A stretch of DNA of 64,000 nucleotides from Zoogloeaceae bacterium. GTDB lineage: Bacteria > Pseudomonadota > Gammaproteobacteria > Burkholderiales > Rhodocyclaceae. This document shows, in pieces, positions 1 to 64,000 of the stretch. The translations under genes were made by a program, and so were the position numbers. Location of the stretch: the NCBI GenBank assembly GCA_031287525.1, contig JAITSU010000068.1, positions 1-64,000 on the forward strand, in the 5' to 3' direction. The notes under the pieces are model-generated. The model searched no databases and had not been told where the DNA came from. It was given only the letters and a program-made list of their open reading frames with translations. The first letter of the stretch is position 1, and every line of letters starts with the position of its first letter.

Positions 1-324
1 GTTGAACCCTACAAGGCAACGAGCGCCGCCCAGGGTCGCGCTGGCGTCACAGGTCAGGACGCTGACCGTTTCAACTTCAAGGTGCCAACCCTGCGTAACG
101 TGGAACTCACCTATCCGTACTTCCACGATGGCGCGGCAAATACCCTGACGCAAGCGGTTGATATCATGGGTCGTCTGCAACTGGGGCGGAAATTCACCCC
201 GGAAGAAAACGCCAGAATCGTTGCCTTCCTGAAGACACTGACGGGCGAACAGCCCAGCTTCCTGTTGCCTATCCTGCCACCCTCCGCCGACGCGACCCCG
301 CGTCCGACGCCGTTCGGCAAATGA
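1..324 (+). CDS. Di-haem cytochrome c peroxidase, C-terminal fragment (5' end outside window)
   Basis: The frame is open from base 1 and stops at 322-324, so only the last 107 residues are seen. The stretch FKVPTLRNVELTYPYFHDG (residues 26-44 of the fragment) is the hallmark of the C-terminal haem domain of bacterial CcpA/MauG-type di-haem peroxidases, and the following LGRKFTPEE and IVAFLKTLTG segments fit the end of that domain. Known members are periplasmic and reduce hydrogen peroxide with electrons from cytochrome c. The CxxCH haem sites would lie upstream of the window and cannot be checked. The MauG-like and CcpA-like subfamilies cannot be separated from this piece. Confidence 0.82.
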   Translation, partial: VEPYKATSAAQGRAGVTGQDADRFNFKVPTLRNVELTYPYFHDGAANTLTQAVDIMGRLQLGRKFTPEENARIVAFLKTLTGEQPSFLLPILPPSADATPRPTPFGK

Positions 325-348
325 GCGAACATCCCGCAACACCCCAAA

Positions 349-376
349 CGGAAGGTTTCGACCTTCTGTTTTTTTA
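349..376 (+). terminator. Rho-independent terminator after the peroxidase gene
   Basis: A stem with arms GAAGGT and ACCTTC closes on a TTCG tetraloop (357-360). It is extended by G-T and C-G pairs and followed by an unbroken run of eight T. It lies 25 bases after the peroxidase stop codon. Confidence 0.85.
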
Positions 377-424
377 TTTATTGTCAGAACTGAGCGTGAA
401 TCATGAGAAGTCGCCGGTTTCAAC

Positions 425-672
425 CAGGACAATCGCATGAATGCCTTTATCATGGCAAGCCCGTCTTGTTTACGCTCTTCCCTTGTGGGTGTACATCGTG
501 GGTAAGGGGATGTTTCGTAGGGGCAGGTTTCAAACCTGCCCGCAGTGGCATTGTCGGAGCACAGGGCGGGTTTGAAACCCGCCCCTACAAGAGGCGAGGG
601 GAGAAAATCAAAGTGGCGGGAGCATCCTGCTCCCGCCACTTTGATTTCAATGGCATTCATGCAATTGCCCTG
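425..672. mobile_element. Non-autonomous inverted-repeat element (MITE-like), copy 1
   Basis: The 248-bp element has no plausible gene and is bounded by 21-bp imperfect terminal inverted repeats: CAGGACAATCGCATGAATGC at the left (425-444), and at the right (652-672) the complement of CAGGGCAATTGCATGAATGC. It is flanked by an exact 10-bp direct repeat, CGGTTTCAAC, at 415-424 and 673-682, which reads as a target-site duplication. Inside are two strong secondary structures: a 72-bp pair of GTAGGGGC(A/G)GGTTTCAAACC-type palindromes at 517-588, and a perfect 17-bp-arm palindrome at 608-644 built on GCGGGAGCATCCTGCTCCCG. Copy 2 (8551-9007) is in the opposite orientation. This element fills most of the 445-bp gap between the peroxidase and the next gene. 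Confidence 0.8.
517..588. repeat. Long cruciform-forming inverted repeat inside element copy 1
   Basis: Two palindromes, GTAGGGGCAGGTTTCAAACC... and ...GGTTTGAAACCCGCCCCTAC, are arranged so that the whole 72 bp can also fold on itself around a 20-base centre. The same structure recurs, inverted, near 8846-8914 in element copy 2. Confidence 0.8.
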
Positions 673-769
673 CGGTTTCAACCCGCCGTTTGACGAATTC
701 CGCAAATAACAGTATCGAAGGTTGTTTGCAGAATTTTGTCGTTCATTGTCGCAAATACAGCAATTGCTG

Positions 770-1552
770 TTAAAGCATCCTGACCGGCAACTGATAGTTG
801 TTTTGCCCCATCAGGTCGACGCCGCATTCGAGTTGCTCAATCCAGTCGATGAATTCCTTGACCACGCGCTTGCCAACAAAGCGGTTGCCATGTTGCGGCA
901 CAATCTGGTCAATGTCCAACCGGCGAACCATGTTCGCCCAGAAGCGGCAGACCTTGCCCGTAACGATGTAGCGTTTGTGAAAACCTGTCATAAAGGGCAG
1001 ATGGCTCGCCAAATCCGTAACCGGCTTTGCCGCCTGCTCGTGCGTCACCAGAGAAGCGCCCAGGTCGCCGGAGAAAAGAATTTTGGCGACCGGATCGTAA
1101 AACTGGAAATTGCCTTCGGCGTGCATGAAATGCGCGGGGATGGCGGCGATTTTGCATTGCCCCAGAGGAATCAACGCGCCTTCGTCGGGGATGCCGACGA
1201 TGCGGTTGGAAACGTCGCGTCCCGTGGTGAAGTGGGGCACAAAGCGCGTCCACAAGGCGGAAATCAATACCTTGCAGTTGGATGCCACGAACCATTTGTT
1301 GACGGAGGCGATGATGTCGGGGTCGGGATGCGAAGCCAGAATGTAGGTCAGATCCTTGGACGAAAAATATCGCTGCATGTCCATCAACAGGCCGGTGTAG
1401 GTCATGTTGCCGCCCGGATCAATCAACGCGCCATGACCGTCGTCGACGATGAGAAACTGGTTGCATTGCACCGCCTGTTCGGACTTTTCATCCACCAGAT
1501 CATAAAAAGCATGGACGATATGGTTGCCATCGTTATAAAGCTCAACTGCCAT
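770..1552 (-). CDS. MBL-fold di-iron (ODP-like) protein
   Basis: The 260-residue protein has the metallo-beta-lactamase fold ligand pattern: SHPDPDI with H75, D77 and D79, then H144 (HFMHAEG), D163 (SGDLG) and H221 (PQHG). The HxDxD spacing resembles the oxygen-binding di-iron (ODP) domain related to flavodiiron proteins, not hydrolases such as glyoxalase II. No flavodoxin domain follows, so it is not a full flavodiiron enzyme. Known ODP proteins bind oxygen or nitric oxide at a di-iron site and act as sensors or reductases. The ATG at 1552 is chosen because it follows AGGGG; an upstream TTG lacks a ribosome site. Its partner is unknown; it lies 64 bases downstream of the GspE-type gene on the same strand and may be co-transcribed with it. 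Confidence 0.75.
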   Translation of the reverse strand: MAVELYNDGNHIVHAFYDLVDEKSEQAVQCNQFLIVDDGHGALIDPGGNMTYTGLLMDMQRYFSSKDLTYILASHPDPDIIASVNKWFVASNCKVLISALWTRFVPHFTTGRDVSNRIVGIPDEGALIPLGQCKIAAIPAHFMHAEGNFQFYDPVAKILFSGDLGASLVTHEQAAKPVTDLASHLPFMTGFHKRYIVTGKVCRFWANMVRRLDIDQIVPQHGNRFVGKRVVKEFIDWIEQLECGVDLMGQNNYQLPVRML

Positions 1553-1616
1553 AATGTACCCCTGGTTAGGAACGACTATTATCTCTCGCAAACCGAAAAT
1601 CGCGTAAACCGGCGGC

Positions 1617-3458
1617 TCAATTTATTTCCATGTCTACGGGCGGAGCGACGCGCACAATTTCTTCCAGCGAGGTCACCCCCAGCGCCACTTTTTGCGCGCC
1701 GGAAATCCGCAGCGCCAACATGCCTTCGTGGTACGCCTGTTCGCGTACCTCGGCAGCCACGGTTTCCTCGCCAATCAGTTTCTTCACTTTTTGAGTCATC
1801 ATCAATAGCTCGTAGATGCCGATACGACCGGCGAAGCCAGTCATCCGGCATTCCAGGCAGCCGACCGGATGAAAAATCCGCGTCGGTTCCTGCGATTTCC
1901 AGGGCGCGACCAGATTTTTCCAGACCGCCCTGTCCACCTCGCTTAAAGGCGTCGCCTTTTTGCAGTGCGGGCAAAGGGTGCGTACCAGGCGTTGCGCCAT
2001 GATGCCCAACAGGGTGGCGTTGATGAGATAGCCGGGTACGCCAAGGTCTTGCAAACGGGTAATCGCCGATGGCGCGTCGTTAGTGTGCAGGGTAGAGAGC
2101 ACCAGATGCCCGGTCAGCGCCGCCTGAATCGCCATTTCAGCGGTTTCCAGATCGCGGATTTCGCCAATCATGATGATGTCCGGGTCTTGCCGCATCAGGG
2201 CGCGCACGCCTTCGGCAAAGCCCGTGTCGAGCACATGCTGCACCTGCATCTGGTTGAAGGCGGGTTCCACCATTTCAATCGGGTCTTCGATGGTGCAGAC
2301 ATTGACTTCCGGCGTCGCCAGTTGTCTCAGGGTCGAATACAGCGTGGTGGTTTTGCCCGAACCCGTCGGCCCCGTCACCAGAATGATGCCGTTGGGACGG
2401 GCGGTCATGGTGTTCCAGTTCGCCAGATCGGCAGAGGAAAAACCCAGTTGCTTGAAATCGCGCACCAGCACTTCCGGGTCGAAAATCCGCATCACCAGTT
2501 TTTCGCCAAACGCCGTGGGCAACGTGGAAAGGCGCAATTCCACCTCGTCGCCATTGGGCATTCGGGTTTTGATGCGCCCATCCTGCGGACGCCGTTTTTC
2601 AATCACGTCCATGCGCCCCAAAAGCTTGATGCGGCTGGTCATGGCCGTCATCACCACGGCGGGAATCTGGTACACCTGATGCAGTACGCCGTCGATGCGG
2701 AAACGCACGATGCCAATATCGCGCCGGGGTTCGATGTGGATGTCGGAAGCGCGCTGGTCAAAGGCGTATTGCCAGAGAAAATCCACAATCCGCACAACGT
2801 GATGGTCGTTGGCGTCCAGTTGTTGATTGTTGCGACCCAGTTCAACGAGTTGCTCGAAACTGGACAAGCTGCCGCTTTCGTTGCCCTGCTGCTCCGCTTT
2901 CTTGACCGATTTGGCGAGATTGAAAAATTCCACCAGATAGCGGCTCACATCAACAGGATTCGCCAGCACCCGCCGGATTCTTTTTTTCAGGATGAGCGAA
3001 AGCTCTTTTTCCCACTCGCGCAAAAAAGGTTCGCTGGTGGCGATGGTCAGTTCGTGCGCGTCCATGCCCACGGGCAAAATGCACAGCCGCGCCGCGTAGG
3101 CGCTGGAGACCACATCGGCGACGCCGGAAAAATCCACCTTGAGCGGGTCAATGTGCAGGTAATCCAGCCCGACGCGCGCCGCCAGCCACTCGGTCAAGGC
3201 TTCCAGATGCAAAAGCTTGTAAGGCGGCGTCAGCGTGCGCCACTTTTGTTCAGCGACCACGATCAGCGGATTCTGCTCGCCGCTGTGACCCTGCCGCGCC
3301 TTTCGCAATTCCTGCGCGTTCTCCGCCGACACCATGCCATCGGCTTCCAGCCAATTCAGAATTTCGCCCAGTTCAAGCTTGCGTTCGCGTTCCTGCTTGT
3401 GTTCACGTTCCTGCTTGCGGTCAGAGGCATGGGCGGCGCGGGCATGGGGAGTATTCAT
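1617..3458 (-). CDS. GspE/PulE/PilB-family secretion or pilus assembly ATPase
   Basis: This is a 613-residue AAA-type ATPase. Walker A GPTGSGKTTTLYSTL lies near residue 360, followed by the Asp box (CTIEDPIEM), a Walker B region DIIMIGEIRDLETAE and a His box STLHTNDAPSAITRL. A four-Cys zinc site, CPHCKK...CLECRMTGFAGRIGIYELL, lies near the end, and an MshEN-type N-terminal domain appears before the core. Such ATPases power type II secretion or type IV pilus extension from the cytoplasmic face of the inner membrane. No gspF/pilC partner lies next to it, so it is an orphan here and the system it serves cannot be named. The N-terminus has a charged KQEREHKQERERK stretch. The ATG at 3458 is preferred over further upstream starts, but none has a clear ribosome site. 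Confidence 0.85.
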   Translation of the reverse strand: MNTPHARAAHASDRKQEREHKQERERKLELGEILNWLEADGMVSAENAQELRKARQGHSGEQNPLIVVAEQKWRTLTPPYKLLHLEALTEWLAARVGLDYLHIDPLKVDFSGVADVVSSAYAARLCILPVGMDAHELTIATSEPFLREWEKELSLILKKRIRRVLANPVDVSRYLVEFFNLAKSVKKAEQQGNESGSLSSFEQLVELGRNNQQLDANDHHVVRIVDFLWQYAFDQRASDIHIEPRRDIGIVRFRIDGVLHQVYQIPAVVMTAMTSRIKLLGRMDVIEKRRPQDGRIKTRMPNGDEVELRLSTLPTAFGEKLVMRIFDPEVLVRDFKQLGFSSADLANWNTMTARPNGIILVTGPTGSGKTTTLYSTLRQLATPEVNVCTIEDPIEMVEPAFNQMQVQHVLDTGFAEGVRALMRQDPDIIMIGEIRDLETAEMAIQAALTGHLVLSTLHTNDAPSAITRLQDLGVPGYLINATLLGIMAQRLVRTLCPHCKKATPLSEVDRAVWKNLVAPWKSQEPTRIFHPVGCLECRMTGFAGRIGIYELLMMTQKVKKLIGEETVAAEVREQAYHEGMLALRISGAQKVALGVTSLEEIVRVAPPVDMEIN

Positions 3459-3594
3459 GGCAGCAGACACAAACAAAGGAGGAAAACCAGCACTATACAG
3501 CAGAGGCAGGGCAGAAAAAATCAATGACCGCGTTTCGCGCCCTTCCCTGCTTTATAATCCCGCCTTTCTTCGTCTTTTGTATTCGGGGTCGGCA

Positions 3595-4254
3595 ATGAAT
3601 CTGGAACAGGCGCGCAGCAATATGGTGGAACAGCAGATTCGCCCCTGGGACGTATTGGATCAGGGCGTGCTGGATGTGCTGTTCAAGGTGAAACGCGAGG
3701 AATTCGCGCCCATCGCACATCAAGCGCGGGCATTCGTGGATGTCTGTCTGCCGCTGGGCGACAAGCCCGCGCAAATCATGCTGGAACCGAAAATGGAAGC
3801 CCGCATTCTGCAAGCTCTGGCGCTCTCCCCCACCGACAAGGCGCTGGAAATCGGCACAGGCAGCGGCTATATGGCGGCGCTGCTGGCGGCAAAATCCGAA
3901 CATGTGGTGAGCGTGGAAATCGACGCGACGCTGGCGGAACAGGCGCGTCAAAACCTGCAACGCGCCGGTTTTGACAATGTAAGTCTGGAAATTGCCGACG
4001 GCAGCCAAGGCTTCGTCGCGCGCGCCCCTTATGATGTCATCGTGATTTCCGGCGGCGTGCCTGCCATTCCCGACAGCCTCCTGCAACAACTGCGCCCCGG
4101 CGGTCGCCTCGTCGCCATCGTCGGCGTTGCGCCGGTGATGCGGGCGGAACTCGTCACCCGCGCCAGCGAACACGCTTACAGCACGGAAACCCTGTTTGAA
4201 ACGGTCACGCCGTATCTGGAAAACTTCGCCGTAACGGACGCTTTCCGGTTTTGA
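3595..4254 (+). CDS. pcm: Protein-L-isoaspartate O-methyltransferase family protein
   Basis: The 219-residue protein starts MNLEQARSNMVEQQIRPW, the usual N-terminus of the proteobacterial Pcm family. It carries the SAM-binding motif LEIGTGSGYMAALLA near residues 82-94 and an acidic SVEID strand end. Family members methylate abnormal isoaspartyl residues as the first step of protein repair. Many betaproteobacteria keep this gene immediately before a TolC-type gene, as here, and that divergent paralogue group may not have classical repair activity. A TATAAT hexamer lies at 3552-3557, about 40 bases before the ATG, without a good -35. Confidence 0.85.
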   Translation: MNLEQARSNMVEQQIRPWDVLDQGVLDVLFKVKREEFAPIAHQARAFVDVCLPLGDKPAQIMLEPKMEARILQALALSPTDKALEIGTGSGYMAALLAAKSEHVVSVEIDATLAEQARQNLQRAGFDNVSLEIADGSQGFVARAPYDVIVISGGVPAIPDSLLQQLRPGGRLVAIVGVAPVMRAELVTRASEHAYSTETLFETVTPYLENFAVTDAFRF

Positions 4255-4274
4255 TGTCGCAAAAGGAGAACCGC

Positions 4275-4718
4275 ATGAAAAACATGACCCAAATACTTTG
4301 TCTGCTCCTCTGTTTGTGGGGAACATCGGCGCTGGCGTGGGATCGCCCCGCGATGGCGAAATATGGCGCGGTGTATACGGGGCAGGAATTTTTGCGCGTT
4401 GACGTGGCGCACAATCAGGCGGATGACCATGCCATCCTCAAGATTTCCGGCATCAATCACAAACTCGATGGACAGATGTTCTGGGCAGAAGTGCGTTATC
4501 AGGCGGGGCATCCTGAGCGCGTGGTGTATGTTTTCAGCGAAAGCGACGGCGAGCGCCCCGAATTCTATGTCGATAACGGCGTCGGCAGACTGATGATTCC
4601 CAATTGGCGCGGTCAGGCGCGGGTCGAACTCAAACTCTATTATGACCATAAATTATCCGCCGAGACGCCGCCCGAACAACTGGCGACGGATTACGAAAAC
4701 CAGCTCAAGCAAAAATAA
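4275..4718 (+). CDS. Secreted hypothetical protein
   Basis: The 147-residue product has a signal peptide: MKNMTQ, then a Leu/Cys-rich core ending TSALA, with cleavage likely before W23. The mature part (about 125 residues) is polar, beta-rich in appearance and has no Cys or recognisable motif. The ATG at 4275 is preferred because AAGGAG lies 7 bases upstream; a start at 4251 would overlap pcm and add residues ahead of the signal peptide. It sits between pcm and the TolC-type gene, all in one direction with short gaps, so it is probably part of that operon and an envelope protein. Function unknown. Confidence 0.7.
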   Translation: MKNMTQILCLLLCLWGTSALAWDRPAMAKYGAVYTGQEFLRVDVAHNQADDHAILKISGINHKLDGQMFWAEVRYQAGHPERVVYVFSESDGERPEFYVDNGVGRLMIPNWRGQARVELKLYYDHKLSAETPPEQLATDYENQLKQK

Positions 4719-4748
4719 AAACGCGCGGCGCAGGCATTACACAGGCTC

Positions 4749-6071
4749 ATGATGAAGAAGTCACTTTCCTTTTTGCTCCTGTCTGCCGTCTGTCTTGCCG
4801 CCGCCCCGCCCGCGCGGGCGACGGATTTGTTGCAGGTCTACCATCTGGCGGAGCAGTACGACGCCGAATTTTCCGCCGCCCGTTCCAGTCTCGAAGCCGG
4901 ACGCGAGCAAGCGCCGCAAGGTCTGGCGGGACTGTTGCCCGGCATCGGGCTTTCCGGCGAAACCCTCCTGCACGACAACGAAATCCGCGCTCGCGGCATT
5001 TCCGACGAGCGTCGCTACAACAGTAACGGCTACACCCTGACGCTGACGCAACCCCTATTCCGCTGGCAAAACCTCGTCGCCTACGACCAGAGCAAAATCG
5101 CCGTGGCGCTGGCGGAAGCGCGTTTTGTCGAAGCCGGACAAAACCTGATTCTGCGCGTGTCCGCCGCCTACTTCGATGTCCTGAACGCCCTCGCCACGCT
5201 GGAAGCGGCGCGGGCGCAAAAAACCGCCATCGCGCAACAACTCGAACAGGCGAAGCAAAATTTCGAGGTTGGCACGAGCACCGTTGTGGATGCGGTGGAA
5301 GCGCAATCTCGCTACGACCTCGCCCAGGCGCAGGAAATTGCTGGCGAAAATGAACTGGAAATCCGCCGCGAAGCCTTGCGTGTGCTGATTGGCGAAGCGC
5401 CGGAAATTCTGGCGCGGCTCGACCCCGACAAACCCATTCTGCCGCCGCAACCCGCGCAGATGCCGCCCTGGGCGGAGGCGGCGCGACAAAACAATGTCAG
5501 TGTGCTGATTGCCGCCCACAATGCCAGAATTGCCGACAAGGAAATTTCCAGGGCAAAAGCCGGGCATTACCCGACCGTGGATCTGGTCGCCCGTTCCGGT
5601 CGCAGCCGCGCGCTGGATGGCAGCGGCACGACGCGACCGGAAACCGATTCCGGCAGCATCGGGCTGCAACTCAATCTGCCGCTGTTCGAGGGCGGCTACA
5701 CGGCTTCAAAGGCGCGCGAAGCCGCCGCTAACCATCAGGCGGCGCTCTTTCTGCTGGAAGCCGCGCGGCGCAACGCCGCCCTGCTCGCCCGCCAGAATTT
5801 TCTTGGCGTGGTCAATGGTCTGGCGCAAATCAAGGCGCTGGAAGCGGCGCTGGCGTCTTCGCTGACTTCGCTGGAACACAACAAAACGGGTTACGAAGTG
5901 GGCGTTCGCATCAACATCGACGTGCTGAATGCCGAGCAACAGGTCTTCACCACCCGCCGCGACCTCGCCCGCGCCTATCATGACACCCTGCTCGCCCGCC
6001 TGCGCCTGAAAGCCGCCGTCGGCACACTGGCAAAAGCCGACATCGCGGAAATCAACGCCTTGCTGAAATGA
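4749..6071 (+). CDS. TolC-family outer membrane efflux protein
   Basis: The 440-residue protein has a signal peptide (MMKKSLSFLLLSAVCLAAAP, cleavage near ARA-T) and two repeats of the outer membrane efflux (OEP) domain. Typical features are LLQVYHLAEQYDAEF at the start of the mature protein, the LTLTQPLFRWQN segment, long alpha-helical coiled regions, and VGVRINIDVLNAEQQVFTTRRDLARAYHD near the end, the TolC helical signature. TolC proteins form the trimeric outer membrane duct of type I secretion and RND/MFS efflux pumps. No inner membrane pump or adaptor gene is adjacent. Two in-frame ATGs (4749 and 4752) are equally possible starts. Confidence 0.92.
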   Translation: MMKKSLSFLLLSAVCLAAAPPARATDLLQVYHLAEQYDAEFSAARSSLEAGREQAPQGLAGLLPGIGLSGETLLHDNEIRARGISDERRYNSNGYTLTLTQPLFRWQNLVAYDQSKIAVALAEARFVEAGQNLILRVSAAYFDVLNALATLEAARAQKTAIAQQLEQAKQNFEVGTSTVVDAVEAQSRYDLAQAQEIAGENELEIRREALRVLIGEAPEILARLDPDKPILPPQPAQMPPWAEAARQNNVSVLIAAHNARIADKEISRAKAGHYPTVDLVARSGRSRALDGSGTTRPETDSGSIGLQLNLPLFEGGYTASKAREAAANHQAALFLLEAARRNAALLARQNFLGVVNGLAQIKALEAALASSLTSLEHNKTGYEVGVRINIDVLNAEQQVFTTRRDLARAYHDTLLARLRLKAAVGTLAKADIAEINALLK

Positions 6072-6084
6072 GGAAAAATCCGGC

Positions 6085-8481
6085 ATGACAAGCAAAATCG
6101 GACGTTTTGAAATTCTGGGTGAATTGGGGCGCGGCTCGCAGAGCGCGGTGTACCTGGCGCTTGACCCCAAACTGGAACGCGAGGTCGCCATCAAGACCCT
6201 GCATTTCGGTCAGTCCAATCCCAAACAAAACGCCGCCTTGCTGGACGAGGCGCTCATTGTCGGCAAACTGGCGCACCCCGGCATCGTCCCCATTTTCGAG
6301 ACGGGGGAAGAAGATGGCGACCTCTTTCTGGTGTTTGAATACGTCGCGGGTGAAAATCTGTCCGCGCTGCTGCGCCGCCTGGGTTCCCTGCCCGCCGCCA
6401 AAGCCGCGCACCTGATGTCGGAAGTGCAGGAAGCCATTCACTACGCCCACACGCAAGGCGTCATTCACCGCGACCTGAAACCAAGCAATATCCTGATTGA
6501 CCAGAACGGACGTTCCAGAGTCATGGACTTCGGCATTTCCGCCCACACCGGCAAGGACGATGTTCAGGCATTCACCGGCACGCCCGCCTACATGTCGCCA
6601 GAATATCTTTCCAATCATGTCATCAGCCCGCAGGGGGACATTTTCGCGGGCGGGCTGATTCTGTTTGAAATGCTCACCGGACAACGCGCCATACAGGGTC
6701 AGGGCGCCGCGCAGGTCATGCGCCGGATTGCCAAAGAAGGCTTCGTGTTGCCCACGGGAATCAACGGACTGGATGACCGTCTGGCCGCCATCATCATGCA
6801 GGCGACGGAATACGCGCCGGAAAAACGCTACGCCACCGCGCTGAAATTTCATCGCGCGCTGGAAGCCTACCTGCTGCCCGTCGTCGTCACCAGCGATGAC
6901 GCCCCGCACAGCGCCGTGAATTTCCTGCTCCGCCGTATGCGTCTGAAAGGCGACTTTCCGGCGCTCTCGGAATCCGTGCGCGTCATCAACGAGATTATCG
7001 CCAACGATACCGACAGCATCGCGCGTCTCTCCGCCCTCGTCCTCAAGGATTTCTCGCTGACCAACAAATTGCTGCGTCTGGTGAATTCCGCCTGGTATCG
7101 TCAGGCAGGCGGCGGACACATCAGCACGGTTTCCCGCGCCATCATGCTGCTGGGCGTTGATGCCGTGCGAAGCGCCGCCGTCGCCGGTCTGCTCTTTGAA
7201 CATCTGCAAAACAAGAGCAACGTCCGCGCCCTGAAAGAAGAATTCCTGCGCATCAACATGGCGGGGCTGCTCGCCCGCGTTCTTGCCCGTGGGCTGCATT
7301 ACCCGGACGAGGAAGAACCCTTCATTTGCGCCATGTTTCACAATCTGGGCAGACTTCTGTCGCAATACTATTTCCCCGAAGAAAGCGAAGCCGTGCGCGG
7401 CTTGATGCTGCAAAAACGCCTGGACGAACAAGCCGCCTCGCAGGAAGTGCTGGGCGTGAATTTTGAGGAGTTGGGCATCAGCATCGCCAGACATTGGGGT
7501 TTTCCGCCTTCCATCATCAACAGTATGCGACGCGTGGAAGCCGAACAACTCTCCGGCAGCGACGCGCCGGAACAGCGTTTGCAGGCGCTCGCCATGTTCA
7601 GCAACGCCTTGTGCGCCGTCGTGGGCGACGCCCCGACGCACGGACGGGAAAACGACAGCGCCTTGCTGCAAAGCGTCGCCGCGCAATTTGGCGCGGCCAT
7701 CCCCCTCTCCGAAGAAGAATTGACGCAAAGCCTGATGACGGCGATTGCCGAAACAAGGGAACTCGCCCAGACCATGCACGTCAATTTGCAACAAAGCCCG
7801 TTCGGTCGCGCGCTTTGCCAGTTCGGACAAGCGCCGGAAAGCGGCAACGAAAAAGAAACGGACGCGGACATGGCCATGGCGCGCACCGTCCTGTCAGAAG
7901 AACTGGCGCTGACGACGGGCGGATTCAGCGGTCATCATACGCGCCCGCTGGATGCGGAAGCCGTCCTGCTGGCAGGCATTCAGGACATCGGCAATGCCAT
8001 GATTATGGTAGGCGACCAGTCGAAAAACATCCTGCGGATCGTTCTGGAAACCATGTACCGCACCACGACCTTTTCCCGCGTCATTTTATGCACCTGCGAG
8101 ACGAGCGCCGGACACAAGCCCAAACGCATGTTGGGACGTTACGGTTTCGGGCAGGATGCCGACGCGCTGGTCGAAATTTTCAACTTCGACCTGGATTTCA
8201 CCCCCGACGTTTTTCACGCCGCCACCGAAAAAGGCGTGGATATCCTGATTAAAGACGTAGACGACCCCGCCATCGCCAACCGCATCCCCGACTGGTATCG
8301 CCGCAACGTCACGGCAAAAAGCTTCATCCTGTTCCCGCTGACCGTGCGCCAACAACCCGTAGCCCTCATCTACGCCGACCGCGAACACGCTGGCGAAATC
8401 AACATCCCCAAAAAAGAACTCACCCTGCTCCGCGCCCTGCGAAATCAGGCGGTACTGGCGCTGCAAGTCAAACCGGCGTAG
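6085..8481 (+). CDS. Ser/Thr protein kinase - HDOD - GAF-like fusion protein
   Basis: The 798-residue cytoplasmic protein has three parts. Residues about 7-265 are a Hanks-type kinase: glycine loop LGRGSQSAVYLA, catalytic-lysine strand EVAIKTL, VIHRDLKPSNIL, DFG and GTPAYMSPEY. Residues about 290-490 are an HDOD domain (FPALSESVRVINEIIAND, TNKLLRLVNSAWY, MFHNLGRLL). Residues about 630-795 resemble a GAF sensor domain (FILFPLTVRQQPVALIYADR). No transmembrane helix is evident. It probably phosphorylates a partner in response to a ligand bound by the C-terminal domain; HDOD domains are linked to signalling output. It follows the TolC-type gene by 13 bases with GAGGA before the ATG, so it may be co-transcribed. 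Substrate unknown. Confidence 0.88.
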   Translation: MTSKIGRFEILGELGRGSQSAVYLALDPKLEREVAIKTLHFGQSNPKQNAALLDEALIVGKLAHPGIVPIFETGEEDGDLFLVFEYVAGENLSALLRRLGSLPAAKAAHLMSEVQEAIHYAHTQGVIHRDLKPSNILIDQNGRSRVMDFGISAHTGKDDVQAFTGTPAYMSPEYLSNHVISPQGDIFAGGLILFEMLTGQRAIQGQGAAQVMRRIAKEGFVLPTGINGLDDRLAAIIMQATEYAPEKRYATALKFHRALEAYLLPVVVTSDDAPHSAVNFLLRRMRLKGDFPALSESVRVINEIIANDTDSIARLSALVLKDFSLTNKLLRLVNSAWYRQAGGGHISTVSRAIMLLGVDAVRSAAVAGLLFEHLQNKSNVRALKEEFLRINMAGLLARVLARGLHYPDEEEPFICAMFHNLGRLLSQYYFPEESEAVRGLMLQKRLDEQAASQEVLGVNFEELGISIARHWGFPPSIINSMRRVEAEQLSGSDAPEQRLQALAMFSNALCAVVGDAPTHGRENDSALLQSVAAQFGAAIPLSEEELTQSLMTAIAETRELAQTMHVNLQQSPFGRALCQFGQAPESGNEKETDADMAMARTVLSEELALTTGGFSGHHTRPLDAEAVLLAGIQDIGNAMIMVGDQSKNILRIVLETMYRTTTFSRVILCTCETSAGHKPKRMLGRYGFGQDADALVEIFNFDLDFTPDVFHAATEKGVDILIKDVDDPAIANRIPDWYRRNVTAKSFILFPLTVRQQPVALIYADREHAGEINIPKKELTLLRALRNQAVLALQVKPA

Positions 8482-8550
8482 TACGCCGAAAACATAAAAT
8501 CATGCTTCTGCCCATTCTGAAACCCGTTTTTAACTTCAACCGTAAGGAAC

Positions 8551-9007
8551 CAGGGCAATTGCATGAATGCCATTGAAATCAAAGTGGCGGGAGCATCCTG
8601 CTCCCGCTCAGGCTGCTGACAAAGTTGCACAGAGCGTTTTTTTTGAGTGAGGTTTTCCTGGGAACGCCAGCGTCCACGCTGGCAGCGGTGTTTGTGCGGC
8701 AATCTGCGCTCAAAGTCGGCGTTCCCAGAAAGCTACTTCGGAGGTTTGTCAACAGTCTGGGCGGGAGCATCCTGCTCCCGCTGGCAGGTCACGGACAGGA
8801 GCAGGATGCTCCCGCCACTTTGATTTTCTCCCCCTCACCCCTTGTAGGGGCGGGTTTCAAACCCGCCCTGTGCTCCGACAATGCCACGGCGGGCAGGTTT
8901 GAAACCTGCCCCTACGAAATATCCCCTTACCCGCGATGTACACTCACAAGAGGAGAGCGTCAGCAAGACGGGCTTGCTATGGCAAAGGCATTCATGCGAT
9001 TGCCCTG
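8551..9007. mobile_element. Non-autonomous inverted-repeat element, copy 2, with a nested second element
   Basis: The left end carries CAGGGCAATTGCATGAATGC (8551-8570), and the right end (8987-9007) its inverted partner ending GCGATTGCCCTG. Flanks are CGTAAGGAAC (8541-8550) and AGTAAGGAAC (9008-9017), a 9-of-10 direct repeat consistent with target duplication. The body is the inverse of copy 1 (425-672): the GTTTCAAACC-type cruciform near 8846-8914 and the GCGGGAGCATCCTGCTCCCG hairpin are both present. A different 152-bp element (8609-8760) interrupts it and the hairpin motif is duplicated around that insertion, which explains the larger size. This element makes up most of the 720-bp gap before hda; no gene was found in that gap. 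Confidence 0.78.
8609..8760. mobile_element. 152-bp short inverted-repeat element, copy A
   Basis: The ends are CAGGCTGCTGACAAA and the complement of CAGACTGTTGACAAA, 15-bp terminal inverted repeats with two mismatches. The inside can form a nested hairpin: CTGGGAACGCC near the left pairs with GGCGTTCCCAG near the right, and a perfect GCCAGCGT/ACGCTGGC stem lies at the centre-left. An almost identical copy, differing by a T-run length and one compensating A, lies at 47970-48121. No target duplication is visible. Confidence 0.75.
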
Positions 9008-9202
9008 AGTAAGGAACTGAAATGAGCACAACGTTGCTGAGTCGAAGACAAGCTTACGAAAGCGATTGGCGACTTCGCGGTCTCGCCGACATCGCCTGCG
9101 TCAGCACACAAATTTTGAGGGGTTTCTTCCGTGACAGGTGGGCGAGAAATACGATCGCCAAGATACCTGATAGAATTGCGACCTTTATTTTGTTGCCCGC
9201 CC

Positions 9203-9877
9203 ATGCGCCAGTTGCTTCTCGACCTGCTGCCGGAAACGCCGCCTTCCCTGGACAATTTTGTGCCGGGCGCAAATGGCGAGACGCTGACCGCCCTGTCGAC
9301 CTGGCTTGCTGACGACGAAGCCCCCCGTACCAACGGTTTTTTGCTTTGGGGCGAAGCGGGGTCTGGCAAGAGCCATTTGCTGAAAGCCAGCGGTCTGTCT
9401 TATTGCGACGCGCGTCTTGATCCTTTGCTGTCTGCGCTGGCAGACAACGACACGGAAAATCTGGCGGTCGACCACGTTGAAGCGCTGAATCCTGCCGGTC
9501 AAGTCGCGCTGTTCAACCGTTTCAACCGCATCCACGCCCGTCGGGGGCGTTTGCTTTGCGCCGCCAATGTCGCGCCTACGCATCTGGCGTTGCGCGAGGA
9601 TTTGCGTACCCGTCTGGGTTACGGTCTGATTTACCGGCTGTTGCCGCTTTCCGACGCGGAAAAATCGGCGGCGTTGGCGGAACAGGCGAAGACGCGGGCG
9701 ATGCGTTTTCCCCGCGAGGCGCGGGATTATCTGCTGGCGCGCGCTTCCCGCGACATGCGGACGCTTTCGGCGTTGGTGGCGGCGCTTGACCGTTATTCGC
9801 TGGAACAAAAACGCCCCATCACCCTGCCCCTCCTGCGCGAAGTGCTGGCGGACGCTCCTCTGGAATGTGAATGCTGA
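9203..9877 (+). CDS. hda: DnaA regulatory inactivator Hda-type AAA+ protein
   Basis: The 224-residue protein begins MRQLLLDLLPETPPSLDNF, matching the usual Hda N-terminus QLxLDLxP with its sliding-clamp-binding motif. The Walker A motif GEAGSGKSHLLKA sits near residue 50, followed by a weak Walker B region (NLAVDHVEALN) and an AAA+ lid with arginine-finger region. Hda bound to the beta clamp stimulates ATP hydrolysis by DnaA and so limits re-initiation of replication. The ATG at 9203 is chosen over an upstream in-frame start because family members begin here. The next gene overlaps its stop codon (TGATG), indicating translational coupling. Confidence 0.85.
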   Translation: MRQLLLDLLPETPPSLDNFVPGANGETLTALSTWLADDEAPRTNGFLLWGEAGSGKSHLLKASGLSYCDARLDPLLSALADNDTENLAVDHVEALNPAGQVALFNRFNRIHARRGRLLCAANVAPTHLALREDLRTRLGYGLIYRLLPLSDAEKSAALAEQAKTRAMRFPREARDYLLARASRDMRTLSALVAALDRYSLEQKRPITLPLLREVLADAPLECEC

Positions 9878-10539
9878 TGCAACTTGTACTCTTTGACCTG
9901 GACAACACCCTGCTTTCCGGCGACTCCGATTTTGCCTGGTCGGAATTCCTGATTAAAAAAGGCGCGCTGGATAAAGCCACGCAAGCCGCCAAAAATCAGG
10001 AATTTTTCGCCGCTTATCAGGCAGGCACGCTGGACATCCATGAATTTCTCAATTTTCAGTTAAAGCCGCTGGCGGCGCATCCCCGCGCCACGCTGGAAGC
10101 CTGGCATGCCGAATTCATGAGCCGCGTAATCCGCCCGATGATGGGCAAGGTCGCCCAAGCAAAAGTGCGCGCGCATCGGGAAGCCGGGCATCTCTGCGCG
10201 TTGGTGACGGCGACCAACAGTTTCGTCACCGGCCCCATCGCGCGGGCGTTTGGCATCGAACATCTGGTTGCCACCGTACCCGCCTGCGAAAACGGCGCTT
10301 TTACCGGAGCGGTGCGCGGCGTACCGTCCTTTCGCGAAGGCAAGGTCGCGCGGGTGGAAGCCTGGCTGGAAGCCCTGGGGTTGCACTGGGGCAGTTTTTC
10401 CGATACATGGTTTTACAGCGATTCGCACAACGACCTGCCGCTTCTGGAAAAAGTCAGCCATCCCGTCGCCACCAATCCCGACGAACGCCTTTCCCGACTG
10501 GCAAGCGAACGCGGCTGGGAAATCATCCGCCTATGCTAG
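9877..10539 (+). CDS. HAD-superfamily IB phosphatase (SerB-like)
   Basis: The 220-residue protein has the HAD signature LVLFDLDNTLLSGDSDFAW with nucleophile D7 and acid D9, a middle TATNSFVTGPIARAFG motif II region, and a C-terminal DSHNDLPLLEKV magnesium motif. This is the IB subfamily close to phosphoserine phosphatase and to small-molecule phosphatases commonly found next to hda or pcnB in betaproteobacteria. The substrate cannot be fixed from sequence; phosphoserine and phosphorylated sugars or bases are candidates. The ATG at 9877 overlaps the hda stop codon and matches the family N-terminus; an ATG at 9871 would add two residues. Confidence 0.82.
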   Translation: MQLVLFDLDNTLLSGDSDFAWSEFLIKKGALDKATQAAKNQEFFAAYQAGTLDIHEFLNFQLKPLAAHPRATLEAWHAEFMSRVIRPMMGKVAQAKVRAHREAGHLCALVTATNSFVTGPIARAFGIEHLVATVPACENGAFTGAVRGVPSFREGKVARVEAWLEALGLHWGSFSDTWFYSDSHNDLPLLEKVSHPVATNPDERLSRLASERGWEIIRLC

Positions 10540-10581
10540 GTTCATTCCGCATGTTCTCTCACCTCCTTCAAGTTATTGACG

Positions 10582-11982
10582 ATGCTGCGTAAATTTATCA
10601 ACCGGGTTTTGAAACTCGGCAAAGCCAATCCGGTCGCGCAGACCGAGCCAGCCGTCATCCCCGTGGACAGTCACGGCATCCACCGCGCCGACATCAGTTC
10701 CGGCAGCCGCCGCGTCTGCGAAGCGTTGCGCGAGCGCGGTTACAAGGCTTACGTGGTCGGCGGCGCGGTGCGCGACCTGCTCGTAGGCGCGCGCCCCAAA
10801 GATTTCGATGTCGCCACCAATGCCACGCCGGACGAAGTGCGCCGCTGTCTGCGCCGCTCCCGCCTGATTGGTCGCCGCTTTCAAATCGTCCATGCCTACA
10901 TGGGGACGGAAGTCATCGAAATCACCACCTTTCGCGGCACGTTGGGCGACGACGCCAAAACCGACGAACACGGACGGGTGCTGCGCGACAACGTGTTCGG
11001 CAGTCAGGCGGAAGACGCCGCCCGCCGTGATTTCACCGTCAATGCCCTGTATTTCGACCCGAAAACCGAGCAGATTCTCGATTACCACCACGGCGTCGCC
11101 GACCTGAAGCAAAAAACCCTGCGGATGATTGGCGACCCCAAAACGCGCTACCGCGAAGACCCGGTACGCATGTTGCGCGCCGTGCGGCTGGCGGCAAAAT
11201 TGGGGCTTTCCATCGACCCGGCGGCACGGCGTCCGATTCGGGAAATGGCAACCCTGCTGGAAAACGTGCCCGCCGCCCGCCTGTTCGACGAAATGCTGAA
11301 GCTGTTCACCAGCGGTCACGCCGTCAAATGCCTGCAACAACTACGCGCCGAAGGCTTGCACCACGGCACACTGCCCCTGCTGGACGTTATCCTGCGCGAA
11401 CCGCAGGGCGAAAAATTTGTTCTGCTGGCGCTCGCCAATACTGACCAGCGCATCCGCGAAGGCAAAACCTCATCCCCCAGCTTTCTCTTCGCCGCCCTGC
11501 TCTGGCACGAAGTCACCCTCTGCTGGCAACGCTTCCAGCAGGAAGGCGAATCTCCCATTCCCGCGCTGTATCTGGCAATGGACGAAGTGTTGAAAGCGCA
11601 GGGCGAAAAACTCGCCATCACCCGCCGCATCGCCAGTGACGTTAAAGAAATCTGGGCATTGCAGCCGCGCTTTGAGCAACGCGCCGGCAAGCGACCCTAC
11701 GGCGTGCTGGAACACCCGCGTTTTCGCGCCGCCTACGATTTTCTCTGTCTGCGCGGTCTTGCGGGCGAAATCGACACCGCGCTGGGCGCGTGGTGGCTGG
11801 ATTTCCAGAACGCCGATGGCGAAGCCCGCGCGCAAATGCTGCTGCCCGCCGAAGCCACCCGGAAAAAACGCCACAGACGGCGGAAAAAATCGGCGTCCAC
11901 GGATCACGAAGCGGGCGACGAATCCGCCCATGAAATGACAGACGAAACATCAGAACCCGCAGCCGAACAAACCGATGAATAA
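10582..11982 (+). CDS. pcnB: Poly(A) polymerase PcnB
   Basis: The 466-residue member of the class II nucleotidyltransferase family has the head motif AYVVGGAVRDLLVGARPKDF with catalytic DFDVAT, an RRDFTVNALYFD motif and an RxxEDPVRMLRAVRLAAKL motif. The C-terminus is basic (KKRHRRRKK) and then acidic, as usual for bacterial PcnB, which adds 3' A tails to RNA to mark it for decay. The related CCA-adding enzyme is less likely because the position before folK and the length fit PcnB. The ATG at 10582 is preferred over a TTG two codons earlier. It overlaps folK by 8 bases. Confidence 0.92.
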   Translation: MLRKFINRVLKLGKANPVAQTEPAVIPVDSHGIHRADISSGSRRVCEALRERGYKAYVVGGAVRDLLVGARPKDFDVATNATPDEVRRCLRRSRLIGRRFQIVHAYMGTEVIEITTFRGTLGDDAKTDEHGRVLRDNVFGSQAEDAARRDFTVNALYFDPKTEQILDYHHGVADLKQKTLRMIGDPKTRYREDPVRMLRAVRLAAKLGLSIDPAARRPIREMATLLENVPAARLFDEMLKLFTSGHAVKCLQQLRAEGLHHGTLPLLDVILREPQGEKFVLLALANTDQRIREGKTSSPSFLFAALLWHEVTLCWQRFQQEGESPIPALYLAMDEVLKAQGEKLAITRRIASDVKEIWALQPRFEQRAGKRPYGVLEHPRFRAAYDFLCLRGLAGEIDTALGAWWLDFQNADGEARAQMLLPAEATRKKRHRRRKKSASTDHEAGDESAHEMTDETSEPAAEQTDE

Positions 11983-12466
11983 CGCTCCCGCCCTCGCCTA
12001 CATTGCGCTGGGGGCAAATCTGGGCGACCCGCAGGCGATGGTGCGAAATGCCATCGCCGCCCTGGACGCGCTACCCGATACCCGCCTCATCCGCGCCTCG
12101 TCCCTCTACCGCACTGAACCCGTCGGGCTGAAAGCCCAGCCGGACTTCATCAACGCCGTCGCCGCCATCCGCACAACGCTCGCGCCGCAAGACCTGCTCT
12201 GTGAACTGCAAAATCTGGAAGCCACGCATGGCAGAGTCCGCAGCATCCCCAACGCCCCGCGCACTCTTGACCTTGACATCCTGCTCTACGCCGATCAGGT
12301 GATCAACACCCCCACCCTCACCCTGCCGCACCCCAGAATGCGCCTGCGCGCCTTCGTCCTCGCCCCCCTCGCCGAAATCGCCCCCAAGCTGCAAATCCCC
12401 GGCAGAGGCAGTCTGGCGGCATGGCTTCCGGCAGTGGCGAACCAACGGATTTTGCGCCTACCCTGA
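11975..12466 (+). CDS. folK: 2-amino-4-hydroxy-6-hydroxymethyldihydropteridine pyrophosphokinase
   Basis: The 163-residue HPPK contains AYIALGANLGDP at the N-terminus, the YRTEPVG loop (residues ~44-50), and the signature RTLDLDILLYAD plus LPHPRMRLRAFVLAPLAEI. HPPK transfers pyrophosphate from ATP to the pterin alcohol in folate synthesis. The gene starts inside the end of pcnB, so the two are translationally coupled. In many beta- and gammaproteobacteria panB-panC follow directly; here about 2.8 kb of accessory sequence separates them. Confidence 0.95.
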   Translation: MNNAPALAYIALGANLGDPQAMVRNAIAALDALPDTRLIRASSLYRTEPVGLKAQPDFINAVAAIRTTLAPQDLLCELQNLEATHGRVRSIPNAPRTLDLDILLYADQVINTPTLTLPHPRMRLRAFVLAPLAEIAPKLQIPGRGSLAAWLPAVANQRILRLP

Positions 12467-12468
12467 AA

Positions 12469-12915
12469 TCAGGCAGCCTTTCTTTCCCCTGCCTCCCAAC
12501 CAATGCAAGCCAGCGCCACGGTACGCGGCACCGGATTTTGACCGCTCTTGTAGTAAGCCAACATGCGGCGCGATACGCCAATGGCGCGGGCAGCAGCATC
12601 CAGCGTGAGCTTGTTTTTTGCCATCCAGTTCCAGATGAATTCGTGCGAATACTCTCCGCTCTGTTCGATGGCGCGGGCACGCAGATTATCGGCGGCAAGT
12701 TCCAGATTATCGTCATTATCCCAAACCACAACCCGCCCACCTTCCGCAAGGGATGCCGTGGCGAACACCTCTGGATTTTCCAGCCGCGCAAGAGAACGGA
12801 AGGTTTTGATGATGCCCGACAAATCCAGCGTAAACCCCGCGCCATCCGCAAATTCCAGTTGCAGGCTCGTGGGCACGACTGGACGCGCGGATGTTAAAAT
12901 GAATGGTTCAGGCAT
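12469..12915 (-). CDS. DUF2442 domain protein with C-terminal helix-turn-helix
   Basis: Of its 148 residues, 1-85 resemble DUF2442 (SLQLEFADGAGFTLDL and RVVVWDNDDNLELAADNL). Residues about 95-145 look like a DNA-binding helix-turn-helix (FIWNWMAKNKLTLDAAARAI and RRMLAYYKSGQNPVP). It overlaps the preceding DUF4160 gene by 8 bases. DUF4160 and DUF2442 genes are often adjacent in bacteria and are suspected toxin-antitoxin-like pairs; with its DNA-binding half, this would be the autoregulating, antitoxin-like partner. That role is inference. It is convergent with folK with a gap of only 2 bases. Confidence 0.75.
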   Translation of the reverse strand: MPEPFILTSARPVVPTSLQLEFADGAGFTLDLSGIIKTFRSLARLENPEVFATASLAEGGRVVVWDNDDNLELAADNLRARAIEQSGEYSHEFIWNWMAKNKLTLDAAARAIGVSRRMLAYYKSGQNPVPRTVALACIGWEAGERKAA

Positions 12916-13141
12916 AATTTAATTCCTCCCATTTGGCTACCAATAATTCCTGATGCACGTCACCCCATTCGAGAGCCTCCGTCAGTTCTTTCTTGCCAAC
13001 GCCACCCGCCAACACGACAAGGGTAGAGATTTCCACCAACGCCTCCCGACCATCGCTCGCCAGAATATGAAAATGCGGCGGCAAATGGTCGGCAGCGTAG
13101 AGGCAGATTTTGCAGCGAGAGAGGCGAATCATCGTTGGCAT
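12908..13141 (-). CDS. DUF4160 domain protein
   Basis: This 77-residue protein starts MPTMIRLSRCKICLYAADH and carries the PPHFHI motif typical of DUF4160, then DGREALVEIS and a C-terminal helix with GGVGKKELTEALEWGDVHQE. DUF4160 proteins are small and usually precede a DUF2442 gene, as here. A toxin-like role has been suspected for such pairs but is not established by this sequence. A second, broken copy of the last third of this gene lies at 15162-15236, on the far side of the two secreted paralogues. Confidence 0.78.
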   Translation of the reverse strand: MPTMIRLSRCKICLYAADHLPPHFHILASDGREALVEISTLVVLAGGVGKKELTEALEWGDVHQELLVAKWEELNYA

Positions 13142-13208
13142 GGCGTCATGTTAGTGCAATGATTGCACTGCGTCAAACGGATTTTGCGCTTGGGCTGATT
13201 TTGCAAGG

Positions 13209-13232
13209 CAAAAATCGGGGACGCCCCGATTT
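13209..13232 (-). terminator. Terminator after the two secreted paralogues
   Basis: On the minus strand the stem AAATCGGGG/CCCCGATTT with loop CGT is followed by TTTTGCC. It sits 4 bases beyond the stop codon of the gene ending at 13236 and before the DUF4160 start. Confidence 0.75.
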
Positions 13233-13235
13233 CAT

Positions 13236-14219
13236 TCAATAAAGCGGCATGTCAATCTTGTATTGCTCAAGCAGGGCTGGGTCATCGATGTCGATGATGT
13301 TGTTGTAATGAAGGACATCCTCGTTGGAAGCAAAGCAGCGGTCAAGCAGCGCAAGGACGATTTTCGTATAGCCCGTATAGCCCTTTCCTGCAAAGCTTAT
13401 GCCTTTGGGCGGGTTAAGGCGACCAATGCCGCCAGCAGGGGCGACAAGGTGTTTGTTGGGATCTGCCCCGGAATTTTGGGGGGTAAGGCGGAGTAGCCAC
13501 AGAATATCCGGTGGCACACGCTCTTCAATAGGTTTAGCTGCCGAATTGCGAGAGTCAGAAAGTTCCGTATTTGTGTACTCAACTACAAATTGACCGGCCT
13601 CGACTTCATTCAGCGGCATCGCCACGCCTGTCGGCACATTGCGTACGCCAGCCAGCACTGCTTGATCGGCAAGCAGTTGGCGCACGTTCCAGCGAACAAC
13701 AGCATGGATCGACGGAACTGGCTTTCGTACAAGAGTAAGGTCTATCCAGGGGCTGGAAATCTTGCAACCGGAGATAACTCCGATGAATGGCATCACCGGA
13801 ACGATGTACTCATCACGCATGACAAGAGGCCAGTGCACGAATTGAAGCCGGGAACGACGCTCCCATGCGGCTACCCCCATGCTTTCTGTGTCTTTGGCTT
13901 TGGTTATGCAGAGATTCTCTTTAGCCAGTTGGGTTGCAACGCGCTCCGTAACGGCAGTCACAAAGTCGCGAAAATGCGAGAGCGAAGGGTTTACTCCGGT
14001 GACGGAAGAATTGATCCCGCCATAGTCCGGTGTCATGATCTGAATCGGCACCGTATCGACGGGGCACGGTGAAACTTCTCCGGCAATGCCCGTACTGACC
14101 ACCATCACCCCCGCCATGAAAATAAACCACGTTTTCTTTACAGACTCACTCACCAACGCAGTAGCAGAGAAACCCCACCCGGCAATAACCCTCAAACTCG
14201 TCTTGTCATCGAAATTCAT
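13236..14219 (-). CDS. Secreted or membrane-anchored protein of unknown function, paralogue 1
   Basis: The 327-residue protein has a 33-residue N-terminal extension, then a hydrophobic segment TWFIFMAGVMVVSTGIAGEV that could be a signal peptide or anchor. The mature part starts SPCPVDTVPIQIMTPDYGG. Four cysteines (SPCPVD, ENLCIT, SGCKISSPWIDL, LLDRCFASN) are conserved with the next gene, which suggests periplasmic disulfides. The two proteins align over nearly their full length. No known domain recognised. The ATG at 14219 follows AAGGAG and is well supported. Base composition is visibly less GC-rich than neighbouring pan genes, suggesting acquisition. Probably co-transcribed from the 15101 gene and ended by the hairpin at 13209-13232. 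Confidence 0.7.
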   Translation of the reverse strand: MNFDDKTSLRVIAGWGFSATALVSESVKKTWFIFMAGVMVVSTGIAGEVSPCPVDTVPIQIMTPDYGGINSSVTGVNPSLSHFRDFVTAVTERVATQLAKENLCITKAKDTESMGVAAWERRSRLQFVHWPLVMRDEYIVPVMPFIGVISGCKISSPWIDLTLVRKPVPSIHAVVRWNVRQLLADQAVLAGVRNVPTGVAMPLNEVEAGQFVVEYTNTELSDSRNSAAKPIEERVPPDILWLLRLTPQNSGADPNKHLVAPAGGIGRLNPPKGISFAGKGYTGYTKIVLALLDRCFASNEDVLHYNNIIDIDDPALLEQYKIDMPLY

Positions 14220-14246
14220 GAGATTTCTCCTTGTGATAGTTTCAAA

Positions 14247-15101
14247 TCAATAAAAAGGCTGCATGTCGATCTTGTATTGCTCAAGCAAGACCGGATCATC
14301 GATGTCGATGATGCTGTGGTAACGAAGAATTTCCTCGTCGAAGTTGTTGGAGGCAAAGCAGCGGTCAAGCAGCGCAATGACGAGCTTCGCATAGCCCTCC
14401 GCGCCCTTCATTCTTGCTATATCTCTGGATGAGCCATGGAGGGGGGGGCGGCGGAGCCCCCACAGAATATCCGGTGGTATGCGCTCTTCAAGCAACTTCA
14501 CCGCGCGAGGGTCAGAAAGATCCGTATCTGTGTACTCCCCTATAAATTGACCAATCTCAATCTCATTCAGCGGCATCGCCACGCCTGTCGGCACATTACG
14601 CACGCCAGCCAGCACCGCCTGATCGGCAAACAGTTGGCGCTCGTTCCAGCGAACAACACCAGTGATCACCGGAACTGGCGTTCGTACAAAGGTAAAGTCT
14701 ATCCAGGGGCTGGAAATCAAGCAGCCGGAGGTACCTCTCGTGAATGACTGCATCGGAACGGTGTACTCTTCATATATGTGAACAGGCCAGTACACAAATT
14801 GAAGCAGGGAGTGTCGCATCCATGCGGCGTCCCCCATGCTTTCCATGTCTTTGGCTCCGGTTATGCAAAGCTTCTCCTTGGCCAGTTGGGTCGCAACGCG
14901 CTCCGTAACGGCGGTTACGAAGGCGCGAAAATGTGGGAGGGTACGGGATATTTCGTCGGCAGAGAACTTGACCTTGGAGCCACCGTAATTTGGTGTCATG
15001 ATCTGAATCGGCACCGTGTCGACGGGGCACGGTGAAACTTCCCCGGCAATGCCCGTGCTGACTGCCATCACACCCGCCATGAAAATAAAAAAACGAAACA
15101 T
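14247..15101 (-). CDS. Secreted protein of unknown function, paralogue 2
   Basis: The 284-residue protein begins MFRFFIFMAGVMAVSTGIAG, a clear signal peptide, with the mature part starting EVSPCPVDTVPIQIMTPNYG. It shares with paralogue 1 the PNYGG/PDYGG motif, the four cysteines, SSPWIDFTFVR, the AVLAGVRNVPTGVAMPLNE segment and the C-terminal IIDIDDPxLLEQYKIDM. It lacks paralogue 1's N-terminal extension and an insertion before the last third. GAGGGAT before the ATG supports the start. The gap to paralogue 1 is 27 bases, so they form a two-gene unit made by tandem duplication. Function unknown; periplasmic location inferred. Confidence 0.72.
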   Translation of the reverse strand: MFRFFIFMAGVMAVSTGIAGEVSPCPVDTVPIQIMTPNYGGSKVKFSADEISRTLPHFRAFVTAVTERVATQLAKEKLCITGAKDMESMGDAAWMRHSLLQFVYWPVHIYEEYTVPMQSFTRGTSGCLISSPWIDFTFVRTPVPVITGVVRWNERQLFADQAVLAGVRNVPTGVAMPLNEIEIGQFIGEYTDTDLSDPRAVKLLEERIPPDILWGLRRPPLHGSSRDIARMKGAEGYAKLVIALLDRCFASNNFDEEILRYHSIIDIDDPVLLEQYKIDMQPFY

Positions 15102-15161
15102 TTGTATCCCTCACAAATCATGAAACAATCGTTGGGTGAATTTCTGCCATCAAACAGCCCA

Positions 15162-15236
15162 TCATTCCTGACGCGCAGCGCCCCGTTCGAGCGCCTCCGT
15201 CAGTTCTTTCCTGCCAACGCCCCCCGCCAGCACAAC
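15162..15236 (-). pseudogene. Remnant of a second DUF4160 gene
   Basis: On the minus strand this 75-bp piece encodes VVLAGGVGRKELTEALERGA and then a stop. It closely matches VVLAGGVGKKELTEALEWGD in the intact DUF4160 gene at 12908-13141. The homology ends abruptly upstream (15237), where sequence leading to panB begins, and no start codon remains. Confidence 0.75.
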
Positions 15237-15321
15237 TATACGCCATCCAATTTTTCTTTTCCCCATCCCGTAATCGCTGCTAGGATAGCGCCCCTGTATT
15301 TGATGGAGATTGCTCCACACC

Positions 15322-16134
15322 ATGTCCGCGCAAACCCAAACCCGCCGCCTGACCCTGACTGACCTTGCCCGCTGGTATCAGGCGGGGGAAAAGCTCGTTA
15401 TGCTCACTTGCTACGACGCCAGTTTCGCCGCGCTCTCGGAAGAGGCGGGCGTGGAGTTGTTGCTGGTCGGCGATTCGCTCGGCAATGTGGTGCAGGGGCA
15501 GGACACCACGCTGCCGGTGACGCTGGAACACATGATTTACCACACCGAAGCGGTGGTCAGAGGCTCAAAGCGGGCGCTGGTGGTGTCGGATATGCCATTT
15601 GGCACGTCGCAAATCAGCCCGCAGGATACTTTTCGCAACGCCGCCCGCCTGATGGCGGCAGGAGCGCAGATGGTGAAGATTGAAGGCGGCGCGGAAATGG
15701 TGGCGACGACGGAGTTTTTGACCCGTCGCGGCATTCCGGTTTGCGCCCATCTCGGTCTGACGCCGCAATCGGTGCACCAGTTGGGCGGCTTCCGGGTGCA
15801 GGGGCGCGACGAGGCCGCCGCGCAAAAACTCTTGAACGACACGCTATCGCTGGAACAGGCGGGCGCGAGCTTCGTGGTACTGGAAGCCATTCCCGCGCTG
15901 CTGGCGGCGGAAATCACGCGGCAGTTGTCGATTCCTGCCATCGGCATCGGCGCGGGGGCGGAAACCTCCGGTCAGGTGTTGGTATTGCACGACATGCTGA
16001 ACATCAGCGCCGGTAAAAAAGCGCGTTTTGTAAAAAATTTCATGGCGGGCGCGGAAAGCATCCAGGCAGCCGTCGCCGCCTATGTTGCGGAAGTCAAGGC
16101 GGGAACGTTTCCTGCTGCGGAACATACTTATTAG
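15322..16134 (+). CDS. panB: 3-methyl-2-oxobutanoate hydroxymethyltransferase
   Basis: The 270-residue protein has the PanB core: [40 protein letters not shown] (metal-binding Asp), [47 protein letters not shown] and a late [20 protein letters not shown]. It transfers a hydroxymethyl group from methylene-tetrahydrofolate to alpha-ketoisovalerate, the first committed step of pantothenate synthesis. The start is the ATG at 15322 after TGGAGAT. panC begins 5 bases after its stop codon. Confidence 0.96.
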
Positions 16135-16139
16135 TCAAT

Positions 16140-16967
16140 ATGCAAACCCACCACCAAATCCCCGCCCTGCGTCAATCCTTGCAAGGCAAAACCCGCATCG
16201 CTTTCGTACCCACCATGGGCAATCTGCATGAGGGGCATCTCACCCTGATGCGCGCCGCCCGCAAATATGCGGAGACGGTGGTTGCCAGCATTTTCGTCAA
16301 TCGCCTGCAATTCGGCGTGGGTGAGGATTTTGAGCAGTATCCGCGCACCTTGCGGACGGACAGCGAAAAACTCGCGGCGACGGGCGTGGATGCGCTGTTT
16401 GCGCCGTCGGAAAACGACTTCTACCCGGAGCCACAAGGCTATTTTGTCGAGCCGCCCGATTTTCAACACCTGCTGGAAGGCGAATTCCGTCCCGGACATT
16501 TTCGCGGCGTGGCGACGGTGGTGTTGAAGCTCTTTAACTGCGTACAACCGCAGGTCGCGCTGTTCGGCAAGAAGGATTACCAGCAGTTGATGCTGATTCG
16601 CGCCATGACCCGCCAACTGGCGCTGCCCATCGAGATTGTCGGCGTCGATACCGTGCGCGCCCCCGATGGTCTGGCGTTGTCTTCCCGCAATAACTACCTC
16701 GCGCCCGCCGAACGCGCCGAAGCGCCGCGCCTGTATCAAACCTTGAACGAACTCAAAGCGGATTTGTTGCGCGAAGGGCTGGACAAGCGCGAAATTCTGG
16801 AACAAAAAGCGCGTAAAAATCTGGACAAACACGGCTGGAAGACAGATTATCTCGCCGTGCGGCAACAATCCGACCTGCAACTTCCTTCGCTTGCGGGTCA
16901 AAAACTGGTGATTGTTGCCGCCGCAAGGCTGGGGCAGACGCGGCTGATTGATAATCTGGAAATCTGA
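16140..16967 (+). CDS. panC: Pantoate-beta-alanine ligase (pantothenate synthetase)
   Basis: This 275-residue enzyme carries the ATP-binding HIGH-type motif in [63 protein letters not shown] and the KMSKS-like LSSRNNYL. It adenylates pantoate and joins it to beta-alanine. It follows panB with a 5-base gap, so both belong to one transcript, whereas panD downstream has its own promoter. Confidence 0.96.
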
Positions 16968-17024
16968 TTTTCCGCACTGCGAATCGTGTTGGCTTCAAGT
17001 GTTGCCCGCGTAGCCATTCTTTGT

Positions 17025-17052
17025 TTGACAGCGATAAATTTGCCGCTACAAT
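17025..17052 (+). promoter_or_regulatory. Sigma-70-type promoter of panD
   Basis: A perfect -35 TTGACA (17025-17030) and a -10 TACAAT (17047-17052) are separated by 16 bases. The predicted start near 17059 leaves a short leader before the panD ATG at 17097. Confidence 0.8.
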
Positions 17053-17096
17053 GCCCTTCCCCGAACACCTCCCCCAATCTTGAGACGGATGACGCC

Positions 17097-17495
17097 ATGC
17101 AAAGAATCATGCTCAAGTCCAAGCTGCATCGAGTGACGACAACCCATTCCGAGCTGAATTACGAAGGCTCCTGCGCGATTGATGAGAATCTGCTGGAAGC
17201 TGCCGACATCAAGGAATACGAGCAGATTGACATCTGGAATATCAACAATGGCGAGCGGTTTACGACCTACGCCATTCGCGCCGAGCGCGGTTCCGGCATT
17301 ATTTCGGTCAACGGTTCCGCCGCTCGCAAGGCCGCGCCCGGCGATTTGCTGATTATCGCCAGCTTCGTGAACCTGACCGAACCGGAAATCGCCAAACACG
17401 CGCCCCGGCTGGTCTACGCCGACGCTGACAACCGCATCGCCCGCACCAGCCACAAAATTCCCGCGCAATCGGTGGAACACGCCCAAGCCGCTTGA
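17097..17495 (+). CDS. panD: Aspartate 1-decarboxylase proenzyme
   Basis: The 132-residue protein has the self-processing site YEGSCAID, with cleavage expected between G24 and S25 to form the pyruvoyl group, plus K9 and the [20 protein letters not shown] and [19 protein letters not shown] segments of the family. It makes beta-alanine, the second substrate of PanC. A strong promoter at 17025-17052 and a terminator at 17543-17582 make it a single-gene unit. The last 10-15 residues are a divergent Ala/Gln/His-rich tail, as often seen. Confidence 0.96.
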
Positions 17496-17542
17496 CGCGG
17501 CTTTGCCAACCCCTACCGCCTAACGCGGCTTTGCCACCACTC

Positions 17543-17582
17543 AAAAAACCCGACGCCGCGAAATGGGGCGTCGGGTTTTTTA
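17543..17582 (+). terminator. Terminator between panD and lexA
   Basis: The stem AAAACCCGACGCC / GGGCGTCGGGTTTT with a short CGCGAAAT-type loop is followed by T-rich sequence. A runs on the left make it potentially bidirectional. Confidence 0.85.
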
Positions 17583-17598
17583 ATTCTCTGCTATGATA

Positions 17599-17614
17599 CT
17601 GTATATTTGAACAG
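17599..17614 (+). promoter_or_regulatory. SOS box (LexA operator) of lexA
   Basis: CTGTATATTTGAACAG matches the E. coli-type consensus CTGT-N8-ACAG exactly. It lies 17 bases before the lexA start codon and just after a TATGAT-like -10 (17592-17597), so bound LexA would block its own transcription. Confidence 0.88.
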
Positions 17615-17631
17615 TCAAAAGCGGGTTCATC

Positions 17632-18234
17632 ATGGTTAAGCTCACCCTGCGCCAGCAGGAAATCATTGATTTCATTAAAAATAATATCGAGATTCTGGGC
17701 GCGCCGCCGACGCGGGCGGAAATTTGCCAGTCCTTCGGCTTCGCCTCGCCCAACGCGGCGGAAGACCACCTCAAGGCGCTGGCGAAAAAAGGCGTCATCG
17801 TGCTGGAAGCGGGTTCGGCGCGTGGCATCCGGCTGGTGGAACAGCTTGGGCTGCCGCTGATCGGCTCGGTCGCCGCCGGTTCGCCCATTCTGGCGGTGGA
17901 AAACGTGCAGGCGCGTTACACGCTGGACGCCAGCCTGTTTTCGCCACGCGCGGACTATTTGTTGCGTGTGCGCGGTCTTTCCATGCAAAACGCCGGAATT
18001 TTCGATGGCGACCTGCTCGCCGTACATAAAACCGCCGAAGCAAGGGAAGGTCAGATTGTCGTCGCGCGGCTGGCGGACGATGTAACCGTCAAACGCTTTC
18101 ACCTCTGCCCGGAATACGTCGAACTGATCGCCGAAAACCCGGATTTTCAACCCATTCGCGTTTATCCCGACCGTGAAGATTTTGTCATCGAAGGCGTCGC
18201 GGTAGGGCTGATTCGCGCGGGTTCACCCGCATGA
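17632..18234 (+). CDS. lexA: LexA repressor
   Basis: The 200-residue repressor has an N-terminal winged helix ([50 protein letters not shown]) and a C-terminal S24 peptidase domain. The autocleavage bond is A82-G83, with catalytic S117 ([11 protein letters not shown]) and K154 (TVKRF), each two residues before the E. coli positions. It represses SOS genes until RecA filaments trigger cleavage. The SOS box at 17599-17614 implies autoregulation. The next gene overlaps its stop codon (ATGA), so that methyltransferase is probably part of the damage-inducible transcript. Confidence 0.96.
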
Positions 18235-19049
18235 ACGCGCCCGAAATCCGCCCGGAACAGTCGCGGGAACTGCTGCAAACCCTGCACATCCTGACCCTTG
18301 ATGGCAAACTGAATCAGGACACGCGGCGAAAGTTAAAGCAGGTTTATCACCTGTTCGGCTTCATCGAACCCTTGCTTGCCGAACTGGACGCCACCGATCA
18401 TGATTACAGCATCATCGACCACGGCGCGGGCAAGTCCTATCTGGGGTTCATCCTCTACGACCTGTTTCTGAAAGCACGACAAAAAGGGCATATTTACGGC
18501 GTCGAAACAAGGCAAACGCTGGTGGAAAGCTCACGCGCGCTGGCGGCAAAGCTGGATTTTCTCCGCATGACGTTTTTGCGCCTCACCGTGGAAGACGCCA
18601 TCACCTCCCCCGCCCTGCCCGCCCGCGTCGATATGGTCACGGCGCTACACGCCTGCGATACCGCCACGGACGACGCCATTCGCTTCGCGCTGGAAAAAGA
18701 CGCCCGTTTCATCGCGCTGATTCCCTGCTGTCAGGCGGAAGTCGCCGCCGCCCTGCGCCGCAACAAGGCACAAGCGCTGGCGGCAACGCCGCTCTCTGAA
18801 CTCTGGCGACACCCGATACACAGCCGCGAATTCGGCAGCCACGTCACCAACGTCCTGCGCGCCCTGCTGCTGCAATCACACGGTTATCAGGTCAGCGTGA
18901 CCGAACTGGTCGGCTGGGAACATTCCATGAAAAACGAACTCATCATCGCCCAAAAAACCCGCAACCATCGCGGCGACGCCCGCCCCCGCGCCGAAGCGCT
19001 GCTGGCAATGCTGCGTCTGGAAGCACTGCGTCCGCGCTTTATTTACTGA
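18231..19049 (+). CDS. SAM-dependent methyltransferase-fold protein (GSTCD/Trm13-like)
   Basis: The 272-residue protein has a Rossmann methyltransferase core: [20 protein letters not shown] (motif I), [19 protein letters not shown], and [20 protein letters not shown] followed by [13 protein letters not shown]. The HACD...PCC arrangement is shared with the methyltransferase domain of GSTCD and Trm13-type proteins. The substrate is unknown; an RNA target is possible. The start codon overlaps the lexA stop, so it should be translated with LexA and co-induced by DNA damage; that regulatory link is inference. It ends before a 129-base gap to the next, independent methyltransferase. Confidence 0.78.
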
Positions 19050-19178
19050 TCCGGCAGTTGAATGCCCGTCGCCTCTACGACAATCTCCATGCTCCTCATC
19101 TGACGGCATCGCCAAAGAACCCGCCCCCCTGCTCGTGATAGACTCGTACCTCGACCCGAACACGCTTTTTCAACCCGC

Positions 19179-19985
19179 ATGACCTCAACGCCTGTTACTC
19201 CCCCACCCGCAGCCAGCAACGCCACTGCCACCATTGCGACCTGGCGGCAAACGCCGCTGGGTCAGTATGTGTTGGCGTGGGAGCAGGAAAAGCTGGATAC
19301 GGCGTTAGCGGATGTCTTCGGCTACAACGCCTTACAACTGGGAATGCCGGAGCAGGATTTTTTACGCGCCAACCGCATCGCCCTGCGCCAGACCATCGCC
19401 CTGCCCGCCGACGCCGTAAACGACACCCGCGCCCCGCATCTGCTCGCTGAATTCTCCCAACTGCCCATCGCCTCGCAAAGCATAGACCTGCTGCTCTTGC
19501 CGCATGTGCTGGAATTCCATCCCGAACCGCACCAGATTTTGCGCGAAGCCCTGCGTATCCTGCGTCCCGAAGGTCGCCTGTTCATTCTCGGTTTCAACCC
19601 GCTGTCGCTCTGGGGACTCACCCGCAGCCTGCCGGGACGCGCGCGCGGGCAATCCAGACACGGGCAATATCTCTCCGTCCTGCGTCTGCGCGACTGGCTG
19701 AAATTGCTGGATTTTGAAGTCGACCGGGGCGCGTTCGGCATCTATGTCCCGCCCTGCAAGAGCGAAACCTGGCTACGCCGCTGGCATTTCATGGAACTGG
19801 CGGGCGATCGCTGGTGGGGATTCGCGGGCAGCGTCTACATGCTGCGCGCCATCAAACGGGTCGCCGGAATGCGCCTCATCCTGCCCGCCTGGGATACAGG
19901 CAAAAAACTCGCCGCCAAGGCGCTCACCCCCGCAACAAACCGAACGCACAAGGAACCCCGCGAGGAAGCTCCCTATGACGGATAA
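19179..19985 (+). CDS. Class I SAM-dependent methyltransferase next to rnhA
   Basis: The 268-residue protein has a Methyltransf_11-type core with [20 protein letters not shown] and [20 protein letters not shown], then PLSLWGLTR and a basic C-terminus. The N-terminus is Thr/Pro/Ala-rich. Betaproteobacteria commonly carry such a gene directly before rnhA and dnaQ, often after gloB; gloB is absent here. The last four codons overlap the rnhA start, so the two are coupled. The substrate is not known. Confidence 0.82.
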
Positions 19986-20415
19986 GACCATCGACATCTA
20001 CACCGACGGCGCCTGCAAGGGCAACCCCGGTCCCGGCGGCTGGGGCGCGTTGCTCGTCAGCGGCGAACACGCCAAAGAATTATGCGGCGGCGAAGCGAAC
20101 ACCACCAACAACCGCATGGAACTCACCGCCGTCATTCAGGCGCTCGCCGCCTTGAAACGCAAGGCAAGCGCGCGCGTACATACCGATTCCAAATATGTGC
20201 AGCAAGGCATCAGCCAGTGGATACACGGCTGGAAAAAAAACGGCTGGAAAACCGCCAGCAAAGCGCCCGTAAAAAATGTCGATTTATGGCAGGAACTCGA
20301 CCGCCTCGCCGTCCTGCACGAACTGGAATGGGTCTGGGTCAAGGGACACGCGGGACATCCCGGCAATGAGCGGGCGGACGCGCTGGCGAATCAGGGGGTT
20401 GAGGGTGTGTGGTAA
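19975..20415 (+). CDS. rnhA: Ribonuclease HI
   Basis: The 146-residue protein has all four carboxylates: D11 ([19 protein letters not shown]), the Glu in [13 protein letters not shown], the Asp in VHTDSKYV and the Asp in [12 protein letters not shown], plus the catalytic-loop His (GHAGHPGNE) and the basic GWKKNGWKT handle. It degrades the RNA strand of RNA-DNA hybrids. The ATG at 19975 lies inside the end of the methyltransferase gene. Confidence 0.97.
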
Positions 20416-20463
20416 GGTCGCGCGCTGTTCAATAGACCAGATAAAATCCGGGTGGAAATAATC

Positions 20464-20982
20464 ATGTCCTGCTTTTTTAGTCGTGCCGTACCGCGCTACG
20501 GGATGTTCATCCTGATGTTGGTCACTGTTGTTGCCTGTACCGAATCGTTTGCCCCAGACAACGAGCTTGATCCGCCTACACTGAAGCAATCTTTGGCGGC
20601 GCTCCAGGGGCGTTTTGACAAACTCCCTGATAATGACGATTATATATACTCACGACATCAGGAATTGATCGATATCGTCCTTGCCCATACGCCGGGAGCG
20701 CGGCGCGATTTTCTTGCCGCTGAAACACTCCTTGAGTTTGTTGATTGTCTTGATGAGCAGTCGCCTTCCGCTTCAATGTTTGGCAACCAGACGGTTCCAT
20801 TGGGATGGGTTTGCCATGCTGCGCTTACGGGATTTGTCTATCACGAGGAAGTTGATGCCGATGGTGATATTGTTCCAGCCTGGGCTGGCTATCCATCTTT
20901 TCCCCCCTCGCGGCAAGAGATGCAAGCCGCCAAGTCCGCCTGGGAAAAGGTGATTTTCGAGAAGCAATACCGCTTTCCTTGA
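20464..20982 (+). CDS. Putative lipoprotein, unknown function
   Basis: This 172-residue protein has a hydrophobic N-terminus, GMFILMLVTVVACTESF, whose VVAC resembles a lipobox with the modified Cys near residue 26. The rest is soluble, with an acidic SPSASMF/VDCLDE region and no recognised domain. The ATG at 20464 is preferred (GGTGGA upstream); a GTG at 20452 is possible. It separates rnhA from dnaQ, which are usually adjacent or divergent, and is clearly less GC-rich than both, suggesting a later insertion. Function unknown. Confidence 0.62.
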   Translation: MSCFFSRAVPRYGMFILMLVTVVACTESFAPDNELDPPTLKQSLAALQGRFDKLPDNDDYIYSRHQELIDIVLAHTPGARRDFLAAETLLEFVDCLDEQSPSASMFGNQTVPLGWVCHAALTGFVYHEEVDADGDIVPAWAGYPSFPPSRQEMQAAKSAWEKVIFEKQYRFP

Positions 20983-21108
20983 CATTCAGGTCACAGCGCG
21001 TAGGGCGGCGTAATCCATCACTGTGCCGATGCTCATGGGGAAACTGCCAAGTGTCGGAATAGTAAAACGCATTTCGACCTGCTCGCTGCCCGTCCATGCT
21101 ACGCTGTT

Positions 21109-21129
21109 GATTCCTGACCTCTGATACCT
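21109..21129 (+). repeat. Degenerate heptanucleotide repeat before dnaQ
   Basis: Three contiguous 7-bp units, GATTCCT, GACCTCT and GATACCT, end 3 bases before the dnaQ start codon. They belong to the same family as the runs at 21833-21860, 23712-23739, 25253-25280, 30528-30548 and 59714-59741. Confidence 0.6.
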
Positions 21130-21132
21130 GCC

Positions 21133-21879
21133 ATGCGCCAAATCATCCTCGACACTGAAACCACCGGACTTAACCCAAAGAATGGAGACCGCATCATCGA
21201 AGTTGCGGGCGTGGAAATGAAGAACCGCCGCCTCACGGGGCGGCATCTGCATTATTACTGCAACCCGGAACGCGAAGTTGACGCGGGCGCGCTGGCGGTG
21301 CATGGCATCACTGACGAGTTTCTCGAAGACAAACCGAAGTTCGCGCAGATTGCCAAAGACCTCATGGAATTCATCAGCGGGGCTGAACTCGTGATTCACA
21401 ACGCCCCGTTCGATGTCGGCTTTCTCGACATGGAGTTTTCCCGCCTCGACCTGCCGCCCACGCGGGAAATCTGCGCCAGCGTGCGCGACACCCTGAAAAT
21501 GGCGCGTGAACTGCATCCCGGCAAACGCAACAGTCTGGACGCCCTCTGCGACCGCTACCAAATCAGCAACGCTCACCGCACCCTGCACGGCGCGTTACTG
21601 GACGCCGAACTGCTGGCAGAGGTCTACCTCGCCATGACACGCGGGCAGGAAAGCCTGATGATGGATTTGTCGCCGCCAGCGCCCAAAGCGCATGTCGACC
21701 GCGATTCCTCCAAAACCGACAAACCCCGCCCCGCCCTGCTCGTCCGCCGCGCCAACGCCGCAGAAGCCGCGCTGCATCAGCAAGTGCTGGAACACATCCA
21801 GAAGGAAAGCGGAGGAAAGTGCGTGTGGGTTCAGGCATCAGGGGGCGGGGTTCAGGAATCAAAAGCGGAACCAACCTGA
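21133..21879 (+). CDS. dnaQ: DNA polymerase III epsilon subunit (proofreading exonuclease)
   Basis: The 248-residue DEDDh exonuclease has ExoI IILDTETTGLNPK (D7, E9), ExoII VIHNAPFDVGFLDMEF and ExoIII TLHGALLDAELLAEVYLAM (His/Asp). QESLMM near residue 176 resembles the QxxLxx clamp-binding motif of E. coli epsilon. The C-terminal tail, needed to bind the alpha subunit, is Pro/Ala-rich and ends in an odd Gly/Ser segment encoded by heptanucleotide repeats (21833-21860). A heptad run also sits 3 bases before the start codon. The enzyme edits replication errors. Confidence 0.95.
   Translation: MRQIILDTETTGLNPKNGDRIIEVAGVEMKNRRLTGRHLHYYCNPEREVDAGALAVHGITDEFLEDKPKFAQIAKDLMEFISGAELVIHNAPFDVGFLDMEFSRLDLPPTREICASVRDTLKMARELHPGKRNSLDALCDRYQISNAHRTLHGALLDAELLAEVYLAMTRGQESLMMDLSPPAPKAHVDRDSSKTDKPRPALLVRRANAAEAALHQQVLEHIQKESGGKCVWVQASGGGVQESKAEPT
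21833..21860 (+). repeat. Heptanucleotide repeats within the dnaQ 3' end
   Basis: Four consecutive 7-bp units, AGGCATC, AGGGGGC, GGGGTTC and AGGAATC, encode the last unusual residues (ASGGGVQES) of the epsilon subunit. Confidence 0.6.
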
Positions 21880-21943
21880 TTCCTGGATGGTTTTTACAAT
21901 CACAAAAAAACTCCCAGTAGGCGGCATCAAGTAGGGCTGTCTA

Positions 21944-22011
21944 GGTAGGGCGGTTTCTCCGAAACCGCCGGACATTCATTAATCCGGCGCGTTCGGAGAA
22001 CGCGCCCTACC
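21944..22011. repeat. Imperfect inverted repeat, GGTAGGGCG family
   Basis: Two 29-base arms, starting GGTAGGGCGGTTTCTCCGAA and ending CGCGCCCTACC, flank a 10-base loop (CATTCATTAA). Each arm is itself a small palindrome. The right-arm type recurs singly at 47942-47969, next to the second 152-bp element. No coding function seen. Confidence 0.7.
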
Positions 22012-22019
22012 TTAAAAGC

Positions 22020-22046
22020 TTGCGGGCGATGGAGCATCGCCCGCAA
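22020..22046 (-). terminator. Terminator after the ankyrin gene
   Basis: A perfect 11-bp stem TTGCGGGCGAT / ATCGCCCGCAA with a 5-base loop begins 2 bases beyond the stop codon of the minus-strand gene. It is followed on that strand by GCTTTT, so the U-tract is weak. Confidence 0.6.
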
Positions 22047-22047
22047 A

Positions 22048-23043
22048 TTATTTCCGCGCCGGAATCTTCTTTGGCGCCTGTTTCGGCAGGCGGTAGCTAC
22101 CCGGATTTGTCACCACCCTTGCTTTCTGTCGCGTCGGCGCGTCGGGATTTGCGGTGATTTCCAGCGTCTTTACTCTGGGTGGCGCGTTCGCTTCCCGTTC
22201 CATACGCGCGTAGCGGGCGCGTAATGCCGCGATGTTGCGGTCGATGTCGGTGGGCGACAAGCCTTTGGCAATCAGGTGGCGACGCGCTTTCAGGAGCATG
22301 TCCAAATCTTCCGGCACGGCTTCCGAACGGGTGTCTTTGCCCCAGTTTTCCTTGGGCTGATTGGCGGCGGCGATGAAGGCTTCCGGGTCGCCAATCAGTC
22401 GCGCGAGGTTAAGCTGGTTGTAGCGCATCGCCCATTCCATCGCCCCGTCGCCCCAATCGTTTCGCAGACGGGTGTTCGCGCCGCGCTCAATCAGGAGTTT
22501 GGCGGCTTCCTGCTTGCCGTCGTAAATCGCCATCATCAGGGGCGTCGAGCCATTCGGACTGCGCGCATTGATGTCTGCCCCCCGCGCCAGCAAATCGGCC
22601 ACCAGTTTCTGGTCGCCCGTAAAAGCCGCGTAATGCAACGCCGACCATTGCCCCGGCGGGCGGTTTAACTCCGCGCCATGCGCGAGCAGCCAGTCCATCG
22701 CCTCGCGTTTGCCCTTCCACGCCGCCAGCAACAACGCCTGTTCGCCCGCGCTGTTTTCCAGATTCACATTCGCGCCGTAGCTGAAAAAGAGTTCCAGCAT
22801 GGGCAGATTGCCTTCCCACGCCGCAATCATCAGCCCGCTGCCGATGTGGTCAGCCTGATAATCCGGCGGTAACCCCTGTTCCAGCCACGCCTTCGCCTGC
22901 GCCAGATCCCCCAATTCCAGCGTTACGCCGAAACGGATGGGCGTCGGTGGAGTAAAATCACCCGCCACAGACGAAAGGGGCAGACAAGCCAACACGCCTA
23001 CTGCCACCATTGCCACGGCTTTCCGAAAACACGCGCATCGCAT
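22048..23043 (-). CDS. Secreted ankyrin-repeat protein
   Basis: The 331-residue protein has a signal peptide (MRCACFRKAVAMVAVGVLAC, cleavage after SSVAG) and about five ankyrin repeats over residues 50-200. Recognisable units include GSGLMIAAWEGNLPMLELFF, GEQALLLAAWKGKREAMDWL, WSALHYAAFTGDQKLVADLL and GSTPLMMAIYDGKQEAAKLL. A C-terminal charged helical and Pro/Lys-rich tail follows. GAGGAG lies 5 bases before the ATG at 23043. Periplasmic ankyrin proteins often bind partner proteins, but the partner here is unknown. It is divergent from the TonB-like gene 57 bases away, so a shared control region is likely. Confidence 0.85.
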   Translation of the reverse strand: MRCACFRKAVAMVAVGVLACLPLSSVAGDFTPPTPIRFGVTLELGDLAQAKAWLEQGLPPDYQADHIGSGLMIAAWEGNLPMLELFFSYGANVNLENSAGEQALLLAAWKGKREAMDWLLAHGAELNRPPGQWSALHYAAFTGDQKLVADLLARGADINARSPNGSTPLMMAIYDGKQEAAKLLIERGANTRLRNDWGDGAMEWAMRYNQLNLARLIGDPEAFIAAANQPKENWGKDTRSEAVPEDLDMLLKARRHLIAKGLSPTDIDRNIAALRARYARMEREANAPPRVKTLEITANPDAPTRQKARVVTNPGSYRLPKQAPKKIPARK

Positions 23044-23100
23044 AAAAACTCCTCGACTCAAAGCACAAGACATGACGCCCAAAACAAGCCGGATTTTCGC

Positions 23101-23673
23101 ATGAATCAAGCAGGCGCACCCCTTACACTTCTCTTTGCCCTGCTGTTCTCGCTGCTCGCGCATACCGGACTGATTTTTGGCGTACCGGAACAATGGCGGC
23201 AACCCGCGCCAACGCCGCCGCAATCGCCACCACTTCTCGCCCGCCTGGTCGAATCGCGGTACGCGCTGGAGTTGCCGCCAGAGGTCGAACTGCGCCTCGA
23301 CGCCAGCGACGAAGAACTCGCGCCGCCAACAAGCGCCCCGCAAAAACCGCTGCGCGCTCGCCCCACTCCGCCCACGCCGGAAAAAACGCCCCTCGAAAAC
23401 CTCGCCGCATCCGCCCGCAGCCAGTTAGACCAGCTCGCCCGACAGGAAGGCTTTTACCCGCTGGAAGCCATCCAGAACCGCTGGCAGGGCGAAGCCTGGG
23501 TGCAGATTTTTCTGGACGCGGGCGGCAATGTCATCGCCGCCCGCATTGAGGAGGGCAGCGGCTTTCCCATCCTTGACGCCGCCGCCCTGAAAGCCGCCCG
23601 CGCCCTGAAAAGCCTGCCCGCCGACGGTCTGGAATCCGCCATCCTGCCTGTACGCTTCCGGCTGACGCGGTAA
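23101..23673 (+). CDS. TonB-family energy transducer-like protein
   Basis: The 190-residue protein has one N-terminal membrane helix (LTLLFALLFSLLAHTGLIFG), a Pro/Arg-rich linker (residues ~35-100) and a C-terminal TonB-like domain: FYPLEAIQNRWQGEAWVQIF, DAGGNVIAARIEEGSGFPIL and AALKAARALKSLP. TonB proteins transmit proton-motive energy to outer membrane transporters; no exbB/exbD or receptor is nearby, and many short TonB-domain proteins have other, unknown roles. Divergent from the ankyrin gene and followed closely by the colRS-like pair. Confidence 0.8.
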   Translation: MNQAGAPLTLLFALLFSLLAHTGLIFGVPEQWRQPAPTPPQSPPLLARLVESRYALELPPEVELRLDASDEELAPPTSAPQKPLRARPTPPTPEKTPLENLAASARSQLDQLARQEGFYPLEAIQNRWQGEAWVQIFLDAGGNVIAARIEEGSGFPILDAAALKAARALKSLPADGLESAILPVRFRLTR

Positions 23674-23711
23674 TTCGATTGCAACTGGTGGCTACGCCGC
23701 CGCAAATTGCT

Positions 23712-23739
23712 GTAACCTGTCACCTGTTCCCTGTCACCT
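23712..23739 (+). repeat. Heptanucleotide repeats just upstream of colR
   Basis: Four 7-bp units, GTAACCT, GTCACCT, GTTCCCT and GTCACCT, end 10 bases before the colR start codon. They occupy the place where the ribosome site and promoter elements would be expected. Confidence 0.65.
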
Positions 23740-23749
23740 GCCCCCCAAA

Positions 23750-24433
23750 ATGCGCCTGCTCGTTATCGAAGACAACCGCGACATCCTTGCCAATATCCTC
23801 GACTATCTCCAGTTGAAGGGCTATGTCGTCGATTGCGCCGAGGACGGGCTTTCCGGGCTGCATCTGGCGGCGACGCAGCATTACGACCTGATTGTGCTTG
23901 ACCTCATGCTGCCCGCCATCGACGGCTACGAAGTCTGTCGGCGGTTACGCGAGGACGCGCGTATCGACACGCCCATTATCATGCTCACCGCGCGTGACAC
24001 GCTGGGCGACCGTTTGCAGGGTTTTTCCGTCGGGGCGGACGATTATCTCATCAAGCCCTTTGCGCTCTCGGAGCTGGTGGCGCGTGTCGAAGCCGTGTTG
24101 CGCCGCGTTTCCGGCGGGCGCAAACGTCTGCTTACCGTGGAAGATTTGCGCTACGACCTCGACACCCTGCAAGTCGACCGGGCGGGAAAGCCCCTGAAAC
24201 TGAATCCGCTCGGTCTGAAACTGCTCGCCGTCCTGATGCAGAAAAGCCCCGCCGTGGTGCGGCGGGAAATTCTGGAAGAAGCCTTGTGGGGCGACGACAT
24301 TCCCGACAGCGACAGCCTGCGTAGCCACATCCACCAACTGCGGCAGGTCGTGGATAAACCCTTTGCGACGCCGCTGCTTCACACTGTGTTTGGCATCGGC
24401 GTTCGTCTCGCGAAAGACGCGGAACATGCCTGA
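23750..24433 (+). CDS. colR: OmpR/PhoB-family response regulator, ColR-like
   Basis: The 227-residue regulator has a receiver domain (acidic pocket E7/D8, phosphoacceptor D51 in LIVLDLMLPAIDGYEV, Thr in MLTARD, Lys in LIKPFALSELVARVEAVLRR) and a winged-helix output domain (residues ~130-220) with LKLNPLGLKLLAVLMQKSP, EILEEALWGDDIPDSDSLRS and HIHQLRQVVDKPF. These segments closely resemble Pseudomonas and Xanthomonas ColR as I recall it, more than PmrA or QseB. ColR controls envelope genes under metal and membrane stress. It overlaps colS by 8 bases. A sequence fitting the ColR box lies before the methyltransferase-eptA operon at 27221-27236. Confidence 0.75.
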   Translation: MRLLVIEDNRDILANILDYLQLKGYVVDCAEDGLSGLHLAATQHYDLIVLDLMLPAIDGYEVCRRLREDARIDTPIIMLTARDTLGDRLQGFSVGADDYLIKPFALSELVARVEAVLRRVSGGRKRLLTVEDLRYDLDTLQVDRAGKPLKLNPLGLKLLAVLMQKSPAVVRREILEEALWGDDIPDSDSLRSHIHQLRQVVDKPFATPLLHTVFGIGVRLAKDAEHA

Positions 24434-25706
24434 ACGCATGACCCGCCAGCCATTTTTCCGCCGCATCGTCATCGCCTTTACCCTGATGACATTCGTGGTC
24501 AGCGGCATGATGTCGCTGGCGATGTTTTATGCCATACGCTCGATCGAACAAGACCTGGTTTCACGATCGCTGGACAAGACGCTGGATCGCGTCCTGAACG
24601 AAGACTTGAGCGAAGGCAAAATGCCTGACCTGAATACGGATACCTGGTTCTTTGCTTCTGACCGCCCGGAATACGCCATCCCGGAACAGTTGGCAGAGGC
24701 CACTCCGGGATTCAGCGAAATCGTGACCGATGATGAAGCCTATTACATATTTGTCCGTGAAATCGGCGAACAGCGTTACATCCTGATGCAGGATCAGCAC
24801 GAATTTGAACGCTATGAAAGAAATATCTTCAAGCTTCTGTTCGCGGGTTTTCTGCTCACCGTCGCGGGCGCATGGGGGCTGGGTCGGTTGACCGCGAAGC
24901 GGGTCATGGCGCCGGTCAGCCGTCTGGCGGAGGAAGTGCGTCAGCGGGAATCCTTGCGGACATCGACCACGCCGCTGGCGGAGCATTACGCGAACGACGA
25001 AATCGGGCGTCTGGCGGAAGCCTTCGACACCAGCCTGCAACGACTGGGCGAGGCGCTGGAACGGGAGCGTCTGTTCACCAGCGATGTCAGTCACGAACTC
25101 CGCACACCCTTGATGATTATCGCCACATCCTGCGAACTGCTCGCCGCCGACAATCTGAACCCGCGTGAACGCGAGCAAATCGAGCGCATTGCCCGCGCCG
25201 CCGAAGAAATGCGAAGTCTGGCGGAAACTTTTTTGATGCTGGCGAGAAGTTCAGGAAACAGGAGACAGGGGACAGAGGACAGCATGGGGACGCTGGTCGA
25301 CATTGCCGGGGAACAATATGCGCGCTGGTTGCCTGAGATGCAAAACAAGGGGCTGGAATTCGGGATGTCCATAGAAGCCGCGCCCGCAGCCTTGCCCCTG
25401 AACGCCGTCCTGCTACGCGCCGTGCTCGGCAATCTGCTGCGTAACGCATGGCATTACACGGAACAGGGTTGGGTGCGACTGGCGCTGGAAGCCGATGGTT
25501 TCAGGGTCGAAGACAGCGGTATCGGGATTCCCGAACAGGAAAAAGAACAGGTTTTCCAACCCTTCACCCGTGGCGCGCAGGCGCGCGGCGAAGGTCTGGG
25601 ATTAGGGCTGTCGCTGGTCAGGCGCATCTGCAAAAATCAGGGTTGGGACATCACGCTGGACGCGCTGCCCGAAGGCGGCAGCCGTTTTCGGGTCAGGCTG
25701 CGGTAG
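24426..25706 (+). CDS. colS: Sensor histidine kinase, ColS-like
   Basis: The 426-residue membrane kinase has TM1 (IVIAFTLMTFVVSGMMSLAM, residues ~12-35), a periplasmic loop of about 95 residues that is rich in acidic residues and contains REIGEQRY (an ExxE pattern), TM2 (LLFAGFLLTVAGAWGLG), HAMP, and the dimerisation box SDVSHELRTPL with H223. The ATP-binding domain has LGNLLRNAWHYTEQG, VEDSGIGIPEQEK and GEGLGLGLSLVRRI. Residues ~276-285 (GNRRQGTEDS) are encoded by four heptanucleotide repeats, an in-frame insertion between the helical box and the ATPase domain. ColS senses zinc or iron excess in pseudomonads; metal sensing here is inference. Confidence 0.78.
   Translation: MPERMTRQPFFRRIVIAFTLMTFVVSGMMSLAMFYAIRSIEQDLVSRSLDKTLDRVLNEDLSEGKMPDLNTDTWFFASDRPEYAIPEQLAEATPGFSEIVTDDEAYYIFVREIGEQRYILMQDQHEFERYERNIFKLLFAGFLLTVAGAWGLGRLTAKRVMAPVSRLAEEVRQRESLRTSTTPLAEHYANDEIGRLAEAFDTSLQRLGEALERERLFTSDVSHELRTPLMIIATSCELLAADNLNPREREQIERIARAAEEMRSLAETFLMLARSSGNRRQGTEDSMGTLVDIAGEQYARWLPEMQNKGLEFGMSIEAAPAALPLNAVLLRAVLGNLLRNAWHYTEQGWVRLALEADGFRVEDSGIGIPEQEKEQVFQPFTRGAQARGEGLGLGLSLVRRICKNQGWDITLDALPEGGSRFRVRLR
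25253..25280 (+). repeat. Heptanucleotide repeats inside colS
   Basis: Four exact-length units, AGGAAAC, AGGAGAC, AGGGGAC and AGAGGAC, lie within the open frame of the kinase without breaking it. Confidence 0.7.
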
Positions 25707-25713
25707 AGAATTT

Positions 25714-25742
25714 TTGCGTTGCCCTGTTTTTGTTTATACAAT
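25714..25742 (+). promoter_or_regulatory. Promoter of brnTA copy 1
   Basis: TTGCGT, 17 bases and TACAAT (25737-25742) place the expected transcription start at or within a base or two of the brnT ATG (25750). There is no room for a ribosome site, so the transcript is likely leaderless. The same arrangement is kept in copy 2 (26468-26496). Confidence 0.6.
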
Positions 25743-25749
25743 AACGGGT

Positions 25750-26025
25750 ATGGAAGTCGAATTCGACCCGGCGAAAGACGCCATCAACCGCAATAAGCAT
25801 GAGGGGCTTTCGCTCTCGCTGGCGGCGGAAATGGATTGGAGCGCGGCGCTGATAGAGCCGGACGAGCGATTTTCTTATGACGAAATCCGTTTGAACGCGA
25901 TTGTCCCGCTGGGGAATCGCCTTTACCGGATTACCTTTACCGAGCGCGGCGAGAAAATGTGCCCCATCAGTTTGCGTTATGCCAAAAAGAGAGAGGTTGC
26001 CGATTATGTCCAGAGATACCGTTAA
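25750..26025 (+). CDS. brnT: BrnT-family toxin, copy 1
   Basis: The 91-residue protein begins MEVEFDPAKDAINRNKHEGL, the BrnT signature (F-D-P-x-K...N-x-x-K-H-G), with DERFSYDEIRLNAIVPLGNRLYRITFTERG and IISLRYAKKRE-type motifs (here PISLRYAKKREVADY). BrnT is a RelE-fold ribonuclease that blocks translation and is neutralised by BrnA. It overlaps brnA by 20 bases. The near-copy at 26504-26770 makes this a tandem pair, with strongly diverged toxins but well-conserved antitoxin C-termini. Confidence 0.88.
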   Translation: MEVEFDPAKDAINRNKHEGLSLSLAAEMDWSAALIEPDERFSYDEIRLNAIVPLGNRLYRITFTERGEKMCPISLRYAKKREVADYVQRYR

Positions 26026-26350
26026 AACCATAGACGGGCGGGTGTTTGAACTGCCGACCGACGAAGAAGACGCCCGCATTACGGCGGCAGCTTTAGCTGA
26101 CCCTGACGCGCTCCCCATGACAGATGAGCAGCTTGCAAGGATGCGTCCGGCGCGGGAAGTTCTCTCCCCTGCGCTATATGCCGCGCTTACGGGTAAAGGC
26201 GGTCGCCCAAAATCCGCCACGCCAAAAGTATTCACGGGTATCCGCTTCGATGCCGACGTGCTCGCCGCCCTGAAAGCCACCGGCAAGGGCTGGCAGACAC
26301 GGGTGAATGACGCCATGCGCGAATGGGTAAAAACGCATTCGGCGGCATAG
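26006..26350 (+). CDS. brnA: BrnA-family antitoxin, copy 1
   Basis: Of its 114 residues, the N-terminal part (VFELPTDEEDARITAAALAD) contacts the toxin in known systems, and the C-terminal ribbon-helix-helix, FTGIRFDADVLAALKATGKG then WQTRVNDAMREWVKTH, binds the operator. The start is the ATG at 26006, within brnT. BrnTA complexes usually repress their own promoter. A perfect hairpin terminator follows 4 bases after its stop. Confidence 0.88.
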   Translation: MSRDTVKTIDGRVFELPTDEEDARITAAALADPDALPMTDEQLARMRPAREVLSPALYAALTGKGGRPKSATPKVFTGIRFDADVLAALKATGKGWQTRVNDAMREWVKTHSAA

Positions 26351-26354
26351 CGGG

Positions 26355-26379
26355 CGGCGGTCATCATGCCGCCGTTTTT
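26355..26379 (+). terminator. Terminator of brnTA copy 1
   Basis: CGGCGG, loop TCATCATG, CCGCCG and five T. In copy 2 (27054-27078) one stem base is changed (CCACCG), which weakens it. Confidence 0.8.
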
Positions 26380-26467
26380 ATCCCTGCTCATGCCGAAATC
26401 ATTTAATCGCCATAAAACCGCGCGCCCTGCCCTGCGTCGAAGGCGTGGATAAACGCCTGGAAAATTT

Positions 26468-26496
26468 TTGTGTTTTCCTGTTTTTGTGCATACAAT
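26468..26496 (+). promoter_or_regulatory. Promoter of brnTA copy 2
   Basis: TTGTGT, 17 bases and TACAAT (26491-26496), with the ATG 7 bases beyond the -10. The region is clearly homologous to the copy 1 promoter, so it is part of the duplicated unit. Confidence 0.6.
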
Positions 26497-26503
26497 AACG
26501 CTC

Positions 26504-26770
26504 ATGGAAATCGAGTTCGACCCGGACAAAAATTCCGAAAACACCAGAAAGCACGGGACTCCCCTGTCCGAAGCAAGCAATTTTGAGTGGGATACGGCGG
26601 TTGTCTGGTCGGATCATCGCTTCGATTACGATGAAAACCGGATGCGCGCCATAGGCTACATCGGAATGACGCTTTACAGCCTCGCCTTTGTCGAGCGTGG
26701 AGAAAAAGACCGAATCATCAGCCTGCGTCGCGCGACGAAAACAGAAAGGGAAATTTATGCCCGCGCTTAA
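26504..26770 (+). CDS. brnT: BrnT-family toxin, copy 2
   Basis: This 88-residue BrnT protein begins MEIEFDPDKNSENTRKHGTP and has FEWDTAVVWSDHRFDYDENR and RIISLRRATKTEREIYARA, closer to the consensus than copy 1. It overlaps its antitoxin gene by 14 bases. Compared with copy 1 the protein has diverged widely while flanks and antitoxin ends remain alike, which fits an old duplication with selection for insulated toxin-antitoxin pairs. Confidence 0.9.
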   Translation: MEIEFDPDKNSENTRKHGTPLSEASNFEWDTAVVWSDHRFDYDENRMRAIGYIGMTLYSLAFVERGEKDRIISLRRATKTEREIYARA

Positions 26771-27047
26771 ACCAGAAACCGTTATCCCGACGCCGGAAGA
26801 AGACGCCCGCATTACGGCGGCGGCTTTGGCTGACCCCGACGCGCCGCCGCTAACCGATAAAGAATGGGAAATTGCCCGCCCGTTTGCCAGAATCGGACGC
26901 AAGCCATACGCCGAGCCAAAAAAAGCGCACATCACCCTGCGCCTTGATGTAGACGTGCTCGCCGCCCTGAAAGCCACCGGCAAGGGCTGGCAGACACGGG
27001 TGAATGACGCCATGCGCGAATGGGTGAAAACGCATTTGGCTGCATAG
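26757..27047 (+). CDS. brnA: BrnA-family antitoxin, copy 2
   Basis: This 96-residue antitoxin has the N-terminal PTPEEDARITAAALADPDAP and the C-terminal ribbon-helix-helix HITLRLDVDVLAALKATGKG followed by WQTRVNDAMREWVKTH, almost the same as copy 1 over the last 35 residues. The middle (EWEIARPFARIGRKPYAE) is shorter and different, the part expected to set toxin specificity. A similar RHH domain means the two antitoxins could bind each other's operators. Confidence 0.88.
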   Translation: MPALKPETVIPTPEEDARITAAALADPDAPPLTDKEWEIARPFARIGRKPYAEPKKAHITLRLDVDVLAALKATGKGWQTRVNDAMREWVKTHLAA

Positions 27048-27053
27048 CGGGCG

Positions 27054-27078
27054 GCGGTCATCATGCCACCGTTTTTAC
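27054..27078 (+). terminator. Weakened terminator of brnTA copy 2
   Basis: CGGCGG, loop TCATCATG, CCACCG and five T. It is homologous to the copy 1 terminator but has one unpaired stem position. Confidence 0.5.
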
Positions 27079-27220
27079 CCCTGCTCATGCCGAAATCATT
27101 TAATCGCCATAAAACCGCGCGTCCTGCCCTGCGCCGAAGGCGTGGATAAACGCCATCCGTTCCGATATTTCCGGCTTCGTCATCCGGCGCGTTCGGGTCA
27201 AAAGTCGTCGCGCGTCTGTT

Positions 27221-27248
27221 TTCACGCTTTTTTCACATTCTCTTGACA
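27221..27248 (+). promoter_or_regulatory. Candidate ColR box and -35 before the methyltransferase-eptA operon
   Basis: TTCACGCTTTTTTCAC (27221-27236) fits the ColR-binding pattern I recall from Pseudomonas putida work, YYNASNNYTTTTTCAC, at every position. It also contains two TTTCAC half-sites 11 bases apart, one helical turn, as OmpR-family dimers require. A perfect -35 TTGACA (27243-27248) follows 6 bases later but no good -10 does, as expected for an activator-dependent promoter. Confidence 0.6.
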
Positions 27249-27300
27249 AAAGACTGACGGCCTCCAGCCGAAAATGACGGCTTTCCATTTGGAGCGCCGC

Positions 27301-27993
27301 ATGATGCCGTCACCAATCCCCGAACTCGAATTTTCGCGCAAATACGACCAGCAGCACGCTGAAAGCTATTTCCGCAAACACCGGCAAGGCATCTCCCGCC
27401 GCCTGTCAAACCTGCGGGAAATCCAGATTGCCCGCAAGGCGCTACACCTCGCGGGCAACCCCGCGACCGTGCTTGACCTGCCTTGCGGGGCGGGGCGTTT
27501 CTGGCCGATGTTGCTGGAACAGCCGGAACGCGCGCTGCTTGCGGCAGATAACTCCCAACACATGCTGGACGTTGCCCTGACCCGGCAGCCCACCGAAATA
27601 ACCCGGCGCGTCACGACTTTCCAATCTTCCGCTTTCGCCATCGAATTACCCGACGCCGCCGTTGACTGCCTTTTTTGTATGCGTCTTCTGCACCACATTG
27701 GAGACGCCCAACATCGTCTGGCGATGCTGCGCGAATTTCATCGCGTCACCCGCGACACGCTGATCGTCTCCTTGTGGGTAGACGGCAATTACAAAGCCTG
27801 GAAACGTAAAAAACTCGAAACGACACGCTTCCGTTCAGAAGGCGATCATGCCAATCAAAACCGCTTCGTGATCGCCAAAACGACGATTGAGACCGAATTT
27901 CGTCAGGCAGGATTTCACATCGTCGGTCATTTCGATTTTCTGCCCGGCTACGCCATGTGGCGCGTTTATACCTTACGCAAAACAGGGGCATAA
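27301..27993 (+). CDS. Class I SAM-dependent methyltransferase, partner of eptA
   Basis: The 230-residue protein has SAM motif I in TVLDLPCGAGRFWPMLLEQP, ALLAADNSQHMLDVAL, DAAVDCLFCMRLLHHI and LREFHRVTRDTLIVSLWVDG. The N-terminus contains basic residues (RKHRQGISRRLSN). It lies 3 bases before eptA in one operon behind the candidate ColR box. ColR regulons in pseudomonads include methyltransferase and lipid-modifying genes, so a role in envelope or lipopolysaccharide modification is likely, but the substrate is unknown. The ATG at 27301 is chosen because GGAG lies 9 bases upstream. Confidence 0.8.
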   Translation: MMPSPIPELEFSRKYDQQHAESYFRKHRQGISRRLSNLREIQIARKALHLAGNPATVLDLPCGAGRFWPMLLEQPERALLAADNSQHMLDVALTRQPTEITRRVTTFQSSAFAIELPDAAVDCLFCMRLLHHIGDAQHRLAMLREFHRVTRDTLIVSLWVDGNYKAWKRKKLETTRFRSEGDHANQNRFVIAKTTIETEFRQAGFHIVGHFDFLPGYAMWRVYTLRKTGA

Positions 27994-27996
27994 ACC

Positions 27997-29667
27997 ATGC
28001 TCAAAAAGACGCTCGCCATTTTACACGCACGCCCTACGCTGAAAAGTGACCGCCTTTTGCTCATCGCCGCGTTTTATCTGGGCTTTTGCCTGAATTTCAG
28101 TCTCTGGCGTTACACCGCGACCTATCTTGACATTGACAGTCTGCATACGCTCGCCTTCGCGGTCAGTTTTCCCGTATTGCTGATGGCCACGATTCTGCTG
28201 CTCATCAACCTGTTCGCCTGGCCATATCTTGTGAAGCCGATTTTGCTGGCGCTCATCATGATATCCAGCGTCGCCAATTTCATGATGTTCAATTACGGCG
28301 TACTGCTTGACGTAAGCATGATTCAGAATGTTTTTGAAACCGACACGCGCGAAGCCTTTGCGCTGGTGAGCTTCACCGGCATCGTCTGGGTGTTTTTTAC
28401 AGGCGTTGTTCCGGCGCTGCTGCTCACGCGCCTGAACATACAATACCGCCCCGCCCTGCGAGAGGCTGGAATCAGGGTGGCGTCCATCCTGTTATGCGGC
28501 GTATTGGCATGGGGCATTCTCTCCGTGTTCTACAAGGATTACGCTTCTTTTGGACGAGCGCATACCGAAATCAAACACTTGATCAGCCCCATCAACTACA
28601 TTTTCTCGACGGCGCGTTATCTGAAACGCCAGAGCATCGCCTCGCGTGATTTCAAAATCCTTGACCCTCATCCGAAACTCGCCGCCAGTCACGAAACCTC
28701 GGACGAAACCCCGGACGCCGCCCCGCGTGTTCTGGTTCTCGTTATCGGGGAAACCGCGCGCGCCAGTTCCTTTGCCCTGAATGGCTACGCGAGACCCACC
28801 AATCCGCAACTGAGTCAGGAAGAGGTCATCAATTTCAGCAATGTCGCTTCCTGCGGCACGGCAACCGCCATTTCGCTCCCCTGCATCTTTTCCGCCAAGT
28901 CGCGTACAGAATTCTCCAAAGACGCCGAATACAAGGTGCAGAACCTGCTTGACCTTCTGAAACTGGCGAATTACGACATTCTCTGGCGCGAGAATGACGC
29001 TGGCTGCAAAAGCGTCTGCGATCGCGTACCCACCGAAAAAATCACGGTCAATTTACCTTCCCGCTTTTGCGACGGGCACAACTGCATCGACGAGGCGCTG
29101 CTCGAAAACCTTGATGAACATCTCGCCACGCTGACGCGAAACACGGTCATCGTGCTGCACGCCATCGGCAGCCACGGTCCCGCCTATTACGAACGTTACC
29201 CGGAAGCTTTTCGTCAATTCACGCCGGATTGCCGCATAGCCGACCTGACGCGGTGCAGTCAGGCGGAAATCATCAACAGCTACGACAACACCATTCTCTA
29301 CACCGACTTTTTTCTGGCGGAAGCCGTCCGCATGTTGAAACGTTTTCCAAACCTCAAATCCAGCCTGCTCTATGTTTCCGATCATGGCGAATCTCTGGGT
29401 GAAAATGGTCGCTACCTGCATGGGATGCCCTACGCCATCGCCCCGGACAACCAGAAAAAAGTCCCCATGATTTTCTGGCTGTCAGAAAAACAGGCAAAAG
29501 ACGACCGTCTGGACGCAAATTGCGTCCGACAACACGCCGCCGAAAACGCCTACTCGCACGACAACCTGTTCCATTCCCTGCTGGGTTTGTTGCGGGTCGA
29601 CGCCAAACCATACGACGACAGGCTGGATATTTTCGGAAGCTGCCGCAAACCCGATACAACCCTCTGA
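27997..29667 (+). CDS. eptA: Phosphoethanolamine transferase, EptA/MCR family
   Basis: The 556-residue inner membrane enzyme has five N-terminal transmembrane helices (residues ~20-190) and a periplasmic alkaline-phosphatase-fold domain. The nucleophile is T253 in VIGETARASSFALNGYARPT, with E252 as metal ligand; NVASCGTATAISLPCIFS, the Cys-rich KSVCDRVPT and FCDGHNCIDEALL loops, and the metal-binding YVSDHGESLGENGRYLHGMP motif are also present. It transfers phosphoethanolamine to lipid A phosphates, which lowers the charge of the outer membrane and raises resistance to cationic peptides. Control by the nearby ColRS-like system is inferred. Intact chromosomal form, with no mobile element attached. 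Confidence 0.93.
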   Translation: MLKKTLAILHARPTLKSDRLLLIAAFYLGFCLNFSLWRYTATYLDIDSLHTLAFAVSFPVLLMATILLLINLFAWPYLVKPILLALIMISSVANFMMFNYGVLLDVSMIQNVFETDTREAFALVSFTGIVWVFFTGVVPALLLTRLNIQYRPALREAGIRVASILLCGVLAWGILSVFYKDYASFGRAHTEIKHLISPINYIFSTARYLKRQSIASRDFKILDPHPKLAASHETSDETPDAAPRVLVLVIGETARASSFALNGYARPTNPQLSQEEVINFSNVASCGTATAISLPCIFSAKSRTEFSKDAEYKVQNLLDLLKLANYDILWRENDAGCKSVCDRVPTEKITVNLPSRFCDGHNCIDEALLENLDEHLATLTRNTVIVLHAIGSHGPAYYERYPEAFRQFTPDCRIADLTRCSQAEIINSYDNTILYTDFFLAEAVRMLKRFPNLKSSLLYVSDHGESLGENGRYLHGMPYAIAPDNQKKVPMIFWLSEKQAKDDRLDANCVRQHAAENAYSHDNLFHSLLGLLRVDAKPYDDRLDIFGSCRKPDTTL

Positions 29668-29690
29668 AGAACGGCGAAGTCGCGGCGAAC

Positions 29691-30488
29691 TTACCGGATA
29701 TCCCAACGCTCCACATGCATGGAAACGCCGCAAAGCCTTGCGATGGTGTGACGCACACGCGCGGGATCGCCGCTGGTCGCCAGTTGTAATTGACCGTGAC
29801 CGCCCAAACCGGCTTCGCTCATCAGGCGGCGCTCTACCTGTCGCGCTACGGCTTCGCCGGTGTCGACGAGGGTGACGCCGCTGGGCAGGCGGGCGGCGAT
29901 GCCTTCTTTCACCCAGGGGTAATGGGTGCAGCCCAGTACCACGACATCGACTCCGGCATGCGCCAGAGGGGGAACGTAGGTATCCAGCAGACGCTCTACG
30001 CTGGCGCTTTGCGGACCTTCGGTTTCGATGGCTTCCGCCAGCCCCGGACAAGCTTGCGGCAGAACGGTGAGGTGATGGGCATAGGTTTTGACCAGATGGG
30101 CGAAGCGTTGGCTTGTCAGTGTGCGGGTGGTCGCCAACACGCCGAGGACGCCGCTTTTGGTCAGCGCCGCTGCCGGTTTGACGGCGGGTTCCAGCGCCAC
30201 GACGGGTTTGGGAATTGACGCCCGAACCAACTCGGCGGCGGCGGCGGTGGCGGTATTGCAGGCGACGACAACGGCTTTCGCCCCGCGCGCGGCTAGCGCC
30301 GCCGCAATCGCCTGGCTACGCGCTTGAATGAAGGATTCGGGTTTGTCGCCGTAGGGCAGATGGCGGGTGTCGGCAAAGTAGATAAAATCTTCACCCGGCA
30401 GCCGCGCCCGCAACGCTTGCAGGACGGTCAACCCGCCCAGGCCGGAGTCGAAAACGCCGATGGGCTGATGAGCGAGCGGGGGATTCAT
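29691..30488 (-). CDS. murI: Glutamate racemase
   Basis: The 265-residue protein has IGVFDSGLGGLTVLQALR (general base region), FADTRHLPYGDKP, the first catalytic Cys in AVVVACNTATAAA (~residue 76) and the second in VVLGCTHYPWVKE (~187). It supplies D-glutamate for peptidoglycan. It is convergent with eptA (gap 23 bases) and follows rpoD at 61 bases; the gap holds three heptanucleotide repeats. Confidence 0.95.
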   Translation of the reverse strand: MNPPLAHQPIGVFDSGLGGLTVLQALRARLPGEDFIYFADTRHLPYGDKPESFIQARSQAIAAALAARGAKAVVVACNTATAAAAELVRASIPKPVVALEPAVKPAAALTKSGVLGVLATTRTLTSQRFAHLVKTYAHHLTVLPQACPGLAEAIETEGPQSASVERLLDTYVPPLAHAGVDVVVLGCTHYPWVKEGIAARLPSGVTLVDTGEAVARQVERRLMSEAGLGGHGQLQLATSGDPARVRHTIARLCGVSMHVERWDIR

Positions 30489-30527
30489 GATTCAGGAATC
30501 AAAGGCAATGCGGACAATAGCGGTTTT

Positions 30528-30548
30528 GATCCCTGTCCCCTGATCCCT
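30528..30548 (+). repeat. Heptanucleotide repeats directly after rpoD
   Basis: Units GATCCCT, GTCCCCT and GATCCCT abut the rpoD stop codon and fill part of the rpoD-murI gap. Confidence 0.65.
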
Positions 30549-30549
30549 G

Positions 30550-32964
30550 TCAGCTATTGTTCGGATCGACAAAGCTACGCAGCTTGTCGGAACGGGTTGG
30601 GTGACGCAGCTTGCGTAACGCCTTGGCTTCTATTTGCCGGATGCGCTCGCGGGTGACATCGAACTGTTTGCCGACTTCTTCCAGCGTGTGGTCGGTGTTC
30701 ATTTCGATGCCGAAACGCATCCGCAAGACCTTGGCTTCGCGCGGCGTCAGGGTGTCGAGAATTTCTGCCGTGACTTCGCGCAGGCTGGAATACATGGCGG
30801 CTTCCGCCGGAGCGAGCGTGGCGGTGTCTTCGATGAAATCGCCCAGATGGGAATCGTCGTCGTCACCAATCGGCGTTTCCATGGAGATTGGCTCCTTGGA
30901 AATTTTCATGATTTTCCGCACCTTGTCTTCGGGCATTTCCATGCGCTCCGCCAGGGTCGCGGGGTCAGGCTCCAGGCCGGTTTCCTGCAAAATCTGGCGG
31001 CTGATGCGGTTCATCTTGTTGATGGTTTCGATCATATGCACCGGAATGCGGATGGTACGCGCCTGGTCGGCAATCGAGCGGGTAATCGCCTGACGAATCC
31101 ACCAGGTGGCGTAGGTGGAAAACTTGTAGCCGCGCCGGTATTCAAATTTATCCACGGCTTTCATCAAGCCGATGTTGCCTTCCTGAATCAAATCAAGGAA
31201 TTGCAGCCCGCGATTGGTGTATTTTTTGGCGATGGAAATGACCAGGCGCAGGTTGGCTTCGGTCATTTCGCGCTTGGCGCGACGCGCCTTGGCTTCGCCG
31301 CTGCTCATTTGCTTGTAGATGTCCTTCAATTCTTTGAGGGACAGCCCCAAACGGTTTTGCAGGTCGATGAGCTTTTGTTGCTCCTCGCGGATATTGGGCG
31401 CGTTGCGCCCCAGAATGGCGGCATAGCTCTTGGGACCTTTGGGCGCGGCGTCGATTTCGCCATCCACCCATTGCAGATTGGTTTCGTTGCCGGGAAAGCT
31501 CTTGATGAAGTAGGCGCGCGGCATTCGCACCTTGTCTACGCAGAGGCGCTGAATGTTGCGCTCGGATTCGCGCACGCCTTCGACCATGCCGCGCACACTG
31601 TCGCAGAAACGCTCAATGGTGCGCGAGGTGAAACGGATATTCAGCAGTTCATCGCTGATTTGCTGTTGCAGCCCGATGTAAATTTTGTGCTGCGAACCCT
31701 TGCTGTGCAAGGCTTTCAGCATTTTGGCGTAATTATCCCGAATCGTGTTGAAATGTTCCAGCGCGTCGGCTTTCAGTTGGGCGAGCGATGCGGAAGCGGC
31801 GCGGCTTTCGGCTTCTTCGTCCGTTTCTTCGTCGGCGGACTCGCCTTCTTCGGCTTCGGCGTCTTCGTCCCCGATTTCTTCGGCAGCCTGCTTCTCTTCT
31901 TCGGTGGGCGCGTCGGGATCAATCAGACCATCCACCAGTTCGTCGATACGGACTTCATCTCTTTCCACCTTCTCCGCCATTTCCAGAATTTCGGCGATGG
32001 TGCTGGGACAGGCGGAAATCGCCTGCACCATGTGTTTCAGACCTTCTTCGATACGCTTGGCAATTTCGATTTCGCCTTCGCGCGTGAGCAAATCCACAGA
32101 ACCCATTTCGCGCATGTACATCCGCACAGGGTCGGTGGTGCGACCGAATTCGGAATCAACGGTGGAGAGCGCCTGTTCGGCTTCTTCTTCCACTTCCTCG
32201 TCGTCACTCGTGGCGGCGGGCGCGTCGGACATCAGCATTTCTTCGGCGGCGGGCGCTTCGTCGAACACCTTGATGCCCATGTCGCTGAACGTGCTGATGA
32301 TGGATTCGATCTGCTCGGCGTCAACCACGTCATCGGGCAAATGGTCGTTGATTTCGGCGTAGGTCAGATAGCCCCGTTCTTTACCCAGTTTAATCAGGGC
32401 TTTGAGGCGCATCTTGCGTGTTTCAACGTCGATTTCCGGTTGCGCGGCGGCAGCGACGGCGCTGGCGTGAAGCAGCTTTTCGGCGGCCTTGTTCCTGGCT
32501 TTGCTCACGCGAGCTTTGGGCGTTGCCTTCGCGGCATCCACCGTTGCGGGTTCTGCTTTTGCGGGTTCTTCCTTCGCAAGTTCCGCCTTCGCGGTTTTTG
32601 ACTTTGCGGTTGCCACCTTCGCGGACGCCGCTTTCGCGGTCTCTGCCTTCGCGGTCTCTGCCTTTGCGGATTTTGCCTTCACCGTTTCCGCTTTTGCGGC
32701 TTCCCCCTTTGCGGGCGCTGTTTTTGATGTCTTTGATTTCGCGGTTGCCCCCTTCGCAGGCGCCGCTTTCGTGGTCTCTGCCTTCGCGGTCTCTACCTTC
32801 GCGGGTTTTGCCTTCACCGCTTCCGCCTTTGCGGGCACCACCTTTGCGGGCGCGGTCTTTGATGTTTTTGATTTCGCGGTTGCCACCTTCGCAGGCGCCG
32901 CTTTCGCGGATGTTGCTTTCGCGGATACTGACTTCGCTGTTTCTTTGCTCTTGTCTTTAGCCAT
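30550..32964 (-). CDS. rpoD: RNA polymerase primary sigma factor RpoD with Lys/Ala-rich N-terminal extension
   Basis: The 804-residue protein has all sigma-70 regions: 1.1 ([20 protein letters not shown]), 1.2 ([20 protein letters not shown]), a non-conserved acidic insert, 2 ([20 protein letters not shown] and [20 protein letters not shown]), 3, and 4 ([20 protein letters not shown] and [20 protein letters not shown]). Ahead of region 1.1 are about 165 residues of low complexity, mostly Lys, Ala, Thr and Pro, with 2.6 tandem copies of a 45-residue repeat (residues 26-141). The composition resembles histone H1 or AlgP tails. The E. coli protein lacks this. It is last in the rpsU-yqeY-dnaG-rpoD cluster, 51 bases after dnaG. 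The start ATG at 32964 has a clear upstream gap. Confidence 0.96.
32542..32889 (-). repeat. 135-bp coding minisatellite in rpoD
   Basis: Two full and one partial copy of a 135-bp unit, in frame. The protein units start [16 protein letters not shown] (residue 26), [16 protein letters not shown] (residue 71) and [16 protein letters not shown] (residue 116), and each is made of five-residue KAxxA-like steps. Confidence 0.85.
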
Positions 32965-33015
32965 GACGCCCTGCTCTATTTTCTGGTGACGAAATTAGGG
33001 AAACTGGTAAGTCTA

Positions 33016-34776
33016 TCACAATTCGGAATTTTGTTTTCGGGCGAGGAGCGCGAGATAGCGTTCCTTCTCTTCCGCGCTCATGCCTTTCGAGTCAAATTGC
33101 CGTACCTGTACCTGCAAACGCTCAAATTCAGCCTTGTAACCGACCATTTGTAATTTCGCTAACGCGGCCTTGAATTCTTCGTCGTCCTCTTTTGTGCGCT
33201 CATCCTGTTTCAGGTTAATGAGTTCTCCTGCCAAAGCGTCAAATTCGCGCTCCTGCGCGTCGCCGCGCAGTTGCTCGCGCAATTGCGCGTAACTGGGCGC
33301 GGGCGGGAGTCGAGCGAGACTTCCCGCGATGGTTTCCAACATCCTGCGTTCTGTACAGACGGGAAGTTGTTCCAGCGGCACTTTTGCCGCGAGTTCCGGT
33401 TTTTGCAGTACATGACGCAACAAATTACGCGCCAGCATTGGCGCATGGCGCGGCGCTTTCGGCGGGGCGGGCGGCGCGTAACTGCGAATCCCGCAAAGAC
33501 GTTCCACCTCTCTTTTCTCAAGACCGCTGGCTTCCGCCAGGCGATTGACCAGTTGCAGGCGCAAAACCGGCGCCGCCAGCCGGTTCAACAAGGGTTTCGC
33601 TTCGACCACCAGATTCGCCTTACCTTCCGAAGTGGTCAAATCACAGCGCGTTCCCAATTCGCGCAGCAGAAAATCAGATAAAGGCGTTGCCTGCGTCATC
33701 AATCGACGAAAGGTGTCTTTGCCCTGGGCGCGAATAAAACTGTCGGGGTCTTCCGGTTCCGGCAGAAAGGCGAAAGCGATGGTTTTGTTGTCCGGCAGGC
33801 TTTCCAGCGTATTTTCCAGCGCCCGCCATGCCGCCTTGCGTCCGGCGGCGTCGCCATCAAAACAGAACACAACGCGATCGACCTGCCGCAGCAGTTTTTG
33901 TACATGCATGGGCGTGGTCGCCGTGCCCAGTGTGGCGACGGCATTACCGACGCCGTGCTGCGACAATGCCACGACATCCATATAGCCTTCGACCACGATG
34001 GCGCAGTTTTCTTCCCGCAACGCCTGTCGCGCCTGCGGCAAGCCGAACAGTTCGTGTCCCTTTTCAAACAGCGGCGTTTCCGGTGAATTCAAATATTTGG
34101 GTTCGCCCTGCCCCAACACGCGCCCGCCAAAACCGATGACCTCGCCCTTGGCATTCACAATGGGAAACATGACGCGATCACGAAAACGGTCGTAGCGCCG
34201 CCCCGCCTCGTTTTCCAGCACCAAACCCGTCGCCAGCATGTCCGCGCCGTTGTAATCGTCGGGAAAGACTTCCTGCAAGGATTGCCAGCCTTCCGGCGCG
34301 TAGCCGATGCCGAAACGGGCGGCGACTTCGCCGCTCAGCCCACGGTTTTTCAGGTAGGCAATCGCCTTGTCGCTTTTTTTCAGGGCGTCCTTGTAAAACA
34401 CCCGCGCCCGCGCCATGCGCTCGCTCAACTGCCGCAAGCGTCCGAACTGCGCGCCGCCCTGCCCTGCCGCGCCTTTATCGAAGCGTTCTTCGGGGACTGG
34501 CATCCCCACCGAAGCGGCCAGTTCCTTGATGGCTTCTACGAAGCCAAGCCCTTGATATTCCATCAGAAAACCGATGGCAGTGCCATGCGCGCCGCAACCG
34601 AAGCAGTGATAAAACTGCTTCGTCGGGCTGACGGTGAAGGAAGGGGTTTTTTCGTTATGAAACGGACAACAGGCGGACAAATTCGCGCCCGCCTTTTTGA
34701 GATGCACATGCTTGTCGATCAGGTCGACAATATCGACCCTGGCGAGCAAATCCTGGATAAAGGATTCAGGAATCAT
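33016..34776 (-). CDS. dnaG: DNA primase
   Basis: The 586-residue protein has an N-terminal CHC2 zinc finger (CCPFHNEKTPSF, CFGCGAHG), an RNA polymerase domain with RVMFPIVNAKGEVIGFGGRV, EGYMDVVALSQHGV and the TOPRIM acidic motif VVFCFDGDAAGRKAAWRAL, and a C-terminal DnaB-interacting helical region of about 150 residues. Primase lays RNA primers at replication forks. The start MIPESFIQDLLARVDIVDLI is the family N-terminus. It lies between yqeY and rpoD on the minus strand. Confidence 0.96.
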   Translation of the reverse strand: MIPESFIQDLLARVDIVDLIDKHVHLKKAGANLSACCPFHNEKTPSFTVSPTKQFYHCFGCGAHGTAIGFLMEYQGLGFVEAIKELAASVGMPVPEERFDKGAAGQGGAQFGRLRQLSERMARARVFYKDALKKSDKAIAYLKNRGLSGEVAARFGIGYAPEGWQSLQEVFPDDYNGADMLATGLVLENEAGRRYDRFRDRVMFPIVNAKGEVIGFGGRVLGQGEPKYLNSPETPLFEKGHELFGLPQARQALREENCAIVVEGYMDVVALSQHGVGNAVATLGTATTPMHVQKLLRQVDRVVFCFDGDAAGRKAAWRALENTLESLPDNKTIAFAFLPEPEDPDSFIRAQGKDTFRRLMTQATPLSDFLLRELGTRCDLTTSEGKANLVVEAKPLLNRLAAPVLRLQLVNRLAEASGLEKREVERLCGIRSYAPPAPPKAPRHAPMLARNLLRHVLQKPELAAKVPLEQLPVCTERRMLETIAGSLARLPPAPSYAQLREQLRGDAQEREFDALAGELINLKQDERTKEDDEEFKAALAKLQMVGYKAEFERLQVQVRQFDSKGMSAEEKERYLALLARKQNSEL

Positions 34777-34800
34777 GCCGAAGGCAACCCGAATGCAAAA

Positions 34801-35244
34801 TCACTCCAAACGCGCCTTGACCAGCTTTGAAACCAGTGTCATGTCCGCCTTGCCCGCCAGTTGCGGTTTCAGAACCGCCATCAGCTTGCCCATGTCGGCA
34901 GCTTTGGCAGCGCCGGTAGCGGCAACAGCCGCGTCAATGGCGGCGGCAATCGCCGCTTCACCCAGCTTTTCCGGCAGGTAGGCGTTCAGGGTGTCGATTT
35001 CGGCGCTTTCCTTGTCCGCCAAATCCATGCGCCCCGCCGCCGTGAACTGGGCGAGGCTGTCCTTCCTTTGTTTAATCATTTTGTCGATGACGGCGGCAAT
35101 ACCCGCGTCGTCGAGTTCAATGCGCTCGTCCACCTCTTTCCGCCGCATCTCCGACATCAACAGGCGAATCGCGCCCAGACGCGCGGTTTCTTTGGCTTTC
35201 AAGGCTGTTTTCATATCATCCTGAATGCGGGATCTCAGACTCAT
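34801..35244 (-). CDS. GatB/YqeY domain protein
   Basis: The 147-residue protein begins MSLRSRIQDDMKTALKAKET and has RLGAIRLLMSEMRRKE, MIKQRKDSLAQF, YLPEKLGEAAIAAAIDAA and a C-terminal KADMTLVSKLVKARL, the tail domain shared with GatB. Stand-alone members of this family are widespread between rpsU and dnaG, and may bind tRNA or affect amidotransferase function, but no firm role is known. It overlaps no neighbour; dnaG follows at 24 bases. Confidence 0.92.
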   Translation of the reverse strand: MSLRSRIQDDMKTALKAKETARLGAIRLLMSEMRRKEVDERIELDDAGIAAVIDKMIKQRKDSLAQFTAAGRMDLADKESAEIDTLNAYLPEKLGEAAIAAAIDAAVAATGAAKAADMGKLMAVLKPQLAGKADMTLVSKLVKARLE

Positions 35245-35285
35245 GGCTCACTCCAAAAGATTTATTTTAACGACAATATACAAAT

Positions 35286-35316
35286 GCAAAAAGCCGCCTG
35301 TCAAACGACGGGCGGC
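35286..35316 (-). terminator. Hairpin terminator between rpsU and yqeY
   Basis: On the minus strand, GGCCGCCCGTC, loop GTTT, GACAGGCGGC and TTTTTGC. It follows the rpsU stop codon by about 26 bases, and would attenuate read-through from rpsU into yqeY-dnaG-rpoD. Confidence 0.78.
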
Positions 35317-35342
35317 CTTGCGCTTGGCATAAACCGTGCTAA

Positions 35343-35555
35343 TCAGTACAGTTTCGGCGGCAGGGTCATGCTGCGCAGGCGCTTGTGCTGGCGTTTGACA
35401 GCGGCGGCAGCCTTGCGTTTTCTTTCGGCGGTGGGTTTTTCGTAAAACTCACGGGCGCGCAACTCGGTCAGCAGACCTGTTTTTTCAACTGCGCGTTTGA
35501 AACGGCGGATCGCTACTTCAAAAGGTTCGTTTTCCTTGACGCGAATGCTGGGCAT
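35343..35555 (-). CDS. rpsU: 30S ribosomal protein S21
   Basis: The 70-residue basic protein [20 protein letters not shown]...[21 protein letters not shown] is S21, which helps the small subunit base-pair with mRNA ribosome sites. GAAAGGAGG precedes the ATG on the minus strand, an extended ribosome site. It heads the macromolecular-synthesis cluster and has its own terminator, so most transcripts should contain rpsU alone. Confidence 0.97.
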
Positions 35556-35631
35556 TCAATCACCTCCTTTCGGTCGGGCAGCGTCGCTTGCCCATAAATT
35601 CAGATTTCGTCTATTGGACGAAAGCGCGCGA

Positions 35632-36441
35632 TTATACAGGAAAAAGTTGAAAGTCAGGAATTTCCGCAACAATTTCAGGAATCGCCAGCGCAGGGTCGTA
35701 AACCGGCCCCTGAAAATACAGACCATCTGGCGGAAATGTCGGCGCAGCCAGCGCGCGATTACGGCTTGCCAGCACCTCGCGCAAATGTTCCGGCGACCAC
35801 GCGCCCTTGCCGACATAGACCAGCGAACCGACCAGATTGCGTACCATGTGATGCAAAAAGGCGCTCGCCTCGAAATCGAAGGCAAAGACAACGCCCGTCG
35901 CATGGTGCGCCTGCCGTATTTCGGCGCGAGTCAACAGCTTGACGGGGCTTTTCGCCTGACAGCCCGCCGCCCGAAAAGCGGAAAAATCGTGTTCGCCCAC
36001 CAGACATTGCGCCGCCGCGCGCATGGCGTCCAGCGCCAGCGGCGCGTGAAACCACCCTACCCTGCCCGCCAACAGACCGGGACGTTGCGGACGATTAACA
36101 AGCCAATAGCGGTAACGGCGACGATAAGCAGAGTAACGGGCGTGGAATTGCGCATTCACTTCTTTCGCCCAAAGCACTGCCACACTGGGCGGCAACAGGG
36201 CATTGACGCCGCGCACCCAGGCGGTCAAAGGTCGGGACGCCGAGGTGTCGAAGTGGACGACTTGGGCGCTGGCGTGCACGCCGGTATCGGTGCGACCGGC
36301 GCAAAGCACACCAAGCGGATGGTCGGCAATCTGCGTCAGGGCGTCTTCCAGCGCCGCTTGCACACTGGACAGGTCTTTTTGTCGCTGCCAGCCATGAAAG
36401 GCGCGACCGTCGTATTCCAGCCCCAGGGCGATGCGCGTCAC
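35632..36441 (-). CDS. truA: tRNA pseudouridine(38-40) synthase TruA
   Basis: The 269-residue protein has the N-terminal VTRIALGLEYDGRAFHGWQR, catalytic Asp in LCAGRTDTGVHASAQVVHFD, FHARYSAYRRRYRYWLVNRP, the HDFSAFRAAGCQAKSPVK loop and FEASAFLHHMVRNLVGSLV. It makes pseudouridine in the anticodon stem of many tRNAs. The GTG start at 36441 overlaps the stop of the upstream gene (GTGA), which decides the start and shows coupling; a longer reading frame begins with sequence that does not resemble TruA. Confidence 0.94.
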   Translation of the reverse strand: MTRIALGLEYDGRAFHGWQRQKDLSSVQAALEDALTQIADHPLGVLCAGRTDTGVHASAQVVHFDTSASRPLTAWVRGVNALLPPSVAVLWAKEVNAQFHARYSAYRRRYRYWLVNRPQRPGLLAGRVGWFHAPLALDAMRAAAQCLVGEHDFSAFRAAGCQAKSPVKLLTRAEIRQAHHATGVVFAFDFEASAFLHHMVRNLVGSLVYVGKGAWSPEHLREVLASRNRALAAPTFPPDGLYFQGPVYDPALAIPEIVAEIPDFQLFPV

Positions 36442-37040
36442 AACAAGGCTCCCGTCAGTAACAGGGCGGCAAACAACACTGCCAGCCCGTCGCGTCCGCG
36501 CCAGAGCGGCAGGTTGATGCGTACCGGCGCGGGTGTTTGCGGGACATCGGTCGGCGTCAGCCATTGTTTCCAGCTTTGCGCGGGCAGGTTTTCCATGTAT
36601 TCGAGCACCAATGAGAGCCGCACCACACTTTTATCCACCGGCAGCCCCAGATGGCGGCAAGGTTGCAGCAGAAACCACAAACCGCCCATCAACGCCGGAT
36701 GCGACAGCGGCGCCAACAACCACGCCAGCGAACCCAGAAACACCACAAGGCGCAGGACATGCAGCGCGGCTTCCGCCATGCCCTCGAAGGTCGGCAACCA
36801 AGCTACGCCGCCCGGATTCTCGCCCGGCACGCCGTAGGCGAACACCAGAAAAAGGACGAGCAGCAAAATGCGGGTACGCAGAAAGAGTCGCCACCAGTGC
36901 TGGCGCGTTTGCTCACCCGCCAGCAGCAGACAGCCCGCCGCAAGCCCCAGCGTCGATAATGCCGCCACTTGCAGAAAAACCGCCAGCAAGAGCCAGAGCA
37001 GCAGACGGGCAGCGGGATGCAGGAAGGGAAATTCCGTCAT
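36438..37040 (-). CDS. CbiQ/EcfT-like integral membrane protein
   Basis: The 200-residue protein begins MTEFPFLHPAARLLLWLLLA, resembling the HPxxKLLLxL start of CbiQ/EcfT transmembrane components of energy-coupling factor transporters. It has four to five hydrophobic segments (near residues 12-40, 55-70, 95-115, 185-198) and a cytoplasmic stretch RLSLVLEYMENLPAQSWKQW where coupling motifs would be. No ATPase or substrate-binding partner lies nearby, so it may be an orphan or have another role. Coupled by overlap to truA. The start ATG at 37040 is preferred over 37058. Confidence 0.55.
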   Translation of the reverse strand: MTEFPFLHPAARLLLWLLLAVFLQVAALSTLGLAAGCLLLAGEQTRQHWWRLFLRTRILLLVLFLVFAYGVPGENPGGVAWLPTFEGMAEAALHVLRLVVFLGSLAWLLAPLSHPALMGGLWFLLQPCRHLGLPVDKSVVRLSLVLEYMENLPAQSWKQWLTPTDVPQTPAPVRINLPLWRGRDGLAVLFAALLLTGALL

Positions 37041-37055
37041 TAAAGCCAATATTGA

Positions 37056-37086
37056 CAAAAACGCCCCTCGTGTTTGGCGAGGGGCG
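37056..37086 (-). terminator. Terminator of fimV
   Basis: On the minus strand, CGCCCCTCG, loop CCAAACA, CGAGGGGCG and TTTTTGTC, about 37 bases after the fimV stop codon. It separates the fimV unit from the CbiQ-like/truA unit. Confidence 0.88.
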
Positions 37087-37123
37087 GATTATGCAGCGAC
37101 AAATTGCCACCGAAAAACAGAGG

Positions 37124-40100
37124 TCAGACGTTCAGGCGAGTCAGCATGGTTTGCGCTTCGGCAACCTGATCAGGAGCGCCTTCGCTCACGACTTCACCCA
37201 ACAGTTCGCGCGCGCCTTCCAAATCGCCCATTTCCTCATAGGCTTTGGCAAGGTCGAGCTTGGTGTTGACTTCGTCGCGGCGCGGGTCGGAAACAGCGCC
37301 GCCTTCGTCCGACAGTGCTTCTTCGTTCAGCGCCTCAGCCAAATCCGGTTCTGCCGCCGCAGGGGTTGCGGAAGCTGGAGCCGCATTGGTGCCCAAATCA
37401 AGGCTGATACCGGAAAGGTCAAAACCAGCGCCGCCGCCGGGATTGCCCAATATGGTGGATTCGGTGAGTTGCACATCGAATTCCATGTCGTCATCCGGCT
37501 CAATGCTCACGATGGAGGTCGCCGCCATTTCGTCGCTGCTCATTTCATCCTGATGAGCCACATATGGCGAAACGGCTTCCGGCACTTCCAATTCAAAATC
37601 GACTATATTTCCGGTCGCAACGCCACCTGCCGCTTGTTCTGTTTTCGCGCCGCTATCCAGCAAAATCGCGTCAGGATTCACGACCGTCGCGGCAATGTCA
37701 TCCTCCGGCTCATCATAATGCTCGGAAGTTGGCGCAATGCTGTCACCGCCCAGATCAAAATCAAGAATCGCCTGGGAAATCGTGCTGGGTTCCGGCGTGG
37801 CTGACGCAGCAGGCTTGGGAACCGGAGCTGGCTCCCGTGTCGGAACCGGAGGCTTTTCTTCAAAATCAAAACCCAGGGGCGCAGACTTGTTTTCGGGAGT
37901 GGACGGACTGACTTCAGTTTCACCCCCCTCCAGAAGTTCCAGGTCGCTTTCCGCGCCGGTGATTGACTCCTCGTGCAACAAGGAAAGCAGGGGATCGTCT
38001 TCTTCCGCGCCGGTCGCCGATTCCTCTTGCAACATGGAAAGCAAGGGGTCATCTGCTGCCGGAGCCGCTGCCGTTGCGACAGGCGCAGCAGCGGGCGGGG
38101 GTACTGGATTTGAATCCAGTGAGAAAGAGAACGCGCCGGATTTGGTCAAATCGGGTTGCGCCACTGGCTGCGGAGATTGCTGCGCTGGCGATGGTGTCGG
38201 CTTCGCGATGGCATCTGACGCCAGAAGGTCAAATTCTGTTGGCGCGGATCTTGTAGCGGCATCCGTCGTCAAAGGGTCAAATTCGGGCGCTTCCGCATCC
38301 TCTCCCAGCAGCAACGCTATGTCAGCTTCCGATTCAAAATGTGACGGGGTGGCGGCAGCGCCCCCTGAACCGCTATACAGCGGATTGGAAGGATCAAGCG
38401 AACTGCCCAGCGCCAGAACCTTTTCCCATTCCGCGCCCTTACCGCCCGTCTGCGCATAAAGCTCCGTAGCAAGGGTTTCAAAATCCTTGACGCTCTTGCG
38501 GCTCGCGTAAACTTCCAGCAGCTTGAGGGGAATCGCGATGCGCTTCGGGTTTTTATGCAAGGCATCCAGCAGAATTTCCTCGGCCTGCCCATCACGCCCG
38601 TAAGCCATGTACACATCAGCTTCCGCGACCGGATCAACTTCATCCGTATCAACCGCGCCCGGCGCCGCCTGACTGAATTCCGAAACCGGCGGCGCGGTGG
38701 TGTTGCTGGTATCGACGCTTTGTCCGCCTGCGATCTGGAAGACCGAAGCCGGTCCCTTGGTTGAAAAGCCTTCAGAATACGGCCCGATACTGGGGGCAGT
38801 CTCGGTAGATGCCGCCAGGGTATCGCCATCGTCATCGCTATTGCCACGTCGACGCAGGAACAGGAAGCCCAGCACAAGCACAACCAATGCGCCCACGCCA
38901 CCCAGAATCCAACCTAATGGCAACCCACTCTCTTCGGGTTCCTGCACATCCAGTTGCACTGGCGCTCTGGCGGGTTGCTGCACCGGAACAGGCGGCGGTT
39001 CTGGCGGTTCTATCGTTACGGTTTCCGACTCTTCCGACTGCTCATCGGACTGGGTTTCTTCGTCGAGGGAAGGGGTTACATCAGGAGTTACATCCGCCAC
39101 ATCCGGTTCTGCAACCGTTTCTTCCGCGTCAGGCGGCACCGGGGGTGCGGGTGGCGCAACGGGCGCAACCGTTTCGGGGGGAGTTACCTCGGCTTGCGCC
39201 GCTGCCGCAGCAGCGGCTTCGAGCGCCGCCTTTTTTTCTGCTTTCTCTTTTTCTATTCTTGCGAGTTGTTCGTTTTTGCTTTCAACCTGTTGCTGCAACT
39301 TGCCGACTTCCTGTTGCATGTTGTTAACACGGGCATTGAATTCGCTGACGGCTTTCTTGCGCGCAGCCAGTTCCGCTTCCGTTGGCCCGGTGGACTTTGT
39401 CGCCTGAGCGCGCGCAGGAACGCGCGGCGCGGAAGATGCCGCAGACGCGCGTGTCCCCTTGAGCGCTTCCTGGGCTTCACTTTGAGAAATGGCCGTCACA
39501 TCGGCCTGGGTGGGAATTTTCAACACAGCGCCCGCTCGCAGGCGGGTAATACTGCCGTCAAAGGCAGCGGGATTGGCTCGATACAGCGCGACCTGCGTTT
39601 GTTCCAACGTCGCTCCGGCAGGCAGGTTTTCCGTCGCAATGCGGTACAGGGTTTCGCCGGGTTTGACCACATGCTCCCCCGCCACCGCCGCAGTGGTTCC
39701 AGCCGGCGCTGAAGTTGGCGCAGCGGGACGAACAAGCTCGCCCGCCTTGGGCGGCGGCGGCGTCGCCGCAACGTCAGACGACCCGGCAGGCAAGTCCTTC
39801 GGTGGATCAATCAGGAAAGTATATTCCCGCGTCAGTCGACCGGCAGGCCAACTCAGTTCCAGCATGAAACCAACGAAAGGATCATTGATCGGTTTCTCCG
39901 AAGTCACCTTGATGACCGCGCCACCCGCCGACTTCTCCAGATTGAAGCGCAACTGGCGTACAGTGGGCGAGGAACGGACACCAGACTGCGCGTAAGCATC
40001 CTGCGCCGCCAGATGCGCCACCATGCCCGCCAGTTCGTCACTCGTGGCCGATACGCGGATTTCGGCGCGCAAAGGCTGCCCCAACTGGGAATGGACCGTA

Positions 40101-40207
40101 ACACCGCCCAAGCCCGCCGCCTCAGCCCACATCGAAGCCAACAATAAACCACACGCCATGACCGCAGTCATGGCGCGACATTTGTTCGGAGAAAAGCGAT
40201 TGTTCAT
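37124..40207 (-). CDS. fimV: FimV-family peptidoglycan-binding hub protein
   Basis: The 1027-residue protein has a signal peptide and N-terminal FimV domain (AAGLGGVTVHSQLGQPLRAE, then FMLELSWPAGRLTREYTFLI). A LysM domain (HVVKPGETLYRIATENLPAG) lies near residue 185 and a coiled coil near 285-335. A Pro/Glu/Thr-rich linker, one membrane helix (PLGWILGGVGALVVLVLGFL, ~430-450), a long acidic region and the C-terminal FimV/TPR domain (LDLAKAYEEMGDLEGARELL) follow. FimV spans the inner membrane to the cell wall and organises type IV pili and cAMP or polar signalling. It follows a shortened relative with a TGATG overlap. Confidence 0.9.
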   Translation of the reverse strand: MNNRFSPNKCRAMTAVMACGLLLASMWAEAAGLGGVTVHSQLGQPLRAEIRVSATSDELAGMVAHLAAQDAYAQSGVRSSPTVRQLRFNLEKSAGGAVIKVTSEKPINDPFVGFMLELSWPAGRLTREYTFLIDPPKDLPAGSSDVAATPPPPKAGELVRPAAPTSAPAGTTAAVAGEHVVKPGETLYRIATENLPAGATLEQTQVALYRANPAAFDGSITRLRAGAVLKIPTQADVTAISQSEAQEALKGTRASAASSAPRVPARAQATKSTGPTEAELAARKKAVSEFNARVNNMQQEVGKLQQQVESKNEQLARIEKEKAEKKAALEAAAAAAAQAEVTPPETVAPVAPPAPPVPPDAEETVAEPDVADVTPDVTPSLDEETQSDEQSEESETVTIEPPEPPPVPVQQPARAPVQLDVQEPEESGLPLGWILGGVGALVVLVLGFLFLRRRGNSDDDGDTLAASTETAPSIGPYSEGFSTKGPASVFQIAGGQSVDTSNTTAPPVSEFSQAAPGAVDTDEVDPVAEADVYMAYGRDGQAEEILLDALHKNPKRIAIPLKLLEVYASRKSVKDFETLATELYAQTGGKGAEWEKVLALGSSLDPSNPLYSGSGGAAATPSHFESEADIALLLGEDAEAPEFDPLTTDAATRSAPTEFDLLASDAIAKPTPSPAQQSPQPVAQPDLTKSGAFSFSLDSNPVPPPAAAPVATAAAPAADDPLLSMLQEESATGAEEDDPLLSLLHEESITGAESDLELLEGGETEVSPSTPENKSAPLGFDFEEKPPVPTREPAPVPKPAASATPEPSTISQAILDFDLGGDSIAPTSEHYDEPEDDIAATVVNPDAILLDSGAKTEQAAGGVATGNIVDFELEVPEAVSPYVAHQDEMSSDEMAATSIVSIEPDDDMEFDVQLTESTILGNPGGGAGFDLSGISLDLGTNAAPASATPAAAEPDLAEALNEEALSDEGGAVSDPRRDEVNTKLDLAKAYEEMGDLEGARELLGEVVSEGAPDQVAEAQTMLTRLNV

Positions 40208-41382
40208 CACGCTGTCACCTTGTACGCTGTCATCGAAGAAATTTGAATCCCTGCGTCAGCGGCCTGACTGCGCTTGCCCGGTTGGGGCTTGGCGGCAGGT
40301 GACGAGAGGCTGTCCAGTTCCTGTTGTGACTTGCGGATGCTTGCATCCTTCTGGTTCACGAGTTCTTTCAGATTCGCCACGAGCTTTTCCAGTTCTTTCA
40401 GTTTCGCCATGGATTCTTTCAGTTCGCGGTCGCTGGCAATCAAATCTTCTTCTGACACGCCCGACCTGCCGGCGCTCTGATTGCTGCGGGAAATCTGAAC
40501 CTTGTCGCCGCGCTCGGCGGGCGGCAGGGTTTCTTCCACCCTTGCGCTCACCTGACCGGAAACGGAACGACTACCGCCCGATGCGGCGTTGCTGCTTGCC
40601 GCTGATGCGAGCTTGCTTTGATAACTGCGCCAGGAAGCCGTTTGTGTGCGATACACCTGTTTCGCTTCGGACTGGGGGATGGCGGCGACATCCGCCGCGC
40701 CGGGGATTTTCAGCACCGCGCCACGGCGCAGACGGTTCATGTTGTTGCCCACGAAGGCATCGGGATTGTTCTGGTACAGCGCCGCCAGCATCTGCTCCAT
40801 CGTCACTCCGGCGTGCATGTTGGCGCGGGCGATGCGCCCCAGGGTTTCCCCCGCCTTGACCTCGTGCTCCCCGGCGATTTCACCCGTCGGCGTAGAAGCG
40901 GCAGGCGTCGCGCCTTTGGCAGGCGTCGTGCCGACGACCGTAGCCTGTCGGTAAAGCGCCTGTGTCGCCACTTCGGGCGGGTCGAGCAAGATCGTGTAGC
41001 CGCGTGTCAAGCGACCGGCGGGCCAACTCAACTCGACGAGAAAATCCAGATAAGGATCATTGATGGGCTGGCTGGATGTAATTCGGACGACCGCGCCGCC
41101 CGCAGCTTTTTCCAGAGAAAAACGCAAACCGGACAAGGCAGGCGCATACGCCACCCCCGTTTGCGCGAAGCTTTCCCTGGTGGCAAGATGCGCCACCATG
41201 CCGGATATTTCCTCCGGCAAAGCTGTAACCTTGACCTCGGCGCGCAAGGGTTGCCCCAACATGGAATGAACGGTAATCCCCCCCATTCCTGCGGCATTTA
41301 CCCATGTGGGCGCCAACGCCAAACCAGAAACCACAGCCAGAGCTGCGATGCGTTTGCCAAGCAGTGCGTATTTTTTGTTCAC
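40207..41382 (-). CDS. Short FimV-like protein (N-terminal, LysM and coiled-coil parts only)
   Basis: The 391-residue protein repeats the first third of the next gene: signal peptide ending VNAAGMGGITVHSMLGQPLR, the FLVELSWPAGRLTRGYTILL segment, LysM (HEVKAGETLGRIARANMHAG) and a coiled coil (ELKESMAKLKELEKLVANLK), then stops. It lacks the membrane helix, acidic linker and TPR domain. It is thus a secreted cell-wall-binding paralogue from tandem duplication. The GTG at 41382 follows GAGGGTGG and is preferred; an ATG at 41406 would add eight residues. Its stop overlaps the full-length fimV start. Confidence 0.8.
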   Translation of the reverse strand: MNKKYALLGKRIAALAVVSGLALAPTWVNAAGMGGITVHSMLGQPLRAEVKVTALPEEISGMVAHLATRESFAQTGVAYAPALSGLRFSLEKAAGGAVVRITSSQPINDPYLDFLVELSWPAGRLTRGYTILLDPPEVATQALYRQATVVGTTPAKGATPAASTPTGEIAGEHEVKAGETLGRIARANMHAGVTMEQMLAALYQNNPDAFVGNNMNRLRRGAVLKIPGAADVAAIPQSEAKQVYRTQTASWRSYQSKLASAASSNAASGGSRSVSGQVSARVEETLPPAERGDKVQISRSNQSAGRSGVSEEDLIASDRELKESMAKLKELEKLVANLKELVNQKDASIRKSQQELDSLSSPAAKPQPGKRSQAADAGIQISSMTAYKVTA

Positions 41383-41404
41383 GGAGCCACCCTCAGACGT
41401 TGCC

Positions 41405-41433
41405 ATTCTGTGTTACAGAATGTGTTACAGAAT
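41405..41433 (-). promoter_or_regulatory. Tandem palindromic repeat before the FimV-like gene
   Basis: On the plus strand, ATTCTGT-GTT-ACAGAAT is a perfect 7-bp-arm palindrome. It is followed by a second GTGTTACAGAAT 12 bases on, so the 12-mer occurs twice head to tail. It lies at the 5' end of the fimV unit, where an operator would be expected. No known factor recognised. Confidence 0.45.
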
Positions 41434-41520
41434 CGGTTTTCAAAATAACATCATACACTTAGACGCGCAAGCTAATCTTTCTTCTGAATAGTTTAGCATA
41501 GCTGCATTTCACTTAGCTAT

Positions 41521-41587
41521 CCTGATGAGGAAAAAACCTGCAAAAACATTGCTATTTTTGCGACAAACCCCATTTTTCTTCATCAGG
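41521..41587 (-). terminator. Nested hairpins between asd and the fimV unit
   Basis: An inner stem GCAAAAA/TTTTTGC (41540-41561) is followed on the minus strand by AGGTTTTTTCC. An outer CCTGATGA/TCATCAGG pair encloses it. It is placed to terminate the leu-asd transcript. Confidence 0.5.
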
Positions 41588-41616
41588 ACGCGCTTTTCCC
41601 CTCGTCAGGAAGAAAT

Positions 41617-42750
41617 TCACGCCGTCAGCAGAATACCCAACATGCGCCTGAGCGGTTCCGCTGCGCCCCACAAAAGCTGGTCGCCACAGGTAAACGCCGC
41701 CAGATATTCCGATCCCATCGCCATTTTGTGCAGGCGTCCGACGGGTACGGACAGCGTGCCGGTGACGGCGGCGGGCGTCAGTTCGCGCTCGGACAGCTCG
41801 CGTTCATTGGGAATCACTTTCGCCCAAGGGTTGGCTTTCACCAGCATGTCGGTGATTTCATCCAGCGGCACATCCTTTTTCAACTTGATGGTCAGCGCCT
41901 GCGAGTGGCAGCGCATCGCGCCAATCCGCACACACAAGCCGTCAACAGGGATACTGCCCGCAGCGCGGAACGGCGGTCTGCCCAGAATCTTGTTGCATTC
42001 CGCGCCACCCTTCCATTCTTCTTTCGATTGCCCATGTTCCACAGGCACGTCAATCCAGGGAATCAGGCTGCCCGCCAGCGCGGTGTTGCGAAAATTCTTT
42101 TTCGGGAAGGCGTCGGAACGAATGGTCGCCGCCACCTTTTTGTCGATGTCCAGAATGGCGGAAGCCGGGTCAGCAAGCAGGTCAGCGACAGAAGCGTGAA
42201 TCGCGCCCATCTGCGCGATGAGTTCGCGCATGTTCTGCGCGCCCGCGCCGGAAGCCGCCTGATAGGTCATTGAGGTCGCCCATTCGATCAGGTCGTTCTG
42301 GAACAGCCCGCCCAAGCCCATCAGCATCAGTGACACGGTGCAGTTGCCGCCAATCCAGTTTTTGCCGCCCCTGGTCAATGCGTTTTTAATGACATCCAGA
42401 TTGACCGGATCGAGCACGATCACCGCGTCATCCGCCATCCGCAGGGTGGAAGCCGCATCCACCCAATGCCCGTTCCAGCCCGCCGCGCGCAGCCTGGGGA
42501 AAATCTCTTTGGTGTAGTCACCCCCCTGACAGGTCACGATGATGTCGCACCCCTTCAAGGCATCGATGGATTTCGCGTCCTGCAAGACTGCTGCCGCCTC
42601 CTTGCCCCCGAAAACAGGGGCTTTGCCGCCTGCGTTTGAGGTGGAAAAATACACCGGCTCGAAATGGGCGAAATCGCCCTCTTCTTCCATGCGCTGCATG
42701 AGCACGGAACCGACCATGCCACGCCAACCAACCAGACCGACTCGTTTCAT
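41617..42750 (-). CDS. asd: Aspartate-semialdehyde dehydrogenase
   Basis: The 377-residue enzyme has the NADP-binding [20 protein letters not shown], the active-site cysteine in [19 protein letters not shown] (~residue 135), [14 protein letters not shown] and the catalytic His in [18 protein letters not shown]. It reduces aspartyl phosphate to the semialdehyde, the branch point to lysine, methionine and threonine. It lies 27 bases after leuB, as in many betaproteobacteria, and probably ends the leu transcript. Confidence 0.96.
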
Positions 42751-42777
42751 TTTTACATCCTCACTGTTGTTATTTGT

Positions 42778-43836
42778 CTACAACGCCGCCAAAACCGCGT
42801 CGCCCATTTCCTTCGTTCCTGCCTTTTGCGTACCCGCCTCGAAAATGTCGCTGGTGCGATACCCCTGCGCCAGCACCTTTTTGACCGCATTTTCCACCCG
42901 CCCCGCCGCTTCTTCCAGATTGAAGGTATAGCGCAACAACATGGCGACCGAAAGGATGGTCGCCAGCGGATTGGCGAGATTTTTGCCCGCGATGTCCGGC
43001 GCGGAACCGTGCGAAGGCTCATATAAGCCCTTGTTATGCTGGTCGAGCGAAGCGGAAGGCAACATGCCGATGGAGCCGGTGAGCATGGAGGCTTCGTCAG
43101 AGAGAATGTCGCCAAACATGTTGCCCGTCACCAACACGTCAAACTGTTTGGGCGCGCGCACCAGTTGCATGGCGGCATTATCCACCAGCATATGCGAAAG
43201 CTCCACGTCCGGGTATTCCGGCGCCAGTTCATTCATCACGTCGCGCCAGAGTTGCGTGGTCTCCAGCACATTCATCTTGTCGACCGAGCAGACTTTTTTG
43301 CCCCGCTTTTGCGCCGCCTCGAACGCCACGCGCCCGATGCGGCGGATTTCCGATTCGGTGTAGTGCATGGTGTTGAAGCCGAAACGTTCGCCCTCCCGAA
43401 TCTCGATGCCGCGCGGCTGACCGAAATAAATATCGCCCGTGAGTTCGCGCACAATCAGGATGTCCAGCCCCGACACCACTTCCGGCTTCAGGCTGGAAGC
43501 GTTGGCGAGTTCCGGGTAGAGGATGGCGGGACGCAGATTGGCAAACAGGTTCAAATCCTTGCGAATCCCCAAAAGCCCACGTTCAGGACGCTGCTCGCGC
43601 GGCAGAGCGTCCCACTTCGGCCCGCCGACCGCGCCCAACAACACGGCATCGGCTTCCCGCGCCAGTTTTTGCGTCGCTTCCGGGTAGGGGTTGCCCGTCG
43701 CGTCCACGGCAGCGCCGCCCAACAACGCGGTTTCCAGTTCAAAGCCCAGATTCAGGGCGTTCAGCACACGCACGGCTTCCGCCGTAATTTCCGGACCGAT
43801 ACCATCACCGGGGAGAATGCAGATTTTTTTCGTCAT
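42778..43836 (-). CDS. leuB: 3-isopropylmalate dehydrogenase
   Basis: The 352-residue enzyme begins [20 protein letters not shown] and has the [14 protein letters not shown] segment, [11 protein letters not shown] and [15 protein letters not shown] (substrate binding), the catalytic Lys/Tyr region ([20 protein letters not shown]) and [20 protein letters not shown]. It oxidises and decarboxylates 3-isopropylmalate in leucine synthesis. Its first ten codons overlap the end of an unrelated upstream gene in another frame, which is unusual for leuB. AAGGAC precedes the ATG at 43836. Confidence 0.96.
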
Positions 43837-44485
43837 GCTTTTGTACGTCCTTTTCAACCAAAACCTTGTTCTTTTCTTCCAGCACATTCGCAATACGTTC
43901 AAGAATTTTGTTCTGCTGCTCACTCACGTCAATTTGCCGTTCGACGGCACACACCGTAGGCGATTTTGAGCCTGAATATTTATGCATGAGGGCTAGCCAG
44001 ACCCCGATGATAAGCAAGAGAGGAAACCAGGTGACGAATAAATCCACCCATTTCTCGCCTTGCAGATTCCATTGCGTACTGGAGCGAGGCGCTTCACATC
44101 CAGCGCTAGCCGAGGTGATTCGTATCTGTTGCGACACATACTCCGCTTGCGGTTTCAGCATCGAAGTATACAAACGAAACGCGATTTCATCGTTTTTCAG
44201 AAGGTTGTAAACAGAGTCTATGTTGACATCAATCAGCCGCTTGGCGGAATCGAAATACTGGATTTCCAACGTGATACGCCTCACATCATGCACACCACTA
44301 TTTTTAATTTTGCCGATGGTAATGACATTGTTTTCTTTCCACTCTGGTCCCACCGCAAAACCCATGCTGGTTTCCTGCACCGACAAGGATTTCAGCACAT
44401 CGCTATTGCTATTGTCATCACAAGCAAACGCGACGGGCATCGCCAGAAACGCGCAGAAAAAAACGGCATATCTGAATTTACACAT
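43805..44485 (-). CDS. Single-pass membrane protein of unknown function inserted in the leu operon
   Basis: The 226-residue protein has a signal peptide ([20 protein letters not shown]), a periplasmic domain of about 130 residues with [20 protein letters not shown] and [18 protein letters not shown], then one membrane helix in [20 protein letters not shown] and a cytoplasmic coiled coil. The helix closely resembles the second membrane segment of FtsH, but no AAA+ domain follows. It lies 14 bases after leuD and overlaps leuB by 32 bases. Composition is AT-richer than the leu genes, so it looks inserted. GAGAGTGAT precedes the ATG at 44485. Function unknown. Confidence 0.68.
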
Positions 44486-44499
44486 ATCACTCTCCTGCC

Positions 44500-45141
44500 T
44501 CACGCCGCAAACAGCCACGGCGATTGCTGTCTGCGGCGGTCTTCGTAAGCGTGGATTTCATCGGCGTGGCGCAGGGTCAAGCCGATGTCGTCCCAGCCGT
44601 TCAGCAGGCATTCCTTTCTGAACGGGTCGACCTGAAAGGGGATGGCGTAACCATCGGGGCGAATGACCCGTTGCGCCTCTAAATCCACCGTCAGCTTGAA
44701 GCCCGGCGTGTATTCGGTGAGACCGAACAGGGCGTCGAGTTCCGCTTTGGGCAGCACGAGGGGCAAGAGACCGTTTTTGAAGGAATTGTTGAAGAAAATA
44801 TCGGCGAAGGATTCGGCAAGAATGACCTTGAAGCCGTAGTCCGCCAGCGCCCACGGCGCGTGTTCGCGGCTGGAACCGCAGCCGAAATTGCTGCGCGTGA
44901 GCAAAATGGACGCGCCCTGATAGCGCGCCTGATTCAACACGAAATTGGGATTTTTCGCGCGCTTGCCGTGATCCATGCCCGGTTCGCCGTGATCCATGTA
45001 GCGCCATTCGTCGAAGGCATTGGGGCCGAAGCCCGCGCGCTGGATGGATTTCAGAAACTGCTTCGGGATGATGGCGTCCGTATCCACATTGTTGCGGTCA
45101 AGCGGCGCAACCAGTCCTTCAAATTTAATGAATTTTTCCAT
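44500..45141 (-). CDS. leuD: 3-isopropylmalate dehydratase small subunit
   Basis: The 213-residue protein has [40 protein letters not shown] followed by [18 protein letters not shown], and [20 protein letters not shown], all LeuD hallmarks. With LeuC it isomerises 2- to 3-isopropylmalate. It follows leuC by 10 bases. Confidence 0.97.
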
Positions 45142-45151
45142 AGCTTTTCAA

Positions 45152-46558
45152 TCAAAGAATCTCGCGCACATCGACAAAATGTCCGGCGATGGCTGCTGCC
45201 GCCGCCATTGCCGGACTGACCAGATGGGTGCGCCCGCCCGGCCCCTGCCGACCTTCAAAATTGCGGTTCGAGGTGGAAGCGCAACGCTCGCCCGCTTCCA
45301 GACGGTCAGCGTTCATGGCAAGGCACATGGAGCAACCCGGTTCGCGCCATTCAAAACCGGCGGCGACAAAAATTTTGTCCAGACCTTCCGCTTCCGCCTG
45401 CCGCTTGACGAGACCGGAACCCGGCACTGCCAGCGCGAGTTTGACGGTATCCGCCTTCTTGCGACCTTTCAGCGCCGCCGCCGCCTGCCGCAAATCTTCA
45501 ATGCGCGAATTGGTACAGGAGCCGATGAATACCTTGTCGATTTTGATCGCCTGAATCGCCATATTGGGCGTCAAGCCCATATACGTGAGCGCCCGCTCCA
45601 TGCCTTCGCGCCGCGCCGGGTCGCGCTCTTTGGCGGGGTCGGGCACAACAGCCGTAATGGGCAGCACCATTTCCGGCGAAGTGCCCCAGGTAACTTGCGG
45701 CAGAATCTCCGCCGCGTTTAATTCCACGGTACGGTCAAACGTCGCGCCCGCGTCGGAACGCAGGGTGCGCCAATACGCCACCGCCCTCTCCCACGCCGCG
45801 CCACGCGGCGCAAAGGGGCGGTCTTTCAGATAATGGAGGGTCACGTCATCGGCGGCGACCAGCCCCAACCGCGCGCCGGCTTCAATCGCCATATTGCAAA
45901 GCGTCATGCGACCTTCCATCGAAAGCCCGCGAATGGCGGAGCCGCCAAATTCCAGCGCGTAGCCCGTACCGCCCGCCGTGCCGATTTTGCCGATGATCGC
46001 CAACGCCACGTCTTTTGCGGTCACGCCCTTGCCCAGTCTGCCTTCGACCAGAATCAGCATGGACTTCGATTTTTTTTGAATCAGGCATTGGGTCGCCAAC
46101 ACATGCTCGACTTCGGACGTGCCGATGCCGTGCGCCATGCAGGCGAACGCGCCGTGCGTCGAAGTATGCGAATCGCCGCACACCACGGTCATCCCCGGCA
46201 GAATCGCGCCGTTCTCAGGCCCGACCACATGCACGATGCCCTGACGCGCGTCCTTGAACGGAAAATACGCCAGCGCTCCCACTTCACGGATATTGGCGTC
46301 CAGCGTTTCCACCTGCTGACGGGAAATCGGGTCTTTGATGCCCTCGTCCCAATGATCGGTGGGCGTGTTGTGGTCGGCAGTCGCCACAATGGAAGACACC
46401 CGCCAAGGCTTGCGCCCCGCCAGTTTCAAGCCTTCAAACGCCTGCGGGCTGGTGACTTCATGCACCAGATGGCGATCGATGTAAATCAGTGCCGTGCCGT
46501 CCGCCTCCTGGCGCACTACATGGCTATCCCAAAGTTTGTCGTAAAGGGTTTGCGGCAT
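45152..46558 (-). CDS. leuC: 3-isopropylmalate dehydratase large subunit
   Basis: The 468-residue aconitase-family protein has [20 protein letters not shown] at the N-terminus, [20 protein letters not shown], and 4Fe-4S cysteines in [17 protein letters not shown] and [20 protein letters not shown]. It is the first gene of the leuC-leuD-X-leuB-asd operon. The ATG at 46558 is preceded by a hairpin (46562-46586), which could influence translation. Confidence 0.97.
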
Positions 46559-46561
46559 AAA

Positions 46562-46586
46562 CACGCTTCCAGACCGGAAAAGCGTG
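46562..46586 (-). promoter_or_regulatory. Hairpin immediately upstream of leuC
   Basis: CACGCTT and AAGCGTG form a 7-bp stem, extended internally by a TCC/GGA pairing, ending 4 bases before the leuC ATG. It would occlude the ribosome site region on the minus-strand transcript. No leucine-rich leader peptide was found. Confidence 0.4.
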
Positions 46587-46717
46587 GAATTATGGCATAA
46601 AAAACAAGCGTTTTGCCCGAAAATCCGTATCCGCGCCCGCATCGGAGAAATTCTTATATACTACCAAGGTTTTCCTGTTGTTCTACCCGTTGCCCTTACT
46701 TGTACCTCTTTTACATC

Positions 46718-47899
46718 ATGCAGGTTCTCCCCCCTCACATCGTCTGTAATCTCACGAACTGGCGACACCTCCTTACCCTGGTCGCCAGTGAACTGCATCC
46801 CGACGAATACGTAAACCTGCTCACGCCGAAGCGGCATTCCACGCTGCTGACTTCCAAGCGCACAGTCATGATTGTGAACCGCGCCCGCTTCATCGCCTTG
46901 CTGTTCGCCATCCTGACGCCCTTGTGGTGCGTGGTGGATTATGTTGTTTTTCCGTTTGAACTCTGGGTGCAAATGACCATTCTGCGGGTTCTGACCAGCG
47001 TCGCCTTCGTTGCCCTGATCTTGCTTTGCAAGTTGAAGCCCACCCGCCTGAAACTGCGCCACACGCATCAGGCGTTGTTTGCCCTGTTTCTGATTCCCTG
47101 CGTTTTCTATCTGGCTTCGCTTTATCTGCTTGATGTCCATGCCGTCACCGGCATCCCCAGCATTATTCTGTCCGCTTATACCTTCCTGCCCTTTGTGCTC
47201 GTGGCGGGGCTTTCCATCTTCCCCTTGAGCCTGGCGGAAAATCTGTTGCTAACCAGCATCATTCTGCTGGTTCAATTCGCTTCCATGTTGTTGCGCCTGC
47301 ATGACCAAAGCTGGACGAATTTTTTCAGCACCTTCTGGCTTCTGCTTTTGCTGGCGGGCACTTCCCTCATGGCAGGCGCCAGCCAACTGGCGTTTATCGT
47401 GGCGTTGGTGCGACAGGCGGTGCGCGACCCCCTCACTTCCTGCTTTACCCGCAGAAGCGGCGAAGAATTACTGAGTCTGCAATTTTCCATTTCAACCCGC
47501 AGTAACACGCCGCTCGCCCTGGCCTTTGTCGACCTCGACCATTTCAAGCTCGTCAACGACAAATGGGGACATGAAGCCGGCGATCACGTCCTGCAACAGG
47601 CGGCGGAAATCATCATGCAAATCATCCGTTCAGGCGACATGCTGCTGCGCTGGGGCGGCGAGGAATTTCTCATCATCATGCCGGATACCAACATTTATCA
47701 GGCCGAAGCCGCCCTCACCCGTCTGCAACTTGCGGGGCTTGGCAAACGTCCGGATGGCGAAAACATCACCGCCAGCATCGGGATTACCGAACGCCTGCAA
47801 GACAAAGTGGGCGATCTGCACGACCTGGTTAACCTTGCTGACCAACGGATGTACCGCGCCAAGGAGAACGGGCGCAACCAGATCATCATCGACGACTGA
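46718..47899 (+). CDS. Membrane-bound diguanylate cyclase
   Basis: The 393-residue protein has about six N-terminal transmembrane helices (residues ~55-230), then a GGDEF-type domain starting RDPLTSCFTRRSGEELLSLQ. It carries substrate and metal residues in LALAFVDLDHFKLVNDKWGH, active-site RWGGEEFLIIMPDT and the final RMYRAKENGRNQIIIDD. The GGEEF variant is catalytically competent in known enzymes. It makes cyclic di-GMP, which controls motility and biofilm. There is no RxxD inhibitory site 5 residues before GGEEF (SGDMLLRWGGEEF). The ATG at 46718 is preferred over an upstream TTG. Divergent from leuC. Confidence 0.88.
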   Translation: MQVLPPHIVCNLTNWRHLLTLVASELHPDEYVNLLTPKRHSTLLTSKRTVMIVNRARFIALLFAILTPLWCVVDYVVFPFELWVQMTILRVLTSVAFVALILLCKLKPTRLKLRHTHQALFALFLIPCVFYLASLYLLDVHAVTGIPSIILSAYTFLPFVLVAGLSIFPLSLAENLLLTSIILLVQFASMLLRLHDQSWTNFFSTFWLLLLLAGTSLMAGASQLAFIVALVRQAVRDPLTSCFTRRSGEELLSLQFSISTRSNTPLALAFVDLDHFKLVNDKWGHEAGDHVLQQAAEIIMQIIRSGDMLLRWGGEEFLIIMPDTNIYQAEAALTRLQLAGLGKRPDGENITASIGITERLQDKVGDLHDLVNLADQRMYRAKENGRNQIIIDD

Positions 47900-47910
47900 T
47901 CAATCAAGGT

Positions 47911-47969
47911 GGCGGGAGCATCCTGCTCCCGCAGGGTAGAAGGGTAGGGCGCGTTCTCCGAACGCGCCG
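47911..47969. repeat. Two hairpin repeats beside element copy B
   Basis: GCGGGAGCATCCTGCTCCCG-type palindrome at 47911-47932, then a GGTAGGGCGCGTTCTCCGAA-type palindrome at 47942-47969, of the same families as at 608-644 and 21983-22011. Confidence 0.75.
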
Positions 47970-48121
47970 CAGGCTGCTGACAAAGTTGCACAGAGCGTTT
48001 TTTTGAGTGAAGGTTTTCCTGGGAACGCCAGCGTCCACGCTGGCAGCGGTGTTTGTGCGGCAATCTGCGCTCAAAGTCGGCGTTCCCAGAAAGCTACTTC
48101 GGAGGTTTGTCAACAGTCTGG
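47970..48121. mobile_element. 152-bp short inverted-repeat element, copy B
   Basis: Nearly identical to 8609-8760 and in the same orientation, with the same 15-bp imperfect terminal repeats (CAGGCTGCTGACAAA and the complement of CAGACTGTTGACAAA). It sits between a GCGGGAGCA-type hairpin on the left and another on the right (48122-48149), which mirrors the setting of copy A. Confidence 0.75.
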
Positions 48122-48149
48122 GTGGCGAGAGCATCCTGCTCCCGCCACG
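48122..48149. repeat. GCGGGAGCA-type hairpin at the miaA 3' end
   Basis: GTGGCGAGAGCATCCTGCTC...CCGCCAC ends 2 bases from the miaA stop codon (48151-48153); on the minus strand it could act as an mRNA 3' stabiliser or a weak terminator without a U-tract. Confidence 0.6.
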
Positions 48150-48150
48150 T

Positions 48151-49116
48151 TCACCCCAGAAATGCCGCCACCCGCGCCACCACCCGCGCCGCCAGACCCG
48201 CGTCCAGACAATCGAAAACCTCGCCCGTCACCGTGTTGGTCAGCCAGGTCATCTGGCGTTTGGCGAGTTGGCGGGTGGCAAAAATGCCCCGGTCGGTCAA
48301 TTCGGCGCGGCTGGCGATTTTTCCTTCCTGCCATTCCCAGACCTGACGATAGCCGACCGAGCGCATCGAAGGCAGGTCGGGCGAAAGGTCGTAACGCTGG
48401 CGCAGACGTTCCACTTCTTCAATCAACCCCGCTTGCAGCATGGCGCAAAAGCGTTCGGCAATGCGCTCGTGCAACACGGTACGCGCCGAAGGCAACAGGG
48501 CAAGGCGCAAAAAACGGTCAGGCAGCGGATGACTGTGTCCTTCCGCCAACAACTCCGACATGGGACGCCCTGCAATCCGGCAGATTTCCAGCGCTCGCTG
48601 AATGCGCTGGCGATCACCCGGCGCAAGGCGGGCAGCCGTCACCGGGTCGAGCGCCGCCAATTCAGAATGCAAGGCAGCCCAGCCTTTTTGCAGGGCTTTT
48701 GCCTCGATCGCGGCACGGAGTTCAGGGTCGGCTTGCGGCAAGTCGGCAAGCCCCTCCAGCAATGCCTTGTAATACAGCATCGTGCCGCCCACCAACAGAG
48801 GCACGCGACCAAACGCGCGGATTTCCGCCATCGCCGCCAACGCATCCGCGCGGAAACGGGCGGCGCTGTAGCGTTCTTCGGGGCTGATGAGGTCGACGAG
48901 ATGGTGCGGAAATTCCGCCCGCGTCGCCGCGTCCGGCTTCGCCGTACCGATGTCCATATCCCGAAACACCAGCGCGGAATCGACGCTGATGATGCCCACG
49001 GGAAAACGCCGCGCCAGTTCCAACGCCAGATTCGTCTTGCCGCTGGCCGTCGGCCCCATGAGCAAAATGGCGGGCGGCGCATTACCGCCCGCCCCCGTCG
49101 TTATCCGCAAACTCAC
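48151..49116 (-). CDS. miaA: tRNA dimethylallyltransferase
   Basis: The 321-residue protein has P-loop [40 protein letters not shown] (catalytic Asp), [20 protein letters not shown] and a zinc-finger-like insert region, and ends [20 protein letters not shown]. It adds a dimethylallyl group to A37 of tRNAs reading UNN codons. The GTG start at 49116 overlaps the ppk2 stop codon (GTGA), so the two are coupled. In many betaproteobacteria hfq follows or precedes miaA; that is not so here. Confidence 0.94.
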
Positions 49117-50396
49117 AGCGTGGGCGTGCCTTCCTGCTCGCCCAGTTCATACACCACGTTGGCGCGCCCCACCAGCAACGGGTCGAGATGCCCGATGCGC
49201 TCCACGTCCTTGTTGGTATAGGGCAGCTTGTGCAGGATGTAGCGCATGGCATTCAGCCGCGCCCGCTTCTTGCAATCGGATTTCACCACCGTCCACGGCG
49301 CGTCGGCGGTGTCGGTGTAGAAAAACATCGCCTCCTTCGCCTTGGTGTAGTCGTCCCATTTATCCAGCGAAGCCAGGTCGATGGGCGACAGTTTCCACTG
49401 TTTCAGGGGATGCGCTTCCCGCTCCTTGAAACGGCGGCGCTGTTCGGCGCGGCTCACCGAGAACCAGAATTTAATCAGGTGGATGCCGCTACGCGCCAGA
49501 TTGCGCTCGAATTCCGGACACTGGCGCATGAACTCGCCATATTCGTCAGGATTGCAGAAACTCATCACCCGCTCCACACCGGCGCGGTTATACCAGGAAC
49601 GGTCAAACAGCACGATTTCGCCCATCGTCGGCAGATGCTCGATATAGCGTTGGAAATACCACTGACCGCGCTCCACGTCGGAAGGTTTTTCCAGCGCGAT
49701 CACCTTCGCGCCGCGCGGATTCAAGTGCTCCATGAACCGCTTGATGGTGCCGCCCTTGCCCGCCGCGTCGCGCCCCTCGAAAAGAATCACCAGCCGTTGC
49801 CCCGTTTCCTTGACCCAGGCTTGCAGCTTCAACAATTCCACCTGCAACTGATATTTCTGCTTCTCGTAATTCTTGCGCGACATCAGGTTCTTGTACGGAT
49901 AGCCGCCCGTGCGCCAGTCATCGGAAAGCACCTCATCCGGTCGTAACACCGTTTTGCGGGTTTGCGCGTTCGTCTGTTTCAGAAAAGCGTCGCGCAACAC
50001 CGCCACATCATCGGGCGAAGCCCCTGCCAAAATGGTTTCCAGCGTACTGGCGACCGAAGCGACATCCTCTTTGGCAGAAACCGTTTTCAGAATGTCCGAA
50101 ATCGCCACCACCTTGGAATCCCGCGCCGCCGACACCGCCTGCTCCACCTCAAACGCCTTGATGCCCTCCGGCGTGGAAGAAGTCGCAATATCCCCCGCCC
50201 GCGCCGGACGCGGACGCCGAACCGCTTTGACGGGTTTGGCGGCGGCGGGTTTGGGAGCGGCTTTGGCAACAGCAGTTCTGGCGGGGGACTTGCGCGCAAC
50301 GGGCTTGCCAACAACGGGTTTCACAACTTTTGCGGCAGGGGCGGCGGCAGTGGCGGGGGCAGACTTCGCTGCCGGTTTTTTCTTTTCTGTAACCAT
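49113..50396 (-). CDS. ppk2: Polyphosphate kinase 2 family protein with basic N-terminal tail
   Basis: The 427-residue protein has a C-terminal PPK2 domain (residues ~165-420): Walker [21 protein letters not shown], then [20 protein letters not shown] followed by [18 protein letters not shown] (Walker B), lid [18 protein letters not shown] and [23 protein letters not shown]2 uses polyphosphate to phosphorylate nucleotides or the reverse. The first ~65 residues are Lys/Ala/Pro-rich ([29 protein letters not shown]), a second charged section follows. The ATG at 50396 has AGGAG upstream. Read on the minus strand before miaA. Confidence 0.9.
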
Positions 50397-50692
50397 GAGA
50401 AAAGCTCCTTGGGATATGAAGGTATGCGACAAACCATAACTATACCGCCCCCGCCCCCGCCCGTCAGCCTGAAATCACTCCGCGCCAGAAGCGCGGGGAA
50501 TTGCAAGTTCATACGATAAAGAGAAAAAAGATTGCCGTGTTCTTCCATGTTGCGCGAAAACTGTCGGGGACGGGAAGCTGTCCTTTTGCATTTGTCAACA
50601 CGCGCTTGCCGACAGCACTTGCCCGACAGCAGCCATCGGGCTATGCTCTCGAAATTGGTACGGTCATCATTTTGCACGGAGCGCAAGCGCAC

Positions 50693-51571
50693 ATGAGCCT
50701 TCTCGGAAAAATCACCAGCCTGCTTGGGCATGACGAAGAACAATCCCATCCTTCCAAAATGGCTCAGGAACGGGAAAAGCTGCTGGGGCATGTCATCGAC
50801 ATGACCGATTTTCGCATTGCGAATGTGGCGAATTACAGCGATATGCTGTTGCCCGCGATTGATGTGGCGCAGGCGTATTTCGAGCAAACGCTGGATTGCA
50901 TTCCCGGCCCGATTGCGCTGGACAGCAATCATCCCACCTTGCCCAAACTATTCCCGCAACCGGAAGACATGACCGCCAGTCTGGGGCGCAGTCTGTCCGT
51001 AAAAAATGAATTGGAGGCGCTCGAAAAGGCGGGTCATGCGCGGCTTTACGCGCTGCTGGGCGTGCGCCCCAAACCGGGAGAAGACGGGCAAACCATCATC
51101 GCTGACCACACGGTACGCAGCTTGGGGGCCAGCCCCGCCGCCGTTCGCCGCCTGTTGAAAATCGCCGCCTTCGACAGTCTTCTGCAAGGCTTCGCCAACG
51201 AAAACCTGCATTACGACAAAAAACTGGAACAGGCGCGCGCGCGGCAAGAATTGTTGCAGGAAGCCGGTTCAGCGACGGCGCGTTCATTGAACGCGATAAG
51301 CCCGGTGCGCGCCCATCAGGAGCAAAGCCCCGAACAGGTGCTCGCCGGTCTGCAAGACTGGCTCTACGCGCCGCAAAGCCGTCTGCGCCTTGAAACCAAC
51401 AACTGTTACACCATCGCCGCCGAAAGCGCCGATGATGAAGACTGGAATTTCCCCCTGCTGGTCACGCAGGATCGCCGCCAGTGGTATGTCTGCCTGATTG
51501 GTTTTCCAATCAACATGGCGAAGAAGGCGCTGGCTGCGGAACATCACAATCACCGCTTCATCCTGATTTAA
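50693..51571 (+). CDS. Conserved hypothetical cytoplasmic protein
   Basis: The 292-residue protein has no signal peptide or membrane segment. The N-terminal half is helical (MAQEREKLLGHVIDMTDFRI, ANVANYSDMLLPAIDVAQAY), and the C-terminal part has NNCYTIAAESADDEDWNFPL and RQWYVCLIGFPINMAKKAL. No family recognised with confidence. The ATG at 50693 is chosen; longer frames start in the ppk2 upstream region. It is divergent from ppk2 and followed by a small membrane protein, with which it may form an operon (gap 30 bases). Confidence 0.62.
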   Translation: MSLLGKITSLLGHDEEQSHPSKMAQEREKLLGHVIDMTDFRIANVANYSDMLLPAIDVAQAYFEQTLDCIPGPIALDSNHPTLPKLFPQPEDMTASLGRSLSVKNELEALEKAGHARLYALLGVRPKPGEDGQTIIADHTVRSLGASPAAVRRLLKIAAFDSLLQGFANENLHYDKKLEQARARQELLQEAGSATARSLNAISPVRAHQEQSPEQVLAGLQDWLYAPQSRLRLETNNCYTIAAESADDEDWNFPLLVTQDRRQWYVCLIGFPINMAKKALAAEHHNHRFILI

Positions 51572-51601
51572 GCGCCCCAAACACTCCGTCCCCAGGCGCG
51601 T

Positions 51602-51823
51602 ATGCACATTATTTGTATCGGCTGGCTCTTTGTCATTTTGATGATGTCCCTGACCGCATCCAGTCTGGCAGGCGGCGTGTTGGGCTTCATTTTTTTCGGT
51701 CTTGCGCCCGTGTTTCTGTTGGGCTGTTTATTTGCGCTGGGTCGCCGCTCCCGACAACTGCCGCATCCCGCGCCGGAAAGCGCGGAAAACGAAGCGACGC
51801 CACCCGATCAGCGCGCGCCGTAG
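51602..51823 (+). CDS. Small membrane protein
   Basis: The 73-residue protein has two predicted membrane helices (IICIGWLFVILMMSLTASSL and LGFIFFGLAPVFLLGCLFAL), then a polar tail PHPAPESAENEATPPDQRAP. The tail overlaps the end of the convergent ZIP gene by 16 bases. Length, strong hydrophobicity and the charge pattern favour a real gene. Function unknown. Confidence 0.6.
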   Translation: MHIICIGWLFVILMMSLTASSLAGGVLGFIFFGLAPVFLLGCLFALGRRSRQLPHPAPESAENEATPPDQRAP

Positions 51824-52653
51824 CCCGGAATCACCTGTACTTCTTCCGCATGTTCGCCATGTCCAGTGTGGTTATGCCCGCCGTGGTCATGCTCGAATAA
51901 AAGCTGCGCGCCCAGAATGGTGGCGACGCCCAGACCAATCAGGAACACCTGCTGCAGGGTCGCTGACAGTTCCGTGCGTTTGTGCAGACCGGGAATCAGG
52001 TCGGCAACGGCGATGTAAATCATGCTGGCAGCCGCCAGCGCCAGAATGTGGGGAATCCAGGCTTCCAGTTCCGAGAGAATGAAATAGGCGAGCAGCCCGC
52101 CGACCAGCGTGGCGAGGCTGGAAAACAGGTTGAACGCCAGCGCCTTCTTGCGGCTGTAACCGGAATGCAGCAGCACGCTGTAATCGCCGACTTCCTGGGG
52201 GATTTCGTGCGCGGTGATGGCGAGCGCGGTGACGATGCCCACCTGCGTCCCCTGCATGAACGCCGCCGCAATCAGGATGCCATCGACGAAATTGTGGAAC
52301 GTGTCGCCCACCAGAATCAGCAGACCGGAACGCCCGTGGTCGTGGGCAGGCGGATGCGCGTCATGCGCTTCGCAATGATGATGATGGCAATGCCGCCAGA
52401 GCACCAGTTTTTCCAGCACGAAAAAGCCCAGAATACCCGCCAGCAGGGTCGCGGCGATGCTGCCGGGTTCGCCGTCGCCAAAGGCGTGCGGAATCACTTC
52501 CAGAAAGGCCGCGCCCAGAAGCGCGCCGATGGCGTAGGACACCAGCAGGGAGAGGCGGGAAGCGCCGATGAGATTGCACAATCCCGCCGCCGCCAACACG
52601 CTCAACGCGCCGCCAGAAACGCTGGCGGCAATAATCCAGCTCAAAGTGCTCAT
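51808..52653 (-). CDS. ZIP-family metal transporter
   Basis: The 281-residue protein has eight predicted membrane helices. Conserved metal-pathway motifs are LVGDTFHNFVDGILIAAAFM (helix IV, HNxxDG) and ALAITAHEIPQEVGDYSVLL (helix V, HExPQE). A His-rich loop HCHHHHCEAHDAHPPAHDHG follows helix III and a second His-rich tail (HDHGGHNHTGHGEHAEE) ends the protein. ZIP proteins import zinc, iron or manganese into the cytoplasm. It is closer to the ZupT/GufA-like branch. No Zur box was recognised upstream. Confidence 0.92.
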   Translation of the reverse strand: MSTLSWIIAASVSGGALSVLAAAGLCNLIGASRLSLLVSYAIGALLGAAFLEVIPHAFGDGEPGSIAATLLAGILGFFVLEKLVLWRHCHHHHCEAHDAHPPAHDHGRSGLLILVGDTFHNFVDGILIAAAFMQGTQVGIVTALAITAHEIPQEVGDYSVLLHSGYSRKKALAFNLFSSLATLVGGLLAYFILSELEAWIPHILALAAASMIYIAVADLIPGLHKRTELSATLQQVFLIGLGVATILGAQLLFEHDHGGHNHTGHGEHAEEVQVIPGYGAR

Positions 52654-52680
52654 AAGAATAATTTTCAGGAAAGGCGCGGA

Positions 52681-53658
52681 TTATACCGATCCTTCCCCCC
52701 TCTGCCGTCTGCTCTCTCCCGCCGCCAGCAGTTCCTTCGGCAAATTGAAATAAACATGCTCTTTCACGCCCGCCAGTTCGCTGACCGTGCCGTGCCCCCC
52801 ATGCCCCAGTTGGCGCAGACGTTCGACCACTTGCGCGACCAGATTTTCCGGCGCGGAAGCGCCAGCGGTAACGCCGACATGATGCTTGCCCGCCAGCCAG
52901 TCGGGATTGAGTTCGTGGGCGGAATCGACGAGATAGGCGGCAACGCCCAGACTGGCGGCGACTTCGCGCAGGCGGCGGGAATTCGAGCTGGTCGGGCTGC
53001 CGACCACAATCACCAGTTCGCACTGCGCCGCCAGCGCCTTGACCGCATCCTGACGATTCTGGGTGGCATAGCAGATGTCATTCTTGTGCGGCCCCTGAAT
53101 TTCCGGGAACCGCTGGCGCAGGGCGCTGACGACATGGCGGGCGTCGTCCATGGACAGCGTGGTCTGGGTCACGAAGGACAGCGCCTGCGGTTTGGAAACC
53201 CCCAGAGTTTCCGCGTCCGCCGCCTTTTCCACCAGATACATCCCCGTCGCGCTCTGCCCCATCGTGCCTTCGACTTCCGGGTGTCCGGCGTGACCAATCA
53301 TCACCACTTCCCGCCCCTGGGCGCGCATCTTGTCGACTTCGAGATGCACCTTGGTCACCAGCGGACAGGTCGCGTCGAACACTTTCAACCCGCGCCGCAC
53401 GGCTTCCTCGCGTACCGCTTTGGAAACGCCGTGGGCGCTGAAAATCAGGACGCTGCCCGGTGGCGCTTCGGATAAATCCTCGATGAACACCGCGCCTTTG
53501 GCGCGCAGGTTGTCGCAGACGAACTGGTTATGCACGACCTCGTGACGCACATAGACGGGCGCGCCGAATTTTTCCAGGGCATGTTCGACAATGCCGATGG
53601 CACGGGTCACGCCCGCGCAAAAGCCGCGTGGATTGGCGAGCAGGATGTGTATGGGCAT
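52681..53658 (-). CDS. ispH: 4-hydroxy-3-methylbut-2-enyl diphosphate reductase
   Basis: The 325-residue Fe-S enzyme has cluster cysteines in [37 protein letters not shown] and [18 protein letters not shown], substrate histidines in [10 protein letters not shown] and [16 protein letters not shown], and [15 protein letters not shown] and [16 protein letters not shown]. It forms isopentenyl and dimethylallyl diphosphate at the end of the MEP pathway. The ATG at 53658 fits the family start [14 protein letters not shown]. It sits after an slpA-type gene, a common proteobacterial pair. Confidence 0.97.
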
Positions 53659-53662
53659 GTTT

Positions 53663-54094
53663 TTACAAAACCGCGATGATGTCCACCTCGAAGCGAATCG
53701 CCTTGCCCGCCAGAGGATGATTGAAATCAATGAGCGCGTGCGTGTCGTCGAGTTGGCGCAAGAAACCGGAAAAGCTCGCGCCGCCCGGCGCGGAAAATTC
53801 CAGCACGGCGTTTTCCGCCAGCGCGACATCCGCTGGCAGGGCGGTACGCGCGATGCGTTCAAGCAGACGCGGATTGCGCGCTCCGAAGGCTTCTTCTGCC
53901 GTCAGTTCAAACACCCGCCGTTCGCCTTCGGAGAGACCGATGAGCCGCTGCTCAAGGCATTCCGCCAGTTGCCCGCCGCCCATTTGCAGGGTGGACGGCG
54001 ACATTCCGAAAGTGGACACGAAATCCTCGCCCTCCACGGTGGCAACGCGGTAATACAGGGTCAGATAGCTATCAGCGCAAACGGTATTGCCCAT
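53663..54094 (-). CDS. slpA: FKBP-type peptidyl-prolyl isomerase, SlpA/SlyD-like
   Basis: The 143-residue protein has [20 protein letters not shown], the FKBP half [20 protein letters not shown] followed by [20 protein letters not shown], an inserted flap, and [20 protein letters not shown] typical of SlyD/SlpA. Such proteins isomerise prolyl bonds and act as chaperones. It lies 4 bases before ispH (minus strand), an arrangement known from E. coli fkpB-ispH. Confidence 0.93.
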
Positions 54095-54139
54095 TGGAAA
54101 AACTCCATTTCAAAATCGCGCCGAATCATATCATTGCCT

Positions 54140-54865
54140 TCATCGGCTTCCCGCGCCAAACAGCGTTCTGGAATGGAGTTCCACGCCATCCAGATAATGC
54201 GCCAACAGGCGGCGAATCAGTTGTTTGGCTTCGTTGCGGGTCACGGGATGACTGTAGTCATCCCGCGCCATGTCAAGCAGGGATTGACCGGAGAGCGCGT
54301 ATGACTCCGCCTCCGCATCGTCGGTCAGCAACACTGGCCCGCGTTCGATTTCGTAGCGGTAGCGGGCGTCGGCAATGACCGGCTTGCCCTGAAAATCCCT
54401 GTCCAGCGTCAGCCCATAGCCCAGTTCCGTCAGCAACGCGCATTCAAAACTTCGCAGATCGGCTTCCGTTCCCTGTTCTTTGGCGGCATAGCCCAGGCGC
54501 AGGAGCATCTGCGCGTAATGTTCAAACAACCTTGCGTGAGCGTCCTCGCGGGGCAGCAGGCGCAACAGGAGTTCGTTGATGTAGTAGCCGCAAAACAGCG
54601 GCAGCCCGACAAGCAGGGGTTGCCCGCCCTGCCATTCGGCTTTCATCAGGGTGAGCACCTCGCCTTTGCCCGACCAGGAGAGTTCCAGCGGCTGAAAGCT
54701 CATGATGAGACCGCGCAGGGTGGAGTGCGGTCGACGCGCGCCGCGCGCCAGCAGGGCGACGCGCCCGTAATCCCGGCTGAACGCCTCGACCAGCAGGCTG
54801 GTTTCCCGGTAGGGACGGGTGTGCAACACATAGGCAGGTTGGGCGTCGATTCTGCCGCGCGGCAT
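54140..54865 (-). CDS. recO: DNA repair protein RecO
   Basis: The 241-residue protein has an N-terminal OB fold (QPAYVLHTRPYRETSLLVEA, LLARGARRPHSTLRGLIMSF) and a helical C-terminal region. The four-Cys zinc site of many RecO proteins is absent, as in several proteobacterial versions. RecO loads RecA with RecR at gaps. It follows era by 3 bases, the conserved rnc-era-recO order. Confidence 0.94.
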   Translation of the reverse strand: MPRGRIDAQPAYVLHTRPYRETSLLVEAFSRDYGRVALLARGARRPHSTLRGLIMSFQPLELSWSGKGEVLTLMKAEWQGGQPLLVGLPLFCGYYINELLLRLLPREDAHARLFEHYAQMLLRLGYAAKEQGTEADLRSFECALLTELGYGLTLDRDFQGKPVIADARYRYEIERGPVLLTDDAEAESYALSGQSLLDMARDDYSHPVTRNEAKQLIRRLLAHYLDGVELHSRTLFGAGSR

Positions 54866-54868
54866 GAT

Positions 54869-55753
54869 TTATTCGTAACCCAAACTTTTCAGAAGGCGCT
54901 CGTCGTCTGCCCAGCCGGATTTCACCTTGACCCAGATTTCCAGATACACCTTGCCGTCGAACAGGCGTTCCATGTCCTGACGCGCTTCGCTGGCGACCCG
55001 TTTCAGGGTGTCACCGCCCTTGCCGATGACCATCGCCTTGTGGCTGTCCTTGTCGACCACGACAGCGGCATAGACGCGTCGCAGCTTGCCTTCCACTTCA
55101 AATTTTTCGATTTCCACCGTGATGGCGTAGGGCAACTCGTCACCCAGGAGGCGAAAGAGTTTTTCCCGAATGTACTCGGAAGCCAGAAAACGCTCGTTTT
55201 TGTCGGTGAGTTCGTCTTCGGGAAAGAGCAGTTCCTCATGCGGCAGGTAGTCGCGGGCGGCTTTCAAGAGGTCGTCGGTTTGCTTGCCCTTGCTGGCGCT
55301 GATCGGCACCACGGCGGCAAAGTCGCGTTTTTGCGCGACTTGCGCCAGAAAAGGCAGAAGCCCCGCCTTGTCCTTGACCTGATCCGTTTTATTGACCACC
55401 AGAATCATCGGCGTTTCTGCCGGAATCAGGCGCAACACCGCTTCATCGCGGGCATCAAAGCGTCCGGCTTCGATGACGAAAAAAACCACATCGACATCGG
55501 TGAGCGTTTGCGTGACGCCCCGATTCATGGCGCGATTCAGGGCATTGGAGAAACGGGTCTGGAAACCGGGGGTATCGACGAAAACATATTGGGCGTGCGG
55601 TCGGGTGAGGATGCCCATGATGCGATGCCGCGTCGTTTGCGCCTTGCGCGACACAATGCTGATTTTTTCGCCCACCAGCCGATTCAACAGGGTGGATTTG
55701 CCGACGTTGGGACGTCCGACGATGGCGATGTAACCGGAAACCATCTCTTTCAT
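54869..55753 (-). CDS. era: GTPase Era
   Basis: The 294-residue protein has G1 [21 protein letters not shown]3 VDTPGFQ, G4 [10 protein letters not shown], and a C-terminal KH domain with ANKLKV-type [13 protein letters not shown]. Era binds the 3' end of 16S rRNA and assists 30S assembly. Its ATG overlaps the rnc stop (TGATG), giving translational coupling. Confidence 0.97.
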
Positions 55754-56436
55754 CAGGCGCCCCGCCCTTCCAGTATCAACAGGGCGTTCGCCGCCGCCGC
55801 CTGTTCTGCCAGCCTGCGACTGCTGCCCGTGCCTTCTTCCTGAATATGCTGGCTGTCAATCTGGCAGAGTACGCGAAACATCTGCTCATGCGCCGCGCCG
55901 CTCGTCCCCAGCAAATGATAGTTGGGCAGCGCCAGACGCCGCCCTTGCAACCATTCCTGCAAACGGGTCTTGGGGTCTTTCATGCCCTGACCGGGCACCA
56001 GCGCGGCAACCTGTTCCGCAAACAGGCGTTCGATGACCGTCGCCGTGGCTTCAAAACCGGAATCCAGATAAATCGCGCCGAAAATGGCTTCCAGCACATC
56101 CGCCAGAATGGAAGGACGCCGCCGCCCGCCACTTTTCATCTCCCCTTCCCCCAGCCGCAGGTGGTCGCTCAAACCAAGACGCAGCGCCAACTGGTGCAGG
56201 GTATCCTGACGCACAAGATTGGAACGCAGACGGGAAAGGTCGCCTTCGGGCAGGTCGGGAAAACGCCGGAAAAGAATGGCGGCGACGACAAAATCCAGTA
56301 CGCCGTCGCCCAGAAATTCCAGCCGCTCATAATGCGGTACGCCAAAACTCCGGTGCGTCAGCGCCATCGTCAAGAGCGTTTTATTCCTGAAATCGTAGCC
56401 CAGCAAAGCTTCCAGCCGGGCGGGTTGTGAACCCAT
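55753..56436 (-). CDS. rnc: Ribonuclease III
   Basis: The 227-residue protein has [20 protein letters not shown] followed by VLDFVVAA (signature and catalytic acids), [19 protein letters not shown], and a double-stranded RNA-binding domain [20 protein letters not shown]. It processes rRNA precursors and double-stranded RNA. The ATG at 56436 overlaps the DUF4845 stop (TGATG) and is preferred; a GTG at 56451 would add five residues. Confidence 0.97.
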
Positions 56437-56786
56437 CAATGCGTTTTCCACTTGTAGTTAATCAACAGACTCACATTGCCCACCAGTTTGACCCGTTTGT
56501 CGTAGTCAAATGAAATGATGATGACCGCCCCTTCTTTGTTGATCTTAAGTTCATCCGCAGTCAGCGTCTTGATCCTGTCAATCTCCGCCTGTTTTCTGAA
56601 GGCCTCCCGCACTTCAGCGACGCTGCTGTAATTCCCCGATTCGTGAGTAATCCGGTTCACAGCGCTCTTGATGGACTGGTATTCCATGAAGGAGGGCACG
56701 ATGCTTATGCTAATCATCGCCACCACGAAAACAATTACACACCATAAAAGAAAGGTGCTTAACGACAACCCTTTTTGCCTGTTCAT
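56436..56786 (-). CDS. DUF4845 membrane protein
   Basis: The 116-residue protein has one N-terminal membrane helix (STFLLWCVIVFVVAMISISI) and a periplasmic domain of about 75 residues ending VKLVGNVSLLINYKWKTH. This is the DUF4845 family that sits between lepB and rnc in many beta- and gammaproteobacteria; its role is unknown. AAGGAG precedes the ATG at 56786. Confidence 0.9.
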   Translation of the reverse strand: MNRQKGLSLSTFLLWCVIVFVVAMISISIVPSFMEYQSIKSAVNRITHESGNYSSVAEVREAFRKQAEIDRIKTLTADELKINKEGAVIIISFDYDKRVKLVGNVSLLINYKWKTH

Positions 56787-56802
56787 GAAACGCTCCTTCT
56801 GC

Positions 56803-57600
56803 TTAATTGAATGAACCGATCCGTCCAGGATCGGAAAAATTGAACCAGATGAAAAATGCCCTGCCCACGATGTTCTCCTCCGGCACAAAACCCCAGAAGC
56901 GGCTGTCCTCGCTGTTGTCGCGGTTATCGCCCATCATGAAGTAATGACCTTCAGGCACCTGGCAAATGACGCCTTCCGTATTGTATTGGCAATTTTCCCT
57001 GAAGTCGTGAAAATCGCGCGGATCAGAAATCCCGGCGGGTCTGACTGCATCGTTCAGAATACGGTGGGTGACATTGCCCAGCGTTTCGTCAAATTGCGAA
57101 GAATAGTATAGCTTCACGGGATGCAGATAGTCATCCCGCTGTTCCACCACGACGGTCTTGTCGTTCACCGTCAGGCGCTTGTTCTGGTACGCCACCGTGT
57201 CGCCCGGCAAGCCAACCACCCGCTTGATGTAATTTTTACCGGGATTCAGGGGGAAGCGGAACACCATCACCTCGCCCCGCTGCGGCTCGTTCACATCAAT
57301 GATTTTGGTGTCGAGGATGGGCAGACGCACGCCATAGGTATATTTGTTGACCAGAATGAAATCGCCATCCAGCAACGTCGGCATCATGGAGTCGGACGGA
57401 ATGCGGAAGGGTTCGGCGAGGAAGGAACGCAGCAGAAACACGATCAGCAGCACGGGAAACAGGCTGCCGCCGTATTCCACCCACCACGGGTCTTTCACAT
57501 TCGCGCCACGCCGCTTTTTCAACCAGAACAGGTCGGCAGCCCAGACCACGCCAGTGATTGCCACAACGATAAAAAGAATCAATGCAAAATCAAAATTCAT
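56803..57600 (-). CDS. lepB: Signal peptidase I
   Basis: The 265-residue protein has two N-terminal membrane helices, the catalytic Ser in FRIPSDSMMPTLLDGDFILV, the catalytic Lys in NYIKRVVGLPGDTVAYQNKR, and GHYFMMGDNRDNSEDSRFWG near the end. It removes signal peptides from exported proteins. It follows lepA by 17 bases. Confidence 0.97.
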   Translation of the reverse strand: MNFDFALILFIVVAITGVVWAADLFWLKKRRGANVKDPWWVEYGGSLFPVLLIVFLLRSFLAEPFRIPSDSMMPTLLDGDFILVNKYTYGVRLPILDTKIIDVNEPQRGEVMVFRFPLNPGKNYIKRVVGLPGDTVAYQNKRLTVNDKTVVVEQRDDYLHPVKLYYSSQFDETLGNVTHRILNDAVRPAGISDPRDFHDFRENCQYNTEGVICQVPEGHYFMMGDNRDNSEDSRFWGFVPEENIVGRAFFIWFNFSDPGRIGSFN

Positions 57601-57617
57601 GAGGGAAACCTTCTTGC

Positions 57618-59408
57618 CTAGTTATCGACGCGCAGCACCGCCAGGAACGCTTCCTGGGGAATCTCCACGCTGCCCACCTGTTTCATGCGTTTTTTACCAG
57701 CCTTTTGTTTTTCCAGCAGTTTTTTCTTGCGCGTAATGTCGCCGCCATAACACTTCGCCAGCACATCCTTACGCATCGCCTTGACATTTTCACGCGCCAG
57801 AATATTACTCCCAATCGCAGCCTGAATCGCCACATCGTACATCTGACGGGGAATCAGTTCGCGCATTTTCGCCGCCAGTTCCCGCCCGCGATACTGGGAA
57901 TTGGAACGGTGCACAATCAGCGACAGCGCGTCCACCTTGTCGCCGTTGATGAGAATATCCAGCTTCACCACGTCGGCGGGGCGGTATTCCCTGAACTCGT
58001 AATCCAGCGACGCATAGCCGCGCGACACCGATTTCAGCTTGTCGAAAAAATCCATCACCACTTCCGCCATCGGCATCTCGTAAACCAGCTTTACCTGACG
58101 CCCGTGGTAATGCATATCCACCTGATTGCCACGCTTCTGGTTGCAGAGGGTGATGACGCTGCCCAGATAATCCTGCGGCACAAAAATGGTGGTCGTGATG
58201 ATGGGTTCGCGGATTTCCTCGATTTTCGAGAGGTCTGGCAGCCGCGAAGGATTTTCCACCCGCAAACTCGAACCATCGCGCAACATCACCTCATAAACCA
58301 CTGTCGGCGCGGTGGTAATCAAATCCTGGTCGAATTCCCGCTCCAGTCGCTCCTGCACGATTTCCATGTGCAGGAGTCCCAGAAACCCGCAGCGAAAGCC
58401 GAAGCCCAAGGCCTGCGAAACTTCCGGCTCGTATTGCAGGGAAGCGTCGTTCAATTTCAGCTTTTCCAGCGAATCGCGCAACTGGTCATACTGATTCGCT
58501 TCCACCGGATACAGCCCCGCGAACACCTGCGGCTTGATTTCCTTGAAACCCGGCAGCGCCGCCGCCGCCGGACGGATCGCCAGCGTGACCGTATCGCCTA
58601 CCTTGGCAGAATCCAGTTCCTTGATATTGGAGATGACAAAACCCACCTCGCCCGCCAGCAAAGCTTCCCGTTGCACCGACTTGGGCGTGAACACGCCAAC
58701 CTGCTCGCAGAGATACTGCTTGCCATTGGACATAAACAAAATCCGGTCTTTCGGGCGTAGCGCGCCATCCACCACCCGCACCAGCATCACCACACCCACA
58801 TAATTATCAAACCATGAATCGACAATCAATGCCGTGAGCGGCGCATCCGCATCGCCCTCCGGCGGCGGCACACGCGCCACCACCGCCTCAAGAATATCCT
58901 CGACGCCCAGCCCGGTCTTGGCAGACGCCAACACCGCCTCGGTCGCGTCAATCCCGATGACATCCTCAATTTCCTGACGGGCGTTATCCGGGTCGGCGGA
59001 AGGCAGGTCAATTTTGTTCAACACCGGCAACACTTCCACATCCAGCTCAATCGCCGTGTAGCAATTCGCCACCGTCTGCGCCTCCACGCCCTGCGACGCG
59101 TCCACCACCAACAACGCCCCCTCGCAGGCTGAAAGCGAGCGCGACACCTCGTAAGAAAAATCCACGTGTCCCGGCGTATCAATCAGATTCAGGTTGTAAA
59201 CCCGCCCATCCCGCGCCTTGTAATCCAGCGCCGCCGTCTGCGCCTTGATGGTAATGCCGCGCTCGCGCTCAATGTCCATGGAATCAAGCACCTGCGCCTC
59301 CATCTCGCGGTCGGAAAGCCCGCCGCAATAATGGATGATGCGGTCAGCCAGCGTGGATTTACCGTGGTCAATGTGGGCGATGATGGAAAAATTACGGATG
59401 TGCTTCAT
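57618..59408 (-). CDS. lepA: Elongation factor 4 (LepA)
   Basis: The 596-residue GTPase has [51 protein letters not shown] and [12 protein letters not shown], then the unique LepA C-terminal domain ending [20 protein letters not shown]. It affects back-translocation and translation initiation or ribosome biogenesis. The ATG at 59408 matches the family start. Confidence 0.98.
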
Positions 59409-59542
59409 GCCGTCCCGTTCAGAAACAACGCGCGCCCCCCAACAAGGTAAAAGGTAACGCGCGCTGCATACAAAATCTGGAAAACTGGCGATTGTAACGG
59501 AGTTCAAGCAAAACGGCACGTATCTTTGACATCAGCAGAGTA

Positions 59543-59598
59543 GCGGGAGCATCCTGCTCCCGCTGGCAGGTTACGAACGAGAGCAGGATGCTCCCGCC
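59543..59598. repeat. GCGGGAGCA hairpin pair between lepA and rimO
   Basis: GCGGGAGCATCCTGCTCCCG (59543-59562), then an inverted half (GAGCAGGATGCTCCCGCC, 59581-59598), the same motif as at 8761-8816. This 364-bp gap (59409-59772) also holds heptad repeats before rimO; no gene was seen in it. Confidence 0.7.
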
Positions 59599-59713
59599 AC
59601 TTTTGATCCCGCTCCCGCAAGGGAAGTAGGTAAAACATGGCAAACCGCGCGCGCTTTCAGCGGATGGTTTGATTGAAGAAACCTTTTCCCCGCCTGGTAC
59701 GGTATTCGCCCCT

Positions 59714-59741
59714 GCGCCCCGATTCCTGATACCCGATATAC
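59714..59741 (+). repeat. Heptanucleotide-type repeats upstream of rimO
   Basis: Units GCGCCCC, GATTCCT, GATACCC and GATATAC run toward the rimO start (59773), a looser example of the family found before dnaQ and colR. Confidence 0.45.
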
Positions 59742-59772
59742 TGACGCCCTTTCCATTCCCCCCGCCGCAAAC

Positions 59773-61092
59773 ATGAACCCGCCCCGCATTGGTTTTGTTT
59801 CTCTTGGTTGTCCGAAAGCGTCCAGCGACGCGGAGCAGATTTTGACGCGCTTGCGCTCGGAGGGTTATCTGATTGCGCCGACTTACCGCGATGCCGATCT
59901 GGTGGTGGTCAATACCTGCGGCTTCATCGACGCCGCTGTGACCGAATCGCTGGACGCCATCGGTGAGGCGCTGGCGGAAAATGGCAAAGTCATTGTCACC
60001 GGCTGTCTGGGCGCGCGGGAAAACGTCGTGCTGGCGGCGCATCCAGAAGTGCTGGCGGTGACTGGTCCTCATGCCGCCGATGAAGTCATGGCGGCGATTC
60101 ACCAGCATCTTCCGCCTGAGCACGATCCGTTCGCGTCGCTCGTCCCGCCGCAAGGCATCCGCCTGACGCCCGACCATTTCGCCTACCTGAAAATTTCCGA
60201 AGGTTGCAACCATCGTTGTACCTTCTGCATCATCCCGTCGCTGCGCGGCGCGCTCGTTTCCCGACCCGTTGGCGACGTGCTCGAAGAAGTGCGCAAACTT
60301 GCCGAAGCGGGCGTCAAGGAATTGCTTGTCATCTCGCAAGACACCAGCGCCTACGGCGTCGACCTCAAATATCGCACCGGCTTCTGGGGCGGCAAACCCG
60401 TCAAGACCCGCCTGAAAGAACTCTGCGAGGCGCTCGCCAGCCTGGGCGTCTGGGTGCGGTTGCATTACGTCTACCCCTACCCCGCCGTAGACGACCTGAT
60501 TCCTCTTATGGCGGCTGGCAAAATCCTGCCCTATCTGGATGTGCCCTTCCAACACGCCAATCCGCGCATCCTCGCCGCCATGAAGCGCCCCGCCGCCGCC
60601 GAAAACATGCTCGCCCGCATCCGCCGCTGGCGGGAAATCTGCCCGGAAATCGTCATTCGCTCCACCTTCATCACCGGCTTCCCCGGCGAAACGGAAGCGG
60701 AATTTCAGGAATTGCTGGACTTTCTCAAAGCCGCGCAACTGGACAGAGTGGGCGCATTCGCCTACTCCCCCGTAGACGGCGCAGCCGCCAACCACCTCCC
60801 CGACCTGCCCCCCGAAACCGAACGCGAAGACCGCCGCCGCCGTTTAATGGAATTGCAGGAAGACATCAGCGCCGAAAAGCTCGCCCAAAAAATCGGCAAG
60901 GAAATCACCGTGCTGGTCGACGCCGTCGACGAAGAAGGCACAATGGCAAGAACCGCAGGCGACGCGCCGGAAGTCGACGGCATGGTGTATATCGACGACT
61001 TCTTCGACGCCGCAGCGGGCGATTTTATTCGGGTCAAAATTGTGGATGCGGATGAACATGACCTGTATGCAGAAGCTTGCGAAGCGGATTGA
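59773..61092 (+). CDS. rimO: Ribosomal protein S12 methylthiotransferase RimO
   Basis: The 439-residue radical-SAM protein has the N-terminal UPF0004 domain with [20 protein letters not shown] and [16 protein letters not shown] and GCLGAR (three Cys for one cluster). The radical-SAM motif is [20 protein letters not shown], and a TRAM domain lies at the C-terminus ([20 protein letters not shown]). It adds a methylthio group to Asp88 of S12. The LGCPK signature separates RimO from MiaB. Confidence 0.95.
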
Positions 61093-61100
61093 TTATTGAC

Positions 61101-62525
61101 ATGTACTCCGCCTCTGAACCCACCGCTTTCCTGACGCGGCTCGCCGCCATCGTCGGTGCTTCGCATCTCATCACCGACCCTGCCGACCTCGCGCCCTGCC
61201 TTACCGACTGGCGCGGGCGTTATACGGGCAGGGCGTTGGCGGCGGCGCGTCCTGGCAGCGCTGCGGAAGTGCAGGCGATTGTGCGCGAATGTCTGGCGGC
61301 GGGTGTGGCGATGGTGCCGCAGGGCGGCAACACGGGGCTGGTGGGCGGGGCGACGCCGGATGTTGGCGGGCGGGCGTTGGTGATTCAGCTTGCCCGCATG
61401 AACCGCGTCCGCAGCATTGACCGCGTGAATCACGCGCTGGTCGTGGAAGCGGGCTGCGCGCTGGCGCAAATCCAGAGCGCCGCCGAAGCGGTGGGGCGGC
61501 TGTTTCCCCTCTCGCTTGCCGCCGAAGGCAGTTGTCAGATTGGCGGCAATCTCGCCACCAACGCGGGCGGTGTGCAGGTGTTGCGCTATGGCACGATGCG
61601 CGATCTGACGCTGGGGCTGGAAGCCGTGTTGCCGAACGGCGAACTCTGGTCAGGGCTGACAGCGCTCCGCAAAAACAATACCGGCTACGACCTGCGCCAT
61701 TTGCTCATCGGCGCGGAAGGCACGCTCGGCATCATCACCGCCGCCGCCCTGAAACTTTTTCCCCTGCCCGCCGAAACGGTCACCGGCTGGCTGGGCGTCG
61801 CCTCGCCCGCTGCCGCCATCGACCTGCTCTCCAAAACCCGTATGGGTTTTGACGCGCAGTTGACGGCGTTTGAACTCATCTGCCCCCTTTCCCTGCAACT
61901 CGTCCGGCGGCATTTTCCCCATCTCCCCCCGCCCCCATCCGCGCCCTGGCATGTGCTCTGCGAGTTTTCCGGCAGCGGTGAAGATAACTTGCGGCACAAG
62001 GCAGAAAACTTCCTCACCGCCCGCTTGCGAGATGGCGCGATTTCGGACGGCATACTGGCGCAAACGAACGCGCAGCGCAAAAATCTTTGGGCCTTGCGCG
62101 AGAACATTTCCGAAGCGCAGAAAAAGGAAGGCATCAGCATCAAACACGACATCGCCCTGCCGACTTCCCGCGTCGCTGAATTCCTGGAGCGCGTCGAACC
62201 CTTGCTGACCGCCCGCTTCCCCGACATCCGCCACGTCGCCTTCGGTCATCTGGGCGACGGCAACCTGCATTTCAATGTTTCCATGCAGAACTCCGCCGCC
62301 AACGCCCGTCTGCTCGCGCGTGAACACGAAGTGAACGAAATCGTCTACGACCTCGTGCACACGCTGGAAGGCAGCATTTCCGCCGAACACGGCATCGGTC
62401 AGTTAAAGCGCGAATTTCTCACCCGCTACAAAACCCCGGCGCAACTCGCCGCCATGCGCGCCATCAAACACGCGCTCGACCCTGCGGGGCTGATGAATCC
62501 GGGAAAAATTTTCGAGGCGTTTTAA
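61101..62525 (+). CDS. FAD-linked 2-hydroxyacid dehydrogenase (GlcD/D-2-HGDH-like)
   Basis: The 474-residue protein has an FAD-binding domain: MVPQGGNTGLVGGATPDVGG, LSLAAEGSCQIGGNLATNAG then GVQVLRYGTMRDLTLG, and GAEGTLGIITAAALKLFP. Its C-terminal cap has FGHLGDGNLHFNVSMQNSAA (metal/substrate histidines) and AEHGIGQLKREFLTRYKTPA ending LDPAGLMNPGKIFE. Members oxidise D-lactate, glycolate or D-2-hydroxyglutarate; substrate undecided. Its stop overlaps the next gene's start (TAATG). Confidence 0.9.
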   Translation: MYSASEPTAFLTRLAAIVGASHLITDPADLAPCLTDWRGRYTGRALAAARPGSAAEVQAIVRECLAAGVAMVPQGGNTGLVGGATPDVGGRALVIQLARMNRVRSIDRVNHALVVEAGCALAQIQSAAEAVGRLFPLSLAAEGSCQIGGNLATNAGGVQVLRYGTMRDLTLGLEAVLPNGELWSGLTALRKNNTGYDLRHLLIGAEGTLGIITAAALKLFPLPAETVTGWLGVASPAAAIDLLSKTRMGFDAQLTAFELICPLSLQLVRRHFPHLPPPPSAPWHVLCEFSGSGEDNLRHKAENFLTARLRDGAISDGILAQTNAQRKNLWALRENISEAQKKEGISIKHDIALPTSRVAEFLERVEPLLTARFPDIRHVAFGHLGDGNLHFNVSMQNSAANARLLAREHEVNEIVYDLVHTLEGSISAEHGIGQLKREFLTRYKTPAQLAAMRAIKHALDPAGLMNPGKIFEAF

Positions 62526-63070
62526 TGAACATGGCACACAAAAACACACGCGGTCTGCGCTTGCTCTGCATACTTCTAGGCTTAACCATGTTCGCTGGCT
62601 GCGGCATCCTGGGCAGCGGGAAAAGCGGCGGTGGCACGGGGACGACATCGACGCAGAAAAAGCCCTCCCCCTTTGCGCGTAATCTGGAAGCAACGCCGCA
62701 GGGCAAGGAGGTGGTGATGTACGCGCTGGGGCTGATTGGCACGGATTACCGCTTCGGCGGCAAGAATCCGTCCGCCGGGCTGGATTGTTCCGGCATGGTG
62801 GCGTATATCTTTCAGCAAGCAGCCCGCTACACGGTCAGCGGCAGCGCCGCCAACATCGCCCAAAAGGGGAAGAACGTGCGCCCCGAAGCCATCCGCCCCG
62901 GCGATTTGGTGTTTTTCAACACCCTGAACCGCCCGCGCTCCCATGTCGGCATCTACATCGGCGACCTGCGTTTTGTGCACGCGCCTTCGACCAACGGACA
63001 GGTGCGTATCGACAGTCTGGAAAACAGCTACTACTCAACTCGTTTTGAGGAGGCGCGCAGCTATTTTTAG
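62525..63070 (+). CDS. NlpC/P60 (C40) cell-wall hydrolase, lipoprotein
   Basis: The 181-residue protein has a lipoprotein signal (LLCILLGLTMFAGCGILGSG; Cys ~26). The NlpC/P60 domain has the catalytic Cys in LDCSGMVAYIFQQAA, His in RSHVGIYIGDLRFVHAP and the following polar residue, and FGGKNPSAG ahead of it. Such enzymes cut within peptidoglycan stem peptides. It is coupled by overlap to the FAD dehydrogenase gene, though no functional link is evident. Confidence 0.92.
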   Translation: MNMAHKNTRGLRLLCILLGLTMFAGCGILGSGKSGGGTGTTSTQKKPSPFARNLEATPQGKEVVMYALGLIGTDYRFGGKNPSAGLDCSGMVAYIFQQAARYTVSGSAANIAQKGKNVRPEAIRPGDLVFFNTLNRPRSHVGIYIGDLRFVHAPSTNGQVRIDSLENSYYSTRFEEARSYF

Positions 63071-63136
63071 CGCAGAGTGGCGAGAACTCCCAGATTCCAT
63101 GTTTGAAACAGGGCGCTGGAAGCTCCCGCCACCATG

Positions 63137-64000
63137 TTACAAAAATTGGGCGGCGACCCAGAATATCCCCGCCGCCAGCAGCATGGAAATGGGAAAGGTC
63201 AGCACCCAGGCGAGCAGGATGTTTTTCAGGGTGTTGCCATGCAAGCCGCTGCGATTGGCCACCATCGTGCCGGCAACGCCGGACGACAGGATGTGCGTGG
63301 TGGACACCGGCAAGCTGTAAAGATTCGCCGCGCCGATGGCGATGGCGGCGGTAATCTGGGCGCTCATGCCTTGGGCATAGGTCATGCCCTGTTTGCCGAT
63401 GCGCTCACCGACTGTTTCCACGACGCGCCGCCAGCCGACCATCGTCCCCAAGCCGAGCGCCAGCGCAATCGCCAGCGTGACCCAGATGGGGGAATATTCG
63501 GTGGTGGCGGTGAGGTCTTTCCGCAGACGGTTCAAGTCGGATTTTTCGCGGGCAGCAAGCGTTGAGAGTTTGCCGGTCTGCTTGGCGACCTCATCCAGAC
63601 AGAGCAGGTCGCGGCGCACTTCAATCCGTTTGTCGTCCGCCAGCATCGTGTAATCGTGCACGCCATTCAGGTTTGTCAGCAGGCGCTGAATCGTCGCCGA
63701 CGTATGGGCGACTTCGCAACGATAGGGGGTCGACGATGTGAGCGCGGGAGCGGCGGAAGCATCCGCCATATCATCAACAATCGCGGGCGGCGCTTGCAGC
63801 AGCAGCGCGTCTTGATGCTTTTCGTAAAGCTGTTTCAGGTAATGCGCGGCTTCGCGGGTGCTTTCAATCTGATAGGCGCTGCTGCCCTGATTCAACACAA
63901 ACTGGGCGGGCAGGAAGCAGATGAGCACCAGCATGATGAGTCCGATGCCTTTTTGCCCGTCGTTGGAGCCATGCACAAAACTGACCGCCATCGCGGAGAG
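63137..64000 (-). CDS. PiT-family inorganic phosphate transporter, 3' part (5' end outside window)
   Basis: The frame runs off the right edge; 288 codons are present. AVSFVHGSNDGQKGIGLIML carries the PiT GxNDxxK signature, and the later GAANLYSLPVSTTHILSSGV is the second PiT signature. Between them is a cytoplasmic or periplasmic loop of about 130 residues (SSAYQIESTREAAHYLKQLY, VRRDLLCLDEVAKQ) longer than in E. coli PitA. The protein imports phosphate, likely with metal, using the proton gradient. Confidence 0.93.
   Translation of the reverse strand, partial: LSAMAVSFVHGSNDGQKGIGLIMLVLICFLPAQFVLNQGSSAYQIESTREAAHYLKQLYEKHQDALLLQAPPAIVDDMADASAAPALTSSTPYRCEVAHTSATIQRLLTNLNGVHDYTMLADDKRIEVRRDLLCLDEVAKQTGKLSTLAAREKSDLNRLRKDLTATTEYSPIWVTLAIALALGLGTMVGWRRVVETVGERIGKQGMTYAQGMSAQITAAIAIGAANLYSLPVSTTHILSSGVAGTMVANRSGLHGNTLKNILLAWVLTFPISMLLAAGIFWVAAQFL

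Follow-up and report, generated by a model that had tools for sequence, protein, structure and literature searches.

Type II MITEs share only their ends with an insertion sequence (IS), as set out in the review PMC10969869. One example is RUP of Streptococcus pneumoniae, for which IS630-Spn1 is the proposed mobiliser (PMC2229807). Repeats of another kind, the GTAG-tagged repetitive extragenic palindromes (REPs) and REPINs, have also been described (PMC3733652, PMC3116915), and according to PMC10969869 the QMITE2 family of Coxiella contains a GTAG REP. The family of elements reported here joins the known type II MITEs, and what is unusual about it is a variable, REP-like interior. Like RUP and other type II MITEs, its members are short, multicopy, gene-less and hairpin-forming, with IS similarity at the ends only, whereas its partner is of the ISAs1 family rather than IS630-Spn1 and its target duplication is 10 bp. 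QMITE2 is a precedent for a REP sequence inside a MITE, but in the account of that review its REP matters as a target of IS1111, while here whole REP-like doublets form variable, lineage-specific modules of the interior. A text search of the open-access literature found no publication with these repeat sequences, and no ISAs1-driven MITE was found named in the portions of that literature searched.

The window, i.e., the whole stretch of DNA that was analysed, comprises 64,000 nucleotides from a Zoogloeaceae bacterium whose genome is a 113-contig draft of 2.75 Mb, taken to be a MAG from its fragmentation and its named relatives. Two MITE copies lie at 425-672 and 8551-9007; each has CAGGGCAATYGCATGAATGCC as its 21-bp inverted repeat and is flanked by a target duplication of 10 bp. 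Matches to 20 bp of this TIR occur in the window at 425-444, 653-672, 8551-8570 and 8988-9007, against a chance expectation of 0.04, and the left end of copy 1 (CAGGACAAT) has one mismatch to the TIR. The copies align in opposite orientation over 210 bp at 92.9% and 57 bp at 94.7% identity, with approximately 190 bp additional in copy 2 between 8608 and 8797. Inspection of the listed ORFs gave no plausible gene within either copy; ORFs 403-693 and 8625-9008 were rejected as genes, being artefacts of the palindromes. A preliminary description of this DNA had placed both copies and their 21-bp ends exactly, and it was also right that the copies are mutually inverted and contain palindromes but no gene. 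The parts are as follows.

415-424, no strand: left target duplication of copy 1 (CGGTTTCAAC)
425-672, plus strand: MITE copy 1, 248 bp
425-445, plus strand: TIR of copy 1 (CAGGACAATCGCATGAATGCC, one mismatch)
517-588, no strand: REP-like doublet A in copy 1, GTAGGGGCAGGTTTCAAACCTGCCC / GGGCGGGTTTGAAACCCGCCCCTAC, inverted (self-inverted match; 58 exact cores in the genome)
605-647, no strand: hairpin B in copy 1 (AAAGTGGCGGGAGCATCCTGCTCCCGCCACTTT)
652-672, minus strand: TIR of copy 1 (CAGGGCAATTGCATGAATGCC)
673-682, no strand: right target duplication of copy 1 (CGGTTTCAAC)
8541-8550, no strand: left target duplication of copy 2 (CGTAAGGAAC)
8551-9007, minus strand: MITE copy 2 (457 bp), opposite in orientation to copy 1 and carrying the extra modules (about 190 bp) at 8608-8797
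8551-8571, plus strand: TIR of copy 2
8587-8607, no strand: palindrome B, first exact copy in copy 2
8613-8755, no strand: the 143-bp module C, whose own ends, CTGCTGACAAA / TTTGTCAACAG, are imperfect (element-free copy at 47974-48116)
8761-8781, no strand: palindrome B, second exact copy in copy 2 (inverted partner at about 8798-8820)
8844-8915, no strand: REP-like doublet A in copy 2
8987-9007, minus strand: TIR of copy 2
9008-9017, no strand: right target duplication of copy 2 (AGTAAGGAAC)

The ends are repeated well beyond the window. At up to two mismatches the 20-mer end occurs 39 times in the draft genome, against 0 for a reversed-pattern control, and the elements have the form of type II MITEs, i.e., short (248 and 457 bp), multicopy (39 ends), with TIRs and without a transposase gene. 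At up to one mismatch, the end is present in 12 of 21 congeneric genomes, this one included, and in 5 of 16 other genomes of the family; it is absent from all 24 genomes of other families in the order. Among the matches listed in a scan of named genomes, most are Zoogloeaceae or Betaproteobacteria MAGs, and the end is also found, again among the matches listed, in Accumulibacter, Propionivibrio, Sterolibacterium, Sulfuritalea, Hydrogenophilus and Candidatus Desulfobacillus. On our reading of the isolate codes, the Zoogloeaceae MAGs, and hence the genus of the window bacterium, would come from termite guts.

Insertion of these elements has left target duplications. Copy 1 is flanked by CGGTTTCAAC on both sides (10/10), and copy 2 by CGTAAGGAAC and AGTAAGGAAC (9/10). 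We compared 10-bp flanks in 75 complete elements with two facing ends, drawn from all fetched loci in several genomes, and 38 of them agree at 8/10 or better: 28 at 10/10, 7 at 9/10 and 3 at 8/10. The match in the other 37 is scattered around the random expectation, and when flank partners were shuffled approximately 0.7% reached 8/10, mainly self-pairings. The 10-bp register is the best over many copies, and the duplication length is therefore 10 bp; duplications of 7-9 bp are possible in a few elements (L020, L050, L066). The preliminary description had given 9-10 bp and had made its claim of mobility depend on whether genome copies carry such flanks: they do, exactly in 28 of 75 and at 8-9/10 in 10 more, with the length now corrected to 10 bp. 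Since about half of the elements have no recognisable duplication, either the duplication has been lost or recombination between copies, or assembly error, has also shaped the elements. Mis-assembly, or recombination between copies, is suggested by five elements of the congener G010 (L064, L068, L071, L072 and L073) that have perfect ends and lack a target duplication. At two loci of the window genome, L009 and L026 (G000:C2 near 57536 and C12 near 7726), the right end is missing its last 6 bp and the duplication about 4 bp, and these look as if one 10-bp deletion had occurred twice.

A clean empty site had likewise been proposed as a check on mobility, and it was obtained base-exactly for one own-genome copy, as a paralogue, but only at the level of the locus for copy 1 and not for copy 2. 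Copy C12 of the own genome (L010:1023-1520) splits a sequence that has an intact paralogue 1.4 kb away (L010:2922-3001); the two are identical at 72 of 80 positions, ungapped over the junction, with a single TTTACCTGTC at the empty site as against TTGACCTGTC and TTTACCTGTC at the filled one. By eye, we take the interrupted sequence to be the remnant of an ISXO2-type transposase; a 28-aa fragment of it had no family match. With this empty site and the 38 of 75 flank pairs at 8/10 or better, the family shows the target duplication on insertion that is characteristic of type II MITEs. The locus of copy 1 is syntenic in the congeners G004 and G010, where both neighbours are kept, the left side is 85% and 84% identical, respectively, and the element is absent; divergence of the short intergenic stretch there precludes a base-exact empty allele. 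The genes flanking copy 2 are not adjacent in either congener, and because the copy sits at this synteny break it has no empty allele. Within the interval 8482-9158 of the window, the gene to the left of copy 2 is kinase-like and that to the right DnaA/Hda-like, and it is these two that are not neighbours in G004 and G010. Two joined-flank searches within the genus gave no base-exact empty orthologue, and one joined-flank search returned a similar MITE end in G012 beside the insertion spot of G014.

Members of the ISAs1 family are approximately 1.2-1.5 kb long, have ends starting CAGGG and make duplications of 8-10 bp. Relatives of the window bacterium carry an IS that fits this size, end and duplication, being 1271-1301 bp long with CAGGGCAAT ends; its 21-bp ends are identical to those of the MITEs and it makes 10-bp duplications, which are exact on copies L044 and L058 (G035), L042 (G028), L083 (G030) and L059 (G010). 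The encoded 375-aa protein is an ISAs1-type DDE transposase, matching NF033564 at 381-396 bits (cut-off 70) as well as PF13808 and PF01609. Full-length members with the same ends were found in G018, G028, G030, G032 and G035, and a broken copy in G010 (L059, interrupted by a stop codon); within the genus, a full-length open copy was found only in G018, with fragments or nothing in the other genomes. Neither the NF033564 profile nor the 375-aa relative as query found an ISAs1 transposase in the window bacterium's own draft genome, which retains one relic left end of the IS (L012). Multi-copy IS often drop out of fragmented drafts, so the transposase could be missing from the assembly only. Two other long TIR pairs were considered as an autonomous element and rejected as not belonging to this family: L060 (1002 bp), which by eye holds part of an IS30-type-looking gene, and L061 (2.6 kb), which, again by eye, spans groES-groEL between two separate ends.

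The window elements share the 21-bp ends and the 10-bp duplication with the ISAs1 IS but have neither a transposase nor internal IS sequence, and they are passengers of the family rather than members of it. That they ride on an ISAs1-type element had been suggested from the window alone; the suggestion is now supported by an IS with the same ends, a full-length transposase and 10-bp duplications, although this autonomous element was found in relatives and not in the own draft genome. Mobilisation by another family, e.g., of Tn3 type as for the TIMEs, would make the ISAs1 match a coincidence, and we regard this as exceedingly improbable: no supporting point was found for it, TIMEs have ends of about 38 bp and 5-bp duplications (PMC4133298) as against 21 bp and 10 bp here, and the entire 21-bp end is common to the MITEs and the ISAs1 IS.

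The arms of the MITEs resemble the IS ends over the terminal ~21 bp only, and this confinement of similarity to the ends is again that of type II MITEs. When interiors were clustered, the IS and its deletion derivatives fell into one group. Several unrelated families were also resolved, which differ in the genomes they come from (that of the window bacterium, G010/MS502, G014, Propionivibrio, Pcl387 and others), and at least five lineages have unrelated, hairpin-rich interiors behind identical ends. Folding is predicted to be stronger in the interiors than in their flanks (-0.47 vs -0.34 kcal/mol per nt, p = 7e-13). The elements could also be type I derivatives, i.e., internal deletions of the ISAs1 IS that later decayed, with interiors of diverged IS sequence. 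There are derivatives of this kind that have the same ends and exact duplications (L131, 409 bp; L152, 564 bp), and L162, L037 and L051 cluster with the IS, but no IS sequence was detectable inside the window family or at least four others, and the interiors of the window family match standalone intergenic palindromes instead. We consider such an origin of the window family improbable.

The interior of the window family is a stack of palindromes, namely the GTAG-tipped doublet A and hairpin B, joined in copy 2 by module C. Exact core palindromes number 58 for A and 52 for B in the own genome; 20 of the 58 and 16 of the 52 lie within 600 bp of a TIR, where about one of each is expected, and the rest, approximately two-thirds, lie elsewhere, in agreement with the preliminary description, which had regarded them as scattered intergenic repeats as well. 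Thirteen A loci away from ends (up to two mismatches) were fetched, of which two reach into the right arm of the MITE and are decayed MITEs; several standalone copies match the element over the doublet alone, and the A and B palindromes are therefore independent repeats that the MITE also carries. With two inverted GTAG-tipped palindromes around a spacer, dispersed on its own in intergenic DNA, doublet A has the form of GTAG-REPs and REPINs.

This likeness raises the alternative that the elements are mosaics of REP or BIME palindromes that a RAYT (Y1 transposase) or recombination has dispersed, and in which the 21-bp ends are one more palindromic module. REP-like doublets do fill the interior and exist outside elements, and one RAYT-like Y1_Tnp gene is present in the own genome (L079 1126-1920; G000:C76). 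However, both ends of that gene overlap GGGAACGCCAAGCTCCAGCTTGGC doublets, a palindrome distinct from A and B, and no RAYT was found beside doublet A in this genome. Y1 transposases are not known to make target duplications, whereas these elements show 10-bp duplications, and the ends, which are an exact match to those of the ISAs1 IS, coincide with the boundary of the duplication. Such a mosaic is already disfavoured by the duplications together with the empty site, and we hold it to be very improbable.

We conclude that the two segments are very probably non-autonomous type II MITE copies with ISAs1 ends and a REP-like, non-IS interior, moved by an ISAs1 transposase; mobilisation in trans by this enzyme is strongly supported by sequence comparison. 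The DDE transposase would bind the 21-bp ends of whatever DNA they enclose, move the enclosed DNA and insert it via a 10-bp staggered cut, which would duplicate 10 bp at the target. The interior is a stack of REP-like palindromes (doublets A and B with the optional module C) of non-IS origin; the palindromes probably entered an older MITE by insertion or recombination, and the ISAs1 transposase would recognise the MITE ends. As the interior repeats are enclosed by mobile ends, each transposition would copy them to new sites as cargo. The mean identity of MITE copies (best HSP) is approximately 88% in the own genome vs 93.5% in G010, which suggests an older burst in the former and a more recent one in the latter; given the ~88% identity and a draft in which no transposase was found, the family now looks largely immobile in the own genome.

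Descriptions of bacterial MITEs often lack the autonomous partner, which is identified here by ends, duplication size and empty site. With identical ends and unrelated hairpin-rich interiors per species, these elements offer a clean system for the origin of type II MITE interiors, and in the window species the contents lead back to REP-like doublets that are still present as standalone repeats. If the proposed mobilisation is true, a cut-and-paste element can carry REP-type repeats to new places as its cargo. More speculatively, and with rather less than even confidence, the 21-bp ISAs1 ends may be a portable frame that is refilled again and again with the REP palindromes of a lineage, independently in several lineages of Betaproteobacteria, so that REP-like repeats could disperse through a DDE transposase as well as through RAYT.

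Two smaller observations concern individual sites. Two species, G014 (L076) and G012 (L289), have MITE ends approximately 10 bp apart in the intergenic DNA that separates a tRNA from a rhodanese-like gene, and the same spot in G011 (L290) has GTAG-tipped palindromes, with the ends absent. Within the window, module C also stands alone at 47974-48116, in intergenic DNA between B palindromes, and it is possibly a second small mobile repeat.
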